From Piscicoccus intestinalis NBRC 104926 (GTDB lineage: Bacteria > Actinomycetota > Actinomycetes > Actinomycetales > Dermatophilaceae), in the NCBI RefSeq assembly GCF_001515525.1, contig NZ_BCNQ01000003.1, positions 1 to 64,000 of the forward strand: a DNA stretch of 64,000 bases, read 5' to 3'. The notes beneath the pieces were generated by a model, which saw only the letters and a program-made list of their open reading frames with translations, searched no databases and had not been told where the DNA came from. The translations under genes were made by a program, and so were the position numbers. This document shows positions 1 to 64,000 of the stretch, one piece after another (position 1 is the first letter of the stretch; each line of letters opens with the position of its first letter).

Positions 1-1
1 G

Positions 2-313
2 GCGGCGGCGCCGCGCCACCTGGGCGTGGTGCTCGTCGCGCACGCGCCCGCGGGCGTCGGCCCGCAGGAGCAGTGCGAGCTCGGGCGCGGCCTGCTGCGC
101 GCGTGGCTGGTGGCCGCCCGCGAGGGCTGGGCCGTGCACCCGCTGAGTCAGCTCATCGACGTGCCCACCACCGCGGCCCGCGTGCGCGCGCTGCTGCCCG
201 ACGGTCACGAGGCCGTGGCGATCTTCCGCCTCGGCCACCCGCCGACGCCGGCCCCACCCTCCCCCCGCCTCCCCCCAACTCGGTCGAAGGCTGCCCTTTC
301 GGTCGAGGGCTAG
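2..313 (+). CDS. Nitroreductase (Acg-like family), C-terminal part, cut by window start
   Basis: The reading frame is open from base 2, so the N-terminus lies outside the window. The visible residues (ELGRGLLRAWLVAAREGWAVHPLSQ, split here only by reading along the helix) resemble the C-terminal end of actinobacterial Acg-type FMN nitroreductases, where a long helix is followed by an H-P-L-S-Q segment near the flavin. The family is cytoplasmic and flavin-dependent; the substrate cannot be read from this piece. The last residues and the TAG stop (311-313) lie inside a dispersed palindrome (281-355), so the natural C-terminus may have been replaced. The fold assignment rests on a short stretch and is moderate. 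Confidence 0.55.
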   Translation, partial: AAAPRHLGVVLVAHAPAGVGPQEQCELGRGLLRAWLVAAREGWAVHPLSQLIDVPTTAARVRALLPDGHEAVAIFRLGHPPTPAPPSPRLPPTRSKAALSVEG

Positions 314-355
314 GGATGTAGCTGGAGCCCTCGACCCAAAGGGCAGCCTTCGGCC
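281..355. repeat. Dispersed 30-bp-arm palindrome, family A, copy 1
   Basis: Left arm 281-311 and right arm 326-355 pair almost perfectly around a loop of about 14 nt (312-325). The same arms recur at 27989-28062 and 49547-49620. All three copies carry GGCTAG at the end of the left arm. The copy lies between the 3' ends of convergent genes and would form a strong hairpin in either transcript, so it may work as a two-way terminator. Near-identity between distant loci shows a repeat family and not three unrelated terminators. Confidence 0.85.
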
Positions 356-380
356 AGGAAGTGAGAGGGAGGGGAGGCGC

Positions 381-428
381 GACGAGGCCCGCCGGCTCCG
401 GTGAGTTGGGGAGTCGGCGGGCCTCGTC
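381..428 (-). terminator. Hairpin terminator after the universal stress gene
   Basis: GACGAGGCCCGCCG (381-394) and its exact complement CGGCGGGCCTCGTC (415-428) form a perfect 14-bp stem, 13 bp beyond the stop of the minus-strand gene that ends at 442. There is no clear U-tract, which is common for terminators in high-GC actinobacteria. Confidence 0.7.
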
Positions 429-441
429 GGGTGGTACTGGC

Positions 442-948
442 TCAGACGTCCTCGGGCACCGGGAAGGCGCCCGTGGTCAGGCCCTCGGGGCGCACGAGCA
501 GCACGTCGCAGTCGGCCTTGCGGACGACGTCGCCGGCGACCGTGCCGAGCAGGCGCCCGGCGATGCTCGTGTCGCGGATCGCGCCGACGACGAGCAGGTC
601 CGCGCGCCGTTCCGCGGCGACCTCCAGGAGCGCGGCACCGGGCTCGCCCTGCGCCAACAGCGCGGCGGAGACCGTCGCGCCGTGCTCCTGGGCGACGACC
701 GCGGCGGCCTCGACCGCCTGCTGCGCCGCGTTGCGACCGATGACCTCACCCTGGCGGCTGTCGCCGCCCTCGGTGCGGGTGTTCTTCGCCTCGTCGCGCC
801 GCGACAGCTCCGACCAGGCGCAGACGATGACCAGCTCGGCATCGTCGCGCTGGGCGATCCAGGCGGCGCGGGCCACGGTCGGGGCCGCCAGGGCGGACCC
901 GTCCGTGCCGACGACCACCGTGCGGTAGTCCTTCATGGCCTCAGTCAT
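442..948 (-). CDS. Universal stress protein (UspA family), 168 aa
   Basis: A single-domain UspA fold. It opens with the beta-1 motif VVVGTDGSALA (residues about 10-20) and ends with VVGAIRDTSIAGRLLGTVAGD, the place of the ATP-binding signature G-x2-G-x9-G-S/T. The fourth position is Arg instead of Gly, while the last G-T is kept, so nucleotide binding may be weakened. A run of G before the ATG (minus strand GGGGGATTCGAC) is the likely ribosome site. It starts 16 bp after the stop of the upstream sugar symporter on the same strand, so the two are probably co-transcribed. The family acts in the cytoplasm during stress and growth arrest; the specific role is not visible. Confidence 0.85.
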   Translation of the reverse strand: MTEAMKDYRTVVVGTDGSALAAPTVARAAWIAQRDDAELVIVCAWSELSRRDEAKNTRTEGGDSRQGEVIGRNAAQQAVEAAAVVAQEHGATVSAALLAQGEPGAALLEVAAERRADLLVVGAIRDTSIAGRLLGTVAGDVVRKADCDVLLVRPEGLTTGAFPVPEDV

Positions 949-964
949 GTCGAATCCCCCGTCC

Positions 965-2323
965 TCAGTGAGCGGCCGTCGGCATGTGCGTCACGTCGTC
1001 GACATCGCGCACGATCGGCGGCTCCTTGATCCACTGCATGGCGAGGGCGGCGAGACCGAGCAGCACGCCGGCGAACATGATGGCGTTGGTCGAGCTGTCA
1101 CCGAGGAAGTGCTTGAAGACCCACCCGAAGGTCAGCGTCTGGATGAGCATCGGGATGACGATCATCATGTTGACGATGCCCATGTACACGCCGTAGCGCG
1201 TCGAGGGAATCATGCGCACGATCATGATGTAGGGAACGCCCATGATCGAGGCCCACGCGATACCCAGGCCGATGATCGGAATGAACAACAGGTACTGGTT
1301 CGACACGTTGGCGAAGATGATGAGGCCGACCGCCGCCAGCAACAGGCAGATCGAGTGCACCATCTTGGCGCCACGTTTTCTCGCCAACGCGACGAGCAGG
1401 AATGCCACGCTGAACGTCACGATGTTGTACCAGCCGTTGACGAGGCCGACCCACGACGTCGCTTCCTTGAAGCCGGCGGATTGGGTGTCGGTGGTATTCC
1501 AGACGGATTCGGCGATCGAGCCGGCGACGAATTGCCAATAGACGTTCATCGCGTACCACTGGAACAGGTAGACCAGCGCGATCTTGCGAAGCTCGACCGG
1601 CATCTCGACGATCGCGTCCCAGATCTCCTTGAGCGCCTCACCGCCCTTCGAGCCCTCGCGCAGCTTGGCGAGTTCTTCAGGGGTGGGTGGGATCTCCGGG
1701 GTGCTGATGACCGACACGAGCACGGTGCCGATGGAGCACACCGAACCGAGCATGAACGCACCGACGACCCAGTAGGGGATGCCGGCACCGGTCGCCCCGT
1801 CGAGAACGAACTTGAAGACGTACAGCGAGATGTTGGCCAGCGTGATGCCGAAACCGGTGAAGAAGCTCTGCGCGAGGAAGCCCTTGGCGAGCTGGCTCGG
1901 GGGCAGCTTGTCGGCGATGAACGCGCGATAGGGCTCCATCGCCGTGTTGTTGCTGGCGTCCAGCAACCACAGCAGCAGCACGGCCATCCACACCGCGGTG
2001 ACCCACGGGAAGAGGAACAGGCAGATCGCGCAGCCGGTGGCGCCGATAAGGAAGAACGGCTTACGCCGGCCCCACCGATCCGACCACGTGCGGTCGGAGA
2101 GGGCGCCGATGATCGGCTGGATGAACAGTCCGGTGATCGGGCCGGCCATGTTCAGCAGCGGCAGCTCCTCGGGGCTCGCCCCGAGCATCTGGTAGATCGG
2201 GTTGACAGCTGTCTGCTGCATTCCGAAGGAATACTGGATCCCGAAGAACCCGAAGTTCATCAGGAGGATTTGCCGCATATCCATCAGCGGCTTTTGACGC
2301 ACAACCGTTGTGCTATCAGTCAT
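965..2323 (-). CDS. MFS sugar symporter of the sucrose/maltose (GPH/SLC45-like) type, 452 aa
   Basis: An integral membrane protein with about 12 hydrophobic segments. After the second helix it carries RWGRRKPF (around residue 85), the loop signature of sucrose and maltose cation symporters; ALSDRTWSD precedes it. NNTAMEPYRAFIADKLP matches the helix 4-5 loop of the same group. ATG 2323 is chosen because AGGGG lies just upstream and the protein then begins in the usual place; the open frame runs much further upstream without homology. It leads an operon with the universal stress gene. A GH32 enzyme at 11.1-12.4 kb gives a possible sucrose link. The exact sugar is inferred. Confidence 0.8.
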   Translation of the reverse strand: MTDSTTVVRQKPLMDMRQILLMNFGFFGIQYSFGMQQTAVNPIYQMLGASPEELPLLNMAGPITGLFIQPIIGALSDRTWSDRWGRRKPFFLIGATGCAICLFLFPWVTAVWMAVLLLWLLDASNNTAMEPYRAFIADKLPPSQLAKGFLAQSFFTGFGITLANISLYVFKFVLDGATGAGIPYWVVGAFMLGSVCSIGTVLVSVISTPEIPPTPEELAKLREGSKGGEALKEIWDAIVEMPVELRKIALVYLFQWYAMNVYWQFVAGSIAESVWNTTDTQSAGFKEATSWVGLVNGWYNIVTFSVAFLLVALARKRGAKMVHSICLLLAAVGLIIFANVSNQYLLFIPIIGLGIAWASIMGVPYIMIVRMIPSTRYGVYMGIVNMMIVIPMLIQTLTFGWVFKHFLGDSSTNAIMFAGVLLGLAALAMQWIKEPPIVRDVDDVTHMPTAAH

Positions 2324-2900
2324 CTTTTTCCCCTGGGGAGTGATGCCCGGCGGTCGGTTGACCGTGGCCGGGCCCGGTGGAGACCGCCCCTCGTGACGAG
2401 CGGACGGTGAACGGTCGGGTGGACCGGGGGCGACTGGGGCGACGGACGCCCCCTGTTCCGACCGTGCGCCGACGGATCGTCGTCGACGCGGACGGCGCGG
2501 AGATGGCCGCCGGGATCCAGTCGGTGAGGCCGCCGGTGGGGGCCACGCACGCGCCGTCGCGCCGGTGGGGGACGGGCCCCCTGCGCTCGGTGGTGTGTGC
2601 CATCGGTGCCACTCCTGCGAGTCGACCGGCACCCCGCAGACCCCCGCAGGGAGCGCGACGAACCGGAACCTGAATCCTGTTAGCCACGTGGAACTTACTC
2701 TCGTGTCACCGCGTTGTGGTGACCAGCACCCAATTCCGTCGTCTCGATTGCGCAAACGGGGCGGAGGCGGTGCCCGCGTTTGTGGGATCGGACACACGCG
2801 TGCTCGCGACCCGATCGGCCCGGCCCCGAACCCCCGACTCTCACGCGTCTCGCGCCCCTCGACGCGGTCGCCCTCGTCCCGGTCTCGTACCGTGAAGCGC
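2324..2900. other. Divergent intergenic region, symporter and SDR promoters
   Basis: The 577 bp separate divergent genes, with no coding sequence I can support. They hold the inverted repeat GTCACC-N7-GGTGAC (2705-2710 and 2718-2723), a plausible operator for the symporter, in a slightly more AT-rich patch (about 2670-2760). No sigma factor consensus is convincing. Confidence 0.4.
2705..2723. promoter_or_regulatory. Inverted repeat GTCACC-N7-GGTGAC, candidate operator
   Basis: Perfect 6-bp half sites separated by 7 bp, in the divergent region upstream of the sugar symporter. The size and placement fit a dimeric repressor site. No regulator gene is adjacent. Confidence 0.35.
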
Positions 2901-3710
2901 ATGACGACCGCTCTCGTGACGGGCGCCAGCGCCGGGCTGGGTGCCGAGTTCTGCCGCCAGCTGACCGCCTCCGGGCACGACCTCGTCGTCGTCGCCCGCT
3001 CCGCCGACCGGCTCGAATCCGTCGCGCAGTCGCTGCGCACCGAGCACGGCGTGCGCGTCGAGACCCTTCCCGCCGATCTGGCCGACCGGTCCGCGCTGCA
3101 GACCGTCGCCGAGCGGCTCGCGGGCGACGGCCCCGCCGGGCCCGACAGCTCAGGAGCCGGGCCGGTCGACCTGCTCGTCAACAACGCCGGCTTCGGCATC
3201 GGCACGTCGTTCACGCGCACGCCGGTCGAGGAGGAGGAGCGGGCGCTCGACGTGATGTGCCGCGCGGTGCTCGTGCTCAGCCACGCGGCGGCCGCGGCGA
3301 TGGCGCCCCGCGGCCGCGGCGGCATCCTCAACGTCTCCTCGGTCGCGGGTTTCACCGCGATGGGCAGCTATTCGGCGAACAAGGCGTGGGTGACGACGTT
3401 CTCGGAGGCGCTCGCCGATGAGCTGGCCCCGACCGGGGTGCGCGTCAGCGCCGTCTGCCCCGGCTTCACGCACACCGAGTTCCACGACCGCGCGGCGATG
3501 AACATGTCCCGGCTGCCGGACGGCCTGTGGCTGGATGCCCCCGACGTCGTCGCCGCCGCGCTCGACGGGCTGCGCCGCGGCCGGCCGGTCGTCGTGCCGG
3601 GCGCGCACTACCGCGCGCTGACCGGGGTGATGCGGGTGCTGCCGCGCTCGGTCGTCACGCGGATGTCGGGCGGTCTGGGGCGGGCGCGGCGCACCGCCTC
3701 CGGGGCCTAG
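2901..3710 (+). CDS. Short-chain dehydrogenase/reductase, 269 aa
   Basis: A classical SDR. The cofactor motif TGASAGLG sits at residues 7-14, followed by NNAGFGIG, the catalytic Ser in NVSSVAG and the catalytic pair YSANK. PG-FTHTEF follows, the usual cofactor loop after the last strand. The length is normal for the family. A short low-complexity insert (GPAGPDSSGAG) lies just before the NNAG strand. Arg residues after the second strand (VVARSADRLE) suggest NADP(H) preference. ATG 2901 places the Rossmann strand at the N-terminus. It is cytoplasmic; the substrate cannot be told from sequence. Confidence 0.88.
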   Translation: MTTALVTGASAGLGAEFCRQLTASGHDLVVVARSADRLESVAQSLRTEHGVRVETLPADLADRSALQTVAERLAGDGPAGPDSSGAGPVDLLVNNAGFGIGTSFTRTPVEEEERALDVMCRAVLVLSHAAAAAMAPRGRGGILNVSSVAGFTAMGSYSANKAWVTTFSEALADELAPTGVRVSAVCPGFTHTEFHDRAAMNMSRLPDGLWLDAPDVVAAALDGLRRGRPVVVPGAHYRALTGVMRVLPRSVVTRMSGGLGRARRTASGA

Positions 3711-3812
3711 CGGGCCAGGGGCCTGGATGCGCTGGCTCCGCCTGGATGCGGGAGAGCCGGCGTGGGCCGTCTCGCCCAGAAGGCGTCGGGCCGGCGGTCG
3801 GCGGCAGCCGGA

Positions 3813-3818
3813 TAACCT
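3813..3818 (+). promoter_or_regulatory. -10 box of pyrE (leaderless transcript)
   Basis: TAACCT lies 7 bp before the GTG start at 3826, so transcription should begin at or next to the start codon. No ribosome site is present, which agrees with a leaderless message, common in actinobacteria. Confidence 0.5.
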
Positions 3819-3825
3819 GGCGGCC

Positions 3826-4437
3826 GTGACCGACTCCAGCGCCTCCGCCCCGACGCCCGACCCGACATCCGACCCGACATCCGACCCGACGCAGTCGGCC
3901 CGCGACCGCCTCCTCGACCTCGTCAAGGCCAAGGCCGTCGTGCACGGCAGGGTGACGCTGTCGTCCGGCAAGGAGGCCGACTACTACGTCGACCTGCGCC
4001 GCATCACCCTCGACGGCGAGGCGTCGCCGCTCGTCGGCGTCGTCATGCGCGAGCTGACCGCCGACCTGGAGTTCGACGCGGTCGGGGGCCTGACGATGGG
4101 CGCCGACCCGGTCGCCACCGCCATGCTGCACGCGGCGGCCGCCGACGGCGCGCGCCTCGACGCCTTCGTCGTGCGCAAGGCCGAGAAGGCGCACGGGTTG
4201 CAGCAGCGCATCGAGGGGCCGTCGATCGAGGGCCGTCGCGTGCTCGTCGTCGAAGACACGTCGACGACCGGCGGCTCGCCCCTGACGGCCGTCGAGGCCT
4301 GCCGGGAGGCGGGGGCCCAGGTCGTGGCCGTCGCCGTCATCGCCGACCGCAGCTCCGGGGCGGCCGAGCGCATCGAGGCCGAGACCGGTCTGGAATACCG
4401 GTCCGCCTACGGGCTGTCCGACCTCGGGCTCGGCTGA
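3826..4437 (+). CDS. pyrE: Orotate phosphoribosyltransferase
   Basis: Makes orotidine 5'-monophosphate from orotate and PRPP in pyrimidine synthesis. The PRPP-binding motif VLVVEDTSTTGGS is intact, with YYVDLRR and the flexible loop RKAEKAHG before it. Length is 203 aa from GTG 3826. The frame is open further upstream, but a -10 box 7 bp before this GTG supports it as the start. The first 25 residues are a Pro/Asp/Thr-rich tail with a 12-bp direct repeat encoding PTSD, not found in the core enzyme. It stands apart from other pyr genes. The fold assignment is secure. Confidence 0.93.
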   Translation: MTDSSASAPTPDPTSDPTSDPTQSARDRLLDLVKAKAVVHGRVTLSSGKEADYYVDLRRITLDGEASPLVGVVMRELTADLEFDAVGGLTMGADPVATAMLHAAAADGARLDAFVVRKAEKAHGLQQRIEGPSIEGRRVLVVEDTSTTGGSPLTAVEACREAGAQVVAVAVIADRSSGAAERIEAETGLEYRSAYGLSDLGLG

Positions 4438-4563
4438 GCAAGCGCTCCGTCGACTCGAGATCGCCGCGGGAACGCGACGCCGCTGCGGCGACGTTCCAGT
4501 TCCTGTCAGGCGGGCCGCGTAGGATCGGCCGGGACCGCCCCCATACCACCGGAGGCTCACACT

Positions 4564-5352
4564 ATGACTGCCTTGCTCATCATCGTCATCCTTCTCATCG
4601 TCGTCGTCGGCGTCGTCGTCTGGGGCTTCTCGGGCTACAACGGCCTCATCAAGTCGCGCAACCTGGTGCAGGAGTCCTGGCGCCAGATCGACGTCGAGCT
4701 CAAGCGCCGGCACGACCTCATCCCCAACCTCGTCGAGACCGTCAAGGGTTACGCCTCGCACGAGTCCGGCACGCTCGAGGCCGTCATGAAGGCCCGCTCG
4801 CAGGCGATGTCCGGCGGCGACTCCCCGGCCGCGGCGTCGCAGACCGAGGGTGAGCTGAGCCAGGCGCTCGGCCGCCTCCTCGCCGTCAGCGAGGCCTACC
4901 CCGACCTCAAGGCCAACTCGAACTTCACCGCGCTGCAGCAGGAGCTGTCGGCCACCGAAGACCGTATCGCCTCCGGGCGCCGCTACTACAACGCCACCGT
5001 GCGCGAGCTCAACACCAAGGTCGAGTCGGTGCCGACGAACTTCCTCGCCAACATGGCCGGCATCTCCAAGGAGCCGTACTTCGAGGCCGAGCCCGCCGCG
5101 CAGAACGTGCCCCAGGTCAACTTCGGTCAGGGAGGCGGCACGGTCGCCGGCCCCGGACAGGGCGGCCAGGGCTACCAGGGCCAGACCGGCCAGACCGGCT
5201 CCATCGGCGGCTCGCAGTCGCAGGGGCAGCTGCCCGGCTACGACGCCAACCAGGGCCTCGGGCAGAACTACCAGCCCAGCCCCATCCAGGACCAGCGCCC
5301 GGAGCCCCAGCCCGGCCAGGCCCGCCCGACCGACCCGAACGCGCAGGGCTGA
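4564..5352 (+). CDS. lemA: LemA family protein, 262 aa
   Basis: One N-terminal membrane helix (residues about 3-24) is followed by the LemA helical domain with YNGLIKSRNLVQESWRQID, HDLIPNLVETVKGYASHE and RRYYNATVRELNTKVESVPTN. The family's role is unsettled; members are anchored with the helical domain outside or facing the envelope. The last 80 residues are a Gly/Gln/Pro-rich disordered tail with repeated GQGG and QTGQTG, longer than in most homologues. GGAGG 8 bp before the ATG fixes the start. A clear terminator follows. Confidence 0.9.
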   Translation: MTALLIIVILLIVVVGVVVWGFSGYNGLIKSRNLVQESWRQIDVELKRRHDLIPNLVETVKGYASHESGTLEAVMKARSQAMSGGDSPAAASQTEGELSQALGRLLAVSEAYPDLKANSNFTALQQELSATEDRIASGRRYYNATVRELNTKVESVPTNFLANMAGISKEPYFEAEPAAQNVPQVNFGQGGGTVAGPGQGGQGYQGQTGQTGSIGGSQSQGQLPGYDANQGLGQNYQPSPIQDQRPEPQPGQARPTDPNAQG

Positions 5353-5373
5353 GTTCGCGCGTCGCCCACGAAG

Positions 5374-5410
5374 CGGCCCCGGTCACCGTGAAAGGTGACC
5401 GGGGCCGTTT
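5374..5410. terminator. Bidirectional hairpin terminator with T-tract
   Basis: CGGCCCCGGTCACC (5374-5387) pairs perfectly with GGTGACCGGGGCCG (5394-5407) and is followed by TTT. It lies between the convergent lemA and DedA genes and can serve both. Confidence 0.85.
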
Positions 5411-5428
5411 CGTTGTTGGTTGGCCGTG

Positions 5429-6110
5429 TCAGCGGGAGTCGCGGTGGCCGTCGACGATGTCCTGGCCGGCGGTGACCGCCTCCTCGACGATGGCCTTGGA
5501 GCGGCGCTTGTGCATGACGTACTCGAAGACCATCGGCAGCAGCGAGACGAACACGATCGTCAGGATGGCGGCCTCGAGGTTGTCGTGGATGAACGCGATG
5601 CCGCCGAGAAAGTAGCCGAGCAGCGTGATGCCGGTGGCCCACAGGATCGCGCCGACCGCGCTCCACGTGAAGAACCGGCGGCGGTCCATGCGCCCGACGC
5701 CGGCGACGACCGTGATGAACGTGCGCACGATCGGCACGAACCGGCCGATGACGAGGGCCTTGTTGCCGTGCTGGTCGAAGAAGGCGTTGGTCTGGTCGAA
5801 GTACTTGCGCTTGAGGAAGCGGCCGTCGCGCTGGTACAGCGGGGTGCCGATCGCCCGGCCGATCTCGTACCCGACGATGTTGCCCAACAGGGCGGCCACG
5901 CTGAGGATCACGAGGGCCGGCGCCAACGCGATCGCGACGTCGCCGCGCCGGATGAACATCCCGATCGCGAACAGCAGCGAGTCACCGGGCAGGATCGGGA
6001 AGAGCAGGCCGCATTCGATGAAGACGATCGCGGTGCTGACCCAGAAGAAGCCGGTGCCGAAGCGCGTCAGCAGGTACTGCGGATCCATCCAGTCGATGGA
6101 AGGTGGCATG
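5429..6110 (-). CDS. DedA family membrane protein, about 226 aa
   Basis: A polytopic inner-membrane protein with the DedA/SNARE-associated pattern: FIECGLLFPILPGDSLL near the N-terminus, GNIVGYEIGR in the middle, and the conserved RFVPIVRTFITVVAGVGRMDRRRF motif region, whose Arg and Gly residues mark the family. DedA proteins act as lipid transporters or scramblases and support membrane homeostasis. ATG 6110 is preferred; an in-frame GTG lies five bases upstream of it (6115) and neither has a strong ribosome site. The gene stands alone, convergent with lemA. Confidence 0.87.
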
Positions 6111-6187
6111 AACACGACTCACACGGTACGTGAGCAAACCCAACGGGTGCTGTGTACCGCCCGTCCGTGGACGGTGGGCGTGGCGCG

Positions 6188-6898
6188 ATGACGGGCGACA
6201 CCGACTCCGGAGCCGGCTGGGGAGCCGACTCGGGAGCCGACTCGGGAGCCGGGCCGGCGCGGCCGAGCCCGAGCGTGGGCGTGGGTCCGTGGCAGGGTGC
6301 GCGGCCGGCCGATCCGCGGCTCGACCCCGAGCTGCTGGAACGCGGCGACGCCCGCAATGTCGTCGATGCCTACCGCTACTGGCGGCACGAGGCGATCGTC
6401 GCCGACCTCGACGAGCGGCGGCACGAGCTGCACATCGGCGTCGAGAACTGGGGCCACGACTTCAACATCGGCTCGGTGATCCGCACGGCCAACGCGATGA
6501 ACGTCGCCGCGTTCCACATCGTGGGCCGCCGCCGCTGGAACCGGCGCGGCGCGATGGTCACCGACCGCTACCAGCACGAGCACCACCACGCCGACGTCGA
6601 CGCCCTCGTGCGGTGGGCCGCCGCCCAGCCCGGAGACGGTGCGGGAGAGTCGCTGCCGATCCTCGGTGTCGACAACGTGCCCGGGTCGGTGCCGCTGGAG
6701 ACGTATCGGCTGCCGCGGCGTTGCCTGCTGCTGTTCGGGCAGGAAGGTCCGGGTCTGACGCCGCAGGCGCTGGCGGCCTGCCGAGACGTGCTCGAGATCG
6801 CGCAGTTCGGCTCGACCCGCTCGATGAACGCCGGCGCCGCCGCCGCGATCGCCATGCACGCCTGGGTGCGGGCGCACGTGTTCGGGCAGTCGGTCTGA
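6188..6898 (+). CDS. TrmH/SpoU-family RNA 2'-O-methyltransferase
   Basis: The C-terminal half holds the SPOUT knot: NIGSVIRTANA (motif 1), LLLFGQEGPGLT (motif 2) and QFGSTRSMNAGAAAAIAMH (motif 3, usually RSLNVSVA). These bind S-adenosylmethionine for 2'-O-ribose methylation of tRNA or rRNA. About 35 N-terminal residues are low-complexity Gly/Ala/Asp, arising from the repeated unit CTCGGGAGCCGA. ATG 6188 is chosen; another ATG 36 bp upstream is possible. The RNA target is not visible. Confidence 0.85.
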   Translation: MTGDTDSGAGWGADSGADSGAGPARPSPSVGVGPWQGARPADPRLDPELLERGDARNVVDAYRYWRHEAIVADLDERRHELHIGVENWGHDFNIGSVIRTANAMNVAAFHIVGRRRWNRRGAMVTDRYQHEHHHADVDALVRWAAAQPGDGAGESLPILGVDNVPGSVPLETYRLPRRCLLLFGQEGPGLTPQALAACRDVLEIAQFGSTRSMNAGAAAAIAMHAWVRAHVFGQSV

Positions 6899-6957
6899 GG
6901 GCTCGGCCTGGCCGGCTCGGGGTGGGACTCGGTTGAGCGGGCTCGGGTCGGCGGCCC

Positions 6958-7770
6958 TCAGCCCAGCCCGCGCCGGTTGGCCCACAGCGCGGCGCTCGTG
7001 CGGTCGGCCACGCCGATCGCCCGGTAGACCGCGCCGAGGTGCGCCTTGACCGTGCGCTCGCTGATGCCGAGGCGACGGGCGATCTGCTTGTTCGCCAGAC
7101 CCTGCGCCACGAGCGCGAGCACCTCCCGCTCCCGAGCGCTGAGGTCCGCGGCGGCCTCGGGGGAGGGGCCGGGGGAGCGCGGAGGCTCGTCGGCGGGCCC
7201 GGGCCCTCCGGGTGCCGAGAATGCGCCGGGTGGCGAAGACCCGCCGGGGGTCGTCGCTGCGTCGTGGGCGGGGGATCCGCCGGCGGGGCAGCAGGGCGCC
7301 GGCGACCCGCGGGTCGAGCGCACGTGGCCGCCGGCGGCGGCGCGCACGGCGGCGACGACCTGCGCCGGATCGGCGTCCTTGAGCACGTAGCCGGTGGCGC
7401 CGGCCTCGATCGCGGCCCGCACCCGTTCCCGGCCCGAGAACGAGGTGAGCATGACGACGGCCGCGCTCGGCACCGCCTCCCGCAGCGCCCGGGTGGCCCG
7501 CACCCCGTCGAGGCGCGGCATCGACGCGTCCATGAGCACGACCCGCGGCGCGCAGGCCCTCGCGGCCTCGACCACCTCGTCGCCGTCGGCCGCCTCACCG
7601 ACCACCCGCACCCCCGGCGCCGCGTCGAGGATCGCGCGCAACCCCTGGCGAACGAGCGGATGGTCGTCGACGACGAGCACCGCGATGTCGTTCGGGAGCT
7701 CGCCCGGTATGTCGTGCGCGAGGTCGCCCGGGAGGTCGTCGCGGCGCGGGGCGGGGTCGGGTGTGGTCAC
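6958..7770 (-). CDS. NarL/FixJ-type response regulator, 270 aa
   Basis: Receiver domain at residues about 30-145, with acidic pocket VVDDHP, phospho-acceptor Asp in VLMDASMP, Thr in VMLTSFSG and Lys in YVLKDADP. A 60-residue Pro/Gly/Ser-rich linker follows, then a LuxR-type helix-turn-helix (SAREREVLALVAQGLANKQIARRLGISERTVKAHL, read in order). The linker is unusually long. The GTG start at 7770 overlaps the kinase stop by four bases (GTGA), a sign of translational coupling. It is phosphorylated by the kinase upstream; target genes are unknown. Confidence 0.9.
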   Translation of the reverse strand: MTTPDPAPRRDDLPGDLAHDIPGELPNDIAVLVVDDHPLVRQGLRAILDAAPGVRVVGEAADGDEVVEAARACAPRVVLMDASMPRLDGVRATRALREAVPSAAVVMLTSFSGRERVRAAIEAGATGYVLKDADPAQVVAAVRAAAGGHVRSTRGSPAPCCPAGGSPAHDAATTPGGSSPPGAFSAPGGPGPADEPPRSPGPSPEAAADLSAREREVLALVAQGLANKQIARRLGISERTVKAHLGAVYRAIGVADRTSAALWANRRGLG

Positions 7771-9257
7771 CGGCCCGCCTCCGGGGTGAGGGTCAGACGC
7801 CACACGGTGCCGGAGCCGGGAGCGCTGGCGACCTCGAGGCGGGCCCCGGCGCGCCGGCAGGTGTCGGCGAGCACCGCGAGCCCGACGTGCCCCTCGCGCG
7901 GATACCGCATCGTCTCGCGCACGTCGAATCCCTTCCCGTCGTCGGCGATCTCGACGACCACCCTGTCATCGTGGCCGGGAGCCCGGGCGATTCGCACACT
8001 GACGTGTGCGGCCTGCGAGTGGGTCGCGGCATTGCGCAGGCACTCGCGGGCCACGCGATGGACGAGCGGCACCTGCTCGGAGCCGAGCCGCGCGCCGACG
8101 CCGGGCTCCACCCATGCGGTGGCGGCGATGCCGCGGGACCGCAGCGGTTCGACGAGGTCGTCGACGACGTCGTCGAGGTCGGCGCCGCGCAGCTCGGGCG
8201 GGTAGAGCTCGACGAGGAGGGTGCGCAGGCTCGCGATCCCACGGCGAACCAGCACCCCCGCCTCGTCGACGGTGGCGGCCCGCTGCTCCTGACCGGCGGC
8301 GCGCATGGAGTCCGCCGCGGCGGCCACCGTCAGCGAGGCGGCGGTGAGTTCTTGCACCGGCCCGTCGTGCAGGGTGCCGGCGAGGCGGCGTCGCTCGGCG
8401 TCCGAGGCGACGACCGACGCGCGCAACGCCTCCTCCCGGCGGCGCTGCGCCTCGGCGAGCCGCCGCACGAGCCACCACAACACGGGCGCGAGGAGCAGCA
8501 GGAGCGCCAGCATGCCGACGACCTCGAGCGCGACGAACGTGCGCCACAGCCCGGCGGCGCGCGGCTCGATCTGGGCGTAGTCCCCGTACACCTCGAGCAG
8601 CAGCCGCTGCCCCGTCGTGGCGTGCACGGGCCGCCGGATCTCCAGGAGCCGCCCCCGGAACGCCTCGAACTCGTTCTCGCGCCCCTCCGGGGTGGTCACC
8701 GCGGCCCGGGTGACGCCGTGGTCGAGCACCGCCCGCTCGACGGCCCCGAGGTCGAAGCGTTGCCCGACGAGGCGCCGCTCGTCGGAGTAGACCACGGTGC
8801 CGTCGGCGGTGAAGATCTTCAGCCGGATCACCCCCAGGGCCCCGAGCCTGGTGTCGACGACCTCGTCGAGCTCGTCGAGGGCAGTCGAGGCGCCGGCGAG
8901 CAGCGTTGGGGTGAGACGGGGTTCGATCGCGGCGGCGGCGAGCAGGTCGGCGGTCTGGGTGCCGTTGGCGATCGCGTCCCGCTCGGCGAGAAACCGGCTC
9001 ACGGAGGCGGTGCCGATCGTGACGACGAGCAGCACGACCGCGACGGCGGCCACGCCCGCCACGACCAACCTGCGCAGGTCGGTCGTGGGCGCGCCGCCGT
9101 CGCGATCCCCGCGCGCGACGACGTGCCACTCGCGCTCGGGTGGTTCCCCCGGGGGAATCTGGGGGGTCTGCGACGTCCCGGAAGCGGGCACCGACCCATC
9201 GGGCGTCATCGCCCGCTCGACCGGACCGGGCCCCGGGAGGCCTCGACGACTGGACAC
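7767..9257 (-). CDS. Sensor histidine kinase, HisKA_3 type, 496 aa
   Basis: Two membrane helices (about 64-86 and 245-268) bracket an extracytoplasmic domain of about 155 residues, so the signal is probably read outside the cell. The dimerisation domain carries the phospho-acceptor in AGTLHDGPVQELTAA, and the ATPase domain has RECLRNAATHS (N box), VEIADDGKGFD (G1) and GHVGLAVLAD. It is the partner of the overlapping regulator gene. The start may be GTG 9257 or ATG 9209. The input ligand cannot be told. Confidence 0.88.
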   Translation of the reverse strand: MSSRRGLPGPGPVERAMTPDGSVPASGTSQTPQIPPGEPPEREWHVVARGDRDGGAPTTDLRRLVVAGVAAVAVVLLVVTIGTASVSRFLAERDAIANGTQTADLLAAAAIEPRLTPTLLAGASTALDELDEVVDTRLGALGVIRLKIFTADGTVVYSDERRLVGQRFDLGAVERAVLDHGVTRAAVTTPEGRENEFEAFRGRLLEIRRPVHATTGQRLLLEVYGDYAQIEPRAAGLWRTFVALEVVGMLALLLLLAPVLWWLVRRLAEAQRRREEALRASVVASDAERRRLAGTLHDGPVQELTAASLTVAAAADSMRAAGQEQRAATVDEAGVLVRRGIASLRTLLVELYPPELRGADLDDVVDDLVEPLRSRGIAATAWVEPGVGARLGSEQVPLVHRVARECLRNAATHSQAAHVSVRIARAPGHDDRVVVEIADDGKGFDVRETMRYPREGHVGLAVLADTCRRAGARLEVASAPGSGTVWRLTLTPEAGR

Positions 9258-9350
9258 CGGCTCACGGTAACCGCGTCACCTGTGGGGCCCGGGCTGTCGT
9301 CGGCGTGCAGGTCCGACTCACGCCCGGACGCGGCGGGCTGTCGGGCCGGC

Positions 9351-9821
9351 TCACCGTCGGTGCAGCAGCCCGGTCGTCGCGAGCGCCAGGCAGATGCCGG
9401 TGAGAGCGAGGAAACCGGGCGCCAGCGGGGGTGCGATGCCCGCGCCGCCGGTCGCGGCCTCCCACCACTGCTGCAGCGGGGAGAGCGTGTCCCAGGTCGA
9501 GGCCCAGGTCGCCGACAGCGGGGCCGTCTCCCAGTTGGAGGAGACGTGCTCCCACACCCCGAACGCGCCCGCGAACGCGCTACCGACGGCGAGCAACCGG
9601 GCTGCGAGGAGCACCCGCGGGGTGGGCTTCAGCGCGACGGCCGCGATGCCGACCGCGAGGGCGGCGAGCACGACCCAGGGCACGAGCTGGTCGAGACCGT
9701 CCCAGTGCCGCAGCATCGCCAGTTCGAGCACCGCACCCCCGCACGTGCCGGCCGCGACGAGCAGGAACGCGCGCCGCAGGAAGCGGGTCGTGCGGGCATC
9801 GCCGTAGCGGTCCCACGTCAC
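9351..9821 (-). CDS. Small integral membrane protein, 156 aa, unknown function
   Basis: Four hydrophobic segments (residues about 17-38, 45-63, 70-90 and 130-150) with a Trp-rich external loop (WEHVSSNWE, WASTWDTL, QQWWEA) between the third and fourth. I do not recognise the family. It lies between a two-component system and two lipoprotein genes, all on the minus strand. It starts at GTG 9821, 67 bp after the upstream lipoprotein gene ends. Function is not inferred. Confidence 0.6.
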   Translation of the reverse strand: MTWDRYGDARTTRFLRRAFLLVAAGTCGGAVLELAMLRHWDGLDQLVPWVVLAALAVGIAAVALKPTPRVLLAARLLAVGSAFAGAFGVWEHVSSNWETAPLSATWASTWDTLSPLQQWWEAATGGAGIAPPLAPGFLALTGICLALATTGLLHRR

Positions 9822-9888
9822 GCTGTCGGGCTCGGCGGGGTCCGCGAGACCTCGGGATACATCGAGCGCTCCGGGTAGTCGATCATCG

Positions 9889-10293
9889 TCAGACCTTCAG
9901 GCTCGCGAGGATGTTGGCCAGCGTCTGCTGGTCGACGCCGTACTTGCCGAGTTCCTGCCCGAGCTTGGTCGCCAGGTCGCTCGAGGTGTACGGGCGGTAC
10001 TCCTCGATCTCCTTCGCCCAGCGGTCGGCGTTCGGCACGCCATGCGCCTGCAGCGCCTTGGCGATGTCGTCCGTGCTCGCGTTGTTCGCGTCGGCGGTCT
10101 GGCCGGAGGCGGTGGCGGCACCGGAGGCCGCGCTCGAGGTGGGGGCCGCGCTCGTGGCGGCAGTGGTCGTGGCCTGCGCGGTCGTGCTCTCGGCGCTGCC
10201 GGCGGTGCTCGACCCGGAGGAGCAGGCGGTCAGGCCGAAGGTGGTGGCGGCGAGGGCGGCCGCGGACAGGTAGGCGAGGCGGCGGGAGCGCAT
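9889..10293 (-). CDS. Lipoprotein with C-terminal helical repeat-like module, paralogue 1
   Basis: A 134-residue lipoprotein. The signal peptide ends in the lipobox LTAC, followed by SSGSS. A Ser/Thr/Ala-rich linker then leads to a compact 60-residue domain with STDDIAKALQAHGVPNADRW and VDQQTLANILASL. The same domain, spaced alike, ends the next gene (10502-10978). The pattern resembles the start of helix-hairpin-helix modules in ComEA-like proteins, but lacks the usual GIGxxxA loop. GAAAGG upstream of ATG 10293 supports this start. It is expected on the outer face of the membrane; function unknown. Confidence 0.7.
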   Translation of the reverse strand: MRSRRLAYLSAAALAATTFGLTACSSGSSTAGSAESTTAQATTTAATSAAPTSSAASGAATASGQTADANNASTDDIAKALQAHGVPNADRWAKEIEEYRPYTSSDLATKLGQELGKYGVDQQTLANILASLKV

Positions 10294-10451
10294 GGGTCGG
10301 GGCCTTTCGATCGAGAACATCTGTCTGCATCGGCCGGGACCGGCCGTTGCTGCGATGTCCTCAGCATCGGTGTGCGCCCGCTCGGCGCGCCATTGTCCGA
10401 TGGTCGTAGTACCCCCGTGTCCCCTCCCGGGCCACTGTCCCCCGGACGGCG

Positions 10452-10494
10452 AACGGCTACCCCGAGCCGGTCGCGCCGACTCGGGGTAGCCGTT
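10452..10494 (-). terminator. Hairpin terminator between the lipoprotein genes
   Basis: AACGGCTACCCCGAG (10452-10466) pairs with CTCGGGGTAGCCGTT (10480-10494), a perfect 15-bp stem just after the stop of the minus-strand gene ending at 10502. It separates the two paralogous lipoprotein genes into different transcripts. Confidence 0.8.
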
Positions 10495-10501
10495 GGGGCG
10501 C

Positions 10502-10978
10502 TCAGAAGCGCAGGCTGCCGAGGAGGTTCTGCACGGTCTCCTGGTTGATGCCGGCGCGCTCGGCCTCCTGCTGCAGGCGGGTGGTCACGGTGTTGGGGTC
10601 GGTCTTGCGGAGTCGGTCGATCTCGCCGGCCCAGCGGTCGGCGTCCGGCACGCCGTTCTCGCGCAGGGTCGCGGCGATCTCCTCGGTGCTCGCGCTGTTG
10701 ATGTCGACGCGCTCGCTGACCGCGGCGGCGGCCGAACTCGCAGCGGCCCGAGCGGAGTCGGCGGCGTCGGTCGCGTCTCCGGCGGCACCGCTGGCCGCGT
10801 CGGTCGCGGTGTCCATGAGGCTGTCGGTGGGGGTCGCGGTCTGCGTGGGGGTCGCGGCCGCGGTCGTCTCGGGCGCGGTGCTCGCGCCGGAGGAGCAGGC
10901 TGTCAGTCCGACGACACCCAAGGCCCCGGCGAGCAGGGAGACGGCGAGGGTGCGGGCGGGGGTACGGGTGGCGTTCAT
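10502..10978 (-). CDS. Lipoprotein with C-terminal helical repeat-like module, paralogue 2
   Basis: A 158-residue paralogue of the neighbouring lipoprotein. Signal peptide with lipobox LTAC, a long Ala/Thr/Ser/Asp linker with TPTQTATPTDS, then the shared C-terminal domain beginning VDINSASTEEIAATL and containing GVPDADRWAGEI and INQETVQNLLGSL. The opening VDINSAS is close to the ComEA helix-hairpin-helix start (DINTAS). GAAAGG before ATG 10978 supports the start. Both copies keep a W-A-x-E-I core, so the domain is under selection. Function unknown. Confidence 0.7.
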   Translation of the reverse strand: MNATRTPARTLAVSLLAGALGVVGLTACSSGASTAPETTAAATPTQTATPTDSLMDTATDAASGAAGDATDAADSARAAASSAAAAVSERVDINSASTEEIAATLRENGVPDADRWAGEIDRLRKTDPNTVTTRLQQEAERAGINQETVQNLLGSLRF

Positions 10979-11056
10979 CGGTTCACACCTTTCGAGGCGG
11001 TGGACGGGTCGGGGGAGGCACGCGGTGGCACCGCCCGATGTGCCTGGCAACGAACG

Positions 11057-12427
11057 CTACTTGCCCAACGCTCCCTGCGGTCCGAAACGCGGGCACCCGT
11101 CGTCGGGCGGTGCGCCGGAATCGAGGAGCCGGTGCAGCCGGGCGCTCGTGCCCGACGGCACCGTCAACCGCCAGGAGACCGTGTCGGGGTGTCGGAAGGT
11201 GGCCGGGACACAGTGCGTTCGGGGCGCGGGCTCGGGGTAGACCTCGACGACCTCGCCGTCCAGCCAGACCTGAGCCGGGCCGCTCGGCAACTCGATCCGT
11301 CCGCGAGGTGAGACGAGGGTTCCGCCGCGGGTCGAGACCATCGCGGCCGGCGGGAGGTCGTGGTCGCCGGGAGGCAGGTCGAGGGGCAGTTCGGCGGCCA
11401 GGTCGGGCGCGTCGGCGAGCAGGGCGTCGGTGGCCGGGGCGCGGGTGACGACGATCCGCCCGTCGACCACCCGCAGCCGGCGCGGCAGCGTCAGGCACCC
11501 GGCCACGAGGTCCTCCGAGCCGCCCTCAGCGGGGGCATCGTCGGAGTGCTCGTCGGGCAGGTCGTCGGGGCGAACCGCCTCCTGGCGCACCCAGCCCAGA
11601 TGCCACGAGCCGGTGTCGTCCGTGGTGAACTGTGGTGCGTAGCAGACCTCCCCGGCGTCGAGCCGGTGCCATCCCGCGGCCCGGAACGCCGGCCGACCGG
11701 GGTGCTCGGTGTCGTCGACGACGTCGCCGACCACCGCGAGGACGTCGTCGAGCTGCCCGCGCAGCTGCGTCGAGACGACGAGCACGGCGCGGCCGTCGAC
11801 GAACGCCAGCTGCGGGCACTCCCAGATGTCGGCGGCGAACGGGGCGTCGAGCGTGTCGGCGCGGCGCGCCCAGATCCCCTCGTACACCCAGGCGTGCAGG
11901 TCGTCGCAGGAGAACAGCAGTACTGCGGGCTCGCCGGTGACCAGCCCGGCTCCGTGCAGGGCCCAGCGGCGCCCGCCGTGGACGAACAGGAACGGATCAC
12001 GCATGACCGCGACGCCGTCGGCGGTCGGGGTGCGCGCGACGACCCACGGCTCGCTCCAGGTGTCGAGGGAGTCGTCGAGGGCGCGGCGCATCACGGTGGT
12101 GCTCGCGTGGGAGTCGTCGACGACGCCGCTGTACGCCACGAGGGCGTCGTCGCCGGCGATGGCGGGCGGCAGGAAGACGCCGCTCCAGCAGCCCGCGGAG
12201 TCGGGCCCGTCGGGCGTGGGGCCGAACGCGACGGGGTGCTCCCGCCACGTCGCCAGGTCGGCGCTGGAGGCGTGCCCCCAGTGGATGTCGCCGTGCTGGG
12301 CGGCGTGGGGGTTGTGCTGGTAGAAGACGTGCCAGCGGCCGTCGCGGTAGGTCATCCCGTTGGGGTCGTTCAGCCAGCCGCGGCGGGGCCGAAGGTGGTA
12401 GCGCGGGAGGGCGGGCTGACGAGGCAT
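11057..12427 (-). CDS. Glycoside hydrolase family 32 (sucrose hydrolase / fructosidase), 456 aa
   Basis: A five-bladed propeller hydrolase. The nucleophile motif WLNDPNG is at residues 18-24 (Asp21), the stabilising RDP motif is in VMRDPFLF and the acid/base Glu is in the ECP motif WECPQL. It has no signal peptide, so it acts in the cytoplasm, probably releasing fructose from sucrose or sucrose 6-phosphate. The C-terminal beta-sandwich is short. A sucrose-type symporter lies about 9 kb away. Start at ATG 12427. Whether it uses the phosphorylated sugar is not visible. Confidence 0.88.
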   Translation of the reverse strand: MPRQPALPRYHLRPRRGWLNDPNGMTYRDGRWHVFYQHNPHAAQHGDIHWGHASSADLATWREHPVAFGPTPDGPDSAGCWSGVFLPPAIAGDDALVAYSGVVDDSHASTTVMRRALDDSLDTWSEPWVVARTPTADGVAVMRDPFLFVHGGRRWALHGAGLVTGEPAVLLFSCDDLHAWVYEGIWARRADTLDAPFAADIWECPQLAFVDGRAVLVVSTQLRGQLDDVLAVVGDVVDDTEHPGRPAFRAAGWHRLDAGEVCYAPQFTTDDTGSWHLGWVRQEAVRPDDLPDEHSDDAPAEGGSEDLVAGCLTLPRRLRVVDGRIVVTRAPATDALLADAPDLAAELPLDLPPGDHDLPPAAMVSTRGGTLVSPRGRIELPSGPAQVWLDGEVVEVYPEPAPRTHCVPATFRHPDTVSWRLTVPSGTSARLHRLLDSGAPPDDGCPRFGPQGALGK

Positions 12428-12529
12428 GACGCCCTTTCTACCCGGCGCGTGATCGGGTCGCCCAGCGCGGCAGCCGGCCGGCCGTCAGGAGATCCGGCAC
12501 TACAACACCTGCGAGGGAATGCCCGGGCA

Positions 12530-12601
12530 TAGGATGACGAGCGAGGCCGCCGCGTCCGTGATGAGCCGCGCCTCGCCTTGCCGCTCGAGTCGGCGAGGCG
12601 G
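12530..12601 (+). promoter_or_regulatory. fba upstream region: -10-like TAGGAT and leader hairpin
   Basis: TAGGAT (12530-12535) is the best -10 candidate. About 30 bp later GCCGCGCCTCGCC and GGCGAGGCGGC (within 12565-12601) form a stem in the leader, about 70 bp before the fba start. It could stabilise the message or attenuate it; nothing decides between these. Confidence 0.3.
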
Positions 12602-12669
12602 CCAGGCGCCGGTTACGGTCCGAGGCGAGCGGTCGCTGCACGAAAGCCCCCAACACGAGGAGTCGCACA

Positions 12670-13695
12670 GTGCCTATCGCAACCCATGAGGTCTACGCCG
12701 AGATGCTCGACCGCGCGAAGGCCGGGTCCTTCGCCTACCCGGCGATCAACATCACCTCGAGCCAGACGATCAACGCCGCGATCCGCGGTTTCGCCGAGGC
12801 CGGCAGTGACGGCATCATCCAGGTCTCGACCGGTGGCGCCGAGTACGCCTCCGGCCCGACGATCAAGAACATGGTCCGCGGCGCGGTGGCCCTGGCCGCC
12901 TTCGCCCGCGAGGTCGCGCAGAGCTACGACGTCAACATCGCGCTGCACACCGACCACTGCCCGAAGGACAAGCTGGACACCTACGTGCGTCCGCTCCTCG
13001 AGCTGTCGACCGAGCAGGTCAAGAAGACCGGCCAGCCGATCTTCAACTCGCACATGTGGGACGGCTCGGCCGTGCCGCTGGAGGAGAACCTGCAGATCGC
13101 GCAGGAGCTGCTCGAGAAGTGCGTCGCGGCCAACATCATCCTCGAGGTCGAGATCGGTGTCGTCGGCGGCGAGGAAGACGGCGTCGAGGCCGAGATCAAC
13201 GAGAAGCTGTACTCCACCCCCGAAGACGCGATCGCCACGGCGCGCGCCCTGGGCACCGGCGAGAACGGCTACTACATGACGGCCCTGACGTTCGGCAACG
13301 TGCACGGCGTCTACAAGCCGGGCAACGTCAAGCTGCGCCCCGAGGTGCTCAAGGCCGCCCAGGACGCGGTGCACAAGGAGTTCAACACCTCCGACGAGAA
13401 GCCGTTCCACCTCGTCTTCCACGGTGGCTCGGGCTCGCTGCCGCAGGAGATCTCCGACGCGGTCGACTACGGCGTCGTCAAGATGAACGTCGACACCGAC
13501 ACCCAGTACGCGTTCACCCGCCCGGTCGCCGGCTGGATGCTGGAGAACTACACCGGCGTGCTGAAGATCGACGGCGAGGTCGGCAACAAGAAGAAGTACG
13601 ACCCGCGCGCGTGGGGCAAGGAGGCCGAGGCCGGCATGGCGGCTCGCGTCGTCGAGGCCTGCGAGAACCTGCGCTCCGCCGGCACCCACAAGTGA
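12670..13695 (+). CDS. fbaA: Class II fructose-bisphosphate aldolase, 341 aa
   Basis: A zinc-dependent aldolase that cleaves fructose 1,6-bisphosphate in glycolysis and joins the trioses in gluconeogenesis. The metal and proton-transfer motif LHTDHCPKD is at about residues 95-103, GGSGS (phosphate loop) follows FHLVFH, and NVDTDTQYAFTRP is near the C-terminus. The length fits the class IIA group. The start is GTG 12670 with AGGAG 9 bp upstream. It is followed by a strong terminator and a DUF3151 gene, the usual actinobacterial order. Confidence 0.96.
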   Translation: MPIATHEVYAEMLDRAKAGSFAYPAINITSSQTINAAIRGFAEAGSDGIIQVSTGGAEYASGPTIKNMVRGAVALAAFAREVAQSYDVNIALHTDHCPKDKLDTYVRPLLELSTEQVKKTGQPIFNSHMWDGSAVPLEENLQIAQELLEKCVAANIILEVEIGVVGGEEDGVEAEINEKLYSTPEDAIATARALGTGENGYYMTALTFGNVHGVYKPGNVKLRPEVLKAAQDAVHKEFNTSDEKPFHLVFHGGSGSLPQEISDAVDYGVVKMNVDTDTQYAFTRPVAGWMLENYTGVLKIDGEVGNKKKYDPRAWGKEAEAGMAARVVEACENLRSAGTHK

Positions 13696-13732
13696 GTCGG
13701 TGACGGCTTCGGTCCGTCGCCCGCATCACCAC

Positions 13733-13764
13733 CGGGCCCCGCACGAGTCGTCGTGCGGGGCCCG
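13733..13764 (+). terminator. Hairpin terminator after fba
   Basis: CGGGCCCCGCACGA (13733-13746) and TCGTGCGGGGCCCG (13751-13764) form a perfect 14-bp stem with a 4-nt loop, followed by TTGG. It lies 38 bp after the aldolase stop. Confidence 0.85.
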
Positions 13765-13801
13765 TTGGCGTCGCGGGGCGTTCGCAGGTCACAGTGGGGG
13801 C

Positions 13802-14212
13802 ATGACCGACGCGAAGAACCTGCTGGGCATTCCCGAGACGACGCTGCCGGACGACCCGGCCGCCGACGACCTGCGCGCCGGCGCCGACCCGGAGCAGGTC
13901 GCCGCCGAGCACCCCGCCTCCGCGCTGGCCTGGGCTCAGCTCGCCGAGGCGGCGCTCGCCGACGGCACCCCCGTGCTGGCGTACGCCTACGCCCGCACCG
14001 GCTACCACCGCTCGCTGGACCAGCTGCGCAAGGCCGGCTGGCGCGGCCAGGGCCCGGTGCCGTGGTCCCACGAGCCGAACCGCGGCTTCCTACGCTCCCT
14101 GGCCGCGCTGTCCCGCGCCGCCGGCGAGCTGGGGGAGGCCGACGAGCAGCAGCGCTGCGCGAGCTTCCTGCGCGACTCCAGCCCCGAGGCCGCCGACGCC
14201 CTGGGCTTCTGA
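13802..14212 (+). CDS. DUF3151 family protein, 136 aa
   Basis: A small soluble protein with a helical, TPR-like centre (SALAWAQLAEAALADGTPVLAYAYARTGYHRSL, read in order) and the family's RGQGPVPWSHEPNRGFLR segment. DUF3151 is an actinobacterial family of unknown function commonly found just after fba, as here. ATG 13802 is followed directly by the conserved N-terminus TDAKNLLGIPETTLP. The nearby aldolase suggests but does not prove a link to central carbon metabolism. Confidence 0.85.
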   Translation: MTDAKNLLGIPETTLPDDPAADDLRAGADPEQVAAEHPASALAWAQLAEAALADGTPVLAYAYARTGYHRSLDQLRKAGWRGQGPVPWSHEPNRGFLRSLAALSRAAGELGEADEQQRCASFLRDSSPEAADALGF

Positions 14213-14268
14213 GGGCTTCGGCGCACTCCCCCCACCCCAGCCGCGAACACAGCCCTGAGCGCAGCCCT

Positions 14269-14312
14269 GAACGCAGGGACACGCCGGGAATCACCGGCGT
14301 GTCCCTGCGTTC
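14269..14312. repeat. Hairpin family B, copy 1
   Basis: GAACGCAGGGACACGCCGG (14269-14287) and its exact complement (14294-14312) form a 19-bp stem around a 6-nt loop. It follows the DUF3151 stop by 57 bp and may be its terminator. A close relative at 15484-15527 lies on the other side of the next gene. GAACGCAG-like fragments repeat around both. Confidence 0.8.
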
Positions 14313-14477
14313 ACTGCTGCGTTCACTCGGGAGGTGGATGCGCGCGCCGGGGAGTGCGCGGAGGCCGGGAGGCGTGGCAGAGCCGGAGTTATCCCCAAGG
14401 GGTCGCTGGCTTGGGCGTTGCCCACAGGGCGGGGTCGGTGTGCGCGCGGCACGTCTCGAACCGCCCAGGGTGGGCGC

Positions 14478-15473
14478 ATGGAGCGCAGCGCTGACTCGGC
14501 GGCCGGGATGCCCAAAGGGGCCGCACACATCTTGCGGACGCAACACCACCTGGCCACCCGAGCTCAACTGCTCAACGGGGGTGTCACCTCCGCTGCCCTG
14601 GCGTGGCGGCTGGGCCGGCAGTGGCGCTATGTGCTGCCGGGTGTCGTGTGCACCAAGGCGGGCGATCTCGATGAGACGCAGCGAGGTGTGGCAGCGCTGC
14701 TGTTCGCGGGGCCGGGCGCGGTTCTGGGTGGCCCGACGGCCGCTCGCTACTTCGGCATCCGGTCGGGTCCCGTGGATCCCCTGGTTCATGTGCTGGTGCC
14801 GGCCCGCCAGGCGGCCAGGCGAGCCCGTTGGGTGCAGGTGCATCGGTCCGCAGTGCCGGAGACCGCGCCGGTATCCGCGGGAGGCCGACGGTGGGCGTCG
14901 AAGGCCCGCGCGATTCTGGACGCCGCGCGGTGGGCCCCCACCGATCGCGATCGCCGGGCCATCGTCATCGAAGGGGTACAGCGACGCCTCGTCACCCCCG
15001 AGGCGTTGGCTCATGAGCTTGATCGGGGTACCCGACGTGGCTCCCGCGCCCTGCGGGCGGCCATCGAGGAGGCCGCGGCGGGCTCGTGGTCGGTTCCGGA
15101 GGCCGATCTGGCGCGGCTGTTGGCCGCGGTGGCCGAGCTTCCCGAGCCGATGCTCAACCCGGAACTCACCGCGCCGGGGGTGGGCCGCCTCATCAGCCCC
15201 GATCTGTGGTTCGACGACGTCGCCATGGCCGTGATGGTCCACTCCCGGCAACACCATGCGCTGGGGGAGGACTGGGTGGACACCGTGGAGTTGGACGGCG
15301 AACTCGCCTCGCACGGCGTCGCCGTGATCGGCGTCACGCCCACGGGGCTCAAGCGCAATCCCGCACGGGTGAGCGCGCGCATCCTACGCAGCTATCGAAC
15401 GGCCGCCGCCCGCCCGCGCCCACCCGTCTCCGCCAAACCCCGCTGGTCCACCCGCGAGCACCCGCATCTGTGA
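14478..15473 (+). CDS. AbiEi-like N-terminal domain protein with possible nuclease-fold C-terminus, 331 aa
   Basis: The N-terminus (HHLATRAQLLNGGVTSAALAWRLGRQWRYVLPGVVC, read in order) matches the winged-helix start of type IV antitoxin AbiEi-like proteins. The middle has GGPTAARYFGI and VHVLVPARQ as in the same group. The C-terminal part (HSRQHHALGEDWVDTVELDGELASHGVAVIGVTP, read in order) resembles the region that in relatives carries a DUF559/Vsr-like nuclease fold, but the usual catalytic residues are not clear. No toxin partner is adjacent. ATG 14478 has GGTGGG upstream. Hairpins of one family flank the gene, so it may have been inserted. The function is uncertain. Confidence 0.6.
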   Translation: MERSADSAAGMPKGAAHILRTQHHLATRAQLLNGGVTSAALAWRLGRQWRYVLPGVVCTKAGDLDETQRGVAALLFAGPGAVLGGPTAARYFGIRSGPVDPLVHVLVPARQAARRARWVQVHRSAVPETAPVSAGGRRWASKARAILDAARWAPTDRDRRAIVIEGVQRRLVTPEALAHELDRGTRRGSRALRAAIEEAAAGSWSVPEADLARLLAAVAELPEPMLNPELTAPGVGRLISPDLWFDDVAMAVMVHSRQHHALGEDWVDTVELDGELASHGVAVIGVTPTGLKRNPARVSARILRSYRTAAARPRPPVSAKPRWSTREHPHL

Positions 15474-15483
15474 GCGCAACTGT

Positions 15484-15527
15484 GAACGCAGAGACACGCG
15501 GGTGATCACCGGCGTGTCCCTGCGCTC
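15484..15527. repeat. Hairpin family B, copy 2
   Basis: GAACGCAGAGACACGCGGGTGA (15484-15505) pairs with TCACCGGCGTGTCCCTGCGCTC (15506-15527), with three mismatches and no real loop. Half of it is identical to the copy at 14269-14312. It starts 11 bp after the stop of the AbiEi-like gene and lies between convergent genes, so it may terminate both. Confidence 0.75.
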
Positions 15528-15555
15528 ATCGCTGCGGCGTCGTGGCGGGGAGCCC

Positions 15556-18378
15556 TCAGAGGCCGTGGCGCACGCGGCTGGCCTTCTCCTGGGACTTGAA
15601 CTGCCCGAACCGGGGCAGGAACTTGTCCCAGTCGATGATGTGCGCGTCGATCTCCGGGCCGTCGATGCAGGCGTGCTTGCGGATGTTCTTGCCGTCGATG
15701 ACGACCGGCACCATGCAGGCTCCACACATTCCTGTGGCGTCGACCATGATCGAGTTGAGGCTGGCCACCGTGTGCACGCCGTAGCGGCGAGACAGGTCGG
15801 CCACCGCGCGCATCATCAGCGGCGGGCCGATCGTGACGACCTCGGCGACCTGGCGCCCGGTGCCGGCGGCGGACGCCTCGAGCATCGACTCCAGCGGTGT
15901 CGTCACGAAGCCCTTGACGCCGAACGTGCCGTCGTTCGTCGCGTACGCGACGTCGAGCCGGTCGCCGAACTCCGCCTTGAGCCCCTCGACCCGCTCGCCC
16001 TCCTCGGTCCAGAACAGCACGTCGGCGCTGCGGAACCCGGCGATGAGCGTCACGTGGTTGCCGGCCTGCAGGTGCGCCCGCGCGATCGGGTACACCGGAG
16101 GCAGCCCGAGCCCGCCCGCGGTGAACACCACCGTCTGGTCCGGCGGGTACACCGTGATGTCGCTGGGGCGCCCGAGGGGCCCGGCGATGCCGGCGAAGGA
16201 GTCGCCGACGCTCATGTTGTTCATCTCGATGCTGCTCGTGCCGACTCCCTGGATGACCAGGCAGATCGTGCCCTTCTCGACGTCCCAGTCGGCCAGCGTC
16301 AGCGGGATGAGTTCGCCGTCCTCCCAGGGGAGCACGCGCACGAACTGGCCCGCCTTGGCCGCCGCCGCGATGACCGGGGAGTGCACGGTGACCTCCTCGA
16401 TGCCGTCGGCCAGGTGCCGCTTGGCGAGGATGACCTGCGAGGTCGCGGCCCGCTCGGTGTAGTCCTTGGCGCGCGCCACCATCTCGCGGATCTCCGCCGC
16501 CGGCAGGTCGAGGTGCCCGATGATCTCGCGGGCCGCGGCCTGACCGTCTCCGGCCGCGTTGATCGCCGTCGAGCCGCCCCGGGCCGCGTCGCCGCCGGAG
16601 TACACGCCCTCGACCGAGGTCTCCTGCGAGCCCAGCTGTTCGAGGTCGATCGTGCCCCACTTGGTCGTGTGCAGCTTGGGCATCGAGTCCTTGATGATCG
16701 GGTTCGACGCGTTGCCCAGCGCCATGATGACCAGGTCGGCCTTCATGACCTCGGTCGTCCCGGTCGCGACCGGCCGCCGCCGCCCGGAGGCGTCCGGCTC
16801 CCCGAGTTCCATGACGTCGAGCGTCGCCGCGGAGACGAAGCCGGTCGCCTCGTCGCCGAGGAACTCCTGCGGGGAGCGCAGCACGAGCAGGTCGATGCCC
16901 TCCTCGAGGGCGTGCTCGAGTTCTTCGACGCGGGCGGGCATCTCGGACTTCGTGCGGCGGTAGACGATCGTCACGTGCCCGCCGAGGCGCCGGGCGGTGC
17001 GGGCGGCGTCCATCGCCGTGTTGCCGCCGCCGATGACGAGCACCTCCTTGCCCGCGGTCTCCGGCAGTGGCGTCTCGTAGTCCTCCCGCAGCCCCTGCAT
17101 GAGGTTGACGCGGGTGAGGAACTCGTTCGCCGACATGACGTTGAGGTAGTGCTCACCGGGCACGTCCATGAACTTCGGCAGCCCCGCGCCGGTGCCGACG
17201 AAGACCCGCGCGAACCCGTTGGCCCGCAGCTCCTCGATCGTCGCGGTCTTGCCGACGACGAAGTTCGGCACGAACCGGCCGCCGAGCAGCTTGATCTTGC
17301 CGACGACGTCGTCGATGAGGTCGTTCGGGAGCCGGAACTCCGGGATGCCGTAGCGCAGCACCCCGCCGAGCGCGTGGAACGCCTCGAAGACCGTGACGGG
17401 GAAGCCCTCCGCCGCCAGCAGGTAGGCGTTGATGAGTCCCGACGGCCCCGACCCAATGATCGCGATCGGAGGCCGAGTGGCGGCCGTCCACGGGTCGCGC
17501 CGCCCCGCGAACCGCCGCTCGTCGGCGTTCGGGTTGACGAGCTTCTCGCGCTCGGGCAGGAACCACTCGAGCTGGCCGATGTTGATCGGCATCTTGTTCT
17601 GGATGCACACGCCCTGGCACTGCAGCTCCTGCGGGCACACGCGGCCGGTGACGTCCGGCAGCGGGTTGCAGCTCTCGATGAGCTCCATCGCCTCGTGGAA
17701 CTTGCCGGTGCCGACGAGCTCGAGCACCTTCGGGATGTGGATCTTCACCGGGCAGCCGCCCTTGGGCTGCGGCCGGCCGGCGATGTGCACCCCGACCTCG
17801 CACGGCTTCTCCTCGCACTGCTTGTCGCGCAGCGCCTCGAGCCACACGAGCAGGTCGACCTCGGTGCGGGTGAACCCCTCGTTCATGTAGCCGAGGTAGC
17901 CCTCGTTGACGAGACCGAAGTCGTGCGAGCGCTGCTCGGGGGTGCGGATGTGCGGCGGGATCGAGTTGCCCGCCGGCCAGTCCTTCGACAGGCCGGCGAA
18001 CATCGGGTACCGGTCGGACAGGTGCGCGTCGAGCGCCCGGATGAACGAGCGCTTGCCCTTCAGCGGCAGCGCCCACACGTACCGCATGAGCACCCGGCTC
18101 GCGTCGTCGCCGCGCAGCAGCACCTGCCACATCTGCTTGGCGAATTCGGGGCTCAGGTCGGGCTGGGAGAACTCCCACATGACCGCCGCGACGCCGTCGT
18201 CGATGAACATCTGCCGGAAGGCGGTCGGCTCGCTGATGAGCCGCCGCTTGAGCAGGTCGAGTTGGGAGTTGAAGGTCTCGACCTCTTCGGTGTGCTCGAG
18301 CACGTCCACCCGCGACTGGGTGGTCTCGAGTTGCTCGCTGGCCTGCAGCCATTCGCCGAGGCGGTTGGTGTCGGTCAT
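15556..18378 (-). CDS. Fused NfnB/NfnA-type ferredoxin:NAD(P) oxidoreductase (GltD-like + DHOD-B-like), 940 aa
   Basis: Two flavoprotein halves in one chain. After an N-terminal region of about 190 residues comes a GltD-like half with Fe-S cysteines (GGCPVKIHIP, TGRVCPQELQCQGVC), FAD motif AIIGSGPSGL and NAD(P) motif VIGGGNTAMDAART. The C-terminal half resembles NfnA or the DHOD electron-transfer subunit and ends with the [2Fe-2S] motif MCGACMVP...HACIDGPE. In NfnAB such subunits couple NADH and ferredoxin to NADP. Its ATG overlaps the nifJ stop by four bases (ATGA), so PFOR ferredoxin is the likely partner. Direction and true bifurcation are inferred. Confidence 0.82.
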   Translation of the reverse strand: MTDTNRLGEWLQASEQLETTQSRVDVLEHTEEVETFNSQLDLLKRRLISEPTAFRQMFIDDGVAAVMWEFSQPDLSPEFAKQMWQVLLRGDDASRVLMRYVWALPLKGKRSFIRALDAHLSDRYPMFAGLSKDWPAGNSIPPHIRTPEQRSHDFGLVNEGYLGYMNEGFTRTEVDLLVWLEALRDKQCEEKPCEVGVHIAGRPQPKGGCPVKIHIPKVLELVGTGKFHEAMELIESCNPLPDVTGRVCPQELQCQGVCIQNKMPINIGQLEWFLPEREKLVNPNADERRFAGRRDPWTAATRPPIAIIGSGPSGLINAYLLAAEGFPVTVFEAFHALGGVLRYGIPEFRLPNDLIDDVVGKIKLLGGRFVPNFVVGKTATIEELRANGFARVFVGTGAGLPKFMDVPGEHYLNVMSANEFLTRVNLMQGLREDYETPLPETAGKEVLVIGGGNTAMDAARTARRLGGHVTIVYRRTKSEMPARVEELEHALEEGIDLLVLRSPQEFLGDEATGFVSAATLDVMELGEPDASGRRRPVATGTTEVMKADLVIMALGNASNPIIKDSMPKLHTTKWGTIDLEQLGSQETSVEGVYSGGDAARGGSTAINAAGDGQAAAREIIGHLDLPAAEIREMVARAKDYTERAATSQVILAKRHLADGIEEVTVHSPVIAAAAKAGQFVRVLPWEDGELIPLTLADWDVEKGTICLVIQGVGTSSIEMNNMSVGDSFAGIAGPLGRPSDITVYPPDQTVVFTAGGLGLPPVYPIARAHLQAGNHVTLIAGFRSADVLFWTEEGERVEGLKAEFGDRLDVAYATNDGTFGVKGFVTTPLESMLEASAAGTGRQVAEVVTIGPPLMMRAVADLSRRYGVHTVASLNSIMVDATGMCGACMVPVVIDGKNIRKHACIDGPEIDAHIIDWDKFLPRFGQFKSQEKASRVRHGL

Positions 18379-21300
18379 TGGATGATCTCCGCGTCGCAGG
18401 TCTTCTTCACCCGGTCCATGCGCTTCTCGAGCTCGGGGGTGATGGGAACGGTCTCGAGCGCGCCGGGGATCATCCGGGCCACCCGCTGCGGGGCGCCGTC
18501 GATGACCATCGTCGTCGACTCGAAGAACTGCGGCAGCTCCTGGTAGCAGGTGCCGCAGTCGTTGCACTTCGGAACGTCGTTCTCCGCCAGGTAGATCGGC
18601 CGGTCGGCCACGGCGGTGGCCGCGGCCGGCTCGCTCGCCGGAGCCGCCGCGAGCCCGGCCGAGGGCACCGCGCCCGCCGGCCGCACCGGGATCGACGCGC
18701 CGAGGGAGACGGGGGCCTGGCTCGAGGAGGCGAGCGAGCTCATCGCCCGCGCGATCTCGTCGATGGAGTTCTCCCGGTCGCGCATCGCCGTCTCGTACCG
18801 GCTCTGCAGGTCGGCCAGGTCGCTCTTGTGCAGCGCGTCGAGCTGCGCCTCGTGCGTGCCGGAGAGGTACTGCAGCATCTGCCAGTACCGCTTGCGGTCG
18901 CGCACGAGCGCGACGATCTGGCTCGAGCAGCGCACCTTGATGAGGCGCTGGTCGTCGTCGGTGGCGTAGACGAACGGCACCCGCGTGGCCCGCTGCTCGC
19001 GCGGCAGCTCGATGTACTCGTCGATCGGCAGCGCCACCGCCTCCAGGTCGGGGGCGAGCCGCTGGAACTGCTTGCGGAACCGGGTCTCCCCGAGCGCGAA
19101 CTCCGCCGGAGTCAGCGGCGTCGTCAGCAGCTGGATGTCGCCGGCCTCGTCGCGGTAGGCGAGGTCCTGGGTGGTCCACGTCTTCTCGACGTCGGGGTTG
19201 CCCTCGAGGCTGAACCACTGGTGCAGCGTCGATCCGCGCCGCGGGTCGTGCACGAACACCGGGTTCATCCGGCTCTCGACGGCCAGGCGGGCGCGGCGGG
19301 CCGAGGCGTCCTCGGGGATGCCGTGCTCGGAGCCGCACGGGGTGTAGACGTCGAGCACGCTCGGGCCGTCGGTGTACTGCAGGAACTCCATCGCGTGCCG
19401 CAGGAAGTGGCCCTGGATCGCCGTGCTCGTCGCGCACACGTAGACGCCCGGGTGGAACGAGGCGAGCAGGCCGAGCTCCTTGCGGGACTCGTGCTTGCCG
19501 TCGTGGGCGGCGCCGTGCCGGGACAGGTCCGAATCCTGGCTGGTCAGGCTCGCGGTGGAGGCCTGGCCGCCGGTGTTGGAGTACACCCCGGAGTTGAGCA
19601 CCATGACCTTGATCGGGGTCTCGCTGGCGAGCACCCGCGACATCGCGCCGAAGCCGATGTCGTAGGAGGCGCCGTCGCCGCCGATCGTCATGATCGTCGG
19701 CAGCAGCTCCAGTTCGGACTTGCTGAACTGACCCCAGCCGAGCATCGCCAGCTCGCGGTCGTGCACGTCGGGGTTGTAGGCGTCGCTCAGCTCGAGTTCG
19801 GCCACGCGCAGCGCCCGCACGTCGGCGGTCGTCTGCGAGGCGGTGCCCTCGAAGATGCCCTTGGCCAGCGGCTGCGCGTCCTGGAACAGGCTGTTGACCC
19901 ACGGGTCGACGTACGGGTTGTACGGCATCGTCGAGGCGTACACGCTGGAGCAGCCGGTGGCGTTGGCGATGATCGTCGACGCCGGGCCGTTGCCCGTCGG
20001 GCCGCCCTCCTGCAGGTAGAGCCGGTGCTCCAAGGTCTTGATGGCCTCGCCGATGCGGGTCTTGCGGCTCTCCTCGGAGACGGTGTCGGCCTTGGCGTAG
20101 AGCTTGTCGATGAGGCTGGTCAGGTCCTTGATGTGCTGGCGCCGGTGCTTGTCGCCGAGCGCGTGGCTGGTCGCCATGACGAGGCGGATCGCGGTGACCT
20201 CGCCGCAACCGCGGCAGCCGCCGTGACCACCGGTCGTGGCCCAGAACGTGTCGTGGTCGAGCAGCAGCCGCTTGATGTCGCCCTCGGGGGTGTCGGACCC
20301 CTCGGTGAAGCGCTCCGGGGTGTTCGGGGCGGCGGTCATGAACGCGAACCGCTGCTGCAGGGTGTCGAGCACGGCGTCGTCCTGGTCGAGCGAGGTCAGC
20401 GCGCCGGGGCCGCAGGCGTCGACGCACTCCAGGCAGCCCGTGCACTTCCACGGGTCGATGGTCGCCGAGAACAGGCCACCGCCTCCGGGCTCCTCCTTCT
20501 CCACCGAGTCGAAGAACGGCCGGGTGCGCGCCACCGGGAAGGTGGCCAGCTGGGCGACGACCTTGTCGAAGGTCTGCGCGAGCATCTCGTCGCGGGTGAC
20601 GTGCCCGGCCGCGCCGGCGACGATCTCGTGGAACGGCTTGGCCTCGCGCGCCCGCAGCGCCTCGCGGGTGCGTTCGGCGATGCCGTAGACCTCGCGCCGC
20701 AGGTCGTCGCGCTGGCCGGGGGTCGCGTCGATGCGGTCGATCGCCACGAGGATGAGGTCGTGGATCTCGTGCACGGTGTTGGGGATCGCCGCGTCCGGGC
20801 ACACGAGCGCGCAGTCCATGCAGCCGGTGCAGATCGCGGGGTTGAACTCCGGCACGGTGCGCCGGAACATGCCCTTGTCCTTGCCGGCGGCCGTGCCCGC
20901 GGGGATGAACAGACCGGCTCCCGGCAGCACCGGGGCCTCGCCGATCGTGCCCTCCCGGAACGGGCGGGCCATGACGTCCTCGTAGTAGGCCGGGTCGAAC
21001 AGGCCGCTGGTGCGCTCGGCGCGGGTGCTCGGGCACATCGAGGCCGACAGCGCGACGGTGAGCAGCGGCTGGCGCGCGGGCTGCTCGGCGATCTCGGCGA
21101 GCTCTTCGGACTCGTAGTCGACGAGCTGGGTCGCGTCGATGCCGTCCATGATGACCGCCATGTTGCTCTCGACGACGTTCGCGCCCTTACGGCCGAACTT
21201 CTTGTCGATCTGCTTGCGCACCCGCTCGAGGATCTGCTCGCGCGAGGCGCCGGAGACGACCCGGTCGACGTGCGCGGCGACGGCGCCGATGAACGCGATG

Positions 21301-23396
21301 CCCATCATGCGGGTCTCCAGGTCGGGAGACGGTGCGTGCGCCTTGGCGACCTTGAAGGCGTCGACGACGAAGAACCGGATCTTCTTGTCGACGATCGTGC
21401 GCCGCGCCGACCGCGGCAGGTCGCGCCACAGCTCGGCCGGCGACAGGCTCGACTGCAGGATGAACGTGCCGCCCGGCGCGAGGCCCTTGAGCGGGTTGGC
21501 GTGGATGAACGCCTTGTGGTCGGGGGAGATGACGACCTCGACCTCTTCGAGCTCCGCGTTCGTCTGCAGGATCTCGTCGGGGCTGAGCGTGATGTAGTAG
21601 TTCGTCGGCGCCCCCGACTTCTCCGAGCCGTACTTCGGCGCCGACTTGCTGCGCATGCCGAGCACCCCGGCGAGGATGTCGGTGAGCAGCTTGCCGGTGG
21701 CGATCGTGCCGTAGCCGCCGACCGAGTGGAACCGGATGCGCATCGCCTCGGGCGGCAGCAGCACCGGGTTGTCCTGCGTCTCCAGGGCCATCAGCTCGGT
21801 CTCGGGGTAGGCGGTGCGCAGCCGCTGCTGCACCTCCGCCATGTGCGGGTCCGGGTCCTTGTCGAAGAACTGCGAGCCGAGGTACACCAGCGGAGCCGGT
21901 GCCGGCCGCGTCATCGCCGTGGCCGCCGCGATGAGGTGCCGCGGCTGCAGGTCGTGCCCGCCGAGACCGAAGATCGCGGTCGTCAGCGTCGGCACCTGGT
22001 CGGCGCTCAGCGCGGGGATGCCCGCGTGCCGCTGCGCGTCGACGTTCTGCTGGGCCTTGAACAGGGCGCCGGTGACGAGCGTCGTCAGCGCGGTCTGGTC
22101 GGAGCGTTCGAGCACCGTGACGCAGGACTTGCCGGCCAGGGCCGCCACGACCTCCGCCTCCGGGAAGGGCTGCAGCAGCTTGATGCTGATGAGCCCGCAC
22201 CTGATGCCCTGGTCGCGCAGGTAGGGCAGCACGGCCCGCACGTCGTCGCCCACCGACCCGAGGCCGACGAAGACGACGTCGGCGTCGTCGCACTCGTAGG
22301 TGTGCACGGGGGAGTAGCTGCGGCCGGTGAGTTCGGAGTACTCCGCCATCGCCTGGCGCACGAGCGCGGGCACGGCGGAGGCGAAGTGGGTGCGGTGGTC
22401 GACCGAGCCGGCCTGGAAGTCGGGCTGGTTCTGCACCGGGCCGGTCAGGCCGGGGTTGTCGACGTCGACGAGCGCGGGCACGAGCTGGCGGGTGCCCTGC
22501 TGCCACGCGCCGAGCCACTGCCGGCGCCACTGGCCGTGCAGCTGCTGCGGGATCCAGGCGAGGGTGGCCCCGACGAGCTCGCCGTCGTTGTCCTTTTCGA
22601 CGTCGTCGGCGCGGGCGGCGAGGAACGCGCGCAGCGCGGAGATGTCGTCGGCCTCGATGTCGCGGGCGTGCCGGGTCAGGTAGCCCTGCAGCTGGAAGAC
22701 GCGGCCCTTGGCGCCGAACAGCATCTCCTGGGCCAGCGTCGGGCACTCGATGCGTCCGGCGGGGTCGCCGAGGTAGTCGCGCAGCAGGTCCGGCTCCGGG
22801 AGGCGGGCCTCGCACAGCATGTGGCTCGTCGCGAACCCGTCCATCGCGTTGGCGACGGGGATGAGCGACAGGGAGGAGACGCGGTAGGAGATCGCGGCGA
22901 GGTCGGCCGCCTCCTGCGGGTTGGACCCGAACAGGATCGTGTAGCCCGAGGAGAGCAGGGCGTAGATGTCGTCGTGGCCGGCCATGACGTTGAGGGAGTG
23001 CTTGGACACGACGCGCGCGGCGACCTGCAGCACGAAGCCGCCGATCTTCTTGCCGACCGTGACGTAGTGCGACTCCATCGCGTAGAGGATGCCCTGGCTG
23101 GAGGAGGCGTTGGAGATGAACTGGCCGCCGGTCAGCGCCGCGCCCAGCGCGCCGCTCTGGGCGGAGTGCTCGCCCTCGGGCTCGAAGAAGAAGGAGTGTT
23201 TGCCCCAGACGTTGACGCCGCCTTCGGCGCGCGCCGCTTCGTAGAGCTCGGAGATCTCGGTGGACGGGGTGATCGGGTATCCGATGACACCTCCGCAGAC
23301 GTGACTCATCACGTGCGCGACGGCGCCGTTCCCGTTGATGACGGACGGGATACCTGGGTAGCGCGGGTTGACGGCGTTCTTGGCGACGGTGTTCAT
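18375..23396 (-). CDS. nifJ: Pyruvate:ferredoxin oxidoreductase, extended, with C-terminal ferredoxin module, 1673 aa
   Basis: Converts pyruvate and CoA to acetyl-CoA, CO2 and reduced ferredoxin. The N-terminus has GYPITPSTEI; 4Fe-4S motifs CTGCMDCALVCP and CTGCLECVDAC are near residues 855 and 990; CRGCGE and the thiamine diphosphate motif GGDGASYDIGF...NSGVYSNTGGQ are near 1062 and 1240. Usual homodimeric PFORs are about 1170-1230 aa. Here extra residues lie before and between the clusters and at the C-terminus, where an Ala/Pro linker leads to CNDCGTCYQELPQFFE...KTCDAEII, a single-cluster ferredoxin-like module (about 1600-1673). ATG 23396 has GGAG upstream. The gene is oxygen-sensitive in most hosts; regulation is not visible. 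Confidence 0.88.
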   Translation of the reverse strand: MNTVAKNAVNPRYPGIPSVINGNGAVAHVMSHVCGGVIGYPITPSTEISELYEAARAEGGVNVWGKHSFFFEPEGEHSAQSGALGAALTGGQFISNASSSQGILYAMESHYVTVGKKIGGFVLQVAARVVSKHSLNVMAGHDDIYALLSSGYTILFGSNPQEAADLAAISYRVSSLSLIPVANAMDGFATSHMLCEARLPEPDLLRDYLGDPAGRIECPTLAQEMLFGAKGRVFQLQGYLTRHARDIEADDISALRAFLAARADDVEKDNDGELVGATLAWIPQQLHGQWRRQWLGAWQQGTRQLVPALVDVDNPGLTGPVQNQPDFQAGSVDHRTHFASAVPALVRQAMAEYSELTGRSYSPVHTYECDDADVVFVGLGSVGDDVRAVLPYLRDQGIRCGLISIKLLQPFPEAEVVAALAGKSCVTVLERSDQTALTTLVTGALFKAQQNVDAQRHAGIPALSADQVPTLTTAIFGLGGHDLQPRHLIAAATAMTRPAPAPLVYLGSQFFDKDPDPHMAEVQQRLRTAYPETELMALETQDNPVLLPPEAMRIRFHSVGGYGTIATGKLLTDILAGVLGMRSKSAPKYGSEKSGAPTNYYITLSPDEILQTNAELEEVEVVISPDHKAFIHANPLKGLAPGGTFILQSSLSPAELWRDLPRSARRTIVDKKIRFFVVDAFKVAKAHAPSPDLETRMMGIAFIGAVAAHVDRVVSGASREQILERVRKQIDKKFGRKGANVVESNMAVIMDGIDATQLVDYESEELAEIAEQPARQPLLTVALSASMCPSTRAERTSGLFDPAYYEDVMARPFREGTIGEAPVLPGAGLFIPAGTAAGKDKGMFRRTVPEFNPAICTGCMDCALVCPDAAIPNTVHEIHDLILVAIDRIDATPGQRDDLRREVYGIAERTREALRAREAKPFHEIVAGAAGHVTRDEMLAQTFDKVVAQLATFPVARTRPFFDSVEKEEPGGGGLFSATIDPWKCTGCLECVDACGPGALTSLDQDDAVLDTLQQRFAFMTAAPNTPERFTEGSDTPEGDIKRLLLDHDTFWATTGGHGGCRGCGEVTAIRLVMATSHALGDKHRRQHIKDLTSLIDKLYAKADTVSEESRKTRIGEAIKTLEHRLYLQEGGPTGNGPASTIIANATGCSSVYASTMPYNPYVDPWVNSLFQDAQPLAKGIFEGTASQTTADVRALRVAELELSDAYNPDVHDRELAMLGWGQFSKSELELLPTIMTIGGDGASYDIGFGAMSRVLASETPIKVMVLNSGVYSNTGGQASTASLTSQDSDLSRHGAAHDGKHESRKELGLLASFHPGVYVCATSTAIQGHFLRHAMEFLQYTDGPSVLDVYTPCGSEHGIPEDASARRARLAVESRMNPVFVHDPRRGSTLHQWFSLEGNPDVEKTWTTQDLAYRDEAGDIQLLTTPLTPAEFALGETRFRKQFQRLAPDLEAVALPIDEYIELPREQRATRVPFVYATDDDQRLIKVRCSSQIVALVRDRKRYWQMLQYLSGTHEAQLDALHKSDLADLQSRYETAMRDRENSIDEIARAMSSLASSSQAPVSLGASIPVRPAGAVPSAGLAAAPASEPAAATAVADRPIYLAENDVPKCNDCGTCYQELPQFFESTTMVIDGAPQRVARMIPGALETVPITPELEKRMDRVKKTCDAEIIQ

Positions 23397-23468
23397 GACG
23401 GCTCCGGCGGACAACGTTGTCCAGGTGGGCCGCGCAGCCACCGCGACCCGGGTCGACGCAGTGCGGCC

Positions 23469-23642
23469 TTACGTGGCGTCAGGCTCGACGGCCGAGTCGG
23501 GGTGCGGGAAGAATCCCGACGTGCCGAACTCGGCGTTGTCGAAGGGGAGCTCTGACGTCGCCTCGCGACCCTGCTCGACCTCGTCCGCCGGCGTGTTCGC
23601 CTGCGGCTGGGCGTCGTGGGGCTGGTTGGGCTCAACAGTCAT
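23469..23642 (-). CDS. 57-aa acidic protein heading the PFOR operon
   Basis: A small ORF on the same strand, ending 72 bp before nifJ. GGAGG lies at the ideal distance from ATG 23642, and codon bias follows the neighbours, so I consider it translated. The protein is acidic and disordered in look (EPNQPHDAQPQANTPADEVEQ, then FDNAEFGTSGFFPHPDSAVEPD). It has no Cys and no membrane helix. Aromatic residues cluster at the end (FGTSGFF). No family is recognised. It could be an assembly or regulatory partner of PFOR, but only position suggests this. Confidence 0.5.
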   Translation of the reverse strand: MTVEPNQPHDAQPQANTPADEVEQGREATSELPFDNAEFGTSGFFPHPDSAVEPDAT

Positions 23643-23650
23643 TGCTGCCT

Positions 23651-23669
23651 CCGATCCGGGGACGATCGG
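23651..23669. promoter_or_regulatory. CCGATC-N7-GATCGG inverted repeat overlapping the 57-aa gene leader
   Basis: Perfect 6-bp half sites with a 7-bp spacer, directly upstream of the ribosome site of the first gene of the PFOR operon. It could be an operator or a leader stem hiding the ribosome site. Confidence 0.3.
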
Positions 23670-23848
23670 AAGCGGTGGCAGACACCGTCGGGTCACGGTT
23701 GTCGCGTCGGCGACGTCTGTCCTCGCTCCTCGCTATGGACATGACCAATTTTGCGTGGCGTCGGTCACCCGCGTGCGGGGTTTGTGGAAAGTGGCATCGG
23801 AGCGTTGTGAGTGCCGTTCGTGGTTCCGGCGCTCAGGCGTTCAGGCGT

Positions 23849-24415
23849 TCAGGCGGTGGCGACCTTCACGGCGGTGACCGCCTGCTGGGCGCCGGCGCTC
23901 AGCTTGGCCGCGTCGAAGGTCATCGTCACGCGGTCGCCGGACTCGTTGCTCCAGCTGCACAGGTGGTCTTCGCACGTCGTGAGCATGAGCCCGTTCGGCA
24001 GGTCGAGGCCGCGCAGCTGCCGGACCACCGCGGGGGTGGCCATCGTCGCGACGCGGTCGTCGTAACCGCCGCGCACCGCCGCGAGCAGGGTGTGGCCGTA
24101 CTCGCCCCCGTTGGTCGGCAGCGCCTCGCTCGCTGTCTCCTGCCCGCCGGTGCCGCTCGTCGAGCCGCCCGGGTTCGACGGGGTCGTCGGGCTACTCGGG
24201 CTACTCGGGCTCGTTGGGCTCGCCGGGCTCGATGTCGCGGAGGTGGCCGCGGTGGTGGGCGCCGACGACGTCGACGCCTCGGTGCCGCAGGCCGCGATGA
24301 GCAGGGCCCCGGCGACGACGACGGCGGCCAGCGCGAGGCCGCGGCGGGTACCGACTCCGGGCGGTACCTCCAGGAGACGGGTGAAGGGCTTGTCGGCCAG
24401 CCGGTCCGGGGTCAT
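23849..24415 (-). CDS. Lipoprotein or membrane-anchored secreted protein, 188 aa
   Basis: A 25-residue cytoplasmic lead precedes a hydrophobic stretch ending in a lipobox-like LIAAC (about residue 43). A Ser/Thr/Pro-rich linker with [15 protein letters not shown] repeats follows, then an 80-residue domain with two Cys in [10 protein letters not shown]. The paired Cys suggest an external disulfide. No family is recognised. It is convergent in layout with nothing and shares its upstream region with purA. The start at ATG 24415 has a weak ribosome site. Confidence 0.6.
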
Positions 24416-24566
24416 CGACACGAGGTCCTGGTCCTGCCTCCGGCCGCCGGGCACGGGCCGGTCGCGTGCGGCCGCGGGCGCGCGGCTTCTGGCGGACCCA
24501 TCGGCCGCGCCGCCTCCGGGATGAGCAATCCGTCCAACTGACAAGCCAATTCGCTCCGTCAACGAC

Positions 24567-24639
24567 CGTGAGAACTGCGTGTCAGCTACGAGGACTGCGG
24601 CACGAACCGCAGGCGCGACCACGACACGCAGTTCTCACG
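24567..24639. repeat. Perfect 17-bp inverted repeat with inner hairpin, upstream of purA
   Basis: CGTGAGAACTGCGTGTC (24567-24583) is the exact complement of 24623-24639. The 39-bp centre contains a smaller hairpin (CTGCGG ... CCGCAG). Arms are less GC-rich than the surroundings. It could fold as a cruciform, a terminator for the divergent region or a large operator. Confidence 0.8.
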
Positions 24640-24736
24640 GAGGGCGGGCGGAGGGCGGGCGGAGGGCGGGCGGAGGGTGCGCGGAGGGTGCGCGGAGGGT
24701 GCGCGGAGGGTGCGCGGGGGTGCATGGAGGGTGGGC
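24639..24736. repeat. 11-bp tandem repeat array upstream of purA
   Basis: Three exact units GGAGGGCGGGC (24639-24671) are followed by four exact units GGAGGGTGCGC (24672-24715) and, after a 10-bp irregular unit, GGAGGGTGGGC (24726-24736). The first base of the array is the last base of the inverted repeat arm. Eleven bases is close to one helical turn, so each unit presents the same face. The array is purine-rich on this strand and could take up non-B DNA or G-quadruplex forms. Confidence 0.85.
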
Positions 24737-24858
24737 GGGTTCGGCGGCCGGGCGGGGGCGCGGGGCGACCCGATAGGCTTGCCGTCGGCCCGGAGGCTGC
24801 CCTGCGACGCGCGTACGCGGCGGGGCGGAGACGACGACAGCGAAAGAGGGTGGCCCGG

Positions 24859-26148
24859 ATGCCGGCGATCGTGCTGGTCGGTGCCCAGTGGGGCGACGAG
24901 GGCAAGGGCAAGGCGACGGACCTGCTCGGCGACCGGATCGACTACGTCGTGAAGTTCAACGGCGGCAACAACGCCGGTCACACCGTGGTCATCGGCGACG
25001 AGAAGTACGCGCTGCACCTGCTGCCCAGCGGCATCCTCACGCCGGGGGTCACGCCGGTCATCGCCAACGGCGTCGTCATCGACCTGTCGGTGCTGTTCAC
25101 CGAGCTCGACGACCTCGACCGGCGCGGGGTCGACACCTCGCTGCTGCGGGTCAGCGCCAACGCGCACATCATCCCGCCGTACAACACGGTGCTCGACAAG
25201 GTCGCCGAGCGGTTTCTCGGCAGCCGCAAGATCGGCACCACCGGCCGCGGCATCGGTCCGACGTACGCCGACAAGATGTCGCGCGTCGGCATCCGCGTGC
25301 AGGACCTGTACGACGAGTCGATCCTGCGCCAGAAGGTCGGCGCGGCCCTCGACTTCAAGAACCAGGTGCTCGCCAAGATCTACAACCGCCGCGCGATCGA
25401 GGCCGACCGCGTGGTCGAGGAGCTGCTCTCCTACGCCGACCGGCTCGCGCCGATGGTCACCGACACCTCGCTGGAGATCAGCCGCGCGCTCGACGCCGGC
25501 AAGACCGTGCTGTGCGAGGCGGGTCAGGCCACGCTGCTCGACGTCGACCACGGCACCTACCCGTACGTGACCAGCTCGAACGCCACCTCCGGCGGTGCCT
25601 GCACCGGAGCCGGTCTGCCGCCGACCCGCATCGACCGCGTCATCGCGGTGCTCAAGGCATTCACCACGCGCGTGGGCGAGGGCCCGTTCCCCACCGAGTT
25701 GCACGACGAGGTGGGTGACCGGCTCCGCGAGCTGGGTCAGGAGTTCGGCACGACGACCGGGCGCCCGCGGCGCGTGGGCTGGCTCGACGTCGTCATCGGC
25801 CGCTACGCCGCCCGGATCAACGGGGTCTCCGACTTCGTCATGACCAAACTCGACAACCTCGACACGTTCGAGCAGATCCCGGTGTGCGTGGCGTACGACA
25901 TCAACGGCGAGCGGGTCGACGAGATGCCGACCAGTCAGAGCGACTTCCACCACGCGCGGCCGATCTACGAGTACCTGCCCGGGTGGTGCGAGGACATCAG
26001 CGACTGCCGCACGTTCGAGGAGCTGCCGCCGCGCTGCCAGGAGTACGTGCTGTTCGTCGAGGAGCAGATCGGGGCCCGCATCTCCGCGATCGGAGTCGGT
26101 CCGGGCCGCGACGAGATCATCCAGCGGTACCCGTTGACGGGGGAGTGA
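24859..26148 (+). CDS. purA: Adenylosuccinate synthetase
   Basis: Joins aspartate to IMP using GTP, the first step from IMP to AMP. The GTP loop [14 protein letters not shown] is at residues 8-21, followed by [24 protein letters not shown] and, near the C-terminus, [10 protein letters not shown] and [10 protein letters not shown]. The length (429 aa) is standard. ATG 24859 has AGAGGG upstream. The frame is open further upstream but that stretch is the tandem repeat. The lysyl-tRNA synthetase gene starts two bases after its stop. Confidence 0.97.
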
Positions 26149-26150
26149 GT

Positions 26151-27941
26151 GTGAGCGAGCCGAACGCATCGGCATCGGAGCAGGATTGGGTCACGCGGCT
26201 GGCCGACGAGGTCGTCGCGGAGGCCACGGCCCGGCAGGGCGGGGCGTTGACACGCCCGATCGTGTGCGCGTCGGGGCTGAGCCCGAGCGGCCCGATCCAC
26301 CTGGGCAACCTGCGTGAGGTGATGGTGCCGCACTTCGTCGCCGACGAGATCGCGCGCCGCGGCATCGCGGTCGAGCACATCATCAGCTGGGACGACTACG
26401 ACCGGTTCCGCAAGGTGCCGGAAGCGGTCGAGGGCGTCGACGAGTCGTGGAACGAGCACATCGGCAAGCCGCTGACCAGCGTGCCCCCGCCGCACGGCTC
26501 CGGCTACCCGAACTGGGCCGAGCACTTCAAGGCCGTCATGAAGGCGGCGCTGGAGATGCTCGGCGTCACCTATCGCGGCATCTCTCAGACCGACCAATAC
26601 ACCTCCGGCGCCTACCGCGAGCAGGTGCTGCACGCGATGCGCGAGCGCGACCGGATCGACGCGGTGCTCGGGCGGTACCGCACCCGGGTGACCGAACCGG
26701 CTCCGGCGCGCGGGGGGCAGGGCAAGCGCGGCGCGAAGGAGGTTCTCGACGCGGCGAGCGCGCAGGCGGCCGAGCTCGCGGAGGAGGGCTCGGGCGCGGC
26801 CGGCGAGGACGACGGGTCGGGCACCGGCGGCTACTTCCCGTTCCGCCCGTACAGCACGACGTTCGGCACCGACTCCACGCAGGTCGTCAGCTACGACGAC
26901 GAGACCACCGAGCTGACGTACCTGGCGACCGGCCCGGGCGGGCAGCAGGTCACCGAGACGATGCACCTGGACCGCGACTTCCACGGCAAGCTCGTGTGGA
27001 AGGTCGACTGGCCGATGCGCTGGGCGTACGAGGGTGTCGACTTCGAGCCCTCCGGCGTCGACCACCAGTCGCCCGGCTCCTCGTTCGTCGTCGGCGGGCA
27101 GCTCGTGCAGGAGATCTTCGGCGGGCGGCAGCCGATCGGGCCGATGTACGCCTTCGTCGGGATCGCCGGCATGGCGAAGATGAGCTCGTCCAAGGGCGGG
27201 GTGCCGACGCCGGCCGACGCGCTCGTGCTGCTGGAGCCGCCGGTGCTGCGCTGGCTGTACGTGCGGCGGCGGCCGAACCAGTCGTTCACGGTGAGTTTCG
27301 ACGCCGAGCTGCTGCGGCTGTACGACGAGTGGGACGCGCTCGGGCGCAAGGTGGCCGGCGACACGGCCCAGCCCGGCGACCTGGCCGCGTACTCCCGCAG
27401 CGTGCGCACCGCCTCCCGGGAACTGACGCTGACGCCCAAGCCGGTGCCGTATCGGGCGCTGACCTCGATCATCGACATCACCGGCGGGCACCCCGAGCAG
27501 ACGCTGCGGATCCTCGAGGGCTTCGACCTCGACGGGCCCGTGCGCAGCCTCGACGACGTGCGCCCCCGGCTCGACTGCGCGAGTCAATGGGTGCGCACCC
27601 AGCTCGACCCGTCCGAGCGCACCCGGGTGCGCCGGGAGCCGAACCGGCACCTGCTGGACTCCCTGGAGCCGGCGCAGCGGGAGGCCCTCGAGCTGCTCGC
27701 GGCGCGGCTGCTCGACGACTGGACCCTCGACGGGCTGACGACCCTGACCTACGGCATCCCCAAACTGCAGGCCGGGTTCGACATCGGCGAGAAGAAGCTG
27801 CCGCCGGAGGTCAAGAAGGCCCAGCGCGACCTGTTCAAGCTGCTGTACCGGCTCCTCGTCGACTCCGACACCGGCCCGCGGCTGCCGACGCTCCTGCTGT
27901 GCGTCGGCCCCGACCGCGTCCGCCGCCTCATCACCGGCTAA
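26151..27941 (+). CDS. lysS: Lysyl-tRNA synthetase, class I, 596 aa
   Basis: Charges tRNA-Lys with lysine. The class I signatures are clear: SGLSPSGPIHLGN (HIGH motif) near residue 40 and MAKMSSSKGG (KMSKS motif) around residue 345. This is the archaeal-type enzyme (often called LysK), unrelated to the common class II bacterial enzyme. An insert of about 45 residues, rich in Ala/Gly/Glu (about 183-225), is typical of actinobacterial versions. GTG 26151 follows the purA stop by two bases with GGGGGAG upstream, so both are co-transcribed. Whether a class II enzyme also exists cannot be seen here. Confidence 0.93.
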   Translation: MSEPNASASEQDWVTRLADEVVAEATARQGGALTRPIVCASGLSPSGPIHLGNLREVMVPHFVADEIARRGIAVEHIISWDDYDRFRKVPEAVEGVDESWNEHIGKPLTSVPPPHGSGYPNWAEHFKAVMKAALEMLGVTYRGISQTDQYTSGAYREQVLHAMRERDRIDAVLGRYRTRVTEPAPARGGQGKRGAKEVLDAASAQAAELAEEGSGAAGEDDGSGTGGYFPFRPYSTTFGTDSTQVVSYDDETTELTYLATGPGGQQVTETMHLDRDFHGKLVWKVDWPMRWAYEGVDFEPSGVDHQSPGSSFVVGGQLVQEIFGGRQPIGPMYAFVGIAGMAKMSSSKGGVPTPADALVLLEPPVLRWLYVRRRPNQSFTVSFDAELLRLYDEWDALGRKVAGDTAQPGDLAAYSRSVRTASRELTLTPKPVPYRALTSIIDITGGHPEQTLRILEGFDLDGPVRSLDDVRPRLDCASQWVRTQLDPSERTRVRREPNRHLLDSLEPAQREALELLAARLLDDWTLDGLTTLTYGIPKLQAGFDIGEKKLPPEVKKAQRDLFKLLYRLLVDSDTGPRLPTLLLCVGPDRVRRLITG

Positions 27942-27988
27942 CCGAGCGGCGATCGCGCTCGCCCTCGCGTTCGGCGCCCCCACCACTT

Positions 27989-28062
27989 GGCCGAAGGCTG
28001 CTCTTTCGGCCGATGGCTAGGGTTGCAGTACGAGCCCTCGACCGAAAGGGCAGCCTTCGGCC
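27989..28062. repeat. Dispersed 30-bp-arm palindrome, family A, copy 2
   Basis: Arms 27989-28018 and 28033-28062 around a 14-nt loop. The right arm is identical to that of copy 3 (49591-49620). The left arm has three changes that weaken pairing slightly. It lies between the convergent lysS and helicase genes, 47 bp past one stop and 15 bp from the other. Confidence 0.85.
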
Positions 28063-28077
28063 GGTATTTGGGGGTTG

Positions 28078-30420
28078 TCAGGTGGGGCGCAGGACGTGCA
28101 TGCGGTGGGCGGCTCGGGTGAGCACGACGTAGAGGATGCGCGGGCCGCCGGGGGATTCGGCGACGATCTCGTCGGGGTCGAGCACGATCGTCGCGTCGTA
28201 CTCCAGGCCCTTGGTCGACATCGGGTCGACGACCGTCACCTGCTCGGCGCGCTCACCGAGGCGCTCCCGGGCGGAGGCGGCCTGGCTCGCCCAGCGGGCC
28301 GGGGCGATGACCGCCACCACCCCGTCCACCTGGTCGAGCAGTTCCGTTGCGGCCGCAGCGACCTCGGCCTCCACATCGGAGCCGGAGACGGCGCGGTCGA
28401 CCGGCTCCACGCCCGTCTCGCGCACGGCGCGGGGGATGTCGGCGTCGGGCATCGCCGCACGGATCACCAGCGCCGCGTGCTCGAAGATCTCCCGGGCGTT
28501 GCGGTAGTTCGTGTCCATGTGGAACGCCTGCCGCGGGTGCGAGCCGAACGCCTCGTCGCGGGCCGCGACCGCCTCCGCGGCGTCCGGCCAGGAGGCCTGC
28601 GCGGCGTCGCCGACGACGGTCCAGGAGGCCCACCGGCCGCGCCGCCCGACCATTCGCCACTGCATCGGAGACAGATCCTGCGCCTCGTCGACGAGCACGT
28701 GCGCGTACTCGCCGGGCGATTCGATGCGGCCGTACAGCAACCGTTCCCGGGCTTGCGCCGGGTCGGCCGGGGGCCGGCGGTCGCGCCGGCCCAGCGCCGC
28801 GTGGTTGACCGGCTCGTCCGCGGCGCCCCGCAGCTGCCCGGAGGCCACCGCCGACCCGAACGCCTCGTCGATCTCCTCGATCTGGTAGAAGCCGCGCTCG
28901 CGCTCGGCCTCCGGCACGAGCCCGACGCGGGGAGACAGATCGTCGATGAGGGCGACGTCGGCCACCGACCACGTGCCGGTCGCCAGCGCCGTGCGCATCG
29001 AGGCCGACAGCGCCTCGGCCTCCTCCTCGTCGAGCACCCCCGCGGCGTAGCGCTGAGCCCGCTCGGGATCGGCGAGCCAGAGCACCACCTCGCGCGGATC
29101 GACCGGCCGCCACCAGCGGTCGAGAAAGGCGTCGACGTCGCGGTGGTCCTCGAACGTCGCGATGAACTCCTCGCTCTCGCCGGGCTCCGGCTGCGCGGGG
29201 CGCACCTGGCGCCACGCGGCCTGCCCCAGCGCGGCGAGCATCGCGGCCCGCGAGTGGTTGCGGGTGTGTCGACGCAACACCTGCGCGCGTGCGCGCTCCA
29301 ACTCCCGGCGCCGCAGGCGCACCGCCCGGCCCCGCACCATCGCGCGCAGTTCCGCCGGGCCGCCGGGGATCTCGTCGCGCGCCGCCCGCGCCAGCACCCG
29401 CCGGATCCGCACCGACCCCTTGATCGCCGCGACGGCCGGCGGGTCGAGACGGGTCGCGGTGGCGACGTCGAGCACGTCGCCGAGCGAGCGCAGCGTCACC
29501 GACTCCTCACCGAGGGAGGGCAGCACCCGCTCGATGTACGCGGTGTACGCGGCCGACGGGCCGACGACGAGGATGCCGCCGGACTCGAACCGCCTCCGGT
29601 CGGAGTACAGCAGGTACGCGGCCCGGTGCAGCGCGACGACGGTCTTGCCGGTGCCGGGGCCGCCCGTGATGAGCGTGACCCCGCGCGCCGAGGCGCGGAT
29701 CGCCTCGTCCTGGTCGGCCTGGATCGTCGCGACGATGTCGCGCATGCGGCCGGTGCGGCTGCGGGTCAGCGCGGCCAACAACGCACCGTCTCCGAGGATG
29801 ACGAGGTCGTCGGGGGCCTCCGGCGCGAGCAGATCGTCCTCGACCCCGATGACGCGCTCGCCGCGGCAGCGCAGCACGCGGCGGCGCAGCACCCCCATCG
29901 GTTGCACCGGCGTCGCGCGGTAGAAGGGGGAGGCGGCGGGCGCGCGCCAGTCGATGACCAGCGGCTCGTAGTCGTCGTCGCGCACCCCGAGCCGCCCGAT
30001 GTAGCGGGCCTCGCGGCGCTCGGCGGGATCCGAGTCACGGTTCAAATCGCGCCCGGAGTCGTGGTCGATGTCGAGACGCCCGAAGACGAGGCCCTCGTGC
30101 TGACGGTCGAGCGTGCTCTGGCGCCGGCCCGCCGTGTAGACGAGCGCGTCGCGTTCGAACAGGCCGGTGATCTCCTCGTCACGCACGTCGCCGGTGCGGT
30201 CGGTGCGCCCCCGCGACAGGCCGTCGGCCTCGATGAGCGCCGCCCGCACCCGCGCCTTGTCGAGTTCCGCGTACACCCGGTCGACGTGCGCCTGCTCCGC
30301 CGCCAACTCCCGGGCCAGCACCGCCTCCATGTCGGCTCCGGAGCCGGGTTCGTCGGGCGCGTCGCGGTCGCCGGGGTGACCGTGGTGCCTGCTCGTCACT
30401 GCTTCGCTCGAATCGCGCAT
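28078..30420 (-). CDS. HelD-type superfamily 1 helicase / RNA polymerase recycling factor, 780 aa
   Basis: A UvrD-like ATPase with Walker A GGPGTGKTVVALHR (about residues 252-265), Walker B VLVDEAQDLSPMQWRM and GDAAQASW. An N-terminal coiled-coil arm (ELAAEQAHVDRVYAELDKAR, read in order) and FGRLD...YIGRLGV...VIDWRAPAASPFYRA match HelD proteins, which remove RNA polymerase from stalled complexes; some actinobacterial members protect against rifamycins. The C-terminal motif VVLTRAAHRMHVL is intact. ATG 30420 is the start. A specific resistance role cannot be read here. Confidence 0.87.
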   Translation of the reverse strand: MRDSSEAVTSRHHGHPGDRDAPDEPGSGADMEAVLARELAAEQAHVDRVYAELDKARVRAALIEADGLSRGRTDRTGDVRDEEITGLFERDALVYTAGRRQSTLDRQHEGLVFGRLDIDHDSGRDLNRDSDPAERREARYIGRLGVRDDDYEPLVIDWRAPAASPFYRATPVQPMGVLRRRVLRCRGERVIGVEDDLLAPEAPDDLVILGDGALLAALTRSRTGRMRDIVATIQADQDEAIRASARGVTLITGGPGTGKTVVALHRAAYLLYSDRRRFESGGILVVGPSAAYTAYIERVLPSLGEESVTLRSLGDVLDVATATRLDPPAVAAIKGSVRIRRVLARAARDEIPGGPAELRAMVRGRAVRLRRRELERARAQVLRRHTRNHSRAAMLAALGQAAWRQVRPAQPEPGESEEFIATFEDHRDVDAFLDRWWRPVDPREVVLWLADPERAQRYAAGVLDEEEAEALSASMRTALATGTWSVADVALIDDLSPRVGLVPEAERERGFYQIEEIDEAFGSAVASGQLRGAADEPVNHAALGRRDRRPPADPAQARERLLYGRIESPGEYAHVLVDEAQDLSPMQWRMVGRRGRWASWTVVGDAAQASWPDAAEAVAARDEAFGSHPRQAFHMDTNYRNAREIFEHAALVIRAAMPDADIPRAVRETGVEPVDRAVSGSDVEAEVAAAATELLDQVDGVVAVIAPARWASQAASARERLGERAEQVTVVDPMSTKGLEYDATIVLDPDEIVAESPGGPRILYVVLTRAAHRMHVLRPT

Positions 30421-30763
30421 CTGCCCTGTCGTCGTCGCGTCGCTCGTCGGTGCTCGGGTGGTGGGGTGTCCTGCGCGTCCGTGGCCGCCCGCGCGCCGGG
30501 CGTCCGTGGCCGGGTCGACACCGCCTCCCCGCGTGTGGGCGCGCGGCGCCCGTCACAGGGGAAGGTCCAAGTTTACGCACCCGGAGCCGGTGCCGGTCGA
30601 TAGGTGCACCCCGTCGACCGCGGCGCCCGACGAGTCGCGGGCGACCGGGCCCCGCGGTGCCCGACGAGTCGCGGGCGAGCGGGCCCCGCGGTGCCCGGTC
30701 TCACTCGGTGGACGCGCTCGGCCGCCGGACAGCCGCCGGAGCCCAGCCCCAGCCCCGGAGGAG
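30421..30763. other. Region between helicase and LuxR gene, with 34-bp tandem duplication
   Basis: 343 bp between two minus-strand genes. It contains the 34-bp tandem duplication (30625-30692) and, at 30592-30606, CCGGTCGATAGGTGC, the same 15 bp found in the sigma-28-type promoter near 63022. No gene follows it on the plus strand. It should also hold the helicase promoter, which I cannot place. Confidence 0.4.
30625..30692. repeat. 34-bp tandem duplication
   Basis: Two adjacent 34-bp units (30625-30658 and 30659-30692) differ at one base. A partial third unit starts at 30693 (GCCCGGTC). Such near-identity implies a recent duplication or gene conversion. Confidence 0.85.
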
Positions 30764-31768
30764 TCAGAGCCAGCCGCGCTGCACGGCCTGCACGCCGGCC
30801 TGGAACCGGGTGACGGCGCCGAGCTGCTCCATGAGGCTGCGAACCTTGCGTTCGACGGTGCGCTGGCTGATGCCGACGCGGGCGGCGATCGTCGCGTCGG
30901 TGGCGCCGGCGGCGAGCAGGCTGAGGATGAGGTGGGTCTGCCGGTTGAGGGCGCCGTCGTCGACCATCGGGGTGGCCAGCCGCCAGACGCTCTCGGCCAG
31001 GCCCGACAGGGCCAGCACGAACCGGCGGTCGTGCACGAGCAGGCAGCCCTGCCCGGAGCTGTCGTAGGAGGTGAGGTCGACGATCGCGGCGGAGGTGTCC
31101 GCGACGACGACCGAGAACGCGAGGCCGCGGGCGAACCGGCAGTCCTCCCCGGAGCGGCGTCGCTCGGTGAGGATGTCGGTGGCGCGGGGCAGGTCGAGCA
31201 CGGAGGCGTCGTACGTGGCGCGCATCCGCAGCGGCCGGCCGTGGCTGTTGGTCCACCGGCCGCGGTGGGAGGCGGGGTCGCGCCCGAACAGGTGCGCGGT
31301 GAGCGGCGAATCCTCCCGGAAGGACACGACCTCGTGTTCGGCCGACGAGACGACGTGCTCGGAGGCGTCGTACAGCTCCTGCAGGTTGTTGAGCACGACG
31401 ATGCCCTCGCCGCCCTCCGCGGAGCTCTGCCGCGCGTTGCGGTAGACGCGGGCCAACTCGGCCGAGATCGCGCGGGTCGTCGCCGCCCGGGTCTCGAGCT
31501 GCCCCGCCAGCGCGGTCAACGTGATGTCCGGCGGCAGCGCCTCCCACTGCGCGGCCCCGGTGCTGCGCAACAGGCCGAGACCCTGCAGCTCGGCCGTCGC
31601 CGCGGAGACCGTGTCGGCCTCGAAGCCGAACTCGGCGAGCTCACGTTCGGTGATGCCGGGGTGCCGCACGGCGAGCAGGTACACCTCGGTGGTCGTCCCG
31701 GGCGGCAGCGCGGCGGACAGCGGCAGACTGAGCAGGCCCGGGTCGACGCTCGGTGCGGGCCTGGTCAC
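30764..31768 (-). CDS. TrmB-like / LuxR-family transcriptional regulator, 334 aa
   Basis: The N-terminal part looks like a TrmB-type winged helix (PGTTTEVYLLAVRHPGITERELAEFGF, read in order). A central domain follows with VVLNNLQELYDASEHVVSSAEHEV and a ligand-domain-like centre. The C-terminus is a LuxR helix-turn-helix (LNRQTHLILSLLAAGATDATIAARVGISQRTVERKVRSLMEQLGA, read in order). No receiver Asp is present, so it is not a response regulator. GTG 31768 is chosen because GAGGAGG lies at the ideal distance. A palindrome about 130 bp upstream may be its operator. Targets are unknown. Confidence 0.8.
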   Translation of the reverse strand: MTRPAPSVDPGLLSLPLSAALPPGTTTEVYLLAVRHPGITERELAEFGFEADTVSAATAELQGLGLLRSTGAAQWEALPPDITLTALAGQLETRAATTRAISAELARVYRNARQSSAEGGEGIVVLNNLQELYDASEHVVSSAEHEVVSFREDSPLTAHLFGRDPASHRGRWTNSHGRPLRMRATYDASVLDLPRATDILTERRRSGEDCRFARGLAFSVVVADTSAAIVDLTSYDSSGQGCLLVHDRRFVLALSGLAESVWRLATPMVDDGALNRQTHLILSLLAAGATDATIAARVGISQRTVERKVRSLMEQLGAVTRFQAGVQAVQRGWL

Positions 31769-31896
31769 GTCAACCTCCTCGGTGGACCATTTCGCGGCCC
31801 GGATCGATGTACTCGCCCGGCACAGTAGCGAACTCGGCGTCACCACAGGCAGCCGTCGGAGTGCTGTGGGGAGCCGGTGAGCAGGCCGGGGGCGCG

Positions 31897-31910
31897 AGTG
31901 AATATTCACT
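31897..31910. promoter_or_regulatory. Perfect palindrome AGTGAATATTCACT, candidate operator
   Basis: A 14-bp perfect palindrome, AT-rich in a GC-rich context, about 130 bp upstream of the LuxR-type regulator. TATGACGAATTAT follows directly. The form fits a repressor or autoregulatory site. Confidence 0.5.
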
Positions 31911-32192
31911 TGTATGACGAATTATCCGAAGGGCCCCGGGTCCGGCCCGGTGCGGCACCATAGCTCGATAAACGCACTCGCCGGCCGCCGCTGAGCCCAC
32001 AGCACGCCGCCGACGCCGCTCGGGAAGCCCTGGCCACAGTGCAACCCGCCACAACCTGGCCGCCCCTCTTTACCTCGGGGGGTGTGGTTTGCCATTGTGA
32101 GCAACAGCTGCTCGCGCGTGGTCCCATCGCGCGAGGCAGCGCCTGCGTCGGGAGTATCGGTCCCCCTGTGCACTTCCGGCGCGGAAGGCGTC

Positions 32193-32226
32193 GCCCCCGG
32201 GAGGGTCCCCCCTGTCTCCCGGGGGC
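32193..32226 (+). terminator. GC hairpin before purD
   Basis: GCCCCCGGGAG (32193-32203) pairs with CTCCCGGGGGC (32216-32226), followed by TTCG. It lies 27 bp upstream of the purD -10 box, so it cannot attenuate that start. It may stop read-through from upstream. Confidence 0.45.
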
Positions 32227-32252
32227 TTCGCGTGTCTGCGGCTCCCGGCCAA

Positions 32253-32258
32253 TAGGGT
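32253..32258 (+). promoter_or_regulatory. -10 box of purD (leaderless)
   Basis: TAGGGT, 7 bp before GTG 32266, with no ribosome site between. Transcription should begin at the start codon. Confidence 0.5.
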
Positions 32259-32265
32259 AGGGCGC

Positions 32266-33567
32266 GTGAAGGTCCTCGTCGTCGGTTCCGGTGCCCGCGA
32301 GCACGCCATCGTCGTCGCGTTGGGGCGCGACCCGGACGTCGCCCAGATCCACGCGGTGCCAGGCAATCCCGGCATCGCGGCGCAGGCGCGGTGCCACGAG
32401 CTGGCCGAGGGCATCGACGACGGCGCGGCGGTCGCGGCGCTGGCGGGGCGTCTCGGTGTCGACCTGGTCGTCATCGGCCCGGAGGCGCCGCTGGTGGCGG
32501 GGGTCGCCGACGCGGTGCGCGCGGCCGGCATCGCCTGCTTCGGCCCGTCGCGGGAGGCGGCCCGGCTCGAGGGCAGCAAGGCCTTCGCCAAGGAGGTCAT
32601 GGCCGCCGCCGACGTGCCGACCGCCCGCTCCCACGTGTGCGCCACCCTCGAAGAGGTCATGGACGGGCTCGACGCGTTCGGGCCGCCGTACGTCGTCAAG
32701 GACGACGGGCTGGCCGCCGGTAAGGGCGTGGTCGTCACCGACAACCGCGCCCAGGCGTTGGCGCACGCGGCGCAGTGTCTGGAGCGGTCGGTCTCCCCGG
32801 GCGAGTCGGCCCCGCAGGTCGTCATCGAGGAGTTCCTCGACGGGCCCGAGATCTCGCTGTTCTGCATCACCGACGGTCAGACCGTCGTACCGCTGGCGCC
32901 CGCGCAGGACTTCAAGCGTCTGCTCGACGGTGACGAGGGCCCGAACACCGGTGGCATGGGCGCGTACTCGCCGCTGCCGTGGATCCCGGACGGGCTGGCG
33001 CGAGACGTCCTCACCCGTATCGCGGAGCCGACGGTGCGCGAGATGGCCCACCGAGGCACCTCGTTCGCCGGCGTGCTCTACGTCGGGCTCGCGCTGACCT
33101 CCCGGGGCCTGCGGGTCGTCGAGTTCAACGCCCGCTTCGGCGATCCCGAAACGCAGGTGGTGCTCGACCGGCTGCGTAGCCCGCTCGGGGCGCTGCTCAT
33201 GGCCGCCGCGACCGGCACGCTCGAGGCGGTCGGCGAGCCGGGTTGGCACTCGCACTCCAGCGTCACGGTGGTGCTCGCCGCGAACGGCTACCCGCAGGGG
33301 CCGCGCCGCGGCGACGCGATCACCGGCACCGAGCACGTGCCAGCGCCGGCGTACGTGCTGCACGCCGGCACCCGCCGCGACGACGGCGGCGACCTGCTCT
33401 CGCACGGCGGGCGGGTGCTCACCGTCGTCGCCCCCGGCGACGATCTCGACGAGGCCCGGGAACGCGCCTACGCGGCACTCGACGTCATCGAGCTGCGCGG
33501 CGGCCAGTACCGCACCGACATCGCCCTGCGCGCCGCCCGCGGCGACGTGCAGGTGCCGGCGAGGTGA
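32266..33567 (+). CDS. purD: Phosphoribosylamine-glycine ligase
   Basis: Forms glycinamide ribonucleotide from phosphoribosylamine, glycine and ATP, step two of purine synthesis. It opens with VLVVGSGAREHAI; the ATP-grasp part has YVVKDDGLAAGKGVVV, VVIEEFLDGPEISLFCITD and NTGGMGAYSPLP; and FNARFGDPETQVVL near residue 290 is the family signature. The 433-aa length is standard. GTG 32266 is backed by the -10 box just upstream. purC follows 5 bp after its stop. Confidence 0.96.
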   Translation: MKVLVVGSGAREHAIVVALGRDPDVAQIHAVPGNPGIAAQARCHELAEGIDDGAAVAALAGRLGVDLVVIGPEAPLVAGVADAVRAAGIACFGPSREAARLEGSKAFAKEVMAAADVPTARSHVCATLEEVMDGLDAFGPPYVVKDDGLAAGKGVVVTDNRAQALAHAAQCLERSVSPGESAPQVVIEEFLDGPEISLFCITDGQTVVPLAPAQDFKRLLDGDEGPNTGGMGAYSPLPWIPDGLARDVLTRIAEPTVREMAHRGTSFAGVLYVGLALTSRGLRVVEFNARFGDPETQVVLDRLRSPLGALLMAAATGTLEAVGEPGWHSHSSVTVVLAANGYPQGPRRGDAITGTEHVPAPAYVLHAGTRRDDGGDLLSHGGRVLTVVAPGDDLDEARERAYAALDVIELRGGQYRTDIALRAARGDVQVPAR

Positions 33568-33572
33568 GTGGC

Positions 33573-34475
33573 ATGACCGAGGAGACCGCCGCGAGCCTGC
33601 CCGGCTACGAACACGTCTACTCCGGCAAGGTGCGCGACCTCTACGCGCCGATCGACCCCGCGACCGGAGCATCCGACCCCACGCGGCTGCTGCTCGTCGC
33701 GTCCGACCGCATCTCGGCCTACGACTGGGTGCTCGACAGCGAGATCCCCGACAAGGGCGCGATCCTCACGCAGCTGTCGCTGTGGTGGTTCGAGCGGCTG
33801 GCCGACCTCGTGCCCAACCACGTCGTCTCCACCGACGTGCCGGAGGCGGTCGCCGGCCGCGCCGTGCTCGTGCGCCGCTTGGAGATGGTGCCGGTCGAGG
33901 CCATCGGCCGGGCGTACCTGACCGGCAGCGGGCTCGCGGAATACGTCGAGCGCGGGTCGGTGTGCGGGGTGGCCCTGCCGGGCGGTCTCGTGGAGGCGTC
34001 GCGGCTGCCGGAGCCGATCTTCACGCCGACGACGAAGGCGCCGCTCGGCAGTCACGACGAGCCGATCACGTACGCACAGGTGGTGGCGCAGGTCGGGGAG
34101 CGAACCGCCTCCGGGCTGCGGAAGCTGACGACCGCGATCCTCGCGCGCGGCAACGAGATCGCAGCCGAGCGCGGCATCCTCATCGCCGACACCAAGGTGG
34201 AGTTCGGCATCGAGCCCGACGGCTCGCTCGTGCTCGCCGACGAGGTGCTCACCCCCGACTCGAGCCGGTTCTGGCCGGCCGCCGACTGGGTCGAGGGGCG
34301 CGTGCAGCGTTCGTACGACAAGCAGTTCGTGCGCGACTGGCTCACCTCGCCGGAGTCGGGCTGGGACCGCCGCGGCGATCAGCCTCCGCCCGCGCTGCCG
34401 CAGCACGTCGTCGAGGCCACCCGCGACACCTACGTCGCCGCCTACGAGTCGCTGACCGGCCGCCGCTTCGCCTGA
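33573..34475 (+). CDS. purC: SAICAR synthetase
   Basis: Joins aspartate to carboxyaminoimidazole ribonucleotide in purine synthesis. Signatures are GKVRDLYA near the N-terminus, LLVASDRISAYDWVL, VPVEAIGRAYLTGSG, LIADTKVEFGI and LADEVLTPDSSRFW. The 300-aa length is normal for the actinobacterial form. ATG 33573 lies 5 bp past purD with GAGGTGAG upstream, so both share a transcript. A terminator follows. Confidence 0.96.
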   Translation: MTEETAASLPGYEHVYSGKVRDLYAPIDPATGASDPTRLLLVASDRISAYDWVLDSEIPDKGAILTQLSLWWFERLADLVPNHVVSTDVPEAVAGRAVLVRRLEMVPVEAIGRAYLTGSGLAEYVERGSVCGVALPGGLVEASRLPEPIFTPTTKAPLGSHDEPITYAQVVAQVGERTASGLRKLTTAILARGNEIAAERGILIADTKVEFGIEPDGSLVLADEVLTPDSSRFWPAADWVEGRVQRSYDKQFVRDWLTSPESGWDRRGDQPPPALPQHVVEATRDTYVAAYESLTGRRFA

Positions 34476-34550
34476 GCGCGTAGGCCGCCCGGCGACGGCC
34501 CGGCGGCCGCTCGGCGGCGAACTGTGGGCGCCGAGAGCCCGACACCGCTC

Positions 34551-34590
34551 GCTCTGCGGTCCGGGCGACCAGGTGCCCGAACCGCAGAGC
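34551..34590. terminator. Bidirectional hairpin terminator after purC
   Basis: GCTCTGCGGTCCGGGC (34551-34566) pairs with GCCCGAACCGCAGAGC (34575-34590) with one G-T pair and an 8-nt loop, between convergent purC and permease genes. Confidence 0.8.
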
Positions 34591-34611
34591 GGCCCGCCGG
34601 ACGAGCGACGG

Positions 34612-36156
34612 TTACTCGTGCACGGGCGAGTCCCCGCCGCCGGTGTGCGGGCCGCGGTGGGAGTAGTCGGGCGCGGGCACGTCGCCGACGCCGCGGGCCA
34701 GGCGGGAACGCTTGCGCGAGTAGGTGAAGTAGATGACGAGGCCGAGCACCAGCCACACCCCGAAGCGCACCCACGTGTCCAGCGGCAGCGTGAGCGCGAG
34801 GTACATGCAGCACGCCGCGGCGAGGTAGGGCACGAACGGGCTGAACGGCACCTTGAACGAGCGCTGCAGGTCGGGGCGGCGCCGCCGCAGGATCGGCACG
34901 GCGATCGAGACGAGCGTGAACGCCGTCAGCGTGCCGATGTTGACCATCTCCTCGAGCATGCCGATGGGAGTCAGCGACGCGACGAGGGCGACGAGGGTGC
35001 CGAGGGCCACCGTGATCTTCACCGGCGTGCCGGTGCGCGGGTTCGTCGTGCCCCAGGAGGCGGGCAGCAGCCAGTCGCGGCACATGGCGAACACGACGCG
35101 GGTGGCGCCGATGATGAGCGTCATGACGACGGTCGTCAGGCCCGCGACGGCGCCGGCGGAGATGAGCACCGCGTAGCCGCCGCGTCCGACCGTCTCGAAG
35201 GCCTTGGCGAGGGAGGCGGTCGGCGCGATCTGGTCGTGCGGCTGCATGCCGGTGATGACGAGGCTGACCGCAACGTAGAGGATCGTGCAGATGACCAGCG
35301 AGCCGATGATGCCGATCGGCAGGTCGCGCTGGGGGTTGCGGGCCTCCTCGGCGGTGGTCGCGACGACGTCGAAGCCGATGTAGGCGAAGAACACGAGCGA
35401 GGCGGCGGCGAAGATGCCCATGACGCCGAACGTGCTGGGCTGGAATCCGAAGAGCGTCTGCAGCAGCGGGGCGTGCCAGATGCCGGTGGTGGCCTGCGCG
35501 GCGGGCTCCGCCGGCGGGATGAACGGCGAGTAGTTCGCGGTGTTGATGAAGCCGATGCCGGCGACGATGACGAACAGCACGATGAAGACCTTGATGGCCA
35601 CGAGCACGAGGTTGACCCGCATCGACTCCTTGATGCCCAGGGCGACCAGCGCCGTCAGCACCGCGACGAGCAGCAGCGCGGGCAGGTCGAACCGCGAGCC
35701 CGAGGAGATCGCCGCGGGCAGCTCGACGCCGAGTTGGCCGAGGAACGTCGACAGGTAGGCCGACCAGCCCTGGGCCACGACGGCGGAGCCGAGCAGGAGT
35801 TCGAGCAGCAGGTCCCAGCCGATGATCCAGGCGACGAACTCACCGAGGGTGGCGTAGGAGAACGTGTAGGCGGAGCCGGAGACGGGCACGGTCGACGCGA
35901 ATTCGGCGTAGCACAGCGCGGCGAGGCCGCACGTCACGGCGGCGAGCACGAAACTGATGACGACCGAGGGTCCGGCGAGGGAGGCGGCGGCGCGGCCCGC
36001 CACGGTGAAGATGCCGGCGCCGATGACGACACCGACTCCGAACACGGTGAGATCGAGTGCGCTGAGTCGCTTCTTCAGCTGATACTCGGACTCCTGGGTT
36101 TCGGCGATCGATTCCTCGATCGTCTTCGTGCGAAAAATGCTGCGGTCGTTGCTCAT
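34612..36156 (-). CDS. APC-superfamily amino acid permease (CAT/YfnA-like), 514 aa
   Basis: About 12-13 membrane helices. VFGVGVVIGAGIFTVAG (helix 1) and GLAALCYAEFASTVPVSGSAYTF (helix 3) are the APC substrate-site motifs; FFAYIGFDVVATTAEEARNPQRDLPIGI is the cationic amino acid transporter signature. The long cytoplasmic N-terminus (MSNDRSIFRTKTIEESIAETQ) also matches that group. ATG 36156 is chosen with GAGGT six bases upstream. Likely an amino acid/proton symporter; the substrate is inferred from the family only. Confidence 0.88.
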   Translation of the reverse strand: MSNDRSIFRTKTIEESIAETQESEYQLKKRLSALDLTVFGVGVVIGAGIFTVAGRAAASLAGPSVVISFVLAAVTCGLAALCYAEFASTVPVSGSAYTFSYATLGEFVAWIIGWDLLLELLLGSAVVAQGWSAYLSTFLGQLGVELPAAISSGSRFDLPALLLVAVLTALVALGIKESMRVNLVLVAIKVFIVLFVIVAGIGFINTANYSPFIPPAEPAAQATTGIWHAPLLQTLFGFQPSTFGVMGIFAAASLVFFAYIGFDVVATTAEEARNPQRDLPIGIIGSLVICTILYVAVSLVITGMQPHDQIAPTASLAKAFETVGRGGYAVLISAGAVAGLTTVVMTLIIGATRVVFAMCRDWLLPASWGTTNPRTGTPVKITVALGTLVALVASLTPIGMLEEMVNIGTLTAFTLVSIAVPILRRRRPDLQRSFKVPFSPFVPYLAAACCMYLALTLPLDTWVRFGVWLVLGLVIYFTYSRKRSRLARGVGDVPAPDYSHRGPHTGGGDSPVHE

Positions 36157-36209
36157 CGTGACCTCGGGTTGGGAACGGACCGACGGATTGCGGCGACTCA
36201 ACGTACTGC

Positions 36210-36219
36210 GGGGGGGGGG
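36210..36219 (+). repeat. G10 homopolymer at the ribosome-site position
   Basis: Ten consecutive G bases end five bases before the GTG start of the spermidine-synthase-like gene, where a ribosome site would lie. Such tracts slip during replication, so translation strength could vary among cells. It is also a place where sequencing errors are common. Confidence 0.7.
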
Positions 36220-36224
36220 CCCAC

Positions 36225-37115
36225 GTGCGCGGATCGGCTAGCGGTCGGAACGACGCGCCCTCGCGCCGGAACGACACGCCGGCGCGTCGGGACGACACGC
36301 CCTCGCGCCGGCTGGAATTCGCGGAGGACGAGGGCGGCGGCGTGACCGTGCTCGCCGACGGGCACCCGCAGTCGTACGTCGACCCCCACGACCCCGAGCT
36401 GCTCGTGTTCGAGTACGTCCAGCACCTCGCGGCGTGCCTCGACGCGCTGCCGGAGGCGGCGCCGGCGCGGCTGGCGATCACGCACGTCGGCGGCGCGGGG
36501 CTGAGCGTGCCGCGGTACGTGCAGCACACCCGCCCCGGCTCGCCGCAGATCGTGCTCGAGCCCGACGAGGATCTCACCGCCCGGGTTCGCCGGGAGCTGC
36601 CGCTGCCGCGTGGGCATCGGATCCGGGTGCGGCCGCTGCCCGGTCGCGCGGGCGTCACGGGGCTGCGCCCGGCCTCGGCCGACGTGCTCGTGCTCGACGC
36701 CTTCGCCGACGGCCGGGTGCCGGCCGACCTCACCACCCTCGAGGCGTTCTGCGATGTCGCCCGGGTGCTGCGGCCCGGCGGCCTGTGGCTGGGCAACCTC
36801 GCCGACGAGCCGAGCCGCGGCTACATCGCGCGCGTGGCCGCCGGCGCCCACGCCGCCGGGCTGACCCACCAGCTGCTCGTCGCGACCCACGACGTGCTCA
36901 AGGGGCGCCGCTTCGGCAACAGCGTGCTCGCCGCCTCCGATCAACCCCTCGACGCCGATGAGCTGGGGCGACGCCTGCGGCGGGTCAGTGCGCCGAGCGG
37001 CGTGCTGGCGCCCGCGAGGCTGGCGCGGCTGCGGGCCTCGGCGCGGCCCCTGACCGACTCCGACGCGCATCGGTCCGCGCCGCCTCCGGACCCCGGCCGG
37101 TGGCGGGCGCGGTAA
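36225..37115 (+). CDS. Spermidine synthase-like protein, 296 aa
   Basis: A Rossmann methyltransferase-like domain in the spermidine synthase group. AITHVGGAGLSVPRYV is the nucleotide-binding loop, VLDAFADGRVP holds the catalytic Asp, and FCDVARVLRPGGLWLGNLAD follows. Many actinobacteria have such proteins without proof of polyamine synthesis. The first 30 residues are three heptad-like repeats RND-x-P-x-RR from a 21-bp tandem repeat. GTG 36225 begins the frame, but a downstream start near residue 40 is possible, as homology starts about there. The G10 tract sits where the ribosome site should be. Confidence 0.75.
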   Translation: MRGSASGRNDAPSRRNDTPARRDDTPSRRLEFAEDEGGGVTVLADGHPQSYVDPHDPELLVFEYVQHLAACLDALPEAAPARLAITHVGGAGLSVPRYVQHTRPGSPQIVLEPDEDLTARVRRELPLPRGHRIRVRPLPGRAGVTGLRPASADVLVLDAFADGRVPADLTTLEAFCDVARVLRPGGLWLGNLADEPSRGYIARVAAGAHAAGLTHQLLVATHDVLKGRRFGNSVLAASDQPLDADELGRRLRRVSAPSGVLAPARLARLRASARPLTDSDAHRSAPPPDPGRWRAR

Positions 37116-37229
37116 ATAAGTGACGAAGACGCGCGATTATTCCCATTCCGGGGAGTAACCTCGCGCACTGTCGTCACCGGACGGCCCGGGTGGACACCCC
37201 ACCCGACCCCTCCTGCCACTGGAGCCCGT

Positions 37230-38777
37230 ATGACAACCGACCCGGCGCGATCCGCCGCAACCTCCGCGCACGTCGACTCCCGCACCGACCGGGGTTTCTT
37301 CGGTCACCCCATCGGGTTGTCGAACCTGTTCTTCGTCGAGCTGTGGGAGCGATTCTCCTACTACGGCATGCGCGCGATCCTCGTCTACTACCTGTACGAC
37401 GAGATCCGCAACGGCGGCCTCGGCATCCCGCAGGAGACGGCCCAGTCGGTCGTCGCGGTCTACGGCGCGAGCGTCTACCTGCTGTCGATCATCGGTGGGC
37501 TCGCGGCCGACCGGATCATCGGCGCCCGGCGCTCGGTGCTCTACGGCGGCGTCGTCATCATGGCCGGACACATCAGCCTGGCCATTCCCGGCGCCTTCTT
37601 CAGCTGGCTCGGCATCGCGCTCGTCGCGCTCGGCACCGGCCTGCTCAAGCCGAACATCTCCGCGATCGTCGGGAGCCTGTACGACCAGGACGACCCGCGC
37701 CGCGACGGCGGCTTCCAGATCTTCTACATGTCGATCAACATCGGCGCGTTCTTCTCGCCGTTCGTCGTGTCGTTCCTGCGGGCGCAGTGGGGCTACCACG
37801 CCGGGTTCGCGGCGGCCGCGGTCGGCATGGGCCTGGCGCTGATCACGTTCGTGCTCGGCCGCAAGCACCTGCGCGGAGCCGGTGACGACGTGCCCAACCC
37901 GCTGGCGCCGCACGAGCGGACCCGGTTGGCGCTCGGCGCGGTCGCGGCGATCGTGGGTTTCGCGGCGGTGCTCTGGCTCGCGACGCTGTGGAACCCCACG
38001 CCGGTCAGCGCGGCGATCGACGCCATCTCGATCGTGTGCATCGTCACGCCGATCATCTACTTCACGGTGATGTTCAAGAGCGAGAAGGTCAGCGACCAGG
38101 AGCGCTCCCACCTGACGGCCTACATCCCGCTGTGGATCGGCGCGGCGATGTTCTTCATGATCTTCGAGCAGGCCGCCGGCAAGATGGCGAGCTTCGCCGA
38201 ACAGAACACCGACCTGGGCGGCTGGATCCTGCCCGAGTGGTACCAGTCGATCAACCCGATCACGATCATCGTGCTCGCGCCGCTGTTCGGCCTGCTGTGG
38301 ACCCGCCGCGCCGGCCGGTTCCCCTCGACCGCCTTCAAGTTCGCGCTCGCGGTGCTCATCATCGGGCTGAGCGCGCTGATGATGAGCGCGGCGTTCGCGG
38401 CCTACCCCGTCTCCGGCGGGGCGAACCGGGCCCCGTTCTACGTGCTCGGCCTCGTGTTCGTCGTGCAGACCGTCGCCGAGCTGTGCCTGTCGCCGGTCGG
38501 GCTGGCGGCCACGACGCTGCTCGCGCCGCGTGCGTTCGCGAGCCAGGCGATGGCCCTGTGGTTCCTCGCCTCCTCGGCCGGCCAGGCCGTCGGCGCCCAG
38601 AGCATCAAGCTCATGGCCGACCTGCCCGACAGCACGTACTACCTGGTCATCGGCGGTATCACGATCGTCATCTCCGGCATCCTCTTCGCCCTTGTGCCGT
38701 GGACCCGCAACAAGATGCAGGACGTCGAAGACCGCAAGCGCGCCGCCTACGACCGCGAGGCCGCGCACTCCGGCTGA
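37230..38777 (+). CDS. POT/PTR family proton-coupled di/tripeptide transporter, 515 aa
   Basis: The POT signature ELWERFSYYGMRAIL is at residues about 37-51 (ExxERFxYY, needed for proton coupling). GLLKPNISAIVGSLY and FYMSINIGAFFSP are the two PTR family motifs, on helices 4-5. About 14 membrane helices in all. Imports peptides with protons. ATG 37230 follows a region with AATAAGTGACG. It is monocistronic. Confidence 0.93.
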   Translation: MTTDPARSAATSAHVDSRTDRGFFGHPIGLSNLFFVELWERFSYYGMRAILVYYLYDEIRNGGLGIPQETAQSVVAVYGASVYLLSIIGGLAADRIIGARRSVLYGGVVIMAGHISLAIPGAFFSWLGIALVALGTGLLKPNISAIVGSLYDQDDPRRDGGFQIFYMSINIGAFFSPFVVSFLRAQWGYHAGFAAAAVGMGLALITFVLGRKHLRGAGDDVPNPLAPHERTRLALGAVAAIVGFAAVLWLATLWNPTPVSAAIDAISIVCIVTPIIYFTVMFKSEKVSDQERSHLTAYIPLWIGAAMFFMIFEQAAGKMASFAEQNTDLGGWILPEWYQSINPITIIVLAPLFGLLWTRRAGRFPSTAFKFALAVLIIGLSALMMSAAFAAYPVSGGANRAPFYVLGLVFVVQTVAELCLSPVGLAATTLLAPRAFASQAMALWFLASSAGQAVGAQSIKLMADLPDSTYYLVIGGITIVISGILFALVPWTRNKMQDVEDRKRAAYDREAAHSG

Positions 38778-39139
38778 GCTGAGCGGGCCGGCCGGGCCGA
38801 CCCCTGGAGCGGGCCCGGCCCCGGCGCTGGCCCGGCCCCGGCCCCGGCCGGCGGTTGAGCACATCAAGACCGGTCGGGCCGCGTCGCCCCGTCACCGGAG
38901 ACGAAACTGGCTTACATACTCGCCCGCGCCCTCCGGCTCAGGCAGCGCCCCGAGGCTGTGAGCAGCGCTTTTGTGTGAGCACGTGAGGCGCCGGATCGAG
39001 TGTGTAAGCCAACTTCGTCTCACCCCCGATACACGCCCCGAGCCGAGAGCTCGTTGCCGAGGGAACGCGCGGCCGCCGGCCCGGCCCGTGACCGACGACC
39101 TGGTTGACAACTCGGCGTGCCGGGGCGCAGCAGGCGGGG
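38778..39139. other. Convergent intergenic region with distant inverted repeat
   Basis: 362 bp between the peptide transporter and the molybdoenzyme gene. GGGCCGGCCGGGCC-type stretches just after the first stop may terminate it. Otherwise it holds the inverted repeat 38898-39021. No ORF is supported. Confidence 0.5.
38898..39021. repeat. 19-bp inverted repeats 86 bp apart
   Basis: GAGACGAAACTGGCTTACA (38898-38916) and TGTAAGCCAACTTCGTCTC (39003-39021) pair with two mismatches. The enclosed 86 bp are not coding and lower in GC at the edges. The layout resembles the ends of a miniature inverted-repeat element, or a long hairpin terminating both genes. Confidence 0.7.
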
Positions 39140-41659
39140 TTACACCTCAGGCGTCGGGACCGGGGGCTCGAAGGCCAGCACCGGCGGCAGCGGGCCGCGC
39201 CAGGGTTCGACCTGCACGAGCACCTGCTGGCCGGTGCAGCCCTGGGCGAGGCGGGAGGCGCCGACGTCGGGGGTGAGCACGTTGGGGTTGCCGTGCACGC
39301 ACGCACCCTCGGGCAGGCCGTGCTCGCCCGCCTCCGGGCCGTGCCGAGACGGGTCGTAGGGGTCGTACCAGGCCCCGGTCGACAGCTGCACGACGCCGGG
39401 AGACAGGTCGTCGCTGAGCCGGGCCCCGGCCAGGCAGGCGCCGCGGTCGTTGCTGACGAGCACGACGTCGCTGTCGGCGATGCCGCGCGCGGCCGCGTCC
39501 TGCGGGTGCAGGCGGATCGGTTCGCGCCCGGCGACCTTGCTCGCCTGCGACGTGGCGCCGTGGTCGAGCTGGCTGTGCAGGCGGGTCGCGGGCTGGTTGG
39601 CGACCAGGTGCAGCGGCCAGCGACGCGCCCGCTCGCCGCCGAGCCACTCCTGCGGTTCGAGCCAGGTGGGCTGCCCCGGGCAGTCGTCGTAGCCGAACCC
39701 GGCGATCCGCTCGCTGGCCAGCTCGATGCGGCCCGACGGGGTCGTCAACGGCGCGCCCTGCGGGTCCGCCCGGAAGGCGGCGAGCAGCGTCAGCGGCGCC
39801 GTGCGCGGCAGGTCGACGAAACCGTCGGACCAGAAGCGCTCGAAGCCGGGCAGCTGCGGCGGCTCGACTCCGCGCGGCAGGGTGCGACCCGCCTCCAGGT
39901 CGGCGCGCCACGTCTCGTAGAGGTGCGCGATCCACTCCGGCGTCGTGCGGCCCTGCGTGAACTCGGCCTCGACCCCGAGCCGCCGCGCCAGCACCGCGTA
40001 CGTGTCGTAGTCGTCGCGCGCCTGCGCGAACCGCGGGGTGACGGCCCGCATCGCGGTGAGCCGGGCCGCGGCGCGGGTGCCGGCGAGGTCGTCGCGCTCC
40101 AGCGCCGTGGTCGAGGGGAGCACGACGTCGGCGTGGCGGGCCATCGCGGTCCAGTACGGGTCGGAGACGACGAGCGTGTCGAGCTGCCCCAGTGCGCGCC
40201 GCAGCCGGCGCAGATCCTGATGGTGGTGGAACGGGTTGCCGCCCGCCCAATGCACCAACCGGATGTCGGGATAGGCGTATCGGCCTCCGTCGTAGTCGAA
40301 TTCGCCTCCCGGACGGAGCAGCATGTCGCTGACACGCGCGACCGGGATGAACTCACGCACCGCGTTGAGCCCCTGCGGCAGCGACGGCAGCGCGACGACC
40401 GAGGGCGCGATGCCGGCCTTGTTCATCGACCCGTAGCCGCTGCCGAAACCGCCTCCCGGCAGGCCGATCCGGCCCAGGCACGCGGCCAGCGCCAGGCCCG
40501 CCCACAGCGCCTGCTCGCCGTGCCGGATGCGCTGCAGCGACCAGCCGACGGTCACCAGCGACCGGCGCCCCGCGAGCAGCCGCGCGCACTCGGCGATGAC
40601 CTCCGGCTCCACCCCGCAGATGCCCGCCGCCCAGCGGGTGTCCTTGACCTGCCCGTCGCGCTCGCCGCGCACGTCGGCGAGCAGCGCGTCGCCGCCCACG
40701 CAGTACCGGCGCAGGAAGTCGTGGTCGATCGCGCCGTCGGCGTCGAGGCAGCCGATGAGCCCGAGGAGGAACGCCACGTCGGTGCCGGGGCGGATCGGCA
40801 GCCAGCCCACCGCCCCGCCTCCCGCGCGCTGAGGCGCCCGCGTCGACGGCCCGACACCATCGACGGCGTCGGGCCGCAGACCCGCACCCATGGCGCGCAT
40901 CCCGGCGGCGTCGAGTGGCGCTGCGCCCGCCAGTCCCGGCAGGTCGTCGCGCAGCGGGCTCACCGACACCATCCGCACGCCCGCCGCCAGCGCGCGCGCG
41001 ATCCCGCCCGGCACCGGATGGTCGGCCGAGCCGCCGGAGTCGGTGCCGGTGTTCTTCACGGGCACTCCACCGAGGCACAGCATCACCTGGGTGTGCTCGG
41101 CGATGACGTCCCAGGTGGTCGCGAACTGCGTGACGACCGACTCCGGAGCCAGCACGTGCGGCAGGAAGACCTCCGATGCTCCCGTCGAGTACGAGTTGAC
41201 CGACCGGGTGTAGCCGCCGAGGCAGTTGAGAAAGCGGTGCAGCTGCGACTGCGCGTGGTGGAACCGGCCCGCGCTGGCCCAGCCGTAGGAGCCGCCGTAG
41301 ATCGCGGAATTGCCGTGCTCGCGGCGCACCCGGTCGTATTCGGCGGCGAGCGCGTCGAGCACCTCGTCCCAGCCCGGCTCCACGAAATCCTGCGTCGTGC
41401 GGTCGCGCGGGCCGGGGCCGCCCTCGAGCCACGAGCGGCGCACCGCGGGCCGCGCCACCCGGCTCCGGTGCCGCACCGAGCCGGGAATGTTGCCCAGCAA
41501 CGGAGACGGAGCCCGATCGCCCGCCCAGGGCCGCACCCCGACGACCTCCCCGTCACGGGAGTGCGCGCTGAACAGCCCCCAGTGCGCCGCGGAGGCCGTG
41601 CCCGCGGGGGCCGGCTCGGCTGCCAGGTCGGGGCGCGTCGTCAGATCGGGATTCGCCAT
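39140..41659 (-). CDS. BisC-like molybdopterin oxidoreductase, 839 aa
   Basis: A DMSO-reductase family enzyme of the S/N-oxide group. HWGLFSAHSRDG at the N-terminus, then IYGGSYGWASAGRFHHAQ (with the serine that would ligate molybdenum), FLNCLGGYTRSVNSYSTGAS, WAGGNPFHHHQDL and GRIELASERI. It has no N-terminal Fe-S motif and no twin-arginine signal, which points to a cytoplasmic biotin- or methionine-sulfoxide reductase. HLVANQPATRLHSQLDHG and NDRGACLAGARLSDDL belong to the C-terminal cofactor domain. ATG 41659 is used; no strong ribosome site. Electron donor is unknown. Confidence 0.87.
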   Translation of the reverse strand: MANPDLTTRPDLAAEPAPAGTASAAHWGLFSAHSRDGEVVGVRPWAGDRAPSPLLGNIPGSVRHRSRVARPAVRRSWLEGGPGPRDRTTQDFVEPGWDEVLDALAAEYDRVRREHGNSAIYGGSYGWASAGRFHHAQSQLHRFLNCLGGYTRSVNSYSTGASEVFLPHVLAPESVVTQFATTWDVIAEHTQVMLCLGGVPVKNTGTDSGGSADHPVPGGIARALAAGVRMVSVSPLRDDLPGLAGAAPLDAAGMRAMGAGLRPDAVDGVGPSTRAPQRAGGGAVGWLPIRPGTDVAFLLGLIGCLDADGAIDHDFLRRYCVGGDALLADVRGERDGQVKDTRWAAGICGVEPEVIAECARLLAGRRSLVTVGWSLQRIRHGEQALWAGLALAACLGRIGLPGGGFGSGYGSMNKAGIAPSVVALPSLPQGLNAVREFIPVARVSDMLLRPGGEFDYDGGRYAYPDIRLVHWAGGNPFHHHQDLRRLRRALGQLDTLVVSDPYWTAMARHADVVLPSTTALERDDLAGTRAAARLTAMRAVTPRFAQARDDYDTYAVLARRLGVEAEFTQGRTTPEWIAHLYETWRADLEAGRTLPRGVEPPQLPGFERFWSDGFVDLPRTAPLTLLAAFRADPQGAPLTTPSGRIELASERIAGFGYDDCPGQPTWLEPQEWLGGERARRWPLHLVANQPATRLHSQLDHGATSQASKVAGREPIRLHPQDAAARGIADSDVVLVSNDRGACLAGARLSDDLSPGVVQLSTGAWYDPYDPSRHGPEAGEHGLPEGACVHGNPNVLTPDVGASRLAQGCTGQQVLVQVEPWRGPLPPVLAFEPPVPTPEV

Positions 41660-41733
41660 ATCGCCATGCTGACATCGACCCCCGACAGGCTCGACCGGCG
41701 CACCGGTCGGGCCGACCCACCGACCGCTCGGCC

Positions 41734-42405
41734 TCAGCCGTCGGCGGCCGCGTCCTGCACGAGGAGCGCCACCTGCACGCGGTTGGACAGGCCGAGCTTG
41801 GCCAGGATGCTCGACACGTGCGCCTTGACGGTCGGCACGCCGAGGTAGAGCTCCCGGGAGATGTCGGCGTTCGAGCCGCCGTGCGCGAGCGCCCGCGCCA
41901 CCTGCAGCTCCCGCTCGGTCAGCCGCGCCAGCTGAACGCGGGCCTTCGCGGCCCGGTCGTCGGCCGGCGGCCCCTGGCTGACCTGGCGCACGAGCAGCGC
42001 GGTCACCGACGGCGAGAGCGCGTGGTCGCCGGCGACGACCTCGTGCACGGCCGCCACGAGCCGGTCCGGGGGAGTGTCCTTGAGAACGAACCCGCGGGCC
42101 CCGACGCGCAGCGCCTCGAGCACGTACGCGTCGGCGTCGAAGGTCGTCAGCACGAGCACCTTGGTGTCCGGATAACGCGCCAGCAGGTCGCGAGTCGCGG
42201 TGAGCCCGTCGACGCGGGCCATGCGGATGTCCATGAGCACGACGTCGGGTCGGTGCCGGCCGACGAGCGGCACGGCCTGGTCGCCGTCGTCGCCCTCGGC
42301 GACGACCTCGACGCCGTCGGGGCCACCGAGCATCATCCGCAGCCCCGCCCGCACGAGCGGATCGTCGTCGACGAGCACGACCCGCGGTCGCTCAGTCGTC
42401 GTCAT
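41734..42405 (-). CDS. NarL-type response regulator, 223 aa
   Basis: Receiver with VLVDDDPLVRAGLR, phospho-acceptor Asp in VLMDIRMARVDG, VLVLTTFDADAY and VLKDTPP. C-terminal LuxR helix-turn-helix (TERELQVARALAHGGSNADISRELYLGVPTVKAHVSSILAKLG, read in order). ATG 42405 has GGGGAG upstream and lies 14 bp inside the kinase gene, so both are translated together. The divergent ABC exporter is the likely target. Confidence 0.92.
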   Translation of the reverse strand: MTTTERPRVVLVDDDPLVRAGLRMMLGGPDGVEVVAEGDDGDQAVPLVGRHRPDVVLMDIRMARVDGLTATRDLLARYPDTKVLVLTTFDADAYVLEALRVGARGFVLKDTPPDRLVAAVHEVVAGDHALSPSVTALLVRQVSQGPPADDRAAKARVQLARLTERELQVARALAHGGSNADISRELYLGVPTVKAHVSSILAKLGLSNRVQVALLVQDAAADG

Positions 42406-43897
42406 TGCCGTCTCCCCGAGCGGCACGCCCACCCGTCCGCCCGTCCGCTGCCGGTCTGTCGGCGGCGTCGTGGCGGCGCGGGGGCGCCGAGGACGACTCG
42501 GCGGTCCCGGCAGGCTCGAGCTGGGGCGCACGTTCGGCACCGGGGCGGGAGTCCTTGGGCCACGGCAGCCACACTTCCACGACGAACCGCGCGCCGCGGG
42601 CAGCGGCGTCGAAACGGCCGCCCGCGAGTTGCACGCGCTCGGCCATCCCGGTCAGGCCGCGACCCCCCGAGGGCAGCGTGTCCTGCTGGGATACCAGGGG
42701 ATTGGTGAGGGTCAGCGTGAGCCCGTGCCCCGGCCCACCGGCGATCGCCACCGTCGCGTCGGCGCCGGGGGCGTGCTTGCGGGCGTTGGTCAGGGCCTCC
42801 TGCACGACCCGGTAGGCGTGCCGTCCGGTGCTCGCCGGCAGGCTCACCGACCGCGCCCACAGCGCCGGGTCGGCCTCCAGCCGCACCGGCTGCCCGCTGC
42901 TGGTCACCTCCGCGACGAGCGAGGGGATCGCCGACAGCCCCGGCTGCGGCGCCTCCACCGGCTGGCTCCCGGAGCCGGTCGCCTCGTCCTCGCGCAGCAC
43001 CCCGAGCACCTCCCGCAGCTCCTCGAGGGCTTGATGCGCGCCCGCTCGCACGATCTCGGCCGCGGCCCGGCGATCGGCCTCCGGCAGGTCGCTGCGGTGC
43101 GCGAGCACCCCGGCGTGCATCGCGACGAGCGAGAGCCGGTGGGCGAGCACGTCGTGCATCTCCCGGGCGATCCGGGCTCGCTCGGCCAGGCGCGCCTGCG
43201 CGACCCGCGCCGCCTGCTCGCTGGTCGCGGTGCGCGCCTGGGTACGCCAGCTGCGGATGAGCTCGCGACGCGACCCGACGTTCCAGCCGAGCAAGATGCA
43301 CACGACGTAGATGAGCACGATGAACCCCAGGCTCAGCGACAGGTCGACGAGCAGACCGGTGCCGGTCGAGGGGTCGCGCATGCCCAGGATCGGGGTCACG
43401 ACGGCCTCGCCGAACAGGTCCACGACGAGCTTGACGCCCGTGACCAGCAGGATCGAGGGCAGATGTCGCCGGGTCGCCAGCGACGTCAACGCCAGCAGCG
43501 AGGCCGGCGAGGACGACATGGACACGACGCACAACACCGCGGTGAACAGCGCGACGGCCAGCGGCCGGCGGCGCCGGAAGGCCACCGCGACGACCGCGAC
43601 CTGCCCCAGCACGAGGTCGACGAACAGCAGCGCCGGCGCCGCCGCATGCGGCTGCGCCTGGTCGGCGCCCCAGAGGCCCGCGACGAACGAGGCCGCGAAA
43701 CTCCACAGCGCCAGGCCGGCGAGCCACACGATCGCCAGCCGCCACGCGTGCCCCCACACGGGCAAGCGGTTCGGGTCGTAGGTGGTGTCGTCGCCGACAG
43801 CGCCGTCACGATCGCGCGGGCCGTCATCCGGCGGGCCGACCCGCCAGGAGCGTTCGAGCCGCGCGCGCAGACCGGCGGGGGTGGAGGCGGGAGCCAT
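42392..43897 (-). CDS. Sensor histidine kinase, HisKA_3 type with multi-helix membrane sensor, 501 aa
   Basis: The N-terminal half has about six membrane helices and little outside the membrane, as in kinases that sense the membrane or work with ABC exporters. The phospho-acceptor His is in AREMHDVLAHRLSLVAMH; the ATPase domain has VVQEALTNARKHAPG and GGRGLTGMAERV. The 55-residue C-terminal tail is disordered. ATG 43897 is chosen because TAGGGT lies 8 bp before it (leaderless); the open frame runs further upstream into the ABC gene. The stop overlaps the regulator start by 14 bp. Confidence 0.88.
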   Translation of the reverse strand: MAPASTPAGLRARLERSWRVGPPDDGPRDRDGAVGDDTTYDPNRLPVWGHAWRLAIVWLAGLALWSFAASFVAGLWGADQAQPHAAAPALLFVDLVLGQVAVVAVAFRRRRPLAVALFTAVLCVVSMSSSPASLLALTSLATRRHLPSILLVTGVKLVVDLFGEAVVTPILGMRDPSTGTGLLVDLSLSLGFIVLIYVVCILLGWNVGSRRELIRSWRTQARTATSEQAARVAQARLAERARIAREMHDVLAHRLSLVAMHAGVLAHRSDLPEADRRAAAEIVRAGAHQALEELREVLGVLREDEATGSGSQPVEAPQPGLSAIPSLVAEVTSSGQPVRLEADPALWARSVSLPASTGRHAYRVVQEALTNARKHAPGADATVAIAGGPGHGLTLTLTNPLVSQQDTLPSGGRGLTGMAERVQLAGGRFDAAARGARFVVEVWLPWPKDSRPGAERAPQLEPAGTAESSSAPPRRHDAADRPAADGRTGGRAARGDGNDDD

Positions 43898-44060
43898 ACC
43901 GATCAACCCTAGGTGCCCTCCGGCCCGGGCCCCACCGACCGTCGGCCGGTCGGCCTCCTCCTTTGGTAGGGGGCCGGCGCGACATGAGCAGACCAAGGTC
44001 ATCCGCAGGTCACCCACCTGGGCGATGTGCCGGCCCGGCCGCCGAGGCGAGGCTGGAGAC

Positions 44061-44975
44061 ATGATCCAGATCGAGCACCTCACCAAGAGCTACGGCACGT
44101 TCACCGCCGTGGACGACATCACGTTCACCGCCCGTCCGGGCCGCGTCACGGGTTTTCTCGGCCCCAACGGCGCCGGCAAATCGACGGCGATGCGGATGAT
44201 GGTCGGCCTGACCGCGCCGACGTCGGGTCGGGCGCTGCTGCTCGGCCGCCCGTACCGCGACCTGCCCACCCCCTCCCGGCACGTCGGCGTCATGCTCGAC
44301 GCCACCGCGCAGCACCCGGGGCGCACCGGCCGCGAGGTGCTCACCCTCGCCGCGATGATGGCCGGCCGCGGCCGCGCCGACATCGACGTCGCACTCCAAC
44401 GAGTCGGCCTGACCAACACGGAGGCGGGCCGCCGCGTCGGCAACTACTCCCTCGGCATGCGTCAGCGCCTCGGGCTGGCCGGCGCGCTCATCGGTGACCC
44501 GCAGGTGCTCATCCTCGACGAGCCCGCCAACGGCCTCGACCCCGCCGGGATCCGGTGGATGCGCGGCCTGCTGCGCGAGTACGCGGCCGCGGGCGGCACC
44601 GTGCTGCTCAGCTCGCACCTGCTGCACGAGGTCGAGCAGATCGCGCAGGACCTCGTGATGATCGGGCGCGGCCGCATCGTCGCGCAGGGCACCAAGGAGG
44701 AGCTGCTCGCCGTCGGCGGCACGATCGTCGACTCCCCGGACCGCGACCGACTTGCCGCCGCGCTCGAGGCCGCCGGCTGGGCCCCCACCCCGCGCGCCGA
44801 CGGCGGCTTCGTCGTCGCGGCCACCGCGGGGCAGGTGGCGCAGCTCGCCGCCGGGGCCCAGCTGCTGCTCACGGAGGTCCGCGCCGCCGGCTCCGGCGGC
44901 CTGGAGGAGATGTTCCTGCAGCTCACCGCCGACGACGCCCGCGACGGCTGTCACTCCGAGCGGGGCGCGGCATGA
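44061..44975 (+). CDS. ABC-2 exporter ATP-binding protein, 304 aa
   Basis: Walker A GPNGAGKSTAM, the signature NYSLGMRQRLGLAGAL and Walker B VLILDEPANGLDP are intact, with the H-loop in LLSSHLLHEVEQIA. The C-terminal domain (about 220-304) is the regulatory extension of drug and peptide exporters of the BcrA/CcmA type. ATG 44061 has GGAGAC upstream. The stop overlaps the permease ATG (ATGA). It is divergent from a two-component system, the usual layout of antimicrobial-peptide sensing and export modules. Confidence 0.93.
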   Translation: MIQIEHLTKSYGTFTAVDDITFTARPGRVTGFLGPNGAGKSTAMRMMVGLTAPTSGRALLLGRPYRDLPTPSRHVGVMLDATAQHPGRTGREVLTLAAMMAGRGRADIDVALQRVGLTNTEAGRRVGNYSLGMRQRLGLAGALIGDPQVLILDEPANGLDPAGIRWMRGLLREYAAAGGTVLLSSHLLHEVEQIAQDLVMIGRGRIVAQGTKEELLAVGGTIVDSPDRDRLAAALEAAGWAPTPRADGGFVVAATAGQVAQLAAGAQLLLTEVRAAGSGGLEEMFLQLTADDARDGCHSERGAA

Positions 44976-45856
44976 GCACCGCCCTCACCGAACAGAGCCT
45001 CCAGACCCACCACGGCATCCAGGGGAACACCATGACCACGACCACCCAGTCCACCGACGTGACACCGGGCGCCGGCCCGACCGACATCGACTTCCACCCA
45101 GAGCTGGCGCAGGTCCGCGCGGTGCCCCTGTCCCGGCTCCTGCGGGTCGAGCTGCGCAAGCTCGTCGACACCCGCGGCGGGTGCGGCGTGCTCATCGCGA
45201 TCGTGCTGTTCACCGCGGTCGCCATGGGCGCGACGATGTGGGTCACCCGCGAGACCGGCGCCGGCCTCATGCCGTTGCTCATGGCGGCGAGCACCCCGCA
45301 GGCCATCCTGTTGCCGGTGCTCGGCATCATGACCGCCGCCAACGAGTGGAGCCAGCGCACCGCGCTCATCACGTTCAGCCAGGAGCCGCGCCGCCTGAGG
45401 GTCATGGCGGCCAAGGCCGCCGCCGCGGTGCTGCTGGGCCTGGCGGTGCTCGCCGTGACGATCCTGCTCGCAGTGCTCGGGCACGTGCTCTCGATGAGCC
45501 TGGCCGGCGGCAGCATCGAGATCGGCATCACCGCGGCGCTGCTGATGAACCTGGCGTTGCTGCAGACCCAGAGCGTGCTCATGGGCGTCGCCTTCGGCGC
45601 CGTGCTGCTCAACGTGCCGAGCGCCATCGTGGCCTTCTTCGTCGCGCCCGTCGTCGTCAACCTTCTTCTTCTGGCCAACTCCTGGCTCGCCGAGCACGCC
45701 GCCTGGATCGACACGGGCACGTCCGGTACGGCGCTGCTGACCAACGAGTGGATCAGCGGCGAGCAGTGGGCGCAGTTCGGCTCGGCGACCGCGCTGTGGG
45801 TGCTGCTGCCGCTGGCCATCGGCTGCTGGCGGGTGGCCCGCAAGGAAGTCAAGTAG
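44972..45856 (+). CDS. ABC-2 exporter permease, about 294 aa
   Basis: Six hydrophobic helices typical of ABC-2 permeases, with RLLRVELRKLVDTRGG before helix 1 as the coupling segment. ATG 44972 overlaps the ATPase stop; a second ATG at 45032 has a better ribosome site (AGGGG), giving 274 aa. One or both may be used. Substrate unknown. A strong terminator follows. Confidence 0.87.
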   Translation: MSTALTEQSLQTHHGIQGNTMTTTTQSTDVTPGAGPTDIDFHPELAQVRAVPLSRLLRVELRKLVDTRGGCGVLIAIVLFTAVAMGATMWVTRETGAGLMPLLMAASTPQAILLPVLGIMTAANEWSQRTALITFSQEPRRLRVMAAKAAAAVLLGLAVLAVTILLAVLGHVLSMSLAGGSIEIGITAALLMNLALLQTQSVLMGVAFGAVLLNVPSAIVAFFVAPVVVNLLLLANSWLAEHAAWIDTGTSGTALLTNEWISGEQWAQFGSATALWVLLPLAIGCWRVARKEVK

Positions 45857-45887
45857 CCCGTTCATCAGGCCGGCGCGCCCGAAGACC

Positions 45888-45924
45888 GCGGCGGCCCGAC
45901 TCACAGGGGGAGTCGGGCCGCCGC
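45888..45924 (+). terminator. Hairpin terminator after the ABC exporter
   Basis: GCGGCGGCCCGACTC (45888-45902) pairs perfectly with GAGTCGGGCCGCCGC (45910-45924), a 15-bp stem with a 7-nt loop, 31 bp after the permease stop. Confidence 0.87.
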
Positions 45925-45972
45925 CTTATCGTGTGAGGCGTCCAGCCAGTCCACGCGAAAGGATGCTCGGCC

Positions 45973-46335
45973 ATGGCCGTTCGTCGCCGCATCGAGGTCG
46001 CCGCCGGGGCCGCCGCCGTGCGCGCCTGGGAGGCCGATCCGCAGGTCCCGCGGGCGACGCTGGCGACCGCGGTGCGCTACACGCTCGAGGAGCTGGCGAC
46101 CCGCGCGCCCGGCCGCAGCGTCGAAGTGCGGGTGCCGCCGCTGGGGGCCGTGCAGTGCGTCGCCGGCCCGCGGCACACCCGCGGCACCCCGCCCAACGTC
46201 GTGGAGACCGACGCGGCGACGTGGCTGGCGCTGGCCGTCGGCGCCCTGACCTGGGAGCGCGCGACCGCCGACGGAGCGGTGCGCGCCAGCGGCGAGCGCG
46301 CCGACCTGCGCGCCCTGTTGCCGCTGTTCGGGTGA
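45973..46335 (+). CDS. Sterol carrier family protein, 120 aa
   Basis: A small cytoplasmic protein of the actinobacterial SCP2-like family: [41 protein letters not shown] (read in order) is the conserved core, with a hydrophobic cleft expected for lipids. It lies just before purF as in many actinobacteria. ATG 45973 has GAAAGGA upstream. Actual ligand unknown. Confidence 0.83.
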
Positions 46336-46361
46336 GCCGGGCGACGTCCTACAGTGAGTGG

Positions 46362-46670
46362 GTGAGCACTCCCGCCGACGAGGCCGACCAGCCCGAGCCG
46401 ACCGGTGAGAGCCCGACGCCGCGCCCGCACGTGCAGCGACTGCGGGTGCGTCGCTCGGTGAACTTTCCCGCGTTCCTGCTGGCCGGCGCGTTCGTCGGCT
46501 TCGTCATCGGCGGGCTGCTCGAGCTGCTGGGCCCGGACCCGCAGCCCCAGGCCGGCGGCGGCGTCGTGTACACCGCCGTGTCGTCGTTCTCCTACCTGGC
46601 GATGTTCTTCGCGCTGCTCGGGGCGCTCGTCGGCGCGATCGTCGGTCTCGTGCTCGACCGCCGCGGCTGA
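46362..46670 (+). CDS. Two-helix membrane protein, 102 aa
   Basis: A charged N-terminal tail of about 35 residues precedes two membrane helices (FPAFLLAGAFVGFVIGGLLELL and YLAMFFALLGALVGAIVGLVL, read in order). TACAGT at 46350-46355 lies 6 bp before GTG 46362, a leaderless start. It occurs between a sterol-carrier gene and purF; similar small proteins are common here in actinobacteria. Function unknown. Confidence 0.65.
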   Translation: MSTPADEADQPEPTGESPTPRPHVQRLRVRRSVNFPAFLLAGAFVGFVIGGLLELLGPDPQPQAGGGVVYTAVSSFSYLAMFFALLGALVGAIVGLVLDRRG

Positions 46671-46735
46671 GGAGCCCTCTCGCGGCCCGTGGTCGCACGG
46701 GCGGCCCCTGCTCGGGCGTGTGCGAGACTGGGCGG

Positions 46736-48220
46736 GTGGTTCGCGGTGATGGACGGCTCAATCACGATCTGCTCCCGGGGGAGAAGGGCCCACAGGACGC
46801 CTGCGGCGTCTTCGGTGTGTACGCCCCCGGCGAAGAGGTCGCCAAGCTCACGTATTACGGCCTGTACGCGTTGCAGCACCGCGGTCAGGAGTCGGCCGGC
46901 ATCGCCGCCTCCGACGGTGAACGACTGCTCGTGTACAAGGATATGGGCCTGGTCAGCCAGGTCTTCGACGAGACCAGCCTCGGCATGCTGCGCGGCCACC
47001 TCGCGATCGGGCACTGCCGGTACTCCACGACCGGCGGCAGCACGTGGGAGAACGCCCAGCCGACGCTGGGCAGCGCCGCCGACTCCACGATCGCGCTCGT
47101 GCACAACGGCAACCTCATCAACTCCTCGCAGCTGCGCGACCGCATCGTCGCCAGCGACGGCGGCATCAAGGCCCACCCCGAGCTGCGCCGCGGCAACACG
47201 ACCGACACCGCCCTGGTGACCGCGCTGTTCGGGGAGGGCACCGGCTCCCTGGAGGACCGGGCGCTCCAGGTGCTGCCGCAGGTCAAGGGCGCGTTCACGT
47301 TCGTCTTCATGGACGAGCACACGCTGTACGCCGCGCGCGACCCGCAGGGCATCCGCCCGCTGGTGCTGGGCCGGCTCGAACGCGGCTGGGTCATCGCCAG
47401 CGAGACCGCGGCGCTCGACATCGTCGGCGCGAGCTTCGTGCGCGAGATCCAGCCGGGCGAGCTCATCGCCATCGACACCAACGGCCTGCGCTCCAAGCGG
47501 TTCGCCCGGCCCGACCGCAAGGGTTGCGTGTTCGAGTACGTCTACCTCGCCCGTCCCGACACGACGATCGCGGGCCGCGGCGTCTACGAGTCCCGGGTCG
47601 ACATGGGCCGGGCCCTGGCCCGCGAGCACCCCGTCGAGGCCGACATGGTCATGCCCACCCCGGAGTCGGGCACGCCCTCGGCCATCGGTTACGCCGCGGA
47701 GTCGGGCATCCCGTACGGCTCGGGCCTGGTGAAGAACGCCTACGTCGGGCGCACGTTCATCTCCCCGAGCCAGACGATCCGCCAGCTCGGCATCCGGCTC
47801 AAGCTCAACCCGCTGCGCGACGTCATCAACGGCAAGCGCCTCGTCGTCGTCGACGACTCGATCGTGCGCGGCAACACCCAGCGCGCGCTCGTGCGGATGC
47901 TGCGCGAGGCGGGCGCCGTCGAGGTGCACGTGCGGATCTCCTCGCCGCCGGTGCGCTGGCCCTGCTTCTACGGCATCGACTTCGCCACCCGCGCCGAACT
48001 CATCGCCACCGGCCTCGGCGTCGAGGAGGTGTGCCGCTCGATCGGCGCCGACAGCCTCGGCTACATCAGCGAGGAGGGCATGGTCGCCGCCACCCGGCAG
48101 CAGGTCGACGAGCTGTGCACCGCGTGCTTCACCGGCCGGTACCCCATCGAGCTGCCCGACCCCGAGCACCTCGGCAAGGGCGTGCTCGAGGCCTCCGACA
48201 GCGCGGTCCCGCAGGCCTGA
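46736..48220 (+). CDS. purF: Amidophosphoribosyltransferase
   Basis: The first committed step of purine synthesis, making phosphoribosylamine from PRPP and glutamine. The glutaminase part begins at Cys23 (ACGVFGVYAPGEEV) after a short propeptide that must be removed. GHCRYSTTGGS, LVHNGNLINS and the PRPP loop LVVVDDSIVRGNT are intact. The Fe-S cysteines expected for this type are present (CVFEYVY, WPCFYGID, DELCTACF). GTG 46736 lies 6 bp after GAGACT, consistent with a leaderless start; GTG 46718 is a longer option. Confidence 0.95.
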   Translation: MVRGDGRLNHDLLPGEKGPQDACGVFGVYAPGEEVAKLTYYGLYALQHRGQESAGIAASDGERLLVYKDMGLVSQVFDETSLGMLRGHLAIGHCRYSTTGGSTWENAQPTLGSAADSTIALVHNGNLINSSQLRDRIVASDGGIKAHPELRRGNTTDTALVTALFGEGTGSLEDRALQVLPQVKGAFTFVFMDEHTLYAARDPQGIRPLVLGRLERGWVIASETAALDIVGASFVREIQPGELIAIDTNGLRSKRFARPDRKGCVFEYVYLARPDTTIAGRGVYESRVDMGRALAREHPVEADMVMPTPESGTPSAIGYAAESGIPYGSGLVKNAYVGRTFISPSQTIRQLGIRLKLNPLRDVINGKRLVVVDDSIVRGNTQRALVRMLREAGAVEVHVRISSPPVRWPCFYGIDFATRAELIATGLGVEEVCRSIGADSLGYISEEGMVAATRQQVDELCTACFTGRYPIELPDPEHLGKGVLEASDSAVPQA

Positions 48221-48326
48221 GCCGCCCGGCGACCCGTCTCCGCCTGGGCTTGCCGGCTCCCCCCGGGCGACCCCGCCCGATCGTCCCGGCGCCGCGCGCC
48301 GCCCCTCGACCCGAAGGACCACCGCG

Positions 48327-49532
48327 ATGAGCGCGACCCCGCCCCGCCAACCGATCACCTACGCCTCCGCCGGCGTCGACGTCGAGGCCGGCGACAAGGC
48401 CGTCGAGTTCATGAAGGAGTCGGTGCGCCGCGCCACCCGCCCGGAGGTGCTCGGCGGCCTCGGTGGCTTCGCGGGCATGTTCGACGCCAGCGCGCTGCAG
48501 GGGATGATGCGACCCGTGCTCGCGACGAGCACGGACGGTGTCGGCACGAAGGTCGCGATCGCGCAGGCCCTCGACAAGCACGACACGATCGGCTTCGACC
48601 TCGTCGGCATGGTCGTCGACGACATCGTCGTGTGCGGCGCCGAGCCGCTGTTCATGACCGACTACATCGCGTGCGGCAAGGTCGTGCCCGAACGCATCGC
48701 GGCCATCGTCTCCGGCATCGCGGCGGCGTGTGAACAGGCCGGGGTGGCCCTCGTCGGCGGGGAGACTGCCGAGCACCCGGGGCTGCTCGACCCGACCGAG
48801 TACGACGTGGCCGGCGCCGCGACCGGCGTCGTCGAACACGACGCGGTGCTCGGTGCACACCGGGTGCGCCCGGGTGACGCGCTCGTGGCGCTGGCCTCGT
48901 CGGGGCTGCACTCCAACGGCTACTCGCTGGTGCGCGCGGTGGTCGCGGCCGCCGGCTGGGGCCTGGACCGGCACGTCGACGAGTTCGGCCGCACGCTGGG
49001 GGAGGAGCTGCTCGAACCGACCCGCGTGTACAGCGCCGACCTCCTCACGCTGCTGCGCGACCCGGGCCTCGACGTGCACGCGCTCACCCACGTCACCGGA
49101 GGCGGTCTGGCCGCCAACCTCGCCCGGGTGCTGCCCGCCGGGGTGCTGGCCACCGTCGACCGCGCGACGTGGACCCCGCCCGCCGTGTTCTCCGTCGTCG
49201 CCGACCTCGGCGCGGTGCCGGTGGCCGACCTGGAGCGCACCCTCAACATGGGCATCGGTTTCGTGGCCGTGCTCCCGGCCGAGCAGGCCGACGCCGCCGT
49301 GGCTGCAGCCGCCGCCCTCGGCGTGCCCGCCTGGGTCCTCGGCGACGTCGTCGCCGAGCCCGACGGCCCCGGCGCCCCGGTCGGGGGTGCTGGCGATTCG
49401 GGCGAGGGTGCCGGCGACTCGGGTGAGCGTCCCGGCGCGGGCGACGGCCCCGGAGGCGCGGGCGACGAGGTGGTCCGCGGCACCAAGGGCGTCGACGGCG
49501 GCGCCGTCCGCGTCGTCGGCCGCCACCCCTGA
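48327..49532 (+). CDS. purM: Phosphoribosylformylglycinamidine cyclo-ligase (AIR synthetase)
   Basis: Closes the imidazole ring of AIR with ATP. ITYASAGVDVEAGDKAVEFMK, ATSTDGVGTKV, GFDLVGMVVDDIVVCGAEPLFMTDYIA (read in order) and LVGGETAEHPG are all canonical, as is GGGLAANLARVLP. At residues about 347-381 it carries an acidic Gly/Asp/Ser-rich insert (GGAGDSGEGAGDSGERPGAG...) between the core and the final strand (VVRGTKGVDGGAVRVVGRH), from short tandem repeats. GAAGGA precedes ATG 48327. It follows purF by 106 bp, and family A copy 3 follows its stop by 14 bp. Confidence 0.95.
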   Translation: MSATPPRQPITYASAGVDVEAGDKAVEFMKESVRRATRPEVLGGLGGFAGMFDASALQGMMRPVLATSTDGVGTKVAIAQALDKHDTIGFDLVGMVVDDIVVCGAEPLFMTDYIACGKVVPERIAAIVSGIAAACEQAGVALVGGETAEHPGLLDPTEYDVAGAATGVVEHDAVLGAHRVRPGDALVALASSGLHSNGYSLVRAVVAAAGWGLDRHVDEFGRTLGEELLEPTRVYSADLLTLLRDPGLDVHALTHVTGGGLAANLARVLPAGVLATVDRATWTPPAVFSVVADLGAVPVADLERTLNMGIGFVAVLPAEQADAAVAAAAALGVPAWVLGDVVAEPDGPGAPVGGAGDSGEGAGDSGERPGAGDGPGGAGDEVVRGTKGVDGGAVRVVGRHP

Positions 49533-49546
49533 CCCCGCCCCAATTC

Positions 49547-49620
49547 GGCCGAAGGCTGCCCTTTCGGTCGAGGGCTAGATCTGTAGCAGGAGCCCTCGAC
49601 CGAAAGGGCAGCCTTCGGCC
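49547..49620. repeat. Dispersed 30-bp-arm palindrome, family A, copy 3
   Basis: Arms 49547-49576 and 49591-49620 are perfect complements around a 14-nt loop (49577-49590), the best-preserved copy. Its loop shares TGTAGC with copy 1. It begins 14 bp after the purM stop, opposite the convergent DUF3073 gene. Confidence 0.9.
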
Positions 49621-49714
49621 GAGTGGGGGTGCCCTTCGGCCAAGTTGGTGAGGCCTTCGGCGAGTGGGGGAGGCCTTTCGGGCCGAGTGGGTGGCGGGTG
49701 CTGGAGGCACACGA

Positions 49715-49754
49715 ATGCCGATGAGCGGCCGGTTGCCCGGCTTCTCATCGGCAT
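49715..49754. terminator. Hairpin between purM and DUF3073 genes
   Basis: ATGCCGATGAG (49715-49725) pairs perfectly with CTCATCGGCAT (49744-49754). It may end transcripts from the DUF3073 side, 170 bp past that stop. Confidence 0.5.
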
Positions 49755-49922
49755 CGGTGCGTCGTCACGAACCCCGAGCACCCTTGAACGCACCCTGGAA
49801 CGGGGACGGGCGGCGCACGGCCGCGACGTCACAGACCGCAGGCGACACTCACGACAGGCGGTGAGGTCGTCGATCGGTCAGCCCGGGAGGGGGTGCAGGG
49901 GGCTGCCACCGGATGGCGACCG

Positions 49923-50120
49923 TTATCGGCCTCCGGCGGCCCACCGGTCGTAGTCGTCGTACTCGTCGTACTCGTCGCTGTCGTGTTCGACGTCCTTGGG
50001 AGCGTTGTCCCTGGATCCGTGTAGCTCACGCTCAAGCGCGCGCAAGTCGGTGTCCGGGCTGAAATACTTCAACTCCCGGGCCACCTTGGTCTGCTTGGCC
50101 TTTGCTCGGCCGCGCCCCAT
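49923..50120 (-). CDS. DUF3073 family protein, 65 aa
   Basis: A small protein found across actinobacteria next to purM and bldC, as here. The conserved N-terminus MGRGRAKAKQTKVARELKY fixes ATG 50120. It is basic at the start and strongly acidic at the end (EHDSDEYDEYDDYDRW). No known function. A -10-like TACCGT on this strand at 50234-50239 may belong to its promoter. Confidence 0.9.
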   Translation of the reverse strand: MGRGRAKAKQTKVARELKYFSPDTDLRALERELHGSRDNAPKDVEHDSDEYDEYDDYDRWAAGGR

Positions 50121-50554
50121 GGCGTCGACCCCCTCACGCATCTGCCGGGCGGCATCATCACAGGCCCGACGACCACGCGGTTCGTCCAGCCCAGACGGAG
50201 CAGCTCCGGGAATTTCGTATGTTCGTGGGGACTACGGTACAGGAGTCTGCCGAATACCCGGAAGCGGCACCGATGCGCGCCGGGTCGTGGCGCGCTCGGC
50301 CCGAGCGCGGCCCCGAGCGCCGCCCGCGCCGGCCTCGTGGACGGCCCGTGGCGGCCGACTTGACCGGCCGCCGTCGAGGGTGGAAGATGCGCGGATCGCG
50401 GTAACTCGTCGGTTGTGCCCGATTCCTGAGGAGACGCGAAGAGAGGGTGACGGAACGGTGACGTTCCCGGAGTACTCTTTGGGTGTTCGTTTCCGCGGCC
50501 TTGCGGGTCGAACTTCCAGCCAACGCTGAAACACATGCGTGAGAGGCCCGCTGT
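50121..50554. other. Divergent region between DUF3073 and bldC genes
   Basis: 434 bp, non-coding. Near bldC, TGACGG (50448-50453) and TACTCT (50473-50478) make a possible promoter with a 19-bp spacer. On the minus strand TACCGT (50234-50239) is a -10 candidate. No inverted repeats stand out. Confidence 0.4.
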
Positions 50555-50815
50555 ATGTATCGTGAGACCACGAACCCCTCGTCGGAGAACGGTCACCCCG
50601 GGGACGCCCTGTTGACGCCCGCCGAGGTCGCCGCCCTCTTTCGAGTCGATCCCAAGACTGTGACGCGGTGGGCGGTGGCGGGCAAACTGACCTCGCTACG
50701 CACCCTCGGCGGTCACCGCCGCTACCGTTCGGCCGAGGTGCACGCGCTGCTGGCCGACGCCCAGGGCGAGGCGGTCGCGACCGAGCCCGTCGGCCGGCGA
50801 GACGCCACCACCTGA
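50555..50815 (+). CDS. bldC: BldC-type MerR-like developmental regulator, 86 aa
   Basis: A single winged-helix domain: LLTPAEVAALFRVDPKTVTRW is followed by AGKLTSLRTLGGHRRYRSAEV, nearly the Streptomyces BldC core. BldC binds direct repeats cooperatively to delay development; in non-sporulating relatives its role is unclear. Residues 1-18 and the last 20 are variable. ATG 50555 has GAGAGG upstream. The order purF, purM, DUF3073, bldC is conserved in actinobacteria. Confidence 0.93.
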   Translation: MYRETTNPSSENGHPGDALLTPAEVAALFRVDPKTVTRWAVAGKLTSLRTLGGHRRYRSAEVHALLADAQGEAVATEPVGRRDATT

Positions 50816-50954
50816 TCGGTGCGAGGCGGTTCGGTCACTCGGGCCGCCTGCCACCCTCGTCCGCCTCGTCCGCGCACGGTCGCCCGTGCGCTGCCTCCTG
50901 GGCGTGGCCGGTCGCACCTCGGTGCGTGAACGCGCCCGCCGACGAGGGCGCGAC

Positions 50955-51218
50955 CTACTGCGCTCCGGACGACGGTTCCTGACCGTTCTGGGCGGCGGCG
51001 TGGATGCGCCGCGCGAGTTCCGCGGCAGAGCCCGGTGTCGTCGACGACTCCCGGTTGGTCCGCTGCAGCTCGCGGTAGATCTCCTCGCGGTGGATGTCGA
51101 CGTCGCTCGGTGCCGTGATGCCGAGCCGGACCGTATCGCCGTTGACCTCGAGCACCGTGACGACCACGTCGTGGCCGATGAGCAGGCTCTGCTGGGGGCG
51201 ACGGCTGAGAACGAGCAC
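50955..51218 (-). CDS. csrA: Carbon storage regulator CsrA, 87 aa
   Basis: An RNA-binding repressor of translation. It opens with the strand VLSRRPQQSLLIG, then VTVLEVNGDTVRLGITAP and VDIHREEIYREL with the conserved Arg near residue 44 that contacts RNA. In flagellate Gram-positives it blocks flagellin translation. A 35-residue Ala/Gln/Ser-rich tail is longer than usual. GTG 51218 has AAAGGA at the right spacing. It follows fliW by 110 bp on the same strand. Confidence 0.93.
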   Translation of the reverse strand: MLVLSRRPQQSLLIGHDVVVTVLEVNGDTVRLGITAPSDVDIHREEIYRELQRTNRESSTTPGSAAELARRIHAAAQNGQEPSSGAQ

Positions 51219-51328
51219 GATCGGTCCTTTCGGGGCGCGGGAGTCGCACCTCTGCGTTGCTCGACAGGTTAGCGCGACAACGGCTTTCGGTCTCCCACGG
51301 CGTCGGTGGGCCGCGCCCCGCCGCCCGG

Positions 51329-51724
51329 TCACGGGCGCGGAAAGGTTGCCCGCAACGGCAGCTCCTGGTCGATGAGAACGACCTGCATGCCCTCCCCGCT
51401 GCGTCGGTTGACGAGCAGCGGCGCGAGCAGATTCGCCCCGGGCGGCTCGCGATCGGTGCCGAGGTTGACCAGGAGCAGGACGAGTAGCTCCTCGGGAGAC
51501 CGCACGCGCAGGTGATCGGCCGTCTCCGGGTCGATGATCGGGGAGTACGCGGGAAAGTAGGGCGTCGGCGTCACGGCGACGAACCCCAGCCCCGGCTCGT
51601 CGAGGCTCTCCAGGTCGTAGAGGTCCGGCTCGGTGCGGCGCACCCGAAACCGCCGGGCCGTCGGGAGCCCGACGAGGCCCAGCGGCAGGCGCACGACCTC
51701 GGGCAGGCCGTCGGTGTCGGTCAC
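51329..51724 (-). CDS. fliW: Flagellar assembly factor FliW, 131 aa
   Basis: FliW binds CsrA to lift its repression and is itself held by unsecreted flagellin. LPLGLVGLPTARRFRVRR, LESLDEPGLGFVAVTPTPYFPAYSP and LLVLLLVNLGTD...NLLAPLLVN follow the family order. GTG 51724 overlaps the upstream flgN stop by four bases. csrA follows. flgK and flgL, which usually lie between flgN and fliW, are missing here. Confidence 0.9.
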   Translation of the reverse strand: MTDTDGLPEVVRLPLGLVGLPTARRFRVRRTEPDLYDLESLDEPGLGFVAVTPTPYFPAYSPIIDPETADHLRVRSPEELLVLLLVNLGTDREPPGANLLAPLLVNRRSGEGMQVVLIDQELPLRATFPRP

Positions 51725-52239
51725 GACCCCGCGTCGCCCGGTCGCGGGCGCTCCGGCAGCGGGGCGCCCACGCCCCCGGCCGCGTCGAACTGGTCGAGGG
51801 TCTCCTGCACGGCCTCGTACGCGTCGGCGAGCAACCGGCTGTTCGACCGGCTCACGGTCGACAGCTCCGCGGTGAGCTGCGTCAAGGCTCGTCGGTGCTC
51901 GGCGAGCAGGTCGTTCCACGGAGCCGGTGCGGCCTGCGCGAGTCGTGCCAGCGAGGTGCCGGCGGGCAGGCCGAGCGCCTCGCAGGCGGGCCCGGCGTCG
52001 AGGGCCCGCATGAGTTCGGCCTCCCGCATCTGCTGCAGGAGCACCTCGATCTCCCGCGTGCAGCGGCCCAGCCAGCGAGCGCGCCCCGTCTCGAGGATGA
52101 GCTGCTGGACCTCCAGCTTGTACGTCAGGGTCTCCAACAGCTCCTGCAGGCGCCACAGCGCGCTCGACAGGTTCGACAGCGCGGCCACGGTGTCGTCGGA
52201 CACCGGGCCGGACAGCGGGCCGGTCACCCGGCCGGCCAC
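51721..52239 (-). CDS. FlgN-type flagellar export chaperone, 172 aa
   Basis: An all-helical protein of the actinobacterial FlgN type: LSSALWRLQELLETLTYKLEVQQLIL and TGRARWLGRCTREIEVLLQQMREAEL mark the N-terminal half, and a second coiled segment (LLAEHRRALTQLTAELSTVSRSN) follows. FlgN escorts the hook-filament junction proteins FlgK and FlgL. GTG 52239 with GCGAGG upstream is preferred; GTG 52203 is possible. It is the first gene of the flgN-fliW-csrA run. Confidence 0.82.
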   Translation of the reverse strand: MAGRVTGPLSGPVSDDTVAALSNLSSALWRLQELLETLTYKLEVQQLILETGRARWLGRCTREIEVLLQQMREAELMRALDAGPACEALGLPAGTSLARLAQAAPAPWNDLLAEHRRALTQLTAELSTVSRSNSRLLADAYEAVQETLDQFDAAGGVGAPLPERPRPGDAGS

Positions 52240-52622
52240 GCGGGCCTCGCTTCGTTCACGCGGTGCTCATCGTCGTCGCCGGCGGCCAGTTGAGCGTTTC
52301 TCCAGGCCGCGGCGGCGACGGGTGCCGCACCGACCCGGACCGCGACGCGCGCGAATTTGATTGCCGGTCGGTCGAATACGCACCGAGCCTTACTGCAGGA
52401 CGATTGTTCAGAAAAGGCGACGGAAATTCTGGACGGTTGTTCAATTCTCTGGCGTGAGGAAATCGGGTCGCTCGTCCAAATGGTTATCAAGAAGCTGCGA
52501 AAACCTTTCAGGTTGTATCCAACATGCCCTCAAAATCCGCTCGAAACCAGGCTTTGACCTGCGGATTCTCACGATGTGGGCCTTCATTGGGGAATGCTCA
52601 GGTGCTTCATAACTTGGTTTTC
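52240..52622. other. AT-rich divergent region before the flagellar sigma factor
   Basis: 383 bp between flgN and the sigma factor gene. From about 52360 to 52620 it is far richer in A and T than any other stretch in the window and holds no convincing gene. CTTCATAACTTGG near the end includes the sigma gene -10 box. Such base composition suggests a silenced or nucleoid-protein-bound control region. Confidence 0.6.
52610..52615 (+). promoter_or_regulatory. -10 box of the flagellar sigma factor gene (leaderless)
   Basis: TAACTT, 7 bp before GTG 52623, inside the AT-rich region. No ribosome site lies between. Confidence 0.45.
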
Positions 52623-53498
52623 GTGACCGCTTCAGAAATCGTTCCTTCCTCGCCATCCGAGGTGGATGTGGATGAGTTGTGCCGAGTGCATCTTCCCCTC
52701 GTGAATTTCGAGGTGCGCGCGATCTCTTCACGGCTGCCCGGTCACGTCTACACCGATGATCTGGTGAGCGCGGGAATGGCCGCTCTGGCCATGGCCGCTC
52801 GCAGTTTCGACGCGAGCCTGGGGGTGCCGTTCGGGCGCTACGCGGTGCGCCGCATCCGGGGTGCCTTGCTCGACGAGCTGCGCAGCGCCGACTGGGCGAC
52901 GCGCTCGCTGCGCAGCAAGGTGCGCCGGCGGGACGCCGTGCACGACGCGCTCGCGGCCAGCCTCGGCCGGCGCCCGACCGATCCGGAGGTCGCCGCCGAG
53001 ATGGGTGTCAGCGTCGCCGAACTCGAGCGGCTCGACGCCGACCTGCACAGCTCGGTCGTGCTGCGCCTCGACGTCATCACCGACTCCGTGGGGGCCGACG
53101 CCGTGCTGCCGAGCACGTCGGCCACGCCCGAGGCGACGCTCGTGGCCCGCGAGCGACAGGCCTACCTGCGCGACGCCATCGACGCCCTGCCCGAGCGGTT
53201 GCAGGTGGTGGTGCGCGGATGCTTCTTCGAGGACCGGCCGATGCGTGAGCTCGCCGAGGAGCTCGGCGTCACCGAGTCGCGGATCTCGCAGATGCGCGCC
53301 GAGGCGCTCAAGCTGCTGCGCGACGGCATGAACTCCCAGCTGGCGCCCGAACTCGTGACGGTGCCGGCCAACGCCGCGGGAGCGGTTGCTCGCCGCAAGG
53401 CCTCGTACTACGCCTCGATCGCCGCGCGCTCCAGCTACCGCGACCGGCTCACGATGCCGACGGCCACCGAAGAGGGATCGCAGTTCGAGGCGGTCTGA
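52623..53498 (+). CDS. FliA/WhiG-family sigma factor, 291 aa
   Basis: Region 2 is HVYTDDLVSAGMAALAMAARSFDASLGVPFGRYAVRRIRGALLDELRSADW (read in order), including the FliA-type RIRGALLDELR core; region 3 has RRPTDPEVAAEMGVSVAELERLD; region 4 is DALPERLQVVVRGCFFEDRPMRELAEELGVTESRISQMRAEALK. It should direct RNA polymerase to promoters like TAAA-N15-GCCGATAA. Two matches lie downstream (55154-55179, 63007-63032). The C-terminal 50 residues are basic and family-specific. GTG 52623 is supported by the -10 box; a longer frame opens at 52524. Confidence 0.9.
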   Translation: MTASEIVPSSPSEVDVDELCRVHLPLVNFEVRAISSRLPGHVYTDDLVSAGMAALAMAARSFDASLGVPFGRYAVRRIRGALLDELRSADWATRSLRSKVRRRDAVHDALAASLGRRPTDPEVAAEMGVSVAELERLDADLHSSVVLRLDVITDSVGADAVLPSTSATPEATLVARERQAYLRDAIDALPERLQVVVRGCFFEDRPMRELAEELGVTESRISQMRAEALKLLRDGMNSQLAPELVTVPANAAGAVARRKASYYASIAARSSYRDRLTMPTATEEGSQFEAV

Positions 53499-53672
53499 CC
53501 GCCCGTGTGAGTGGTCGCGCGAGGATGCGCGCGGATTCGTCTAAGGATCCGCGCGGCCGTGCCGATCAGGAGCTTGACGTGCGTCGGATGGACGCACGGC
53601 GACAGCTCCACAGCGGTGCGCCCCGGGCCCCCCAACCTGGGTGTCGCACGCCGGCTCCCCCTGCCGGCACCT

Positions 53673-53722
53673 GCAAGAGCCCCTGGCGGCGCGCCCCCCA
53701 ACGCGCCACTGGGGGCTCTTGC
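53673..53722. terminator. Hairpin terminator between sigma factor and broken transferase gene
   Basis: GCAAGAGCCCCTGGCG (53673-53688) and CGCCACTGGGGGCTCTTGC (53704-53722) pair with a small bulge. It lies between convergent genes. Confidence 0.7.
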
Positions 53723-53775
53723 CCGTTCCGAGGGCGGGCGGGTGGCCCACCGAGAGGCGGCCGGCTCGCGCCCGG

Positions 53776-54670
53776 TCAGCCGCGCCGCGCGACGATGACG
53801 TACTGGTAGGAGTTCAGCAGCGTGCCCGCCTCGACCGGGTCGGCGCCGTACTGCTCGATCGCGGCGAGCAGCGGTTCGAGTCGCGACTCGTTCGCCAGCG
53901 GCAGCTGCTGGGCCGCGCAGGTCTCCAGGGCACCCAGGCCCACCTCGCGCAGCAGCGTCGCGATCTCGACCATCGTGAAGAAGCGCAGGTTGGCCTCCTG
54001 CAGCGCGCCCGACTCCTGGTATTCCCAGCGGTCCTCGAGCAGCAGCGGGAGCAGCGCCGACCAGTGCTTGACGTTCGGCACGGTGAGCAGCACGCGACCG
54101 TCGGTCGACAGGTGCGGCACGAGCAGCCGCAGCACCGCCTCCGGGTCGACGGTGCGCGCGAGGGTGTCGGCGAGCACGACGAGGTCGTACGGAGCCGGTC
54201 ACCAGGGCAGCTCCCGAGCGGTCGTCAGGTCGAGGGTGTGCACCTCGTCGAGCCGGGTGCGCGCCACGTGCGCGGCCTGCTCCGAGTGTTCGACGCCGGT
54301 GACGTGCGCGCCCCGCTGGCCCGCTTGATCGCCGGGCCGGGCCGAGCACCGCGAGGCGGGGGTCTGCGGCGAACGCCGCCCGCACCTTGGTCACGAAGTC
54401 GGGGTCGGTGATGTCGACGTTCTCGCGCAGCAGCACCACGGCCTCCACGTCGGGCATGCCGGTGCAGGCGTCGAGCATCGCGTTGTAGGTCGCGGCGATC
54501 GGGGTGTCGCGGGAGGTCAGCAGCGTCGCGTCGGAGCCGCCGTAGGCGGAGATCGCGGGCAGGCAGTGCCGGTCGAAGACCTCCTGGGCGTCGATGCAGA
54601 CCCCGAAGACGAACACGCCCACCCCCGTCGTCGCGGGCGCCGTCGATCGCCCGCACGTTCCCATCGGCAT
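53776..54670 (-). pseudogene. Broken glycosyltransferase/methyltransferase gene
   Basis: Reading from 54670, the first 104 residues look like a family 2 glycosyltransferase start (FVFGVCIDAQEVFDRHC, IAATYNAMLDACTG, VVLLRENVDITDPDFV). Near 54340 this frame loses sense, while another frame begins in a SAM methyltransferase (GAHVTGVEHSEQAAHVARTRLDE) whose first motif is missing. That frame meets TGA at 54199-54201, then continues with YDLVVLADTLARTVDPEAVL, LLTVPNVKHW and RFFTMVEIATLL to 53776. So there is one frameshift or deletion and one in-frame stop. Position suggests flagellin or surface-glycan decoration. Assembly error is an alternative. Confidence 0.75.
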
Positions 54671-55185
54671 CCATGCCGCCGCGCTGAACGGCGACCGCGG
54701 ACCGGGTCGCCGGCCCCGGCCGCGAGGCTACCGCTCCCGACCAAACGTTCGTCCAGTCTCGGTAAGGATCGCGTCAAGATCGCTCAGCGCACCCCGTCCG
54801 GCGCCGAAGGAGCCGGTGTCGCGACCAGGTCGGAGCCGGTCGGGGCGCCACGCCGGGCATCGTCTGGAACGGTCACACGTGCGCATGGATGCGAATCGAC
54901 GCCCCGTGGCGCCCGCTTCGGCTCCGGCCGCGTGCGCGACCTCACCGTCACGGCGCACCCCGCCGCCGCATTCCGATGGGCGCGCGGACGCCCGGCGGCT
55001 GCGCGAGTCCGAAGCGGCGTCGTCGTCGCGCGCTGCTCACGGTCAAACCCGTGTGCCCGCCCGCAAACCACCGAGCCCCGGCGAGACGCGTCCACCCTTC
55101 ACCGGCCGCGACCACGCCGTGAGCTTATAGCAGATCGACGCGAATTCGTCACTTAAGACACGCCGGGCACCGTCGATAGGTGGGC
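54671..55185. other. Divergent region before the glycosyltransferase gene
   Basis: 515 bp, high GC at left with several short out-of-frame openings I do not support, and AT-richer at 55115-55160 (GAGCTTATAGCAG, GCGAATTCG). The sigma-28-type promoter is at 55154-55179. Confidence 0.45.
55154..55179 (+). promoter_or_regulatory. Sigma-28 (FliA/WhiG)-type promoter
   Basis: TAAG (55154-55157), 14 bp, then GTCGATAG (55172-55179). The FliA/WhiG consensus is TAAA-N15/16-GCCGATAA. It lies 6 bp before ATG 55186, so the message should be leaderless. The cognate sigma factor gene is 1.7 kb upstream. Confidence 0.65.
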
Positions 55186-56454
55186 ATGACAGCCCCCCGG
55201 ATCACCGTCTGCCTCGTCGTCGGTGACGAGGCCCGTGACCCGCACGGATGCTTGCAGTCCGCGCGACAGCTGGGTCATCTGCTGACCGGGATCTGCGTGT
55301 ACGCGGCCGGCGCCTCCGAATCCATCCTGTCCGCCGCCCGGCACGCGGGCGCCAAGGTGCAGATCGCCCACTGGGACGGCGACCTCTCGGCCGCCCGCAA
55401 CGCCGCCGCCTGCATGACGACCGCCCCCTGGGTGCTCGTGCTCGAGCCGCACGAGCGGGTGCGCGTCGACATTCCTGCGCTGACCACGCTGCTGTCGCTG
55501 CCGGATCGCATGGTGGGGGAGCCGGATGCGATGACGGTGCAGGTCGCCGGCCGGCATGGGGGACACGGCCGGCGCGAGCAGCGGCTCTACCGGCCCGACC
55601 GGGCGCACTTCACCGGGGCGCTGGAGGCGCGTCTGGAGCCGCTGGTGCCCGGGCGTCGGCTCGTCACCGTGGGCGCCGGCACCGAGGCGTTGTCGATCTG
55701 GTCGGTCGTGGCGGAGCCCGACGCTGCCCTCGAGCGGGACCGGCTCGAGCGCCGACTCGACCGGGCGTACTCCGCGGTGGCCACGCTGGAGGCCGGCGGG
55801 GTCGGCGGCAACGACCTGGTGACCGCGCTCGTCGAACGCTCCCGCGCCCACCGCGCGCTCGGCGACGACAACCGGGCCCTGGCCGACCTCAACCGGGCGC
55901 GACGGGTCAAGGCCAGTGACACCTACCGCTGGCGGGCCCGCGAGGACCTGACGACGCTGCTCATCGAGCACGGCTACTACGACGGGGCGAACCGGCTGAT
56001 CGCCGAGTTGCGGGCCGACGGCGCCGACGAACAGTACAGCGATTGGCTCACCGCGCAGCTGCACTCGGCGCAGGGGCAGGCCCGCGTGGCCTGGGACATC
56101 CTGGCCCGGCTCGAGAACGCGACGGACTCCGAGGGCCGGGTCGTCGCGACGCCGCAGATCCTCGCCGAACAGATGCACCTGGCGAACCGGCTGGGGGAGT
56201 TCGACGAGGCCCTGGCCCGGTGCGTCGACCTCATCGCTCGGTACGGGCTGGCCGCCCGGCACGGCCGCATGCTCTTCAAGCTGTGGGGTCCGCGGAGCTT
56301 GACCGGCCTGGCCGACATGATCATTCAGGCCGACGCGCGCCGACTCGACGAGGTCGCCGACGGCTTCGACACGCTGCCCGCCCCCGGCCCGGAGCTGGCG
56401 GCCGCGCTGCGCGAGGTGCGCACCGACACCCCCAAGGCCGTCCGCATCATGTGA
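55186..56454 (+). CDS. Glycosyltransferase family 2-like protein with TPR-like C-terminus, 422 aa
   Basis: The N-terminal domain matches GT-A glycosyltransferases: TVCLVVGDEARDPHGCLQS, then WDGDLSAARNAAACMTTAPWVLVLEPHERV with the acidic position replaced by EPHE. The C-terminal 200 residues are helical repeats (HRALGDDNRALADLNRARRVKASDTYRWRARED, EYGYYDGANRLIAEL-like) resembling TPRs. Such fusions occur in flagellin and surface-polysaccharide clusters. The sigma-28-type promoter directly before the start argues for flagellar co-regulation, so flagellin glycosylation is the best inference. ATG 55186 fits a leaderless start. Confidence 0.78.
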   Translation: MTAPRITVCLVVGDEARDPHGCLQSARQLGHLLTGICVYAAGASESILSAARHAGAKVQIAHWDGDLSAARNAAACMTTAPWVLVLEPHERVRVDIPALTTLLSLPDRMVGEPDAMTVQVAGRHGGHGRREQRLYRPDRAHFTGALEARLEPLVPGRRLVTVGAGTEALSIWSVVAEPDAALERDRLERRLDRAYSAVATLEAGGVGGNDLVTALVERSRAHRALGDDNRALADLNRARRVKASDTYRWRAREDLTTLLIEHGYYDGANRLIAELRADGADEQYSDWLTAQLHSAQGQARVAWDILARLENATDSEGRVVATPQILAEQMHLANRLGEFDEALARCVDLIARYGLAARHGRMLFKLWGPRSLTGLADMIIQADARRLDEVADGFDTLPAPGPELAAALREVRTDTPKAVRIM

Positions 56455-56492
56455 GCCCGCCGGGCTCTGACCCGGGTGCCCGGGTGTCCGGG

Positions 56493-57224
56493 TCAGACCG
56501 GGTAGTCGGGGTAGCCAGGCGCTTCTGGGTGCTCCGCGGGATCCGGTCGCAGCCGCGGTTTCACGAGCCCGAGTTCGCACGCGCGCACGAGCACCTGCAC
56601 CCGGCTGGAGACGCCGAACTTCGTCGTCAGCTGCACGAGCCGGGACTTCACCGCCGCCTCGCTGAGGCTGAGTTCGCGCGCCATCGCCGGGTTGCTCAGC
56701 CCCTGCGCCAACAGGTCCAGCACCTCGCGCTCGCGCTCGGTCAGCGGCGGCGGGTGCGCCTCACGGCCTCCGTCGGGAGCCGGGTCGGGCGCGGCCGGCG
56801 TGGCCCCGACCGCCGCGATGAGCGCCTCGGTGACCCGCGGCGACAGCGGCCGTCCGCCGCCGAAGACCTCGTGCACCGCCGCCACCAGTTCCTCCGGGGT
56901 GCTCTCCTTGAGCAGGTAGCCGTCGGCCCCCGCCCGCAGCGCCGGCACCACCGAGTCGGTCGTGGCGAATGTGGTGACGACCACGATTTTCACTTCGGGA
57001 TGCCGAGCCCGGATGAGTCGGGTCGCGGCGATGCCGTCGAGCACGGGCATCGACAGGTCCATGAGCACGCCCGCGGGCGCGAGATCGGCGGTGAGGTCGA
57101 CCGCCTCCTGCCCGGTGCCCGCCAGCGCGATGACCTCGAACTCCCCGCTGCTCTCCAGGAACAGCTTGAGGCCCTGGGCCATCAGGGCCTCATCGTCGGC
57201 GATGAGGATTCGCCTGCGGGTCAT
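56493..57224 (-). CDS. NarL-type response regulator, 243 aa
   Basis: Receiver with ILIADDEALMAQGLK, phospho-acceptor Asp in VLMDLSMPVLDG, VVVTTFATTD and YLLKESTPEE. The LuxR-type helix-turn-helix follows a 35-residue linker (TEREREVLDLLAQGLSNPAMARELSLSEAAVKSRLVQLTTKFG, read in order). ATG 57224 places the receiver at the N-terminus. It is divergent from a small secreted peptide and a kinase gene, which are its likely signal and partner. Confidence 0.9.
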   Translation of the reverse strand: MTRRRILIADDEALMAQGLKLFLESSGEFEVIALAGTGQEAVDLTADLAPAGVLMDLSMPVLDGIAATRLIRARHPEVKIVVVTTFATTDSVVPALRAGADGYLLKESTPEELVAAVHEVFGGGRPLSPRVTEALIAAVGATPAAPDPAPDGGREAHPPPLTEREREVLDLLAQGLSNPAMARELSLSEAAVKSRLVQLTTKFGVSSRVQVLVRACELGLVKPRLRPDPAEHPEAPGYPDYPV

Positions 57225-57367
57225 CTGGCCGTCCTGAGTGGTTCTCCGGCGCGTCACGCGGAGCGGGGCTGCGTCAACTGTGGGGGCGCCTGTGGGTCGC
57301 CCGACGGGGCTAGTTTGCCTGACCGAGCGGCCCGTGGGGGTCGCCGACACGAACCAGGAGTTCTGCC

Positions 57368-57607
57368 ATGCGTCGTCTACCCACCCTCATCGTCGCGAGC
57401 ACCTGCGCCGCCCTGTTCGCCGTCGCCGGAGCGGCTACCGCCGGCGCCCAGCCGGTGTCGAGCCAGAGCCTGCCCTCGGTGTCCGTCGTCTCCGCCGGTC
57501 GCGGAGGCGGGCCCGTCACCCCCGGCAACCCCGGCGGTGGCGGAAACCAGAGCCCGGACGGCTGGGGGGCCGGGCTCTGTGAGCTCGTGCCCATCTTCTG
57601 CAGCTAA
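57368..57607 (+). CDS. Small secreted peptide with C-terminal Cys-x6-Cys, 79 aa
   Basis: A signal peptide (MRRLPTLIVASTCAALFAVAG) with a likely cleavage after Ala27 leaves about 52 residues. The mature part is Gly/Pro/Ser-rich (SAGRGGGPVTPGNPGGGGNQ) and ends GLCELVPIFCS, where Cys71 and Cys78 could close a loop. AGGAG lies at the right distance from ATG 57368, so it is well translated. It is followed after 12 bp by a histidine kinase gene and is divergent from its regulator. This layout suggests a signal peptide, an effector or a bacteriocin-like product; no family is recognised. Confidence 0.7.
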   Translation: MRRLPTLIVASTCAALFAVAGAATAGAQPVSSQSLPSVSVVSAGRGGGPVTPGNPGGGGNQSPDGWGAGLCELVPIFCS

Positions 57608-57619
57608 TGTGACGGGGTT

Positions 57620-58873
57620 GTGACGCCGGATCCTCGCAACCCCCGAACAGATGCCGCCGGGCAGCGATTTGGCGCGTCCACCCGCCGGGGCCCGCGCTGG
57701 TGGTTCGTCGGATACGTGGCCTTGGGTGCACTCGTGCTGGCCAACTTATTCAGCGACATCATCTATTACGCGGAGCAGGACTCCTTGCCCGTTGCGACGC
57801 GTATCACCGCGGTGGCATCGGCGAGCCTGGGTCTGCTCGCCATGACTCTCGCCGTCCGGTGGACCCGCATCGCCACCGCCGTCGCGATCCTGACCCTGGC
57901 CACGTCACTGCTGTCACATCAACTGCCCTACGGGCTGGGCGTGATCGCGATCTTCGTGTTCCTCGCGGCGCTGCGCACCGATCCGGTCGCCGGCGCGATG
58001 ATCGGCGTGGCGAGCGTGGTCTGGCTGGTCGGGATCGCGCTGCGCAGCACCGAACGCGCCGAGCTGGTGGCCTGGACGGTGGTGATGCTGTCGTTGATCT
58101 CCGGTTTCGTGGGGTGGACCTTGGGCGCGACGAGGAGACGAAACGTGGTCATCGAGCAGCGCGCGGCTCAGCTGGAAGCGCAGGTGGCGCGGGTGCGGCA
58201 GCGTGAGCGGCAGTCGCTGGCGCGGGAGCTGCACGACGTCGTCGCGCACGGCCTCACGCTCATCTCGATGCAGGCCACCGTGCTGCGGATCACCCCCGAC
58301 CCCGCCATGCAGGAGACGGCCCGCGACGCGATCGAGCGGTCCTCGCGGGAGTCGCTGGAGGAGCTGCGGCGCCTGCTGCTGGTGCTGCGCGCCAGCGACG
58401 TCATCGCCGACGAGGCCGGGGAGCCGCAGGCGTCGTGGCCCGCCGAGGCCTCGGAGGGGGCCCACGAGGGGCGGGAGAGTCACGGCCGGTCGACGACCGA
58501 CCTGTCCCGGCTCGTGGACCGGCTCGCGGACGACCTGCGGGCCGCGGGCCACAGCGTGCGCGTCGAGTGCTCGGTCGGGCGGCTCGCGCCCAGCGTGCAC
58601 CTCGCGGCGGATCGCGTTCTGCGAGAAGCGACGACGAACATCGTCAAACATGGTGGGGCGACCGCGGCCTGCGAGATCCTGGTGCGTGACACCCCGGACG
58701 GGCTGGTCGTCGAGGTGGCCAACGACATCGGCGGCCGCGCCGTCGCCGACTTCGGCTCCACCGGGCTCGGCGTCATCGGTCTCACCGAGCGCGTGGAACT
58801 GCTCGGCGGGCGGCTCGAAGCCGGCCCCGACGGCGGGCGCTGGCGGGTGCGGGCGGTGCTGCCGGGCGCGTGA
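57620..58873 (+). CDS. Sensor histidine kinase with six membrane helices, 417 aa
   Basis: Six hydrophobic helices (residues about 27-175) form the sensor. HisKA_3 phospho-acceptor His in ARELHDVVAHGLTLISMQ and an ATPase domain with REATTNIVKHGGA, LVVEVANDIGG and GLGVIGLTERVELLGGRL. The multi-helix sensor resembles kinases of peptide quorum sensing and cell-envelope stress. GTG 57620 starts 12 bp after the peptide stop with GGGG upstream, so peptide and kinase share a message. The regulator is divergent at 56493-57224. Confidence 0.87.
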   Translation: MTPDPRNPRTDAAGQRFGASTRRGPRWWFVGYVALGALVLANLFSDIIYYAEQDSLPVATRITAVASASLGLLAMTLAVRWTRIATAVAILTLATSLLSHQLPYGLGVIAIFVFLAALRTDPVAGAMIGVASVVWLVGIALRSTERAELVAWTVVMLSLISGFVGWTLGATRRRNVVIEQRAAQLEAQVARVRQRERQSLARELHDVVAHGLTLISMQATVLRITPDPAMQETARDAIERSSRESLEELRRLLLVLRASDVIADEAGEPQASWPAEASEGAHEGRESHGRSTTDLSRLVDRLADDLRAAGHSVRVECSVGRLAPSVHLAADRVLREATTNIVKHGGATAACEILVRDTPDGLVVEVANDIGGRAVADFGSTGLGVIGLTERVELLGGRLEAGPDGGRWRVRAVLPGA

Positions 58874-59377
58874 GAACGCGACACGGCGACACGAGGGTGA
58901 CACGGCAGGCGACACGGCAGGTGACACGTAAGGCGACGCGGCGAAGCCCCTCGTCGGCGGCCCGGTGGCCCCTTCGGCCGGTGACGCCCATCACTCGGTG
59001 GGCGCCGCGCGAGACGGCCTCAATCCTTTGGTGGAACTTCGTGTGCGGGACTGTGAACGAGCCCCCTGATCTGGGCACACTCTTCTCGCCCCGCTGATCG
59101 GTTGACGACGCGGCCGGAAGGGACACACCGGCAGCTGCGGACCTCGGGGAGGCTGGGCGGACATCAGGGGAACTGTGCGGGGTGAGGACGAGTCCTCGCC
59201 CCGCACAGGGTTCGCCACCGGCCCACGATCCGGTCGACCCCGTCGAACCACCACCACGCCAGCGCGCTCTCGCGCCCGCTTCCGGGTGCTCGGGGGCGTG
59301 TCCGGTTCGTGAGTTCATCGGGGAATTTGGCCGATACGTGGTGACGCGGGCGGTGCACTAATGCTTCGATCTGTGGC
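58874..59377. other. Region before the PPi-PEPCK gene, with tandem repeats
   Basis: 504 bp. It begins with 12-bp tandem repeats (58880-58943). The middle shows no gene I can support. TTTGGCCGATACG at 59325-59337 contains GCCGATA, a sigma-28-like -10, but the matching -35 spacing is poor. Confidence 0.4.
58880..58943. repeat. 12-bp tandem repeats after the kinase gene
   Basis: Units starting GACAC follow one another (GACACGGCAGGC, GACACGGCAGGT, GACACGTAAGGC at 58899-58934) with partial units on each side. They start 7 bp after the kinase stop. Unit sequence resembles the GGGACAC motif of the array at 63.7 kb. Confidence 0.7.
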
Positions 59378-62300
59378 ATGGGTCTCACCGATATGCACGA
59401 CGCCATCAATTTGCGCCTGGCCTTGCTTGACCTTCCGCATGAGACCGCCGACGGCGGCCCGGAGTCGGTCGTGTCCCCCTTGCTGGCGCGCCAGCGTGAA
59501 CTGTCCCGCCGCCTCGACCAGCGCCCGCCCCGCGTCGACGAGCGCGTGCAGGCGTTTCTCGACGACTACCTGTCCGACGTGGCAGGCTCCGTGCGGCTGC
59601 CGCGCACGTCCCTCGTCCTCGACCAGCCGGGCCTGGCCCGCGAACTCTCCCTGCCGGCTCGCGAGGACTACTTCTCGTCCTCGCTCGTGCGCAGCTACCG
59701 CCTCCTCAACGGCGTGCTGCACAACCCGCACAACGACCGGCGCACGACCGCCGGCGTCTTCCACATCGCCGACGGCGGCCTGGCGATCACGCAGGACAAG
59801 CGCATCGTGCCGAAGGCCGTCTACGCCCGGCTGCTCGACCTGGCCACCAAGCCGCCGCGCGAGTCGATGGTGCTGCCGTACACGGCCGGCCTCGAGGAGC
59901 CGGCGGCCTGCTTCGTCTCCCTGCTGCTGCGCCCGCTGGTCGCGCCGGCCGTGCCCGGTGTCGAGGGCGAGCGGCGCATGGAGATCCGGTTCATGGCCCC
60001 CGGCAGCCTCGTCAGCAACCTCGACTTCGTCGAAGGCATCTTCGGCAACGGCGGCGACCCGTATCTGCCCGACAACGACGCCGCGATGGCCCCGAGCGGC
60101 TGGACCGGGCACACCGGCTACGTCATCCTCGCCCCGCACCTGACCTCGGTGACCAAGAAGGAACTCGGGCTCCCGCACTACGACCACGCCACCGAGCGGC
60201 AGCGCCGCGACCGGATGTGCTGGCGCAGCGAGGGCGAGCTGTACAACGACGGGCAGGCCTTCAAGGCGTGCGCCCGCGACGAGCGCGGCATCATCGTCAC
60301 CGTCATCGCCGACAACTACTTCGGCTACTGCAAGAAGGAGGTCAAGACGCAGATCGGCTACTCCGCCAACCTCTCCGGGCAGGTGGAGGAGGAGCACAGC
60401 GGCGGCGCCCTGGCCTTTCCCAGTTACGACCTCGGGCGCGAGTTCCTCGACCGGTTCGGCAGCGCCGAGGCGTCGGTGGCCGCGGTCGTGGCCCGCGACC
60501 CGGAGGTCTTCGAACGGCGCCCCGAGGGGCACGCCGTGCACCGCGAGCACCCGTTCGTCGTCGTGCCCGCCCGCGCCACGTACAGCCTGCGCTCCATGAC
60601 CGTCAGCTGGGACGGACCGCTCGGGCGCGGCGAGATCCCGCTGCGCGCCGACCGCACGTACTTCGGTCCCGACGGCTACCGCGTCGCGATGGCGCAGCAC
60701 CCCGACGACCGCACCCAGTGGACGCTCGTCGGCACCTCCCCGGTCGTCACCGGCTTCCACAAGCCCAGCACCGTCTCCGGAGGCGGTAAGTCCGAGATCT
60801 CCAAGGCGATCACCGACTCCATCGGGTACGGCACCGCGTACGTCTCGGACTTCCGCGAGGACATGGCAGCGGTCGAGTCGATCCTCGCCTACGACCTGCC
60901 GAACCGCTTCGCCGACCCGGAGCGGTGCGGCACCGACACCCGCTCGGTGCTCGGGCAGGACCGCAGCGTCGGCAGCGTCATCAAGCTGCTGACTCCGAGC
61001 AACGAGTACACCGACGAGTACAACGCGTGGCTCGAGACGATCCCCTCGCACGTCAAGGAGCTGCTCTACGTCATCAAGAGCGCCTACCGCCCCGAGTGGG
61101 GGGACGACTGGAAGCGGCACTTCAGCGTCGGCATCATCAACGGCCGGCAGGGCAACGTGCTGCGCCTCGACGGCAACCGCGTGCGGGTCAACACGCTGCG
61201 CGTCGGGTTCGACAAAGACGGCTCGTGGCGCGTGTTCGGCCTGCGGCCCGACTTCAGCCCGGCCGTCAAGGTGCAGACCGAAGACGACATCACCGCGAGC
61301 GTCGTCGTCTCCCCGGAGACGGCCGCGGCGGCCGGCAGCACCCGGGGCCTGTCCGCCAAGATCGTCGAGAACTGCGAGATGCTGCTCTTCCAGCGGCCCG
61401 ACGACGCGATCCACCGCGGCTACGACAAGCAGGCCGAGCGGGACATCTCCGCGCCCGGCACGTTCCTGTCGAACTTCGAGCCGCTCGACCGTTCGACCGC
61501 CGTCGCCATGCGCGACGACGCGGTGAACTTCAGCCGCTTCACCGCCCCCGTGCAGAACCTCATCCAGCGGGCCGCGTCGGCCGCGCCGGAGTCGGCGAGC
61601 CACGGGCACGGGTTCGACCACGGCAACGGGCACGGCAACGGGCATGGGCATGGCAACGGGCTCGGGCATGGCAACGGGCACGGGGTCTCGGCGCAGGCCC
61701 CGGAGGGTGTGGAGTCGGTGTCGGCGGATGACCCGGAGTATTTCGTGTGCTCGGCCAATCCCCGCCTCGTGGGCGGCAAGCCGACGAAGAACCCGCGCTA
61801 CCTGCAGGTGCGTCCCGACCTGGCCCGCCCGGTCGAGACCGCGGCGGCCGAGCTCGCGCTGCACCTGCGCAACCGGGCCAGTGTGACCCGTACGATCCCG
61901 CACGTCGTCGACATCGTCGCGGCCGGGCGGCGCAACAACCCGCCGGAAGACGGGGTGCCGGCGTTGTGCGCGTTCAACCCGCTGCACTACATGGAGCTGC
62001 CCGAGCTGTTCATGGAGTTCATCAGCTCGATGACCGGCAAGTCGCCGTCGACGACCGGAGCGGGTTCGGAGGGCGCGCTGACGAAGGCGCCGTTCAACGC
62101 GATGCCGACGACGTTCGACCTCAACTCGGCGTTGCTGTCGTACGTGCTCACCGGTTACGACGGCTGGATCTCCAGCGCCGGGTACATCGGCCCGCAGGTG
62201 CGCGTCGACCACGACATCAGCCTGCTCATCCCCGAGGTGTTCTCGCGGATGAAGCCGCAGGAGCGCGACGCGGCGACGCTCGTGGCGGAGGGCTCGCTGG

Positions 62301-62902
62301 AGCGGATCGAGGATCTTGAGGTCGACGGGCGGGTCGTCGCCGCGAGCCGGCTCGGCTACCGCATCACCGAGCGGTTCGCCTCCCGCTACTTCGGACGCAT
62401 CTTCATGCACCCCGAGGTCGTGTTCACCCCGGACATGCTGCGACCCGAGCAGCAGGATCTGGGCGTCTTCGTCGACGCCATCGACACGATGGTCACGACC
62501 CACGGGCGGGTGGCGCGCGGCTACTTCGACGACGGCACGGCCGACCTCGCGGTGCCGCCGCTGCGGGCGCTGCTGGAGATCATGGCGTACGGGCAGAGTG
62601 CCGCCGGCCTCACCCTGGACTCCCCGGAGCTGCGGGAGATGTTCGACCGGGAGAACGTGCTGGCCAGCGACTGGTACGCGGCCCGGCTCGACTCCCGCCA
62701 GGGCGAGGAGGTCGCGCACCTCGAGGCGGGCGTGCGCACCCTGTCCGACTTCGTCGCGGCCCCCGGCAACGCGGCGGTCGTCGCGCGCCTCGGCCTCGAC
62801 GAGCGGCTCTACCGGGTGCGTGAGGAGCTGGCCCGGGTCTCCTCCGACGGGCACCGGCGCTCGCTCATCGGCACCATCGGTCGTGAGGTTCGATTCCGCT
62901 AG
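59378..62902 (+). CDS. Probable PPi-dependent phosphoenolpyruvate carboxykinase, 1174 aa
   Basis: A very large single-chain protein with two phosphate-loop-like segments, GFHKPSTVSGGGKSEISK (about residues 458-475) and TGKSPSTTGAGSEGALTKAP (about 885-904), close to ELPELFMEFISS and FNAMPTTFDLN. Size and these motifs match the pyrophosphate-type PEPCK known from Propionibacterium and Entamoeba, which links oxaloacetate and PEP with PPi. This is recalled from family knowledge and not aligned. Residues about 742-768 are a His/Gly/Asn repeat (HGNGHGNGHGHGNG) in a hypervariable linker. ATG 59378 has a weak ribosome site; ATG 59393 is possible. It fits the fermentative theme of the PFOR operon. Confidence 0.62.
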   Translation: MGLTDMHDAINLRLALLDLPHETADGGPESVVSPLLARQRELSRRLDQRPPRVDERVQAFLDDYLSDVAGSVRLPRTSLVLDQPGLARELSLPAREDYFSSSLVRSYRLLNGVLHNPHNDRRTTAGVFHIADGGLAITQDKRIVPKAVYARLLDLATKPPRESMVLPYTAGLEEPAACFVSLLLRPLVAPAVPGVEGERRMEIRFMAPGSLVSNLDFVEGIFGNGGDPYLPDNDAAMAPSGWTGHTGYVILAPHLTSVTKKELGLPHYDHATERQRRDRMCWRSEGELYNDGQAFKACARDERGIIVTVIADNYFGYCKKEVKTQIGYSANLSGQVEEEHSGGALAFPSYDLGREFLDRFGSAEASVAAVVARDPEVFERRPEGHAVHREHPFVVVPARATYSLRSMTVSWDGPLGRGEIPLRADRTYFGPDGYRVAMAQHPDDRTQWTLVGTSPVVTGFHKPSTVSGGGKSEISKAITDSIGYGTAYVSDFREDMAAVESILAYDLPNRFADPERCGTDTRSVLGQDRSVGSVIKLLTPSNEYTDEYNAWLETIPSHVKELLYVIKSAYRPEWGDDWKRHFSVGIINGRQGNVLRLDGNRVRVNTLRVGFDKDGSWRVFGLRPDFSPAVKVQTEDDITASVVVSPETAAAAGSTRGLSAKIVENCEMLLFQRPDDAIHRGYDKQAERDISAPGTFLSNFEPLDRSTAVAMRDDAVNFSRFTAPVQNLIQRAASAAPESASHGHGFDHGNGHGNGHGHGNGLGHGNGHGVSAQAPEGVESVSADDPEYFVCSANPRLVGGKPTKNPRYLQVRPDLARPVETAAAELALHLRNRASVTRTIPHVVDIVAAGRRNNPPEDGVPALCAFNPLHYMELPELFMEFISSMTGKSPSTTGAGSEGALTKAPFNAMPTTFDLNSALLSYVLTGYDGWISSAGYIGPQVRVDHDISLLIPEVFSRMKPQERDAATLVAEGSLERIEDLEVDGRVVAASRLGYRITERFASRYFGRIFMHPEVVFTPDMLRPEQQDLGVFVDAIDTMVTTHGRVARGYFDDGTADLAVPPLRALLEIMAYGQSAAGLTLDSPELREMFDRENVLASDWYAARLDSRQGEEVAHLEAGVRTLSDFVAAPGNAAVVARLGLDERLYRVREELARVSSDGHRRSLIGTIGREVRFR

Positions 62903-62959
62903 AGCGCACAGCGTTTCGTTGCCTGGTGCGCTCTTCGGAGAGACCGGGTCAGGCGCTTT

Positions 62960-62993
62960 CCCGGACCGGTACGGACGTCCGTACCGGTCCGGG
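62960..62993. terminator. Perfect 34-bp palindrome after the PEPCK gene
   Basis: CCCGGACCGGTACGGAC (62960-62976) is followed at once by its exact complement (62977-62993), with no loop. It lies 57 bp after the stop and 14 bp before the sigma-28-type -35. It can act as a terminator when a few central bases open, or as a dimer-binding site. Confidence 0.7.
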
Positions 62994-63006
62994 GGCGCGA
63001 ATGCCT

Positions 63007-63032
63007 TCAACCCCGCGACGACCGGTCGATAG
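63007..63032 (+). promoter_or_regulatory. Second sigma-28-type promoter
   Basis: TCAA (63007-63010), 14 bp, then GTCGATAG (63025-63032): the same spacing and -10 as at 55154-55179. It precedes the flagellin-like gene by 35 bp, which leaves room for its ribosome site. Confidence 0.6.
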
Positions 63033-63067
63033 GTGCCCGGCACGGTCGGAGGGAGTTGGGGGAGAGC

Positions 63068-63679
63068 ATGGATGGTCCGCGTGCTCGGGGTCTCGGGGAT
63101 TCCGGGGCTTCCGGGGATGTCGGAGAGATCGGAGGTTCCGGGGACTTTCGGCCAGTGGGCGGTTCCGCGCGTCCGGGGGGTCGGGTCGACCAGCTCCAGC
63201 AGATTCGGCGGCAGACGCAGTACGCGATGCTCGCGGTGCGCGCGGCCGAGGCGTCGCTGAGCCGGACCCACGGCACGCTGCAGCGCCTGCGGCGGCTCAC
63301 CGACCAGGCGGCCGCGGACGGCCACACCGAACACGGCCGCATCATCCTGCAGGCCCAGGTGCGCGAACTCGCGCTGGAGGCAGGCCGATCCACCGACTAC
63401 CCGCTCCCGGCCGTCGACGTCACGACCATGGCAGGTGCCGGCTCCTCGCTGCCCGGCATCGACGCCGCCCGCACCACCGTGCAACTGCGCCGCGCCGAAC
63501 TCGCCCGGCGGCGCCGCTGGCTCGACCGCCGGCTCAAGACCCTCGACGTCGCCGTCGAGAACGTCACCGCCGCGCGCAACCGCACCTCGGCCAGGGCGCC
63601 GCGACCCCCGCAGCCCCCTGGCCCGACTCGCCCCGGCCCCACTCAGCCCCTTGGGCGCCTTCAGCGCCCAGTGAGGTGA
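63068..63679 (+). CDS. Short flagellin-like protein, 203 aa
   Basis: Residues 45-107 follow the flagellin N-terminal D1 pattern (AMLAVRAAEASLSRTHGTLQRLRRLTDQAA then a helix with QAQVRELALE), compared with usual SLAQTAEGAL...LQRMRELAVQA. Residues 130-172 follow the C-terminal D1 pattern (GIDAARTTVQLRRAELARRRRWLDRRLKTLDVAVENVTAARNR), compared with QRAELGAVQNRLE...VENLTAAESR. The terminal D0 helices needed for export and filament packing are absent; a Gly-rich head and Pro-rich tail replace them. Many surface positions are Arg. ATG 63068 has GGGGGAG upstream. A filament minor component or FliW/FliS-binding decoy is conceivable. Confidence 0.6.
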   Translation: MDGPRARGLGDSGASGDVGEIGGSGDFRPVGGSARPGGRVDQLQQIRRQTQYAMLAVRAAEASLSRTHGTLQRLRRLTDQAAADGHTEHGRIILQAQVRELALEAGRSTDYPLPAVDVTTMAGAGSSLPGIDAARTTVQLRRAELARRRRWLDRRLKTLDVAVENVTAARNRTSARAPRPPQPPGPTRPGPTQPLGRLQRPVR

Positions 63680-63690
63680 CCCCTCCGCCG

Positions 63691-63838
63691 GGACTGGACA
63701 CCGCCTCTTCGACTGGACACCGTCTTCTCAACTGAGCCGCTTTTCCCGCACGGGACACCTGCGATCGCGCGTGTCCCGTCGAGCGTGCGGTGTCCCGTCT
63801 CGCGGACCGGTGTCCCGTCGCGGAGGCGGTGTCCCGTC
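63691..63838. repeat. 19-20 bp periodic repeat array
   Basis: GACTGGACAC occurs at 63692 and 63711, the inverted form CACGGGACAC at 63749, and GTGTCCCGTC at 63771, 63790, 63810 and 63829, giving spacings of 19, 20 and 19. Sequence between repeats is not conserved except for short GC words. The period is close to two helical turns, so one protein type could line up along one face. Confidence 0.75.
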
Positions 63839-63968
63839 TCGGTCCCGGTGCCGCCCAAGGAGGCGGTGACCGGTCGCGGTGCCGGTGGCCGCACGACGGT
63901 GCGCGGGCCCTGAGCCGCCCTGGGCCGCGGGCGAGTTGTGAGTAATGTCTCACTCTGCGCGGGGGTGG

Positions 63969-63976
63969 GCCGATAG
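63969..63976 (+). promoter_or_regulatory. Possible sigma-28-type -10 GCCGATAG at the right end
   Basis: A perfect match to the first seven bases of the FliA/WhiG -10 (GCCGATAA). The -35 position holds TCAC at 15 bp, only partly like TAAA. The gene it would drive lies beyond the window. Confidence 0.4.
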
Positions 63977-64000
63977 GGACGGCAACGGACAACCAGAGCC

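Follow-up and report, generated by a model that had tools for sequence, protein, structure and literature searches.

The window, that is, the whole 64,000-nucleotide stretch of Piscicoccus intestinalis NBRC 104926 DNA under analysis, carries a gene for a small, putatively secreted Cys-loop peptide that is followed by a sensor histidine kinase gene and faces a divergent response regulator gene. The best explanation of this locus, at a probability of roughly 0.65, is a self-contained peptide–kinase–regulator signalling cassette in which a Sec-exported, looped peptide is read by the kinase. The cassette itself is almost certainly real and the peptide probably acts on the adjacent kinase; we also lean towards a pheromone role, with action from cell to cell. 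From the sequences, we infer a peptide that is oxidised, serves as the kinase ligand and works between cells.

Layout of the locus

The peptide gene (57368–57607, plus strand), with an AGGAG found 5′ of its ATG, encodes a precursor of 79 residues. A 12-bp gap (57608–57619) separates its stop codon from the GTG start of the kinase gene (57620–58873, plus strand). The NarL/GerE-type regulator gene, presumed to be the cognate one, lies on the minus strand (56493–57224) and starts with an ATG at 57224; 143 bp separate it from the start codon of the peptide gene. Re-reading of the open reading frames confirmed the first-pass annotation on all these coordinates, as well as on the Cys-x6-Cys of the peptide, the gap and the divergent regulator. 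By its position, the 143-bp intergenic region (57225–57367) probably holds a shared promoter and a regulator site. It contains an imperfect 17-bp direct repeat (57285–57301 and 57329–57345); neither an inverted repeat nor a sigma-70 match was found within the 143 bp, and an alignment of seven close relatives together with a palindrome search of the divergent promoter gave nothing clear as a regulator-binding site.

The peptide precursor and its conserved core

The peptide ORF is a real coding gene. In the window sequence, its GC content at the three codon positions is 0.69, 0.66 and 0.86, and pN/pS averages 0.30 among five close homologues from other genomes, which indicates purifying selection on the ORF as a protein. 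Residues 1–27 (57368–57448) form a predicted Sec signal peptide, with an RR-containing n-region and a hydrophobic stretch finishing in an A-x-A site, AGA|Q, after residue 27; cleavage after A-G-A would leave a predicted mature part of 52 residues. The signal peptides of this precursor and its homologues were assigned by eye, without SignalP; on inspection, signal-peptide-like N-termini are also present in most homologues. The precursors of the G066, G167 and G997 carriers are short, and a classical signal peptide is weak or missing in at least two of these three.

The tail of the window peptide reads GWGAGLC-ELVPIF-CS, in which Cys-71 and Cys-78 are spaced as C-x6-C and Cys-78 lies one residue ahead of the stop codon. 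It contains the conserved C-terminal core GWGAGLCELVPIFCS (57560–57604, plus strand), defined from a 26-peptide consensus, with the ring C71-x3-P-x2-C78. This core recurs before orthologous kinases elsewhere and takes the shared form G-hydrophobic-x3-hydrophobic-C-x-hydrophobic-hydrophobic-P-x-x-C across carriers. The conservation of C, P and C is uninformative because these residues are the search motif. Outside the motif, Gly occupies position −6 in 20 of the 26 peptides, position −1 is hydrophobic in every one of them, Asp is found at −3 in 12, and positions +2, +3 and +6 are mostly hydrophobic. The ring side chains vary by genus (ELVPIF, TIYPNW, HYIPIA and YFFPRI); the signal peptide and the linker or middle part of the precursor diverge, and the ring is retained. 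The two conserved cysteines suggest a disulfide. When representative peptides, the window peptide included, were compared with Pfam and NCBIfam, no model passed its cut-off, in agreement with the earlier reading that it belongs to no known peptide family.

The kinase and the regulator

The domain assignments made at first pass were likewise supported. The kinase matched HisKA_3 (PF07730, 3e-15) and, weakly, HATPase_c (PF02518, 3e-4); the latter match, at 21.6 bits, falls under the curated cut-off of 26.4, and the fold nonetheless matches DesK, to which the cytoplasmic part of the kinase was matched in the PDB. The regulator has Response_reg (PF00072) and GerE (PF00196) domains, so that both proteins have the domains of a HisKA_3/NarL-type two-component system. 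An AlphaFold2 model of the kinase, built on an alignment of two sequences and of low confidence (mean pLDDT 65), shows six helices (27–52, 58–78, 82–99, 102–119, 122–142 and one starting at 146). According to this model, the kinase is predicted to have six membrane spans that lead into the DHp helix, with little outside the membrane and without a large extracytoplasmic domain.

Occurrence of the cassette in other genomes

The same-genus genome G002 (record JAUNUZ010000269.1, 'Micrococcales bacterium isolate S7A_St_1') carries the regulator, peptide and kinase genes in identical order. Its regulator, also divergent, is 59% identical to that of the window and its kinase 51%. Its peptide, of the secreted type by sequence, has 58 residues and thus differs in length from the window peptide; the middle parts are little alike, and both peptides terminate in GWGxxLCxxxPxxCx. 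The orthologous kinase is missing from G001, the third member of the genus, so the carriers in the genus are the window genome and G002 only.

A search of 84,980 species for the exact pattern GWG..LC...P..C plus stop yielded G002 and 13 other matches. The 13 were rejected as frames without a convincing secreted precursor, their number being roughly that expected by chance. The whole-peptide protein search gave only noise, and viral contigs and plasmids gave no match. The pattern is too narrow; a kinase-led search worked instead. A two-kinase profile retrieved orthologous kinases from further families of the same order, a class-wide search followed, and a six-kinase profile was then applied by family. 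In this way, a short ORF with a C-terminal C-x3-P-x2-C, directly before an orthologous HisKA_3 kinase and with an adjacent NarL regulator, was found in 27 genomes of two orders, including the longer-tailed G946 (locus L142). Carriers occur in families f1 and f12 of the same order and in f57 of another order of the class. Rather than being absent or frame-broken next to orthologous kinases, the Cys-loop is therefore conserved in 27 genomes, in line with the first-pass annotation. Examples are ...MALCDLIPELC... in G246, ...DTLCQLYPQLCGR in G066, ...DTFCKLFPFLC in G337, where the peptide stop overlaps the kinase start, and ...YALCSYYPDWC... in G791 of family f57.

The carrier branch of kinases also includes variants of other spacing: WCSAFPWWPGCR in G069, CWLLGPLWGEHC in G152, LCGYFLYLFCR in G974, CQVLGDFFEKC in G534 and G444, and CFFFKRC in G250, together with the leaderless CKLLRACS in G343 and CRLLKICK in G1035. 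Inside the branch, kinases L008/L195 and L105 are preceded by other short ORFs instead of the canonical peptide. At L105 (reverse complement 1350–1394), a possible leaderless, Cys-less peptide of 15 residues, MGIFYIFGKMIGIFR, precedes a kinase with a divergent regulator and is perhaps a different type of ligand in the same kinase branch. The near-identical kinases L200 and L202 come from two genomes; the peptide is intact in L202 (...DPCWLLGPLWGEHC) and its frame is broken in L200, possibly through loss of the signal or an assembly error. One genome, G948, has two high-scoring profile kinases (C26, 2e-66; C22, 1.5e-62) and possibly holds two cassettes. No canonical peptide was found before branch kinases L090, L144 and L145. 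As the upstream scans spanned about 450–900 bp and used fixed motifs, absence of a peptide at a locus is not proof.

Chance controls and the kinase tree

For 161 kinases, we obtained a score with the six-kinase profile and searched the 450 bp upstream for ORFs that finish in C...P..C followed by no more than 12 residues; the scored kinases of L147, L149, L154 and L155 are close to the edge of their locus, so that the upstream region was poorly covered there. The peptide was present at every one of the six training kinases, partly by selection. Among held-out kinases scoring 200–400 bits, the strict search found the peptide at 12 of 21 (57%). A motif ORF preceded 8 of the 91 kinases at 140–200 bits and none of the 43 distant paralogues below 140 bits. 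One of these eight, L119, an apparent carrier outside the branch, proved spurious, a Cys-rich reading without the look of a secreted peptide, and was not counted. The reverse strand and the downstream region each gave 0/161, and shuffled upstream DNA gave motif ORFs at a rate of 0.65% (20/3100). The related genomes are not independent, so Fisher p-values on the carrier counts are indicative only.

In a tree of 94 kinases, all 26 scored carriers and the six variants fell among 47 rows, with none among the other 47. The carrier label changed 6 times on this tree, compared with a mean of 23.1 for shuffled labels. The tree is a quick one in which the dividing fork has weak support (47) and an opposing set of 44 rows is supported at 100.

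Proposed mechanism and alternative explanations

In the mechanism that we propose, for which export and ring closure are read from sequence, the precursor would leave the cell by the general Sec route, and signal peptidase would cut after AGA to free a C-terminal peptide of 52 residues. Oxidation of Cys-71 and Cys-78 would then produce an eight-residue hydrophobic ring, kinked at the invariant proline. Adjacency and the shared branch point to recognition of this ring by the six-helix membrane domain of the kinase, which would phosphorylate the divergent NarL/GerE regulator. Given the divergent layout, the first site of action of the regulator is probably the shared 143-bp promoter region, which would amount to autoinduction; targets elsewhere may follow.

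The main rival explanation, which we consider unlikely, is that the peptide serves as a cell-autonomous accessory subunit. After export, it would stay at the producer membrane and, instead of signalling between cells, inhibit or activate the kinase in cis; its two cysteines might make it a reporter of the envelope redox state or of secretion stress. Such a role is consistent with the tight adjacency and conservation with the carrier kinase branch, the invariant cysteine pair, the very short, hydrophobic nature of some precursors (G066 and G167) and the likeness of the cytoplasmic part of the kinase to DesK, an intramembrane stress sensor. However, the signal peptides with A-x-A sites seen by inspection in most precursors imply that the product should leave the membrane. 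Moreover, the ring side chains diversify by genus while the C, P and hydrophobic positions stay, a pattern that fits ligand specificity.

Less likely still, and in our judgement improbable, is a bacteriocin or other toxic peptide whose synthesis the neighbouring two-component system would control, whether autoinduced or not. A small, secreted, disulfide-type peptide beside a kinase and a regulator is indeed the layout of regulated bacteriocins, but the gene neighbourhood argues against this explanation. Across 20 further loci, inspected up to 8 kb on each side, the kinase and NarL-type regulator alone recur widely, with a regulator homologue beside the kinase in nearly all loci examined, and the loci therefore have no exporter, processing enzyme or target operon in common. 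No immunity, ABC-exporter, modification or toxin gene is common to these 20 loci, and a C39 peptidase occurs in one of 14 carrier genomes and not in the window genome. The core, furthermore, stays with a single kinase branch as the remainder of the locus changes. AgrB (PF04647) was found in none of the 14 carrier genomes. The first-pass annotation had recognised the layout of autoinducing-peptide or bacteriocin control systems. The conserved loop strengthens the peptide-signalling part of that reading; the lack of AgrB, the near-absence of C39 peptidase and the lack of a shared exporter or toxin gene weigh against the remainder.

An unrelated small secreted protein preceding the kinase, with a motif due to chance or to ancestry without signalling function, is very improbable: short, low-complexity precursors are easily over-interpreted and the direct peptide search matches were noise, but the chance rate of 0.65% stands against 57% in held-out close orthologues, the reverse-strand and downstream controls were zero, and the peptide is under purifying selection.

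Genomic context

The placement of the cassette beside flagellar genes had earlier been taken to suggest control of motility or surface state. Genes for CsrA (PF02599), FliW (PF02623) and a FliA/WhiG-like sigma factor (179 bits, below the cut-off of 189.6) are grouped at 50961–53498, 3–6 kb upstream of the cassette, and FlbD sits past the window end. Flagellar regulators are thus near in the window genome, but the other common neighbours in the 20 loci are mostly restricted to close relatives. The neighbours are not conserved across genomes; the motility or surface-state proposal is not supported beyond the window genome, and any such link would be local. Two further ORFs, neither of which matched Pfam or NCBIfam at the thresholds applied, flank the cassette: one of 424 residues upstream of the regulator (55180–56454), whose C-terminal part has a homologue at the equivalent place in G002 (L002:2489–2884), and one of 1174 residues 3′ of the kinase (59378–62902).

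Relation to known systems and significance

By the parts tested, the cassette most resembles ComX–ComP–ComA in kinase and regulator class and agr in its putative ring peptide and six-helix sensor, and it is a member of neither. ComP and ComA are generally assigned to the HisKA_3 and NarL classes. As in the comQXPA system of Bacillus, the peptide gene adjoins a polytopic kinase of the HisKA_3 class that is paired with a NarL/FixJ-type regulator. Unlike comQXPA, no ComQ-like prenyltransferase is present among the conserved neighbours compared, and the peptide has a predicted Sec signal peptide and a Cys-P-Cys ring, whereas ComX has a modified Trp. A 2022 census of two-component quorum-sensing systems cites ComP as a member of HPK7 and ComA as one of the FixJ family; it lists the full Com pathway for bacilli and the greater part of it for clostridia, and neither Com nor Agr as a complete pathway for actinobacteria (PMC8895600).

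With the AgrD–AgrB–AgrC–AgrA system of Firmicutes, the cassette shares a small, putatively ring-forming Cys peptide and a six-helix kinase without a large outer domain. The agr peptide, in contrast, has one Cys closing on its C-terminus instead of two conserved cysteines, and agr is of the LytTR type, whereas the cassette combines a HisKA_3 kinase, a GerE regulator and a predicted Sec signal peptide. By these parts the cassette is not an agr system, AgrB being absent from all 14 carrier genomes and the regulator being GerE rather than LytTR. In double-glycine pheromone systems (ComC/ComDE and BlpC), peptide, kinase and regulator are also encoded together, but the leader here is of the Sec type with an A-x-A site and not a GG leader; the C39 peptidase missing from 13 of 14 carrier genomes also speaks against membership of this pheromone and bacteriocin-control group. 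DesK–DesR is similar in its cytoplasmic kinase domain, NarL-type regulator and compact membrane sensor. It differs in that the kinase branch here retains a peptide gene; DesK is not known to have a partner peptide.

Firmicutes are the main group in which peptide quorum sensing through two-component systems is known. A search of 5.39 million open-access papers yielded no description of the peptide. We judge it slightly better than an even chance that these cassettes represent an undescribed actinobacterial class of peptide quorum sensing, in which Sec-exported disulfide-ring pheromones with diverged rings (pherotypes) would be paired with six-helix HisKA_3 receptor kinases and NarL regulators, without dedicated processing or export machinery. 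If true, this would account for one branch of orphan HisKA_3 sensor kinases. A conserved peptide–receptor pair in several actinobacterial families would give these bacteria a directly testable peptide language, with short, gene-encoded ligands that can be synthesised cheaply and a receptor encoded by the adjoining gene.
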